Virus record (IMG/VR): IMGVR_UViG_3300020463_000172
Coordinates: 1-21,170 of that record
Strand: one strand, 5' to 3'
Source of the DNA: a virus
DNA length: 21,170 nt
The notes under the pieces: model-generated
The model's database searches: none
What the model was told of the DNA's origin: nothing
Seen by the model: the letters and a program-made list of their open reading frames with translations, nothing else
Position numbers and translations under genes: made by a program
Part shown: in pieces, positions 1 to 21,170 of the stretch
Layout: the number at the start of each line of letters is the position of its first letter
Position numbering within the stretch: position 1 is the stretch's first letter

Positions 1-736
1 ATTCGACTTGAATACTTGCTATATCTTTCCTTTCACCAATTACCATCCATGAGATAGTATCAGTACAGGTATTAGTTTTTGCTTGTATGGTTAGGGATGC
101 ACCGTCAACCGATCCTTTGATAGCAGTCCATCCAGTTTCATTTGTAGTAAAGCATTGTACATTATCACATAATGCCTCAAATGTTCCAGTAGTCATACCG
201 TTGCCCACATTGACATCTATTGTAGATATACCTGCAACTAGAGTAGTCTTTCCTCTATAGATTAGATCTGCTCTTGGAGCCTCTACACAAACATGAGATA
301 ATCTAGAACCATCAGTAACAGGATGTTTAATATCAAATAGTTTACTTGTTGCAACGATAGATCCAGACCATGATGCAAATCCACCGATGGTCATGTTACC
401 ACCAGTGGTCACATCACCTTCAAGATGACTAGTACCCTGAACATGTAGTTTAGACATTAGGTCTGTATCATTGCAGACATATAATTCTTTCTCTACTTGT
501 AGTTCTTGTACTGTAGTAATACCAGGTCTGACTAATACATTACCAGTGTAAACTCTAATACTACCATGTGTTATCTCAATATCAGTATTTCTATCTGGTG
601 TGCCTAAAATATCAACAAAATTACCAATTAGAGTGGGATCTTCACTGTAATTGATATTGTCTTTGTATGCATAAGGTTTGTTAGAAACATCTACCTTATC
701 ATTACAATTAAAACTATTTGGATTAGATTCAGCCAT
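1..736 (-). CDS. Cyanophage virion structural protein, 3' part missing
   Basis: The ATG at 736-734 overlaps the stop of the upstream gene as TAATG and the frame stays open to the left edge, so about 245 N-terminal residues are visible. The protein begins MAESNPNSFNCNDKVDVSNK. Further in are short beta-rich stretches (VRPGITTVQELQVEKELYVC, HVQGTSHLEGDVTTGGNMTI) of the kind found in trimeric fibre shafts, then FDIKHP, SRLSHVCVEAPRADLIYRGK. A KHP motif followed by an R-L-x-H-V-C-x-E-x-P-x-x-x-L-x-Y-R-G segment recurs in many cyanophage tail or structural proteins, often near the C-terminal part of fibre-like proteins. This is the last gene of the hub operon in the window. Role inferred: baseplate or tail-fibre component. 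Exact T4 counterpart not recognised. Confidence 0.7.
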   Translation of the reverse strand, partial: MAESNPNSFNCNDKVDVSNKPYAYKDNINYSEDPTLIGNFVDILGTPDRNTDIEITHGSIRVYTGNVLVRPGITTVQELQVEKELYVCNDTDLMSKLHVQGTSHLEGDVTTGGNMTIGGFASWSGSIVATSKLFDIKHPVTDGSRLSHVCVEAPRADLIYRGKTTLVAGISTIDVNVGNGMTTGTFEALCDNVQCFTTNETGWTAIKGSVDGASLTIQAKTNTCTDTISWMVIGERKDIASIQVE

Positions 737-2133
737 TATACAAAACCTCCAAATTTATCTTTAAATTTATCAGCAACTCCTTTTAATTTATCAGGAACAC
801 CAGCATCTTTAAACTGAGTAGCAATACCTTTCAGTTCCTCGATAGTTCCACCTTCTAATAAAACTTTAGCATCAGATGCAAGTATCTCTAAACCAGAACC
901 AGCATCTTTAAGTGCTCTAGCAATATCTTTTTGTGCCTCTTCTGCTGCTAGTGAAGTTGCATCTAATATTGCCAATCTATCTTTTGTAAATCCCTTAAGT
1001 TCTTTACTTTGCAACATCTTAAATCCTTGAGGGACAATAGAATCCATGACTGCTAGTGGATCACTTGATTTATTACCAACTGTAGCAGCAGCACCTTTAC
1101 CAATAGTACCAGAGGCAATCTGATCTTTGATTCCAGTGAGAGCATGACCACCAGCAGTAACACCAAGTTGTTTCTTAGCAATAGAAGTTAGAGATCCTAT
1201 ACCTTTACTCTTAATACTATCTGTTATACCAGAAACAGATGATAGTGCAGAAGCACCTCCAAGAGGTGATCCTGATGTAATCTTAGATAGATTTCCAATC
1301 AATCCAGTCTTACCATCAACTAATTTACTAAATCCACCGAATCCTGAACTGCCACCAAGTTTAGAAGTAAGACCAGTTATTGCCTCACTAACTTTATTAG
1401 CACCATCTCCTCCTATGAAATTAGTTAAATCTGATAGTGGACTCTCTAATCCTAAAGTTGCTTTTTCTATTGCTTTTTCTATTGCTTCAGTACCACCAAT
1501 ATCAGGGATTGTAATACCAAGATCCTGTAAACTTAAACCTAAACCATCTGCTGCAGCACCTGCCACACCACCATCACCAAAAGGACCAGCACCCAATGAT
1601 GTTGATTGTGATTTTGGATCAAAGAATTTTGCTAGAGCATCATCTGGTATGTAACTATTTGCAGCTACTTTAGCACCCCATGTTTTAGGTACAAGATTAC
1701 CTTTCTTACCATGTGATGATACAGTATTACTCTTTAATAATATACGACCTGTGCTTGCCTTGATATTAACATTCCTACCAGCATTTAAATCAATGTCTCT
1801 CTCTGCATGGACACCAATATCTTTAGCATTGACACGAACTCTACCTCTATCAGCATTGATAGTAATATCTCCAGTAGCAGCACTTACTCTAATGTCAACA
1901 CTATTAGGATTATTTTTATCTCCTGCTCTAATTTCAATAGACTTATCACATGCCATTCTGCCCATACCTGAACCATGACCATGAGATATTAAGAATACCT
2001 CTTCATTGTCATTAACAGCGTATATTTTAAATGTTTCAGGACCATCTCTACCAACTAAAGGACTCCCAGATTCTATACGAAAATGAGATCCTCGTGAGTC
2101 AATATATCTTCTTCCCCAGTTTTTTTGTGCCAT
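736..2133 (-). CDS. Beta-helix (needle-like) tail protein, gp5 C-terminal-like
   Basis: 465 aa. Residues about 63-136 form a run of short alternating beta repeats (KSIEIRAG, VDIRVSAATGDITINA, GRVRVNAKDIGVHAERD, IDLNAGRNVNIKASTGRILL). This is the pattern of the triple-stranded beta-helix needle in T4 gp5 and VgrG spike proteins. N-terminal residues 1-60 resemble a cap (RGSHFRIESGSPLVGRDGPE). The remainder is Gly/Ser/Ala-rich (about 180-330) and ends in predicted helices (SKELKGFTKDRLAILDATSL, DKLKGVADKFKDKFGG). The gene follows the gp5-like OB-fold gene after 3 nt (TAACTAATG), which supports joint action at the tail tip. A 12-bp tandem repeat inside it encodes AIEKAIEKA. Inference: the membrane-piercing needle supplied as a separate chain. 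It could instead be another hub-associated structural protein. Confidence 0.6.
   Translation of the reverse strand: MAQKNWGRRYIDSRGSHFRIESGSPLVGRDGPETFKIYAVNDNEEVFLISHGHGSGMGRMACDKSIEIRAGDKNNPNSVDIRVSAATGDITINADRGRVRVNAKDIGVHAERDIDLNAGRNVNIKASTGRILLKSNTVSSHGKKGNLVPKTWGAKVAANSYIPDDALAKFFDPKSQSTSLGAGPFGDGGVAGAAADGLGLSLQDLGITIPDIGGTEAIEKAIEKATLGLESPLSDLTNFIGGDGANKVSEAITGLTSKLGGSSGFGGFSKLVDGKTGLIGNLSKITSGSPLGGASALSSVSGITDSIKSKGIGSLTSIAKKQLGVTAGGHALTGIKDQIASGTIGKGAAATVGNKSSDPLAVMDSIVPQGFKMLQSKELKGFTKDRLAILDATSLAAEEAQKDIARALKDAGSGLEILASDAKVLLEGGTIEELKGIATQFKDAGVPDKLKGVADKFKDKFGGFV
1458..1487. repeat. Short 12-bp tandem repeat inside the needle-like gene
   Basis: The plus-strand unit TTGCTTTTTCTA occurs twice in a row (1458-1469, 1470-1481) and is followed by a half copy (TTGCTT, 1482-1487). 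It is in frame with the minus-strand gene and encodes AIEKAIEKA, a short charged helix. It probably arose by slippage; no regulatory role is suggested. Confidence 0.75.
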
Positions 2134-2136
2134 TAG

Positions 2137-4464
2137 TTAAGATCCTCGTACACAGTCTACCACAGTAATAACACCCTGTTGCTGATCTTCTGGTATAGGA
2201 CCGAAGATAGGTCTGAGGATAGCACCTTCACCTGTAGATGACACTACTGTCAACACTGGTGGTGCAGTAAATCTTAGAGTATTTAGAACCTTAACCGCAT
2301 TGATTCCTCCAGTAGTAGGATCTATAACCAACTCATATGTTGGTTTATCTTTTAGATTTGCTACTGTAACTCTATCACCAGGTGATACCAAGTTTGTATA
2401 TGGATCAGGTACATTAGATGGTGCTGGTTGACCTGTAGTTGGATCAGTTTGAACAGGTTCAGGAACTGTTTGATCATCTACATCGGGCAATCCAGTATCA
2501 ACTACAAATACAGTCTCATCAATAGTATCAGTTAAAGAATATCCAGTGCCAGGATTTTGTACAAATACTGTGGTAACACCTACATTATCATCTAACCCAT
2601 CATCATTGACAATAGGATAACCTTCACCTGTAGTATTGACAACTACTCCAATAATTTGTCCTTTATCATCTATAATTGCATCTCCATGTGCACCATATCC
2701 TTTACCACACTTATCTGAAAAACTAATAGCAGGTGGAGATTTATAATTTCTACCAGGTACAGTTATATTGACACCTATAATACCAGCAGTTCTACTAATA
2801 CCATCAGCAACACCACTTAGTCCTGAATTTTCTAAGAAGTTTCCTAGAACAACATTACCAATTGCTCCAATACCACCACCTCCAAAGATTTGCATGGTGG
2901 GATTACCACAATCTTGTTTACCACCTGTACATGAACCACCAGCAGAAAGATCTTCAATCAATCCAGATATTCTACCAACACCACCAAGACTATTAGTAAC
3001 ACCAGATGGTATTAGATTACCAAACTTACTCTTAACTAGACCACCAACAAGACCAGCAGGATTTTGTAGTGCACCTACAGCACCTTGAACAGTATCAGTA
3101 ATACCACCAAGAGTATCAGCAATACCACCAATACTATCAGCAACTCCTTTAATACCACCGCCCTTAGACTGCTTGTTCATAGCATATGAAATGTAAGCAA
3201 ATGGATCAGCACCCTTCTCCATAGGACCACCAGATACTTCATATTTTCTAACAGGAGGACACTTATCTTTATTAGTCTGTCCACAATCTAAGAATCCTGA
3301 GAAGTCATCTAATGAACTTGCTGTACCTCTTAATAGATCGGCAATATCTAATCCTTTAGGTAAAATATTACCCAATGCTCCTAATGGAGATTTCATCTTA
3401 TCGGCAATACCATTAACAATATTGTTTAAAAAGTTAGCAGCAAAGTTTGTAGCAACACAACCAGCAATACCAAGACCTGAAGCAAGTAGATCTTTAAGCA
3501 TATCAGATACTGTGCCTCTCAAACCTTCTACAACTTTATTTGCTACGCATGATAAAGCATTCTCTGCATTTTTAATATTTGGAAGTTCTCCAATCTGTGC
3601 TGCTCTACCTGAAGCATGAGCAACAGCATATGACTGTGGTGTATTACCTAACTGTGAAAATACCTTTCCAAAGGTGTCATTATATAATGTTTCTAAACCT
3701 GATTGCAATTCTACTTCTAATCTATCATATGCAACATCCATCATACGACCAACAAATCCATTTGCCTGTGTCTCTACTAAATCAGCAACGGCATCAATTT
3801 CGGCCTCTAATGCCATTCCTGTGAGACTAAATTGTTCTATTCTCTCTGCCATATTCTCTAAGGCATTAGACATTCGAGATATAGAAGTATTGCTACATGT
3901 GTCAGGAGTAATCTCCTTACGACCAGATCCATTTTGATCTACATATTGTCCTTCATTTGCACTAGTATTAGTTACTTGTGCTTTAGAATTTTGCTCACCT
4001 GCCTGTTCTGTCTTGACCTTTAATCTTTCAGGTGTCCATTCAGTAAATCCTGTAAACGGAACGAATGGTGTGGAAAATTCATCAGCACCACCACTGAGTT
4101 CTACTCCTGTTGCCCTACCAAAATGTCCTAATATTGCAGGTATCTGTGCTTCATCACCATCTAAGAAAAATCCAAATACAACATCCCCCTGCTGTAACTG
4201 GGTTGATGTTGAATAATTAGCACCACCACTACCTGCTGTAGTTGGTAGCATACACATTGCCCAAGGCAAGTCTTCATTCTTAATACCAGGATCCTCAGTA
4301 AAAGGATGGTAACCCATGATACGAACTTTGTACCTATGAGCCCATCCTTCACCTTCATTAATCTGATCAGCCTGAGCTTTCCTAGGGGCAATTTGACCGA
4401 TCCACCAACGGAATCCGTCTCTCCCCATAAATTTGGATCTACCTAGGAGATTTTCTTCTGCCAT
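2137..4464 (-). CDS. 5: Baseplate hub OB-fold protein, gp5-like without lysozyme domain
   Basis: 775 aa. Residues about 15-118 match the N-terminal OB-fold of T4 gp5: GRDGFRWWIGQI, WAHRYKVRIMGYHPFTEDPG, EDLPWAMCMLP, QGDVVFGFFLDGDEAQIPAI, LGHFGR. In T4 this domain sits on the gp27 trimer at the tube-tip junction. Beyond it no T4-type lysozyme is recognisable. Instead there is a helical section (about 190-340), a Gly-rich section with repeated GG-I-x-D motifs (about 425-520), and a C-terminal beta-rich part with repeated N-x-G-x-GY elements (NTTGEGYPIV, NPGTGYSL) common in cyanophage structural proteins. It starts at ATG 4464 overlapping the upstream stop (TGATG). With the next gene it would rebuild a gp5-like spike. 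Confident for the OB-fold; the roles of the remaining parts are unknown. Confidence 0.75.
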   Translation of the reverse strand: MAEENLLGRSKFMGRDGFRWWIGQIAPRKAQADQINEGEGWAHRYKVRIMGYHPFTEDPGIKNEDLPWAMCMLPTTAGSGGANYSTSTQLQQGDVVFGFFLDGDEAQIPAILGHFGRATGVELSGGADEFSTPFVPFTGFTEWTPERLKVKTEQAGEQNSKAQVTNTSANEGQYVDQNGSGRKEITPDTCSNTSISRMSNALENMAERIEQFSLTGMALEAEIDAVADLVETQANGFVGRMMDVAYDRLEVELQSGLETLYNDTFGKVFSQLGNTPQSYAVAHASGRAAQIGELPNIKNAENALSCVANKVVEGLRGTVSDMLKDLLASGLGIAGCVATNFAANFLNNIVNGIADKMKSPLGALGNILPKGLDIADLLRGTASSLDDFSGFLDCGQTNKDKCPPVRKYEVSGGPMEKGADPFAYISYAMNKQSKGGGIKGVADSIGGIADTLGGITDTVQGAVGALQNPAGLVGGLVKSKFGNLIPSGVTNSLGGVGRISGLIEDLSAGGSCTGGKQDCGNPTMQIFGGGGIGAIGNVVLGNFLENSGLSGVADGISRTAGIIGVNITVPGRNYKSPPAISFSDKCGKGYGAHGDAIIDDKGQIIGVVVNTTGEGYPIVNDDGLDDNVGVTTVFVQNPGTGYSLTDTIDETVFVVDTGLPDVDDQTVPEPVQTDPTTGQPAPSNVPDPYTNLVSPGDRVTVANLKDKPTYELVIDPTTGGINAVKVLNTLRFTAPPVLTVVSSTGEGAILRPIFGPIPEDQQQGVITVVDCVRGS

Positions 4465-4715
4465 CAGTCGTCGTACACTCTACATTCAAATGAATCAGGA
4501 TGATTATCACAATAAACTTCTAGATGTTTATCTTCATGGCGTGTGTGCCAATCATTAATCTTAGCATCACCAGGATTTTCTTCATCTTCTGTATGAGAAT
4601 GAAATGCATCATTGTGCATCTTGAGATCTTCCTCAGTATATTCAATCATACCATGATTGATATGCTCTTTATGATCCTTAGGATCAATGTACTCGTGTGG
4701 TTGTTTTGTGCTCAT
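4464..4715 (-). CDS. Small acidic, histidine-rich hypothetical protein
   Basis: 83 aa with 11 histidines and many Asp/Glu residues (DHKEHINHGMIEYTEEDLKM, AFHSHTEDEENPGDAK). The C-terminus CDNHPDSFECRVYDD carries two cysteines and a further His. There is no signal peptide and no hydrophobic segment. It lies between the gp27-like and gp5-like hub genes: the start follows the gp27-like stop by 9 nt with a good GAGGT ribosome site (CGAGGTTCTATG), and the stop overlaps the gp5-like start. The placement suggests a hub-associated or hub-assembly role, and the His/Cys/acid content could bind a metal ion. Both are inferences; no named family is recognised. Confidence 0.8.
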   Translation of the reverse strand: MSTKQPHEYIDPKDHKEHINHGMIEYTEEDLKMHNDAFHSHTEDEENPGDAKINDWHTRHEDKHLEVYCDNHPDSFECRVYDD

Positions 4716-4724
4716 AGAACCTCG

Positions 4725-6029
4725 TTATTTTTTCTTACCAGAAGTGTCCCTAAGAACCTTCATAGCAGTGTAAGACCTATTGCCACTAAAGAAATGACTA
4801 ATCTCTTTAATAATATATAGACCACTTTGTCTATCGTCAACATCGTCATCTTTACTGACTTGTGGGAATAGACACTCTATTTTATCACCTGCCATCAATT
4901 TTATGTTAACTGCCACTTGTAATGTCATGACTTGAGAAAATAAACTTTCATATCTCCACACTGCTTGAGACATATCTTCAGTCTGTGGTTGTACAACTGT
5001 ACTGTCAACTTTTGGTTCTAAACACCCTGTAGCATTGATTCCAGATATGATTCTATGTGCCATATATGGTTTGGTAAATTTATTTTCTCCTTCAGGATCA
5101 ACAACAGGAGGTGGATCTGCCAATTCTGTTCCTAAGTTTGCCCCTCCCATAGTAGACCATTTCTTAGCATATGATGTGTCATATTGAGTAAACTGAAAAG
5201 TGTGTGGATTAAAAAATATTCTATAGGTAGAATATTCACCACTCCTTGCTGAACCTAAAATATTTGCATTATTAATAACTTGCATGCTCAATATCTTTTT
5301 AAAATTTACCTCAGCAGCAGCAGCAGTTTCTACAGCACGATTATATACATACTCAGCAACCGACTCCTGTTTAATCAATGATTCGATTGATTTAAATCTC
5401 ATACCTATTCTAGTTTGCCAAAAGAAAAATCCAGCAGTATTTTGTTTGGAATCTGTAGGTATTGCTCTACTAGCAAGCATAGGAGCTATGGTAAATGGTT
5501 TTCTCATATTACCAATAAAGTTGATCTTTCCTTTAGTCTCTTCTACCTCATCAATCTCTTCACACTTAACAGCCTTTAGCATATAATCAATAAGTTCTTT
5601 AATTGATTTGCCAACAAATTTTTCAATAACTCTTGTATTTTGATTAAGAAGTCCCTCTTTAGATATTAAATGTAAGGTAAATGTCTCCATCCCCTTCTCT
5701 TGAACATAACCACTAATATTATTAACATATAGACTCATCTTAAATTCACCACGAGATCCCAGTGCCAATTCAATTGGTGTTGTTATATGAATGTCTACTC
5801 TCTCACCACCTCTGATAGGTAAATCATTATAGATACCTCTCTGCTTAGGGTCTGTTGGACTAGCAGTATTAACTATGCTCAACTTTGCTGTCATTACTGG
5901 TGAAAATAAGTCTTCAAAATACTGAAACTCTATGACACCACCCTTTAAAGGAACAGTTTTTGATCCATCAAGAGATATGATATCAAATTTTTCGTAAGTT
6001 GAACCCTGTGAGGGTGATGCATTTGCCAT
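4725..6029 (-). CDS. 27: Baseplate hub protein, gp27-like
   Basis: 434 aa (T4 gp27 has 391). The N-terminus has a tail-tube-like beta barrel pattern (PLKGGVIEFQYFEDLFSPVM, TAKLSIVNT). The middle holds SIKELIDYMLKAV and PFTIAPMLASRAIP followed by GFFFWQTRIGMRFKSIESLI, parallel to the T4 gp27 segment with F-V-F-V-W-Q-D. The end has a second barrel (IKLMAGDKIECLFPQ) closing with SGLYIIKEISHFFSGNRSYT, which matches the FYVDEVIHELS ending of T4 gp27. It should form the trimeric hub collar linking the tube to the gp5-like spike, whose gene lies one small gene downstream. The start overlaps the preceding stop (TGATG at 6029). Assignment rests on order, size and these motifs. Confidence 0.7.
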   Translation of the reverse strand: MANASPSQGSTYEKFDIISLDGSKTVPLKGGVIEFQYFEDLFSPVMTAKLSIVNTASPTDPKQRGIYNDLPIRGGERVDIHITTPIELALGSRGEFKMSLYVNNISGYVQEKGMETFTLHLISKEGLLNQNTRVIEKFVGKSIKELIDYMLKAVKCEEIDEVEETKGKINFIGNMRKPFTIAPMLASRAIPTDSKQNTAGFFFWQTRIGMRFKSIESLIKQESVAEYVYNRAVETAAAAEVNFKKILSMQVINNANILGSARSGEYSTYRIFFNPHTFQFTQYDTSYAKKWSTMGGANLGTELADPPPVVDPEGENKFTKPYMAHRIISGINATGCLEPKVDSTVVQPQTEDMSQAVWRYESLFSQVMTLQVAVNIKLMAGDKIECLFPQVSKDDDVDDRQSGLYIIKEISHFFSGNRSYTAMKVLRDTSGKKK

Positions 6030-7840
6030 CAGGTATAATGACTATTGAGTGTGCGTAATATATTTAAAATTGATCTACCAGAAGATGAACCAGAACCCAT
6101 TGAAACAGATCCACTCCCTGTAAGGATTGGTACAGCCTGTGTGTTATTTATGATAGGCATTGGAACGGTAATAACCTTTTTCTTGACACTGCCAGCATCT
6201 GCGATGGTTGTATCGATTGGTTTAGATGCTTCTATCAGTGTTTCAGTTGAATCAACATCTGATTCTACTATTACTTTCTCTTGTAATTTTTTCGAGTTAG
6301 CAGCTTCAATTTCTTGTTTCTTTTTTGCCTTAGCAGCTTTAATTTCTGCTATAGTACCCTTTAATTTTTCTCCTTGAGTTATTCCCACAAACTTACCATT
6401 ATCATCATAAACATAATGAACAGCTCCTTCCAGAACAGTTGCTTCTGATATTAATCTTCTATCTTTATACGCTGCAAACTTCTTATAATCCTTATCCCAT
6501 CCTTGCTTTATCCACACTCCATCAGGATCATTATAAGTATTGATTCCTTTTGTAACCTGACCACCACTAGCATATCTACCCCTAGTTGGTCTATTTGTTC
6601 CACCTCCCATAGCATTCATAGATGCAAGAGTATCAGCACCATATTTCTTAACTGCTCCTGTACTCATCACAAATTCTCCAGCAGTTAGCATTGCAGGAAC
6701 CTTATCTGTACCTTCAGGACCAGATACAAAACCACCTTGAGCATATCTTTTAAACGCTGAAAATCCTTTGTCAATACTAGTTTGTGGTATTTTAACCTGT
6801 ACAACATTATTTAAAATTTCCGCAAATTTTTCAATTTTAGTTGTTTTATTCATCCCTGCATTTTGCAGGATAGTGGTCATCATCTTATCTTGATTAGCAG
6901 CATTAAATGGATCATCTTCACTAATACCAGCATCAGCAGCAGTTTGCAGCAACAGAGATGGAGTAAATCCAAACCTACCAACATCATCATAATTTAATTG
7001 AGAAACATCAAAAATTGATTTTTCAGTTAGACCACTATATGATTCCTTGTTAGCAGAAGTATAATCAAAATTTAATGTATCAGCAATTAAGTCAAGGACA
7101 GGCACATAGTCAATTGGTTGCTCTGTACCATCAAAAACATTCACCCCATTTTTATATAATCCATTATTAAGATCAGTGTTGAGTCCTTTATCTTCAAATT
7201 CATTAAATCTCTCTGGTACATATTTTTCTTTCATGAATACTGAATCTTTGGCAAAATTTAATATAGCATCTTTAACTTTTTGAAATGCTACTACTGCCAT
7301 ATTTTTTTCATCTTTCAATTCTTTACTAAGAGCTTTTAAATCAGTCCTTAACTTACCTTCTTTATCTTGTAGATCAAAATTTTTGATATTTGACCATGCT
7401 GATTTAATTACATTACCAATTTTTGTCATTATATCCCATATACCCTCAGCAAACTTTTTCATTTTATCTACAAAACCTGTTATATTTTTAATAACCTTCT
7501 TAATCTCTTCAATAATCTTAGGTAACTTATCTAAAAGAAATCCTATGATTAGAAGACCAATTGCATTCAACAACCTCTCTATAAAACTACCTTTCTTATT
7601 TTTTTTCTCATCAGGTTTTTTAGAGGCACTTGTTGATGTTGATTCAATAAATTTTTCTTTTTCATCCTTTTTCTTTTTATCTAATAATTTTTTAGAATCA
7701 ATGACAGATTTTTCAATATTAGATTTTCTCATCCTAATTTTTTTACCCAAGGATTGTCTCATCGCTTGAGTAGACTGTCGGACTGCTGTGATTCCAAAAC
7801 TTACTGTCTTAATAAGTGTTTTCTGTGGTATTAACTTCAT
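6029..7840 (-). CDS. Tape-measure-like tail protein 1
   Basis: 603 aa. A basic, Lys-rich N-terminus (about 30-85) is followed by a hydrophobic helix SFIERLLNAIGLLIIGFLLD (85-104) and amphipathic helices to about 200. At about 368-402 sits GGFVSGPEGTDKVPAMLTAG then EFVMSTGAVKKYGADTL, the G-G-x-V-x-G-x-G-x-D-x-V-P-A-x-L-x-x-G-E-x-V signature found at the C-terminal side of many phage tape-measure proteins. The tail is Lys/Ser-rich. Size matches T4 gp29 (590 aa), the tape measure. The gene overlaps the previous tape-like gene by ATGA (7837-7840), and the two share a local motif in the N-terminal half, so they may be paralogues. Which of the two is the true length ruler cannot be decided from sequence alone. 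Confidence 0.6.
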   Translation of the reverse strand: MKLIPQKTLIKTVSFGITAVRQSTQAMRQSLGKKIRMRKSNIEKSVIDSKKLLDKKKKDEKEKFIESTSTSASKKPDEKKNKKGSFIERLLNAIGLLIIGFLLDKLPKIIEEIKKVIKNITGFVDKMKKFAEGIWDIMTKIGNVIKSAWSNIKNFDLQDKEGKLRTDLKALSKELKDEKNMAVVAFQKVKDAILNFAKDSVFMKEKYVPERFNEFEDKGLNTDLNNGLYKNGVNVFDGTEQPIDYVPVLDLIADTLNFDYTSANKESYSGLTEKSIFDVSQLNYDDVGRFGFTPSLLLQTAADAGISEDDPFNAANQDKMMTTILQNAGMNKTTKIEKFAEILNNVVQVKIPQTSIDKGFSAFKRYAQGGFVSGPEGTDKVPAMLTAGEFVMSTGAVKKYGADTLASMNAMGGGTNRPTRGRYASGGQVTKGINTYNDPDGVWIKQGWDKDYKKFAAYKDRRLISEATVLEGAVHYVYDDNGKFVGITQGEKLKGTIAEIKAAKAKKKQEIEAANSKKLQEKVIVESDVDSTETLIEASKPIDTTIADAGSVKKKVITVPMPIINNTQAVPILTGSGSVSMGSGSSSGRSILNILRTLNSHYT

Positions 7841-9627
7841 GATGCGTAGACATTAATATAGTGATATAGATAATCATTATCACTATTATTGGTATCAATA
7901 TCAATACCTGTAGTCATAGAACTACTATCAGCACCAACACCACCAGCATTGCTAGTTGATTGTGAATCAACAGGTTCAATATTAACTATTGTTTGATCAT
8001 CATTAGTGAAAGATGATATTGACTCTGAAAAATTCTTTTTAGCACTTGTTACTACATTATCAATATCCTCGATAGGAGCAAAGGTTCCCTCCTGTCTTCC
8101 TGTGTCTCCATCTATATTACCTGTAGTACCACTCATCGCATTAACATTTGGCAGTGTTCCTCCCAATATACCAGAATCAAAGTTTCCTGTTTTTGAATAT
8201 GGTTCATCAAGTTCTGGATAAATCCTTGCCATTATCCTTGCTAACTGTTCATATACCTCAGGATCTTTTACAACATCATCGAGAGTTCCAAATTTACCAT
8301 CTGGTCCTTTTTCATCACTCCTTTCACCCATCCCTCTCATATTAAGGATTCTTAGTGCCAACTTATTAATAATTTCACGATGCTCTGGAGGAAGTTCCTT
8401 CTTAATAGCTACAATCTTCTGTAAATTTTGTTGGAATTGTACTTCTAACTTAGCAATATTAGCATCAGCACCCTCTGCAGTTTTAGGGTCTTTCTCCTTC
8501 ATCTGTTTATATTCTTCTTGTAGTTGCCTAATACGACCAGCATCTCTGTATAGACCTGTTAGATGTGCAAGTCTTGCTTTGTCTACATCACTCCTCTTAT
8601 TTTTCTTTGCCTCTTTGACTAAATTCTCATTATAATTTGTTTCTAATTTCTTATCACCTTTCCACAACCATCTTTTATCATCCTTCTCGAATGAGTTTAG
8701 CATAGGATTGCCTTCAAATCCTGCCTCCCTAAATCTAGGATCTCCTGTACCATGATAACCTAACTCTAATGCTGCTATTTGTTTTTTAATTTCAGCAATT
8801 TTAGTGTTAGCTTTCATCGAATCTATCATGTCACCAAATATATTCAATCTACTACCATCAGGTTTTCCTTCTTCAATAAGTTTTAATTCATCCTTAAGTT
8901 GAGCAATTACAACACTCCTATCACCATCTGCTGCAGCAACTGCTTTTGATATTTCCCTTTCTGTACCACTCTGCATCTGTCTTGTTGCTAGAATAGCAGC
9001 TATCCCCATCCAAACTACAGGATTTGCAAGTAAACTCAGAACAGCAGGTATTGATGAAATTATTGCACCAACAAGACTAGTGATACCACTAACTATAAGA
9101 GGTATACCAAAAGAAAATGCAGCAATGACACCAACTGCTACGAGACTAACCTTTATAAGATTGTTCCTTATCTTTTTCAAAGTCTCCATATCACCTTCTT
9201 TAAATGCTTTCATTGCTTTACCACCTTTGTCTGCTAACCATCCAAAGAATAATATACCAAGTGCTTCAAAAAATTTATTAAATTGAATTTTTGCAGACTC
9301 ACCTATCTTTTTAATAGGATTAGTAAGTGCTTTTGTTACTTTACCTTCTAAAAACTTTTCTTTGTTTATTTTTTTATTTTGATCTTGCTCTCTTTTTTCA
9401 GCAGCAAGTTTCTTAGATCGTTCACTCTTATCAAGTGACATATCTAACTTTAATAAATTTGATATACCTATTAGGTTTCTGTTTATTGCTGCAACACTTC
9501 TTGTTAGATCAACATATTGTTTTTCAGTAACAGAGTTTTCTCTAGTAGCATTTTTCCTTGCACTATCCATCTTCTGCGTTGTAGTACGAGAAGATCTTGG
9601 TAATAATTTCGCTCTATCAATTGCCAT
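7837..9627 (-). CDS. Tape-measure-like tail protein 2
   Basis: 596 aa. The basic N-terminus is coiled-coil-like (about 30-95, KSERSKKLAAEKREQDQNKK). A conserved hydrophobic patch FNKFFEALGILFFGWLADKG (about 116-135) matches the patch in the downstream 603-aa protein. A long hydrophobic region at about 159-215 (SLVAVGVIAAFSFGIPLIVS and onward) fits one to three membrane-spanning segments. The C-terminal half is helical and charged, ending in a Ser/Asp/Asn-rich tail. It begins 2 nt after the stop of the frameshift-product gene, the usual position of a tape-measure gene directly after the tail-assembly chaperone pair. Likely a tape-measure or hub-core protein (gp29-like); a membrane-channel role at injection is possible. 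No enzymatic motif seen. Confidence 0.6.
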   Translation of the reverse strand: MAIDRAKLLPRSSRTTTQKMDSARKNATRENSVTEKQYVDLTRSVAAINRNLIGISNLLKLDMSLDKSERSKKLAAEKREQDQNKKINKEKFLEGKVTKALTNPIKKIGESAKIQFNKFFEALGILFFGWLADKGGKAMKAFKEGDMETLKKIRNNLIKVSLVAVGVIAAFSFGIPLIVSGITSLVGAIISSIPAVLSLLANPVVWMGIAAILATRQMQSGTEREISKAVAAADGDRSVVIAQLKDELKLIEEGKPDGSRLNIFGDMIDSMKANTKIAEIKKQIAALELGYHGTGDPRFREAGFEGNPMLNSFEKDDKRWLWKGDKKLETNYNENLVKEAKKNKRSDVDKARLAHLTGLYRDAGRIRQLQEEYKQMKEKDPKTAEGADANIAKLEVQFQQNLQKIVAIKKELPPEHREIINKLALRILNMRGMGERSDEKGPDGKFGTLDDVVKDPEVYEQLARIMARIYPELDEPYSKTGNFDSGILGGTLPNVNAMSGTTGNIDGDTGRQEGTFAPIEDIDNVVTSAKKNFSESISSFTNDDQTIVNIEPVDSQSTSNAGGVGADSSSMTTGIDIDTNNSDNDYLYHYINVYAS

Positions 9628-9629
9628 TC

Positions 9630-9800
9630 TTAAGCTTGTTGATTTTTAAGATTCTCTTCTTCAATGTATTGTTGGAGTAGAGATAGATAAATCTCCCTCT
9701 CCCACGGAATCATGTTTTCAATGTCACTCAAGCTATATTTATGATGCTGCATGAGAGCGAAGTTGATCTTATAGTATGCTACAAGATCCTCATGCAACAT
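9630..9800 (-). CDS. Short gene in the -1 frame after gp26: tail-assembly chaperone extension
   Basis: An open frame of 56 codons from ATG 9800: MLHEDLVAYYKINFALMQHH, KYSLSDIENMIPWEREIYLS, LLQQYIEEENLKNQQA. The H-x-Y-S-L-x-D-I-E-x-M-I-P-W-E-R-E-I-Y core is a conserved phage motif; in related phages such a piece sits between gp26 and the tape-measure gene. The ATG has no Shine-Dalgarno sequence. A TTTTTTC slippery heptamer just before the gp26 stop would move ribosomes by -1 into this frame, giving ...LASFF-QLA-MLHED..., a fusion of about 296 aa. This parallels the gpG/gpGT tail chaperones of lambda. It may be expressed only as the fusion. The link to T4 gp51 is uncertain. Confidence 0.75.
   Translation of the reverse strand: MLHEDLVAYYKINFALMQHHKYSLSDIENMIPWEREIYLSLLQQYIEEENLKNQQA
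9736..9743 (-). promoter_or_regulatory. Possible T4-type late promoter CATAAATA
   Basis: CATAAATA on the minus strand, one mismatch from the T4 late consensus TATAAATA, inside the short chaperone gene about 110 bp before the tape-measure-like genes. The same octamer occurs at 11212-11219 and 17040-17047. It lies in coding sequence in an AT-rich genome, so chance is a real alternative. Confidence 0.3.
9765..9788 (-). other. Hairpin downstream of the slippery site
   Basis: On the minus strand GATCTTGTAG is followed by a CATA loop and CTATAAGATC: a 10-bp stem with one G-U pair and a 4-nt loop. It begins 20 nt after the slippery heptamer. That is farther than the usual 5-9 nt spacing for a frameshift-stimulating structure, so its role as stimulator is an inference. 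Confidence 0.5.
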
Positions 9801-9802
9801 CG

Positions 9803-10519
9803 CTAGTTGAAAAAACTCGCTAATCCCTCAAGTGGGATAGTATTCTCTGCCTTTGTTTTAGGATTAATTACTTTAATTTCATGATACAACCGTGGCATAG
9901 TTGCAAAGAATTTCTCTAACTCCTTGAATTGTTTTGATCCAAGTCCTTCTAGAAACTCTATCATCTCTGCTTGAGTGAAGTCAGTTGATTTCCAAACCTC
10001 CTCGTCATTATATACTGTATCAACACAAGCAGCAATCATATCAAATGATTGATCAAACCCAATGTTATCTACATCAAAATTTTCTTTGATGAACTGATCT
10101 AGAGAAGGATATTTCATTCTCATCGAAACTGTTTCATCCAATTTAATATCTGTTGTATGCTCTGGATCAGTTAAAACTTTAATATCATCTAAATGAACTG
10201 TTGTTTCTACCTGAGTTTCTCCATCATCAGGGCAGGTAACTTTGATCTCTACAGACTCACCTACAGATTTACCTCGGACATTAAGAAAGAGATACTCAAT
10301 GTCAAATGTAGATAGTTTATCAATCTTGATACCTCTAGTGAGGATACAATTATTTAAAACTTGTTTGACTGCAGTAGCAATATCTTTGATTTCATTGCTC
10401 TCCATTGCAATGACTAAAATCTTTTCTTCTTTAACTAAAAAAGGTCTATATCTAATTTTCTTTTTAGATGAAGGAATCACCAACTCATAGGTTGGTGAGT
10501 TAATCTTAGGTAGTGGCAT
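9803..10519 (-). CDS. 26: Baseplate hub protein gp26 / tail-assembly chaperone
   Basis: 238 aa from ATG 10519 (MPLPKINSPTYELVIPSSKK). The chosen ATG has a GAGGA ribosome site (AGAGGAAAAACTGATG) and lies inside the end of the haem oxygenase gene (14-nt overlap); upstream in-frame starts would overlap much more and look like translated haem oxygenase sequence. Recognisable gp26 features: IRYRPFLVKEEKILVIAMES, then IDKLSTFDIEYLFLNVRGKS, VGESVEIKVTCPDDG and MRMKYPSLDQFI, aligning with T4 gp26 (YRNFTVGEEKQLLIGLES, FEYLFLMIRKRAIGE, MRYPSVYD). T4 gp26 acts in central hub assembly. The last codons AGT TTT TTC AAC TAG contain a -1 slippery site that would fuse it to the next reading frame, so a chaperone function for the tape measure is likely. 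Confidence 0.85.
   Translation of the reverse strand: MPLPKINSPTYELVIPSSKKKIRYRPFLVKEEKILVIAMESNEIKDIATAVKQVLNNCILTRGIKIDKLSTFDIEYLFLNVRGKSVGESVEIKVTCPDDGETQVETTVHLDDIKVLTDPEHTTDIKLDETVSMRMKYPSLDQFIKENFDVDNIGFDQSFDMIAACVDTVYNDEEVWKSTDFTQAEMIEFLEGLGSKQFKELEKFFATMPRLYHEIKVINPKTKAENTIPLEGLASFFN
9809..9815 (-). other. Programmed -1 frameshift slippery heptamer T TTT TTC
   Basis: In the zero frame the gp26 end reads GCG AGT TTT TTC AAC TAG. The heptamer T-TTT-TTC fits X-XXY-YYZ exactly. A -1 slip gives TTT TTT CAA CTA GCG ATG TTG CAT, entering the conserved 56-codon frame without a stop. The location is right for a tail chaperone frameshift: end of the upstream chaperone gene and directly before tape-measure genes. 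Confidence 0.8.
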
Positions 10520-11192
10520 CAGTTTTTCCTCTAATTGTAGCACATATGTAAGCCAATGTAGACTTAAATGCGTTGCCCTGCAGTTCATCAAACATGAACA
10601 TATTCAAACGAAACGCATAGTTTGCTTCAGTAACGATAGCAGATACCTGTGATTGAGTTACAGGCAACTTATTTAGTGTAGCACGATAATTATTTTTAAA
10701 ATCTTTCTTATTATCAATTTCTGGGAAATTATAGAACTCTAGTCCACGGTCTTGTAGATTGAGAGCTTTCTCTGCAATATTCTTAAGAATCTGACCACCA
10801 GATAGATCTCCAAGATATCTTGTATAATGATGTCCTATTAGGAGTTCTGGATCCTCATGAGCAACCTCTCCAATACGAGCAACATATTGTTTACATGCTT
10901 GTGTAGGGTAGATAGTATCTTGCCAGTTATAACCATAAAAATATTCACAGTCCTTTGCTAGTGCATCAACACGATAAAGTTCTGGAATATTTAAAGGTGC
11001 AATTAAAGGATCGTCTTTTAGTCTCCTAATTTCTTTTTCTATCTCATGGTATACAAAATAAAAATTACCAATGAGTTGTCTATAATTTTCTTCGCTGACT
11101 ACACCACGAAGAAATGATGAAACAAATTTTGTATTCTCTGCAGCAGAATGTGACTGTTTAGTCCCTTGTTTCAAGTCTATAGCGAGAGGCAT
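10506..11192 (-). CDS. ho1: Haem oxygenase
   Basis: 228 aa, full length for a cyanobacterial/phage haem oxygenase. It opens haem to biliverdin IXalpha with release of CO and Fe2+, using reduced ferredoxin. The proximal haem ligand is His15 in GTKQSHSAAENTKFVSSFLR, matching human HO-1 His25. The flexible distal helix is YTRYLGDLSGGQIL (123-136), with Asp129 equivalent to human Asp140. FYFVYHEIEKEI and YRVDALAKDCEYFYG are also family-typical. Biliverdin feeds phycobilin synthesis, so this is an auxiliary metabolic gene. No bilin reductase gene (pebS, pcyA) is in the window. It sits between gp54-like and gp26 genes of the late tail cluster, preceded by a late-promoter-like CATAAATA, and its last 14 nt overlap gp26. 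Confidence 0.95.
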   Translation of the reverse strand: MPLAIDLKQGTKQSHSAAENTKFVSSFLRGVVSEENYRQLIGNFYFVYHEIEKEIRRLKDDPLIAPLNIPELYRVDALAKDCEYFYGYNWQDTIYPTQACKQYVARIGEVAHEDPELLIGHHYTRYLGDLSGGQILKNIAEKALNLQDRGLEFYNFPEIDNKKDFKNNYRATLNKLPVTQSQVSAIVTEANYAFRLNMFMFDELQGNAFKSTLAYICATIRGKTDATT

Positions 11193-11211
11193 AATGTTGT
11201 GATAAGTGGAT

Positions 11212-11219
11212 TATTTATG
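11212..11219 (-). promoter_or_regulatory. Possible late promoter CATAAATA before haem oxygenase
   Basis: CATAAATA on the minus strand overlapping the stop region of the gp54-like gene, about 20 bp before the haem oxygenase ATG at 11192. One mismatch to T4 TATAAATA. Position fits a late promoter with a short leader. No clear Shine-Dalgarno sequence is seen before the ATG. Confidence 0.45.
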
Positions 11220-12048
11220 CTATGTTGACAGCACTTTGTTCTGGAAATTGATCATTAGTAGGTGTGACAGTACCAAAATCGCCAAGTTGAGATCCAAATT
11301 CATCTACACCTGAAGCTGAATCTGTTGTCTCTGCAGTTGAAACACCTTCACCTGTATTGACAACGGTTCCTTGTGTACCATCATTCATAAGTTTAGCAGA
11401 TCTTCTAGATCTACTATCAATTGCTCCAAAGAAGTACCTATCATAAGCAAATGTTACTGTACATTCTAGCACTCTATTCCCATCATATGCAACTGGCATT
11501 GAAGTAATATTAACAGGAAATGCGTTCAAGAATGTATATTCTACATTTCTAAAGTGGTCTTTATTAAATTTCTGTATTCTCATTGTATCACATTTATACT
11601 CAGATGGGAACTGCATACGATGATAGTACCCTGTTTCTATTTTATTATTAAATGATCCTTCACTACCTGTTTCTCCACCAGATGCTATAAAGTCATGCCA
11701 TAACTCAAAAAATTGTAATACTCTGTAGTCAGTATCAACATAGAATGTAAAACTTGTATCAGTATATACTCTAGTATGTGCAAACTTCTCTGTAATACCC
11801 ATCCTATTACCCTCTATCTGGGCAGTACCAAAAGAAGTTGCTGGCAACGAAGCACTATTACATAGTAAACCTAAGTCTCTAGTAATGAAAAAATTATTGA
11901 CTAACGGAGCTCTGCTCGTTATATGTCCTCTTAATCTTGTTAAAGCACCAAATCCACTAAAAAAGACTTCATAGTGATTGGTAGTTGCAACTTTTTGAAA
12001 TAGATCTACAATTTGAGTAGTCTTTTTTACTCTTGGATAGGTTGGCAC
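11215..12048 (-). CDS. 54: Baseplate tail-tube initiator, gp54-like
   Basis: 277 aa. The protein has the tail-tube (gp19/gp54) fold pattern: TTNHYEVFFSGFG near the start; LLCNSASLPATSFGTAQIEG (about 60-80); ITEKFAHTRVYTDTSFTFYV then DTDYRVLQFFELWHDFIASG (about 85-125); VEYTFLNAFPVNITSMPVAY followed by LECTVTFAYDRYFFGA (about 170-210). The C-terminus is Ser/Thr/Gly-rich. T4 gp54 sits on the baseplate and nucleates tube polymerisation together with gp48, whose gene is on the opposite strand nearby. It starts at GTG 12048 with an AGGT ribosome site 7 nt upstream. Confusion with a tube protein (gp19) is possible, but the neighbourhood favours gp54. Confidence 0.7.
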   Translation of the reverse strand: MPTYPRVKKTTQIVDLFQKVATTNHYEVFFSGFGALTRLRGHITSRAPLVNNFFITRDLGLLCNSASLPATSFGTAQIEGNRMGITEKFAHTRVYTDTSFTFYVDTDYRVLQFFELWHDFIASGGETGSEGSFNNKIETGYYHRMQFPSEYKCDTMRIQKFNKDHFRNVEYTFLNAFPVNITSMPVAYDGNRVLECTVTFAYDRYFFGAIDSRSRRSAKLMNDGTQGTVVNTGEGVSTAETTDSASGVDEFGSQLGDFGTVTPTNDQFPEQSAVNIA

Positions 12049-12056
12049 AATAAATA
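12049..12056 (+). promoter_or_regulatory. Possible late promoter AATAAATA before gp4
   Basis: AATAAATA on the plus strand, one mismatch from the T4 late consensus, 25 bp before the proposed gp4 ATG at 12081. It partly overlaps, on the other strand, the AGGT ribosome site of the divergent gp54-like gene (minus strand, 12059-12056). Confidence 0.4.
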
Positions 12057-12080
12057 CCTAAAGTGTTCGTTATGGTAAGC

Positions 12081-12515
12081 ATGGCGTATTCAGGTAAGTA
12101 TAGACCTACAAATATAAAAAAATATCGGGGAGATTACCGTAATATTATTTATCGTAGTTTGTGGGAAAGAAAATTTATGAAGTATTGTGATAAGAATACT
12201 AATATACTTGAGTGGGGTAGTGAAGAAGTAATAATTCCTTATCGTTTACCTGTTGATGGTAGAATTCATAGATATTTTCCTGATTTTTATATAAAGGTAA
12301 AATCTAAAAGTGGTGATATAAAAAAATATATCATAGAGATAAAACCTAAAAAACAGTGCGTAGCACCTAAAGTACAAAGAGCAAGAACTAAAAAATATGT
12401 CAGAGAAGTACTAGAGTATACAAAGAATCAAGCAAAGTGGCATGCTGCACAAGATTTTTGTTTAGATAGAGGTATGGAGTTTAAAGTATTAACGGAGGAT
12501 AATCTAGGTGTCTAG
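12081..12515 (+). CDS. 4: Head completion protein gp4 (nuclease-like)
   Basis: 144 aa from ATG 12081 (MAYSGKYRPTNIKKYRGDYR). In-frame GTG 12063 and ATG 12072 are possible but add residues not expected at the family N-terminus. Family motifs: NIIYRSLWERKFMKYCD, ILEWGSEEVIIPYRLPVDGR, IHRYFPDFYIKV, YIIEIKPKKQCVAPK. The acidic Glu in WGSEE, the PD of YFPDF and the E-I-K of IIEIKPKK form a TnsA-like PD-(D/E)XK nuclease arrangement. In T4, gp4 (also called gp50/gp65) acts late in head maturation, finishing the filled head so a tail can attach. First gene of the plus-strand block; its end overlaps the next gene by 8 nt. Confidence 0.9.
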   Translation: MAYSGKYRPTNIKKYRGDYRNIIYRSLWERKFMKYCDKNTNILEWGSEEVIIPYRLPVDGRIHRYFPDFYIKVKSKSGDIKKYIIEIKPKKQCVAPKVQRARTKKYVREVLEYTKNQAKWHAAQDFCLDRGMEFKVLTEDNLGV

Positions 12516-12858
12516 ACTTCAACCTATAGTTGATGACATGACTGGTCTAGGTAGTCCAGATGATACCATGCTGGAAATTTTAGAAGCATTGGAAGATACA
12601 AAGGTAGTGTTGCCTGAAGAAGGTAGGTATTATACTTTTGTTTATCTACCTAAAACACCTGGCATAGAATATGATGAACATCCTTTGATTGCTTGTGTAG
12701 AAATTCAAAGATGGGGTATCAAAGGTTTTAGTTATCACTGGGGTAAAATGAGAAATTATACATGGGCAGAAGTTATTGGTGAGTTTTATGAAGTAGCAGC
12801 AATGGAGTTAGATGATGCTAGAAAACTAAAATATGCAAAATTCAAGCTAAATACATAA
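12508..12858 (+). CDS. Conserved hypothetical protein between gp4 and gp48
   Basis: 116 aa. GTG start at 12508 supported by a strong GGAGG ribosome site (12494-12498, 9 nt away) within the end of gp4; the two genes overlap by 8 nt. The core RYYTFVYLPKTPGIEYDEHP then LIACVEIQRWGIKGFSYHWG and KMRNYTWAEVIGEFYEV looks like a compact beta domain followed by a helix. Similar proteins seem usual near gp4 or gp48/gp53 in T4-like cyanophages. I do not recognise a named function. Its setting points to head completion or tail-tube/baseplate assembly. Confidence 0.8.
   Translation: MSRLQPIVDDMTGLGSPDDTMLEILEALEDTKVVLPEEGRYYTFVYLPKTPGIEYDEHPLIACVEIQRWGIKGFSYHWGKMRNYTWAEVIGEFYEVAAMELDDARKLKYAKFKLNT
12847..12853 (+). 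promoter_or_regulatory. Possible late promoter CTAAATA before gp48
   Basis: CTAAATA on the plus strand inside the last codons of the 116-aa gene, 21 bp before the GTG of gp48. It departs from ATAAATA at one base. Tentative. Confidence 0.25.
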
Positions 12859-12873
12859 AAATACTCTTTTATT

Positions 12874-13875
12874 GTGGCAACATTATCAGGACAACCATTT
12901 GTAGGTAATTTAAATAGTTCGGTGCCAGGTAAACCAACTAATAAAGAACTAAGATATCCAAAAGATATCATAGCGGATAGTACTGACTACTTTAAAATTG
13001 AAGTATTAAAATACCCTAAAACAAAAACTAATGAGGGTGGTTTTGCTGATATAATGAAAGGTAATCTAATTAGCAATATAACAGCTAATGAAACCCATGA
13101 TGCATCTGTAGGTGCAGTAGCATCTAACACTATAATTTTACCAATACCAAGAAATATACAAGATCAAAATGGTGCTGGATGGAGAGAAGATAAATTAAAT
13201 GATTATAGTGCACTCCTTGCTCAGGGTGCTATGTCTATAATAGAATCACCAGCAATGGGTCTTAATGCACTGATGAATGCAAGAGCAGATGGTAAATCTG
13301 TTAAGAATGAAGCTGGTAAAGTCATTGGTGACACTATTACATCAGCGAGAGCACAATCAGTAGTAGATCTCATGAAGGCAAGGGCAGCAGCAGCAGTCTC
13401 AAACATTGCTGGTGGTAATGTAAGTGCTGAGGGTCTTAGAACCAGAGCAACTGGAACAATCGTCAATCAAAATACTGAATTACTATTCAATTCAGTTAAG
13501 ATGAGAGCGTTTGATTTTAGTTGGGATCTTGTTCCAAGAAGTGAAAATGAAGCACTTGAAGTTAAAAAGATCATTAAACTATTAAAGACAAGACTTGCTC
13601 CAAAAAATGACAGGAGCAGTCCATCAGGTTTCTTAAATAGTCCTGATATTTTTAGAATTTCATATATGAAAGGTGGTAATGCACATCCATTTCTAAATTC
13701 TTTTAAAGCATGTGCTCTATCTAATATGACAGTAAACTATACTGCATCTGGAACATATGCTACCTATGATAATGGAACACCAGTTCACATGAATATGAGT
13801 TTAAAATTTCAAGAACTCAACCCAATATATGCTGAAGATTATGGCAACGATTCACTTAAAGGGGTAGGATACTAA
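12874..13875 (+). CDS. 48: Baseplate tail-tube cap protein gp48
   Basis: 333 aa (T4 gp48 has 364). The diagnostic section is LLFNSVKMRAFDFSWDLVPR followed by SENEALEVKKIIKLLKTRLA (about 205-245), the tube-fold strand plus R-F-x-W-x-L-V-P-R-N-E-x-E-A-x-x-I-x-x-I-I helix shared by gp48-type proteins. After it come FRISYMKGGNAHPFLNSFKA and HMNMSLKFQELNPIYAEDYG. The middle is Ala-rich and helical (about 110-190). T4 gp48 caps the baseplate hub under gp54. It starts at GTG 12874; no ATG gives a full N-terminus and no clear Shine-Dalgarno sequence is seen. The stop overlaps the gp53 start (TAATG). Confidence 0.8.
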   Translation: MATLSGQPFVGNLNSSVPGKPTNKELRYPKDIIADSTDYFKIEVLKYPKTKTNEGGFADIMKGNLISNITANETHDASVGAVASNTIILPIPRNIQDQNGAGWREDKLNDYSALLAQGAMSIIESPAMGLNALMNARADGKSVKNEAGKVIGDTITSARAQSVVDLMKARAAAAVSNIAGGNVSAEGLRTRATGTIVNQNTELLFNSVKMRAFDFSWDLVPRSENEALEVKKIIKLLKTRLAPKNDRSSPSGFLNSPDIFRISYMKGGNAHPFLNSFKACALSNMTVNYTASGTYATYDNGTPVHMNMSLKFQELNPIYAEDYGNDSLKGVGY

Positions 13876-14504
13876 TGGCAAATCATTATTTTAAAAGTCT
13901 ACCAGACATACAGTACAGAAATCCACTCACTAATCTTGAGAATGACTATGTAACTGCTAAAAATTTATTTACTAGAGCAAAGGTAAGAGATGATGTTCTA
14001 ACAGCAGTAACTTTTCTAAGATCATATACTATTGAAGATGGTGAGAGACCAATGGATGTTGCTGAAACCATGTATGGTGATCCATTATATGATTGGGTTG
14101 TACTGGTAACTGCAAATATTATTAATGTTAGAAATGATTGGCCAATGAGCAGTAGAACATTATACAATTACTGTATTAATAAGTATGGTGGCGATTTAAA
14201 TGCTACAAAATACTATGAGACTACAGAGGTTAAGGATAATAATGGAAGATTAATTTTGGCATCAGGTTATAAAGTTGATAAATCATTTACTATTAGAGAC
14301 CCTGATTCGTTCAATATTAATCTTAACCCTGTTCTTGGTATTACAAATTTCTTAGATGAGACTAGGAATAATGAGAAGAAACGCAATATTAAACTAATGA
14401 GGAAAGAATTTCTAACTCAATTCTTACTAGACCACCAAGAAGCAGTAGAATATAAACTATCTTCACAATATCAATCTCGTACACTAAAGAAAGCTAACGG
14501 TTAA
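13875..14504 (+). CDS. 53: Baseplate wedge protein gp53
   Basis: 209 aa (T4 gp53 has 196). N-terminus MANHYFKSLPDIQYRNPLTN. Residues about 50-100 contain SYTIEDGERPMDVAETMYGD, PLYDWVVLVTANIINVRNDW and PMSSRTLYNYC, the LysM-like core and following segment of gp53. A basic C-terminus follows (NNEKKRNIKLMRKEFL). In T4, gp53 is the last wedge protein and lets the wedges associate around the hub. The start is coupled to the gp48 stop. The stop codon shares TTAA with the stop of the opposing 2OG oxygenase gene, leaving no room for a terminator between them. Confidence 0.9.
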   Translation: MANHYFKSLPDIQYRNPLTNLENDYVTAKNLFTRAKVRDDVLTAVTFLRSYTIEDGERPMDVAETMYGDPLYDWVVLVTANIINVRNDWPMSSRTLYNYCINKYGGDLNATKYYETTEVKDNNGRLILASGYKVDKSFTIRDPDSFNINLNPVLGITNFLDETRNNEKKRNIKLMRKEFLTQFLLDHQEAVEYKLSSQYQSRTLKKANG

Positions 14505-15106
14505 CGCAATTTAGGTCCACTTGCCCATCCAACTAGAACATACCGTACACCTTCTGTGACTGGTTGTGCTCTGTGTGGACATCTAGAATCAAATACAATA
14601 CACGCACCTAAAGGATTTGCAATCTGACAGTGTTTATTATAATAGTCTACAACAATTAACTCTCCACCCTTATAATCTTTAGGGTCAGAGAGTTGTACAC
14701 TCATTGATAATTTTCTCCAAACTTTTTTGTTAGGAGCAACACCATAGTCGCAATGCCAATCAAACTGACCACCAGAACGATACCTAAGGATTTGAAACTC
14801 AAAGGTATTGATATCAAACTGATAGTGTTTATGATTAACTACTTTAAATAAACTTTCTCCAATCATCTCAGGATCTGATCCTGTTTTTGGACAATGAACA
14901 TCACAAACTCTATAATCATCTTTCTCATACCCACTACATTTCTCAGGTATCCAATACTCATCCTCATTTGGTATAGTTTCAATATACCTGACTAACCTAC
15001 CTATTGCATCATCGTTCAATGCAAATAGATAAAAAGGATCTTCATGAGACCTATTCATGGTCTCATTATTCTCTGCTCTCTCACTGAGAGTTTTAGTTTT
15101 AACCAT
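14501..15106 (-). CDS. 2OG-Fe(II) oxygenase, prolyl-hydroxylase type
   Basis: 201 aa. The iron-binding facial triad is visible: His118 and Asp120 in GGQFDWHCDYG, and His178 in DSRCPHRAQPV; Arg188 in TEGVRYVLVGWASGP is the likely 2-oxoglutarate carboxylate ligand. Between these lie LSMSVQLSDPKDYKGGELIV, typical of PiuC/P4H-like jelly rolls. Such enzymes are frequent in cyanophage genomes; substrate unknown (protein side chain or nucleic acid). ATG 15106 overlaps the preceding stop (TAATG). It is third in a late operon behind two small proteins that look structural, so modification of a virion protein is one possibility. The 3' end overlaps the gp53 gene tail-to-tail. Confidence 0.85.
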   Translation of the reverse strand: MVKTKTLSERAENNETMNRSHEDPFYLFALNDDAIGRLVRYIETIPNEDEYWIPEKCSGYEKDDYRVCDVHCPKTGSDPEMIGESLFKVVNHKHYQFDINTFEFQILRYRSGGQFDWHCDYGVAPNKKVWRKLSMSVQLSDPKDYKGGELIVVDYYNKHCQIANPLGACIVFDSRCPHRAQPVTEGVRYVLVGWASGPKLR

Positions 15107-15510
15107 TACAATAGTGCTTCAAGTTGTGATACAGAAGTAGCGTTAGTGATTGTTGAATAAGGCACTGAAGGATTTGATTTAAGTGATGCAGACTCTCCCT
15201 TCATGTCTGCTACTGTTTGTATATCTGCGTTTTCTTTTGATATGGCAAGATATTTTGCCTCTAAAATTTCTGTTGTTATTGTTTTTGCATCAGCAAGTTC
15301 TGCAATAACATTCTTACTATCATGATAATACTTCCATGATGCTCTAAATGCCGTGTTTGGTAAACTTGAAGCATCTATTAAAGAATACTCTGAAGCAGAG
15401 ATATCCTTTGTAATGATGGCATCATCAGATAGAGCACAATCCACTGTTGGGATTACTACTCTACATTTACCACTAGCGTCATTATAGACTATGACTTTAT
15501 CTCGTGCCAT
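15106..15510 (-). CDS. Hypothetical protein, probably late
   Basis: 134 aa. N-terminal part: VIVYNDASGKCRVVIPTVDC then a Y-S-L-I-D-A-S-S-L-P-N-T-A-F-R-A-S-W-K-Y segment. The pattern of a short nucleotide-free beta strand followed by an L-P-x-x-x-x-F-R-x-A-W motif is widespread in small phage proteins encoded near tail genes, sometimes annotated as tail-fibre assembly or unknown. The rest is Ala/Ser-rich and helical (DAKTITTEILEAKYLAISKE). Coupled by TAATG overlaps on both sides. Function not recognised. Confidence 0.7.
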   Translation of the reverse strand: MARDKVIVYNDASGKCRVVIPTVDCALSDDAIITKDISASEYSLIDASSLPNTAFRASWKYYHDSKNVIAELADAKTITTEILEAKYLAISKENADIQTVADMKGESASLKSNPSVPYSTITNATSVSQLEALL

Positions 15511-15680
15511 TATGAGTTAGCTGCTGTTGCCACTACTATACTTTGTGCCCAAGGATATGCAGTTGTGATCTTAGATCTAGCATCTGCATCATCTTTAGCA
15601 TAGATATCAACCTTTGTTGTGTTAGCATTGTTGCCATCATCAAAAGTTGCTATGTAATGGTCTCCTTTGTATGCTGCCAT
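15510..15680 (-). CDS. Small hypothetical protein, first gene after a late promoter
   Basis: 56 aa: MAAYKGDHYIATFDDGNNAN, TTKVDIYAKDDADARSKITT, AYPWAQSIVVATAANS. ATG 15680 is preceded by AAGG at 8 nt (TAAGGTAGAACAATG). The stop overlaps the next start (TAATG). Alternating strands and a D-A-x-A-R-x-K-I helix suggest one small alpha/beta domain. It is the first gene downstream of the terminator and TATAAATA, so expected to be a late, possibly virion-associated, protein. No family recognised. Confidence 0.75.
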   Translation of the reverse strand: MAAYKGDHYIATFDDGNNANTTKVDIYAKDDADARSKITTAYPWAQSIVVATAANS

Positions 15681-15700
15681 TGTTCTACCTTAAATTGTAC

Positions 15701-15725
15701 AAAAAAGAGGGAGATAACTCCCTCT
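15701..15725 (-). terminator. Rho-independent terminator after gp32
   Basis: On the minus strand AGAGGGAG, loop TTAT, CTCCCTCT: a perfect 8-bp stem with a 4-nt loop directly followed by a T run. It lies 10 nt after the gp32 stop codon and should end early/middle transcription of the replication genes. Confidence 0.9.
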
Positions 15726-15727
15726 GT

Positions 15728-15735
15728 TATTTATA
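15728..15735 (-). promoter_or_regulatory. T4-type late promoter TATAAATA
   Basis: Exact TATAAATA on the minus strand, directly after the gp32 stop codon. A start about 6 nt downstream would fall near 15722, inside the 5' arm of the terminator, so late transcripts would lack part of the stem. It would drive the 56-aa, 134-aa and 2OG oxygenase genes. Late promoters of this type need gp55/gp33 and the clamp. Confidence 0.7.
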
Positions 15736-16605
15736 TTATTCCTCAGCAAGACGCTGGAAATATGAAAGTGCATCATCACCTTCTGCTGTAGCAGGAGAGA
15801 CTGCAACCTCTTCACGACCATTATCTTCATCAATCAATTCCTCTTCTTGTCTCCTTTGCACTGGTGCAGGAGTAAGTTTTAGAACTGAATCAAGACGCTT
15901 TTTAAGGTCGTCATATGATTTGAATTGATCAGTAGAAACAAGTTCTGCAAGAGAATGTTCCTTCTTCCACAATGCTTCTAGAGCATCATCATCTTTAAGT
16001 AATGGACTGACTGCAGCAAACTCAGAACTATCATAGTTCCAATATCCTGCAACTTTTTTGATTTTAATCTTAAAATCTGCACCTTGCCAGAAATCGAATG
16101 GATTGAGAGGTGTCTCATCCTCAAATTCTGGTTGCATTGCACCCATGATCTTATCAAAGATCTTCTTTCCAAATTTGTATAGGAATACTCCACCTTCATT
16201 AGAAGGATTGGAAGGGTCTTTTACAACATAGATGTTGGCATAGTAAGATAGTTTACGCTTCTGCTTACGAGCAATTTCTTTATCAGAATCAACTCCACTA
16301 TTCCACAGTTGAGTATTGTACTCAGATACAGGATCCTTACCATTTAGTGTAGTCAAACTGTTCTCAATGTACCAACCACCTGGTCCTTGAAATGCATGAG
16401 AATACATTTTTACCCAAGGTAGATCTTCACCATCTGGTGCTGGTAGGAAGCGAACAACAGCATAACCGTTACCTGCTTTATCTACCTCTGGTTTCCAGAG
16501 ACGATCATCTCCTTGATTAGGTGAATTGGACTTCTCTACCTCTTTAATGAGTTTAGCAGTCAGACTGCCAAGAGAAGATTGTTTTTTGAGTGATGCGAAC
16601 GACAT
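15736..16605 (-). CDS. 32: Single-stranded DNA-binding protein gp32
   Basis: 289 aa (T4 gp32 has 301). N-terminal basic cooperativity segment with a LAST-like SLGSLTAKLIK; core: NGYAVVRFLPAPDGEDLPWV, MYSHAFQGPGGWYIENSLTT, KLSYYANIYVVKDPSNPSNE, GGVFLYKFGKKIFDKIMGAM, WQGADFKIKIKKVAGYWNYD; helical tail TDQFKSYDDLKKRLDSVL; acidic C-terminus ending QRLAEE. It coats ssDNA in replication and recombination and recruits partners by its acidic tail. Odd: the protein has no cysteine at all, so the T4 zinc site (His64, Cys77, Cys87, Cys90) is lost; the region reads NGKDPVSEYNTQLW in place of the C-x-x-C. Expressed from its own sigma70-type promoter; AAAGG ribosome site lies within a duplicated leader element. 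A terminator follows. Confidence 0.95.
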   Translation of the reverse strand: MSFASLKKQSSLGSLTAKLIKEVEKSNSPNQGDDRLWKPEVDKAGNGYAVVRFLPAPDGEDLPWVKMYSHAFQGPGGWYIENSLTTLNGKDPVSEYNTQLWNSGVDSDKEIARKQKRKLSYYANIYVVKDPSNPSNEGGVFLYKFGKKIFDKIMGAMQPEFEDETPLNPFDFWQGADFKIKIKKVAGYWNYDSSEFAAVSPLLKDDDALEALWKKEHSLAELVSTDQFKSYDDLKKRLDSVLKLTPAPVQRRQEEELIDEDNGREEVAVSPATAEGDDALSYFQRLAEE

Positions 16606-16640
16606 AGATTTGGCCTTTGTTAATTAGATTTGGCTTTTAT
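16605..16640 (-). repeat. Direct repeat in the gp32 leader, possible operator
   Basis: Two copies of GCCAAATCTA on the minus strand (16634-16625 and 16614-16605), 20 nt apart, each preceded by a similar AAA-rich stretch (14 of 16 positions match over the longer unit). The second copy includes the end of the AAAGG ribosome site and the first base of the gp32 ATG. The leader is otherwise A/T-rich and unstructured. T4 gp32 represses its own translation by binding its leader, so this could be an analogous operator; that is inference. Confidence 0.55.
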
Positions 16641-16648
16641 ACTGGTCT

Positions 16649-16677
16649 ATTATAGGGCGACAGTGCTCCCATGTCAA
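16649..16677 (-). promoter_or_regulatory. Perfect consensus sigma70 promoter for gp32
   Basis: Minus strand TTGACA (16677-16672), 17-bp spacer, TATAAT (16654-16649). Every consensus base is matched and the spacing is optimal. A start near 16642 would give a leader of about 37 nt before the gp32 ATG. The -35 box directly abuts the stop codon of the upstream DUF1825-like gene (stop at 16680-16678). Confidence 0.9.
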
Positions 16678-17016
16678 CTATTGTCTCTCTGGTAAACCCT
16701 CTCTAACCTTTTCTAGGGTTTTTCTCATATTTTGAAATAGAATATTACAATCAACATCTTTTGGGAAACCCATTACAATTGCAGAATCTCTTACATTCTG
16801 TGCTATTTCTTTAGCACGAGGATCATCAGATAGTTTCATACGAGTATAAAGTACCTGTTGCCTTTCAAGCAAATCATCTAGCATATCTAAATGCTCTATT
16901 TGATCATCAAGATGAAGTTCTGGAAATTTAAACACCTGCGAATAAATCTCCTCTTGCATCTCATTGATTGTTTCCATCTCATCTTTAACAATATCGCTAT
17001 CGAAAAAATCTGACAT
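16678..17016 (-). CDS. DUF1825-like protein of cyanobacteria and cyanophages
   Basis: 112 aa, helical and acidic: MSDFFDSDIVKDEMETINEM, then DQIEHLDMLDDLLERQQVLY, TRMKLSDDPRAKEIAQ, MGFPKDVDCNILFQNMRKTL. The F-F-D-S-x-I-V-x-x-E start, the E-x-L-x-x-R-x-x-x-x-x-R-x-x-L-S-x-D-x-x-A middle and the F-x-x-M-x-x-T-L-E end resemble the cyanobacterial DUF1825 family, function unknown. No signal peptide. It has a GAGGA ribosome site (ACGAGGAAAATTTATG) and a separate 45-nt upstream gap carrying promoter-like elements. It lies between the gp33-like and gp32 genes, which suggests a role in replication or in the switch to late transcription. Confidence 0.65.
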   Translation of the reverse strand: MSDFFDSDIVKDEMETINEMQEEIYSQVFKFPELHLDDQIEHLDMLDDLLERQQVLYTRMKLSDDPRAKEIAQNVRDSAIVMGFPKDVDCNILFQNMRKTLEKVREGLPERQ

Positions 17017-17039
17017 AAATTTTCCTCGTCTATTAACTA

Positions 17040-17066
17040 TATTTATGTTTATTATAGCATATTATA
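17040..17066 (-). promoter_or_regulatory. Possible promoters before the DUF1825-like gene
   Basis: The gap holds two TATAAT hexamers on the minus strand (17066-17061 and 17056-17051) and CATAAATA (17047-17040), one mismatch from the late consensus. No good -35 box is visible for either hexamer. It is one of the few true gaps in the early block, so some promoter activity here is plausible. Confidence 0.4.
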
Positions 17067-17316
17067 GAGGAAGTTTTGCTCTAGTAGTCTTCTTCATAAA
17101 GTTTAATTGTTGAGCATCCCATTTGATTTTTTCTTTTAAAGGTTTAGAAATTAATTTAGTAATTGAATCCAATTCAATACTATTTTCATCACAAAATAGT
17201 ATGATTGCATCAATATAATTAAGTTTCTCTTTTTTAACAAGTTTTTCAATCTCTACTGCAAATTTAGCAGAGTTCATAAATTTCTTATTAAGTGCTGTTG
17301 TGAATTCATTTTCCAT
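17062..17316 (-). CDS. 33: Late transcription co-activator, gp33-like
   Basis: 84 aa. Pattern FAVEIEKLVKKEKLNYIDAI, LFCDENSIELDSITKLISKP, LKEKIKWDAQQLNFMKKTTR, AKLPL. This E-I-E-K-L-V...Y-I-D-A-I-L-x-x-C-E-x-N-x-I-E layout with a hydrophobic C-terminus after a basic stretch is the form of small proteins annotated as late-promoter accessory protein (gp33) in cyanophages and pelagiphages. T4 gp33 binds the RNA polymerase beta flap and the sliding clamp through a hydrophobic/acidic C-terminal motif. It starts inside the end of the exonuclease gene (11-nt overlap). The window's late-promoter motif at 15728-15735 is a plausible target of the complex. Confidence 0.7.
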   Translation of the reverse strand: MENEFTTALNKKFMNSAKFAVEIEKLVKKEKLNYIDAIILFCDENSIELDSITKLISKPLKEKIKWDAQQLNFMKKTTRAKLPL

Positions 17317-17983
17317 GTAATTGTAGTTGGTTAGTTAAAAAGTTTTCTATGTAAGTTACTAGTAGTCTCATATATTTCATCTTATCATATTCTTCATATA
17401 CAACACAATCACCGTCTTCACATGCCATGATTATAACAAGTTTTTTAACAGCAATGCCAGTTAGTTCATAGTACATACAAGCATATGCTGCTGCCTGTAC
17501 AAAATATCCATCAATCCATTCTCTTGGTTTAGGTGCTTTAGAAGTCTTAAAGTCGATGACTGATAGTTCTCCATTATACTCTGCAATACAATCAACTGTA
17601 CCAGCAACACCTAACTCTTTACTGTAAAGAGATCCCTCTAAAGCATGTATGTTATCAATATTGTTGAGAGTGGATTTAGCAATCTTAAACAACATATCTC
17701 CCATAGGTGCAACTTTAGGAAGTTCTTCATTCAATAAGTAATGCTCAGTGAGAGTGTGCATGTCAGTTCCACGAGCAGTTGCTTTACGAGTAATCTCGTT
17801 AGCTTTCTCCTCACCAACTTTTTTTCTCCACTTTGCAAACTTTGCTCTACTCCAAAAAGAAGTTACTGAAGTGATTGATACTAGTTTTAAAAATTCATCC
17901 TGATCGGGAACTCTATAAAATCTAACACCATCAATAGTTTCTCTCTCTAATGGAGAGAGAATTGCAGGTACATGATTAAACAT
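17306..17983 (-). CDS. PD-(D/E)XK exonuclease (RecB/Cas4-like)
   Basis: 225 aa. Motifs: His76 in RGTDMHTLTEHYL; GVAGTVDCIAEYNGELSVID then FKTSK, giving Asp131, Asp144 and Lys146 of the D-x(n)-(D/E)-x-K metal site; Gln163 and Tyr167 in YFVQAAAYACMYYE (Q-x-x-x-Y motif). These are the RecB/lambda-exonuclease-like nuclease motifs. Such a gene is common beside phoH/gp32 in cyanophages and probably processes DNA ends for recombination or degrades host DNA. ATG follows the PhoH stop with no gap (TAAATG) and the 3' end overlaps gp33-like. Confidence 0.85.
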   Translation of the reverse strand: MFNHVPAILSPLERETIDGVRFYRVPDQDEFLKLVSITSVTSFWSRAKFAKWRKKVGEEKANEITRKATARGTDMHTLTEHYLLNEELPKVAPMGDMLFKIAKSTLNNIDNIHALEGSLYSKELGVAGTVDCIAEYNGELSVIDFKTSKAPKPREWIDGYFVQAAAYACMYYELTGIAVKKLVIIMACEDGDCVVYEEYDKMKYMRLLVTYIENFLTNQLQLHGK

Positions 17984-18739
17984 TTACATTGACATTGCGT
18001 GTTTCGTAGTTAGATACTCTTTACATAATCCAGAACGGACTATATCTTCAAGACCAAATTCAATACAAGAGAATGAAGGCATCTGTTGTAAGATACCCAT
18101 GAAATCTATAATACCATTTCTCTCTTTATCTCTGGTGAGGTCACTTTGGGTAGCGTCACCACAGAACATAATTTTGGTATCTTCTCCAACTCTTGTTATT
18201 ATACTATCTAACTCGTGAAAATTCAAGTTTTGACATTCATCAACGATAACAATACAATTATCAAGTGTAGTTCCTCTTATAAAAGAAGTACTCCAGAAGG
18301 AAATGGTCTCCTGTGCCTTGAGATTAGCATATAACATTTCAAAATCTGCATCACTATTCATCTCAAACATGTATTTCACCATGTTCTTATAAGGAATTTG
18401 ATACAAAAATGCTTTATCTTCATGATCACCAGGTAAGAAACCTATCTCTCTGGTTGCCACAAGAGACCTGACGATATAAATCTTCTCATATGGTGTCGTA
18501 TCATCCAATACTTGTTTAAGAGCATTGTAGATTGCTATAAAGGTCTTACCAGTACCAGCACAACCATAAGCAAAGAGATTTTTTTCTTCCTTATAATCAT
18601 TAAAAAACTTTATTTGATTCTCCGTTAGAGGTTGAATGTCATTTAAGAAGTTACTGCTAATTGGTTTCTTTCGTTTCATCTGTTTGGCAGTCATGCCAAT
18701 TCCAGCAACTGATGAAGGATTCTTTCTTTTGCGTGGCAT
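17984..18739 (-). CDS. phoH: PhoH-family ATPase
   Basis: 251 aa. Walker A GCAGTGKT at 59-66, Walker B CIVIVDECQN at 162-171, and sensor-like KIMFCGDATQSDL (about 189-201). The family-specific segment RSLVATREIGFLPGDHEDKA (91-110) is present. N-terminus is basic (MPRKRKNPSS). PhoH proteins are NTPases widely carried by marine phages; a role in RNA metabolism is proposed for host relatives, and phosphate-starvation control is known for the E. coli gene, but the phage role is not settled. It starts 1 nt after the stop of the previous gene and is followed without gap by the exonuclease. Confidence 0.95.
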   Translation of the reverse strand: MPRKRKNPSSVAGIGMTAKQMKRKKPISSNFLNDIQPLTENQIKFFNDYKEEKNLFAYGCAGTGKTFIAIYNALKQVLDDTTPYEKIYIVRSLVATREIGFLPGDHEDKAFLYQIPYKNMVKYMFEMNSDADFEMLYANLKAQETISFWSTSFIRGTTLDNCIVIVDECQNLNFHELDSIITRVGEDTKIMFCGDATQSDLTRDKERNGIIDFMGILQQMPSFSCIEFGLEDIVRSGLCKEYLTTKHAMSM

Positions 18740-18740
18740 A

Positions 18741-18995
18741 TCAATCTAAAGTAAGTTTTTGGCGATTTTGACCAGTTTTCTGAGCTCTTCCTAAGATCTC
18801 ATTCCAACCAGGTTTGGTCTTTCTAAGTTTATCTTTCCACTCACCAACTTCTCCTACACCAGGCATTGTTGATGGGTCAGACCAGTCTCTTTGCCAATCA
18901 GGATTGTCATCACACCACTTAGACCACTCTGTGATGCTCATTGCAACTTCTTTCTGTTCGCCAGTTTCTTTGTTGATAACAGGATAGGTAGCCAT
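18741..18995 (-). CDS. Conserved phage hypothetical protein, FmdB-like N-terminus without zinc ribbon
   Basis: 84 aa: MATYPVINKETGEQKEVAMS, ITEWSKWCDDNPDWQRDWSD, PSTMPGVGEVGEWKDKLRKT, then GWNEILGRAQKTGQ. The M-x-T-Y-x-x-x-N-x-x-T-G-E-x-x-E-x-x-M-S-I start resembles small FmdB-like phage proteins, but only one cysteine is present so no zinc ribbon can form. The C-terminal W-x-x-x-L-R-x-x-K-x-x-x-P-G-x-x-x-I motif recurs in cyanophage homologues. Function unknown; placed before phoH, one base between stop and next start (TGATATG). Confidence 0.7.
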   Translation of the reverse strand: MATYPVINKETGEQKEVAMSITEWSKWCDDNPDWQRDWSDPSTMPGVGEVGEWKDKLRKTKPGWNEILGRAQKTGQNRQKLTLD

Positions 18996-19018
18996 AAAAG
19001 TTTACATAGGATAGTTAT

Positions 19019-19684
19019 TTAGAGAGTGACTAACTCTCCCTCACTGTTCGGTTTATTATGCAACAGTATATCAAATGCAATCGTAATACGAGGAACATCT
19101 GATTCATGCACAGTGGTGCTATGAGGAATCCATGTTGGAAATAATGTCATACTGTTGGGAAAATTTTTTAAAGAACATAGTTCTTCATTATAAGGATGAT
19201 AATATATCGTTGAAGTATTATCACACTGAACAGTAAAATGTCCACTAAGATAACAATGAGGGTAACTTGAATGAGAATGTTTTTTGATCTGTTGACCCTT
19301 TCGCATCACATTTGCCCAACATCTAACCTTCAATGATCCACCCTCTTTAAAAAATGAATGGTCACTAAGATCACCAACAGTATTTCTTACATATTCGTTA
19401 TGTAAGAATTTAATTTCTTTATGAAGATTCTCACATACAGGACTGTTCCATTTTAGCACATTAAAGTAATTAAATCTAGCAGTCAAACTATCTAGACCTA
19501 AACCAGTGTCACCATCATCTAAATTTTCGGTATATTGATCTTTAATTTTACTCTCTTTATATAATATAACTTTAACAAGTTCTTCTACATCAATATTAGT
19601 CTCCTTCTCAGCAATACAATAATCCCATATAGGAGCGTAAGGTGATTGAGGAGGAGCACTGGTAAAACGAGTTACCTTGGTCAT
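19019..19684 (-). CDS. 2OG-Fe(II) oxygenase, second type
   Basis: 221 aa from ATG 19684, which overlaps the thyX stop (ATGA). An in-frame TTG 6 nt upstream is less likely. Motifs: SLKVRCWANVMRKGQQIKKH, SHSSYPHCYLSGHFTVQ, then SMTLFPTWIPHSTTVHESDV, PRITIAFDIL. The family pattern is W-x-N-x-x-x-x-G-x-x-x-x-x-H-x-H, LSG, F-P-x-x-x-x-H, and R-x-S/T-I-A-x-D/N. Likely metal ligands are His136/His138 and His188, and Arg199 would bind 2-oxoglutarate. It is a different subfamily from the oxygenase at 14501-15106. Substrate unknown. Confidence 0.75.
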   Translation of the reverse strand: MTKVTRFTSAPPQSPYAPIWDYCIAEKETNIDVEELVKVILYKESKIKDQYTENLDDGDTGLGLDSLTARFNYFNVLKWNSPVCENLHKEIKFLHNEYVRNTVGDLSDHSFFKEGGSLKVRCWANVMRKGQQIKKHSHSSYPHCYLSGHFTVQCDNTSTIYYHPYNEELCSLKNFPNSMTLFPTWIPHSTTVHESDVPRITIAFDILLHNKPNSEGELVTL

Positions 19685-20319
19685 ACCCAACCAAGAGCTT
19701 CAGATACTGTCGGCAATTGTACCTTAAATATATCTCTACACTGTTCTGCAATATCTTTATGTTCCTTCTGAGTACCATGAGCAGATCTAAGATCAATATA
19801 ATGTATCCATGATCTTACGCTACCAGACATATAAAGTTTAGTGGGTACAGCAAGTGGTAATACAAATCTGGCACATTCTTTAGCAACACCCATATCTATC
19901 ATATAACGATAGAGATCTTGGGCATCAGTAAAATGTTGTCTAATTTCTTTCTCTAACAATTCTATTTTTTCTGGATCAAGATCATTAGTAGAGTTTTGAC
20001 GATTCTTTTCATCCTGCCTTCTTAGTTCTGGCAAAGGTATATTACCCTTTGTCACTAGAGAAGTATCAGCATAACGCTGAGAAAATTCTTGAAAGGTAAA
20101 TGATCTATGACGCAATATCTGAGCAGCAAGACCTCTAGTAGTCTCAATCTCTAGCGTCATAAATGCTTGTTCAAATATAGACCAATGCTGATGCTTGATA
20201 CAATAAGCAAGCAATTTAGCATAGTTTGGATTATCCTGATTGTTTGGATTAGAAACTCTAGCAATATATGCTATTTGCTCCTCAGGATTTGGTGTTATCT
20301 GAATTAGTTTGACTGTCAT
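19681..20319 (-). CDS. thyX: Flavin-dependent thymidylate synthase ThyX
   Basis: 212 aa. The ThyX signature R-H-R-x7-S-x-R is present: RHRSFTFQEFSQR (70-82). Other family parts: HQHWSIFEQAFMTLEIETTR, KECARFVLPLAVPTKLYMSG, SVRSWIHYIDLRSAHGTQKE. It converts dUMP to dTMP using FAD, methylene-tetrahydrofolate and NADPH, supplying dTTP for phage replication. The first 38 nt overlap the end of the preceding small gene, and the last 4 nt overlap the 2OG oxygenase start. Confidence 0.95.
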   Translation of the reverse strand: MTVKLIQITPNPEEQIAYIARVSNPNNQDNPNYAKLLAYCIKHQHWSIFEQAFMTLEIETTRGLAAQILRHRSFTFQEFSQRYADTSLVTKGNIPLPELRRQDEKNRQNSTNDLDPEKIELLEKEIRQHFTDAQDLYRYMIDMGVAKECARFVLPLAVPTKLYMSGSVRSWIHYIDLRSAHGTQKEHKDIAEQCRDIFKVQLPTVSEALGWV

Positions 20320-20464
20320 TCTGTAGTTTTCTCAGTTGTTTCACTTTAAGTTTTGCTTTAGCATCTCTCCTTGCCTGACGCAGATAATGAAGTTCTTCTT
20401 CATTATACATCTCAGGATGTTTGAGTGCCTTTTTCACCAACTTGATCGTTTCCTTTAGTTTCAT
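20282..20464 (-). CDS. Small basic hypothetical protein before thyX
   Basis: 60 aa: MKLKETIKLVKKALKHPEMY, NEEELHYLRQARRDAKAKLK, VKQLRKLQNDSQTNSDNTKS. A single long basic helix is likely. The L-K-E-T-I-x-L-x-K-K-A-L-x-H-P-E-x-Y start is a pattern of small conserved cyanophage proteins of unknown role. A strong GGAG sits only 2 nt before the ATG (AGAAGGAGTTATG), closer than usual. It overlaps thyX by 38 nt and the preceding gene by 53 nt. Confidence 0.65.
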   Translation of the reverse strand: MKLKETIKLVKKALKHPEMYNEEELHYLRQARRDAKAKLKVKQLRKLQNDSQTNSDNTKS

Positions 20465-20648
20465 AACTCCTTCTATATGCCTCGAAATAACTTAACACAC
20501 CGTTTGATGTTACCTGTCTATTACACCAATCGTTAGCACACTCGTAGATTGCTCGATTGAGATAGGTATTACTACCGTATTTAGACAACAGTATCTTGAG
20601 CACTTGCTGCCGAAGAACTTCACTCTTAGGGTTAATTGGAGAGATCAT
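20412..20648 (-). CDS. Small hypothetical protein
   Basis: 78 aa from ATG 20648 (MISPINPKSEVLRQQVLKIL), coupled to the previous stop (ATGA). A longer in-frame version from further upstream would lie wholly inside the preceding gene and is less likely. Visible parts: YGSNTYLNRAIYECANDWCN, RQVTSNGVLSYFEAYRRSYE, then a short polar tail overlapping the next gene by 53 nt. No family recognised. Confidence 0.6.
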   Translation of the reverse strand: MISPINPKSEVLRQQVLKILLSKYGSNTYLNRAIYECANDWCNRQVTSNGVLSYFEAYRRSYETKGNDQVGEKGTQTS

Positions 20649-20878
20649 GATGCATAATCCTTTACATAACATGGTACACCTTCTGGATCTAACCATTTGG
20701 TATACTCAAAATCCTCTAGAGCATAATCTAATTGGATACTATTGTCAAGAAGGTACATATCGTTGTATCTTCGTGAGTATTCATTAAATTTTTGAATACG
20801 ATAATCTGGTTTACCATTGTGCTCAATAACACCTGACTCAACATACCGATATGGGAATCGCTCAAGAATAGTTTTCAT
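20645..20878 (-). CDS. Small hypothetical protein
   Basis: 77 aa: MKTILERFPYRYVESGVIEH, NGKPDYRIQKFNEYSRRYND, MYLLDNSIQLDYALEDFEYT, then KWLDPEGVPCYVKDYAS. Aromatic and acidic, probably cytoplasmic. It overlaps its neighbours by ATGA on both sides (20875-20878 and 20645-20648), so it belongs to the same translationally coupled set. Function not recognised. Confidence 0.65.
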   Translation of the reverse strand: MKTILERFPYRYVESGVIEHNGKPDYRIQKFNEYSRRYNDMYLLDNSIQLDYALEDFEYTKWLDPEGVPCYVKDYAS

Positions 20879-21144
20879 AATTTAGGTTTCAGATACCTCT
20901 CTATTTTAGCAGGTTGTAGCACATAAAACAAGCTTTTTTGGATACCAATTTGCCTCATTTTGGCAATTCTGTGCTTTCCGTCTATCATTCTGTATTTTTT
21001 GTTGTATGGATTTGGAGCATTTTCTACCAAAATACAAGGATATGAGATATCGCAATTATCGTATCTTTTACTATCCAAGGTTTTAAAAAAATACTCTTTG
21101 GGAAAATGCATTCCCTTCCAACCAATACGATCATGATTTATCAT
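20875..21144 (-). CDS. ParB/sulfiredoxin-like domain protein
   Basis: 89 aa from ATG 21144 (MINHDRIGWKGMHFPKEYFF). The frame is open to the right edge, and a TTG at 21165 or a start beyond the window is possible, so the 5' end is unsure. YRMIDGKHRIAKMRQIGI followed by QKSLFYVL has the D-G-x-H-R-x-x-x-x-x-x-G core of the ParB N-terminal-like (Srx) fold, preceded by YPCILVENAPNPYNKKYRMI. Such single-domain proteins may bind nucleotides or DNA, but the function here is unknown. The stop overlaps the next start (ATGA). Confidence 0.6.
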   Translation of the reverse strand: MINHDRIGWKGMHFPKEYFFKTLDSKRYDNCDISYPCILVENAPNPYNKKYRMIDGKHRIAKMRQIGIQKSLFYVLQPAKIERYLKPKL

Positions 21145-21170
21145 CTTTAATCGTTTTTTAGTCAAAAGAT

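Follow-up and report, generated by a model that had tools for sequence, protein, structure and literature searches.

In phage T4, genes e, soc, 49 and I-TevI are known for an inhibitory hairpin that is present in their early transcripts and inside which their late transcripts start (PMC3014915, PMC2988022). T4-type late promoters, which are served by gp55, gp33 and gp45, carry the motif TATAAATA at positions -13 to -6 (PMC1524935) and are AT-rich directly after it (PMC2988020); the form found in S-PM2 is NATAAATA, the published cyanophage late motif (PMC2984593). Our window, a 21-kb fragment (21,170 nucleotides), is taken from the record of a T4-like marine phage, a member of a clade of uncultured T4-like marine phages, probably cyanophages. 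Behind its gp32 gene, a late promoter motif likewise stands in or against the 5' arm of a hairpin, and transcripts from upstream would carry the hairpin while late ones would not. However, the T4 hairpins cover the ribosome-binding site or the AUG and block translation, whereas the hairpin at the gp32 junction has a T-run, lies 25 nt before the next ATG and should stop transcription. Judged from its layout, the junction seems to work like the e/49 arrangement yet is no member of it, because its stem leaves the ribosome site uncovered.

All elements of the junction lie on the minus strand. The gp32 homologue, a single-stranded DNA-binding protein of 289 aa (15736..16605; PF08804, 3e-44; phrog_224, 3.3e-120), ends with TAA at 15738-15736, and an exact TATAAATA follows at 15728..15735, 55 nt 5' of the start of a 55-aa gene, the first of a downstream cassette. 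After the spacer AC (15727-15726) comes a perfect 8-bp hairpin (15706..15725) made of the 5' arm AGAGGGAG (15725-15718), the loop TTAT (15717-15714) and the 3' arm CTCCCTCT (15713-15706), with a T-run at 15701..15705 (six T counting 15706). The whole 55-nt spacer between the two genes reads TATAAATA-AC-AGAGGGAG-TTAT-CTCCCTCT-TTTTTG and then runs on to the ATG at 15680. The initial annotation had given this motif, spacer, hairpin and T-run exactly, both in coordinates and in description. It had also proposed that a late start falls within the first hairpin arm, and this agrees with the T4 spacing: taking the motif at -13 to -6 (PMC1524935), +1 is the sixth base after the motif, which puts the predicted start at G15722, the fourth base of the 5' arm. 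The distance from the gp32 stop codon to the stem is 10 nt in the window and 7-11 nt in relatives; a ribosome at this stop codon could impede folding of the hairpin and make termination dependent on gp32 translation.

In order to compare the same junction in related phages, as the initial annotation had suggested, we collected 42 loci with the 134-aa protein encoded by the second cassette gene and read upstream of its gene. In 25 of them gp32 lies directly before the 55-aa gene, and all 25 have both TATAAATA and the hairpin. The other 17, not every one of which includes gp32, carry some other gene in this place (L097 and L115 a carbamoyltransferase, L089 a 2OG oxygenase), and none of them has the hairpin, whereas [G/C]ATAAATA (GATAAATA or CATAAATA) is kept at the 55-aa gene in 16 and replaced by CTAAATA in one. 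The loci are akin, and 25 versus 17 is to be read as a strong pattern and not as 42 independent events. Because the hairpin is present with gp32 next door and absent otherwise while the motif is kept, the hairpin belongs to the gp32 3' end and the promoter motif to the cassette. As a separate observation, L097, L115 and similar loci have the carbamoyltransferase gene (PF02543/PF16861) inserted immediately behind gp32, whose stop codon it overlaps, and in front of this cassette.

The geometry is conserved as closely as the elements themselves. Counting each distinct sequence once, motif and hairpin are kept in 22 junctions and 14 elements of 45 nt, and this conservation, together with the natural comparison of 25 with 17 sister loci, rules out a chance overlap of the two. 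Measured from the motif end, the 22 distinct junctions all have their stem start at -1 to +3 nt and their predicted late start within the 5' arm, and the motif-to-ATG distance exceeds that of the hairpin-less loci by about 20 nt, which equals the hairpin length. Five arm sequences occur (AGAGGGAG, AAGAGGGA, GAGAGGGA, AGGGAGG and GGAGAGG), each paired with its own complement. These complementary changes were read directly off the junction sequences, as a MAFFT alignment of the elements left the arms out of register; a pattern search limited to purine arms was too narrow and gained nothing.

On its conservation and on motif enrichment, TATAAATA at the junction is very probably the late promoter of the cassette. 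Its count in the window is one, against 2.6 expected in shuffles, so the number is not enriched and the position is what matters. In the clade set no 7-mer is more enriched upstream of genes than ATAAATA (7 against 0.22 expected), and it also ranks first in G002+G003, P-SSM2, S-PM2 and T4; in the relatives exact TATAAATA is mostly intergenic, with many copies 13-55 nt 5' of a gene start. A late factor is encoded within the fragment, 1.3 kb upstream, namely a homologue of gene 33, the late-transcription coactivator (17062..17316, minus strand; PF16805, 2.3e-28; phrog_254). With T4-type late promoters the junction shares the exact motif, the nearby gene 33 homologue and the enrichment upstream of genes, but its start is a predicted one and the segment after the motif is GC-rich, with 5-6 G+C in 10 nt against mostly 1-4 at other late motifs. 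The AT-rich segment after the T4 late motif is a trend and no strict requirement; still, the GC-rich segment suggests that the promoter may be weak. This composition, like the lack of over-representation in the window, would also suit a real terminator accompanied by a chance match to TATAAATA, with the cassette read through or started elsewhere; we hold this to be highly improbable, since all 25 loci conserve the motif, and since NATAAATA stands at the 55-aa gene in 16 of the 17 loci with a differing neighbour.

The hairpin, for its part, is very probably the gp32 terminator. It is the strongest terminator-like match in the window (8 bp, 5 GC, loop of 4, T-run), and it shares with the intrinsic terminators of T4-like phages the GC-rich perfect stem, the 4-nt loop, the T-run and the position directly after the upstream gene; P-SSM2 also has a terminator after gp32. 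What differs is the order, as near late motifs the terminator usually comes before the promoter, whereas here the promoter stands before the stem and reaches into it. Across the relatives the whole stem measures 7-10 bp and -10.6 to -15.2 kcal/mol, with a T-run directly after nearly all copies, and an RNA starting at the predicted +1 would keep -4.5 to -8.3 kcal/mol. In the window 3 bp would be lost, leaving a predicted residual stem of 5 bp (-8.3 kcal/mol) followed by the U-rich UCUUUUUU; the predicted residual stem is 6 bp in L084-L087, stronger than that of the window and still beside a U-rich stretch, and 3-4 bp in other relatives. The full-stem energy stays within its range while arm sequences and residual stem vary, from which it appears that the hairpin is under selection as a whole.

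These measurements also bear on two other roles that could be given to the stem. The first, that the hairpin is a stabilising structure in the 5' leader of the late mRNA and no terminator, would fit the 3-6 bp of stem that the predicted start leaves close to or right at the 5' end of this RNA, but it is the full stem length that is conserved and not the residual one, nearly all copies run into T, and the same genes carry a late motif and no hairpin in 16 sister loci, so we regard this role as quite improbable. A block of translation at the ribosome site has next to no chance, even though a late start inside a hairpin is just the arrangement of genes e, 49 and I-TevI (PMC3014915, PMC2988022); the stem, which ends 25 nt 5' of the ATG of the 55-aa gene, includes neither Shine-Dalgarno nor start codon in any relative, and this role was discarded on position.

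It had further been proposed that late transcripts, carrying a shortened stem, could pass the hairpin. The predicted start does fall in the 5' arm everywhere, but shortening alone gives no assurance of passage, given residual stems of 5-6 bp beside a U-rich stretch; by its predicted fold, the one in the window still resembles a weak terminator. Escape of late transcripts past the residual stem is plausible from the sequences, and the case for it appears better in relatives losing 4-6 bp than in the window.

The next question is which transcripts would meet the whole hairpin. gp32 has a sigma-70 type promoter, TTGACA-17-TATAAT (16649..16677, minus strand), which matches at 12 of 12 positions; its hexamers are identical in 25 of 25 loci compared, with a spacer of 17 or 18. 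Several relatives have a GC-rich dyad between these hexamers, for example AGAGCATGACTGCTCT in L105, and a repeated GCCAAATC is seen in the leader before the gp32 ATG; the dyad or the repeats could possibly be an operator or autoregulatory site. Further upstream, CATAAATA at 17040..17047 (minus strand) is a putative late promoter of the DUF1825 gene. NATAAATA stands 16-31 nt 5' of this gene, about 1.3 kb upstream of the junction and in the same direction. It does so in the window and in the majority of clade loci, while L011 and L012 have CTAAATA in its place. A TATAAT just upstream of CATAAATA (17040-17060, minus strand) makes a stack of early and late promoter-like motifs feeding gp32, and this stack is kept in most relatives.

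With a late motif upstream of both DUF1825 and gp32, late transcripts that come through gp32 should therefore form the whole hairpin and stop as well. The label of an early terminator in the initial annotation does not fit this result, and its reading of an early-off/late-on junction stands by half: the restart would be late-specific, but the stop would be general, for every transcript from upstream. A terminator for all upstream transcripts combined with a late restart is, on the motifs present, the better reading.

We consider it probable that two elements overlap at the junction, an intrinsic terminator for gp32 and the late promoter of the following unit (the 55-aa, 134-aa and 2OG oxygenase genes), and that the start of the latter truncates the stem so that late transcripts pass. 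Polymerase arriving from upstream, having started at the sigma-70 promoter before gp32 or at the early or late motif before DUF1825, would copy the inverted repeat in full, and this transcript would be ended near 15700 by the RNA hairpin and its U-run. Polymerase with the late factors would start at about 15722, inside the 5' arm, and its RNA would be without 2-6 bp at the stem base (3 bp in the window), the part that abuts the U-run. With the stem base missing, termination would be reduced, and the cassette is proposed to be transcribed late. Against this reading, the sister phages manage with no terminator at all from gp32 (plus carbamoyltransferase) to the cassette, and the separation is therefore not essential.

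In order to see how rare the overlap is, we surveyed other phages. Among 8 isolate genomes and the relatives scanned, no exact TATAAATA outside this junction had a terminator hairpin over its predicted start. For the shorter motif, 256 intergenic NATAAATA sites in 14 phage sets had a terminator-like hairpin within 70 nt upstream in 12 cases and downstream in 8. In 6 of the 8 downstream cases the hairpin start lies at -1 to +3 nt relative to the motif; these six are this junction twice, T4 gene 49, S-PM2 115169, P-SSM2 143376 and RB49 102787. ATAAATA is the commonest of 21 same-composition permutations directly before terminators (6 against 4 for the next), a modest excess, as several of the other words overlap ATAAATA. 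The blind scan recovered the known T4 cases e and 49, and the scan for exact TATAAATA independently picked gene e.

The survey bears on whether the overlap is mere compaction. In that case promoter and terminator would both be real, but the truncation would play no role; the late RNA would pass since its stem is located at the extreme 5' end, or since the late polymerase takes no notice of it. The intergenic space of just 55 nt in the window and the predicted residual stems of up to 6 bp in some relatives would agree with this explanation. However, a terminator followed by a promoter needs nearly equal space and is the commoner order (among the 256 motifs 12 upstream against 8 downstream, the latter including this junction twice), and 6 of these 8 begin within the narrow range of -1 to +3 nt from the motif and not just anywhere, which makes compaction unlikely.

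Two of the recovered sites turned out to be of another kind. At S-PM2 115169-115200 (L249), GATAAATA lies against ACCTCC-ATAT-GGAGGT over the Shine-Dalgarno of p152; since this hairpin covers the Shine-Dalgarno, the site is of gene e type and looks like a late-escape hairpin in a cyanophage. The nested case at P-SSM2 143376 (purL/hsp20) was rejected as probably a stop-codon overlap, because the phage-shared sequence upstream of hsp20 begins after the terminator.

The RB49-type uvsW/uvsW.1 junction, seen in RB49, AV108, JK32 and Eco09, comes closer to the gp32 junction (L250, RB49, about 985-1010; also L253, L254 and L256). Here a stop codon overlaps AATAAATA, directly followed by an AGGGGC hairpin and a T-rich tail, and across the four phages the loops have changed while the hairpin is conserved and the Shine-Dalgarno lies uncovered. 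It is therefore a second candidate of the same kind, in coliphage. Both junctions share the layout of stop codon, motif, hairpin and T-rich stretch; the RB49 type differs in that its genes are unrelated and that its predicted start lies at the end of the 5' arm, which would remove the whole arm, and late use of the motif is putative there too.

We tentatively propose, as a possibility about which we remain doubtful, that a late promoter in the 5' arm of a terminator is a stable, selected stop-and-restart element, in which upstream transcripts stop and only late ones pass as the promoter position removes their own stem base, and that it has arisen more than once (the gp32 junction and RB49-type uvsW) as an analogue of the gene e switch that acts on transcription. 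In the literature that we searched, which took in few subscription journals, we found no description of a T4-like phage with a late promoter set into a terminator. If the proposal is true, 35 bases would do two jobs by geometry alone, namely end the upstream transcript and, at a different time, start the unit that follows, with no termination regulator involved. The T4 principle, in which starting late rids the transcript of one arm of its inhibitory hairpin, would extend from translation to transcription termination. Phage terminator and promoter predictions could then not be treated as separate elements, the junction would be a simple part for compact genome building, and RB49 would provide a laboratory case in E. 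coli.

The surrounding gene order on the minus strand is gene 33, with exonuclease and PhoH further up, then DUF1825 (16678-17016), gp32 and the cassette. The latter consists of the 55-aa gene (MAAYKGDHY...; 15516..15680), the 134-aa gene (15106..15510) and a 201-aa 2OG-Fe(II) oxygenase gene (14501..15106; PF13640, 2.1e-15; phrog_61), which converges with gp53 (13875-14504, plus strand). In P-SSM2, S-SM2 and S-SCSM1 the gene directly after gp32 is the convergent gp53 or another baseplate wedge gene, and on this ground the three same-strand genes form a cassette between gp32 and gp53 in the clade. The 55-aa and 134-aa proteins belong to no known family and had no match in Pfam, PHROGs or 50,697 phage records; these orphan genes (15106-15680, minus strand) are conserved in uncultured marine viral contigs without an isolate relative, and the relatives of the 134-aa protein occur only in such contigs. 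Within the 2OG oxygenase gene, after the convergent gp53, there are three plus-strand terminator-like hairpins (14869-15091), which could end the gp4-gp48-gp53 transcript.
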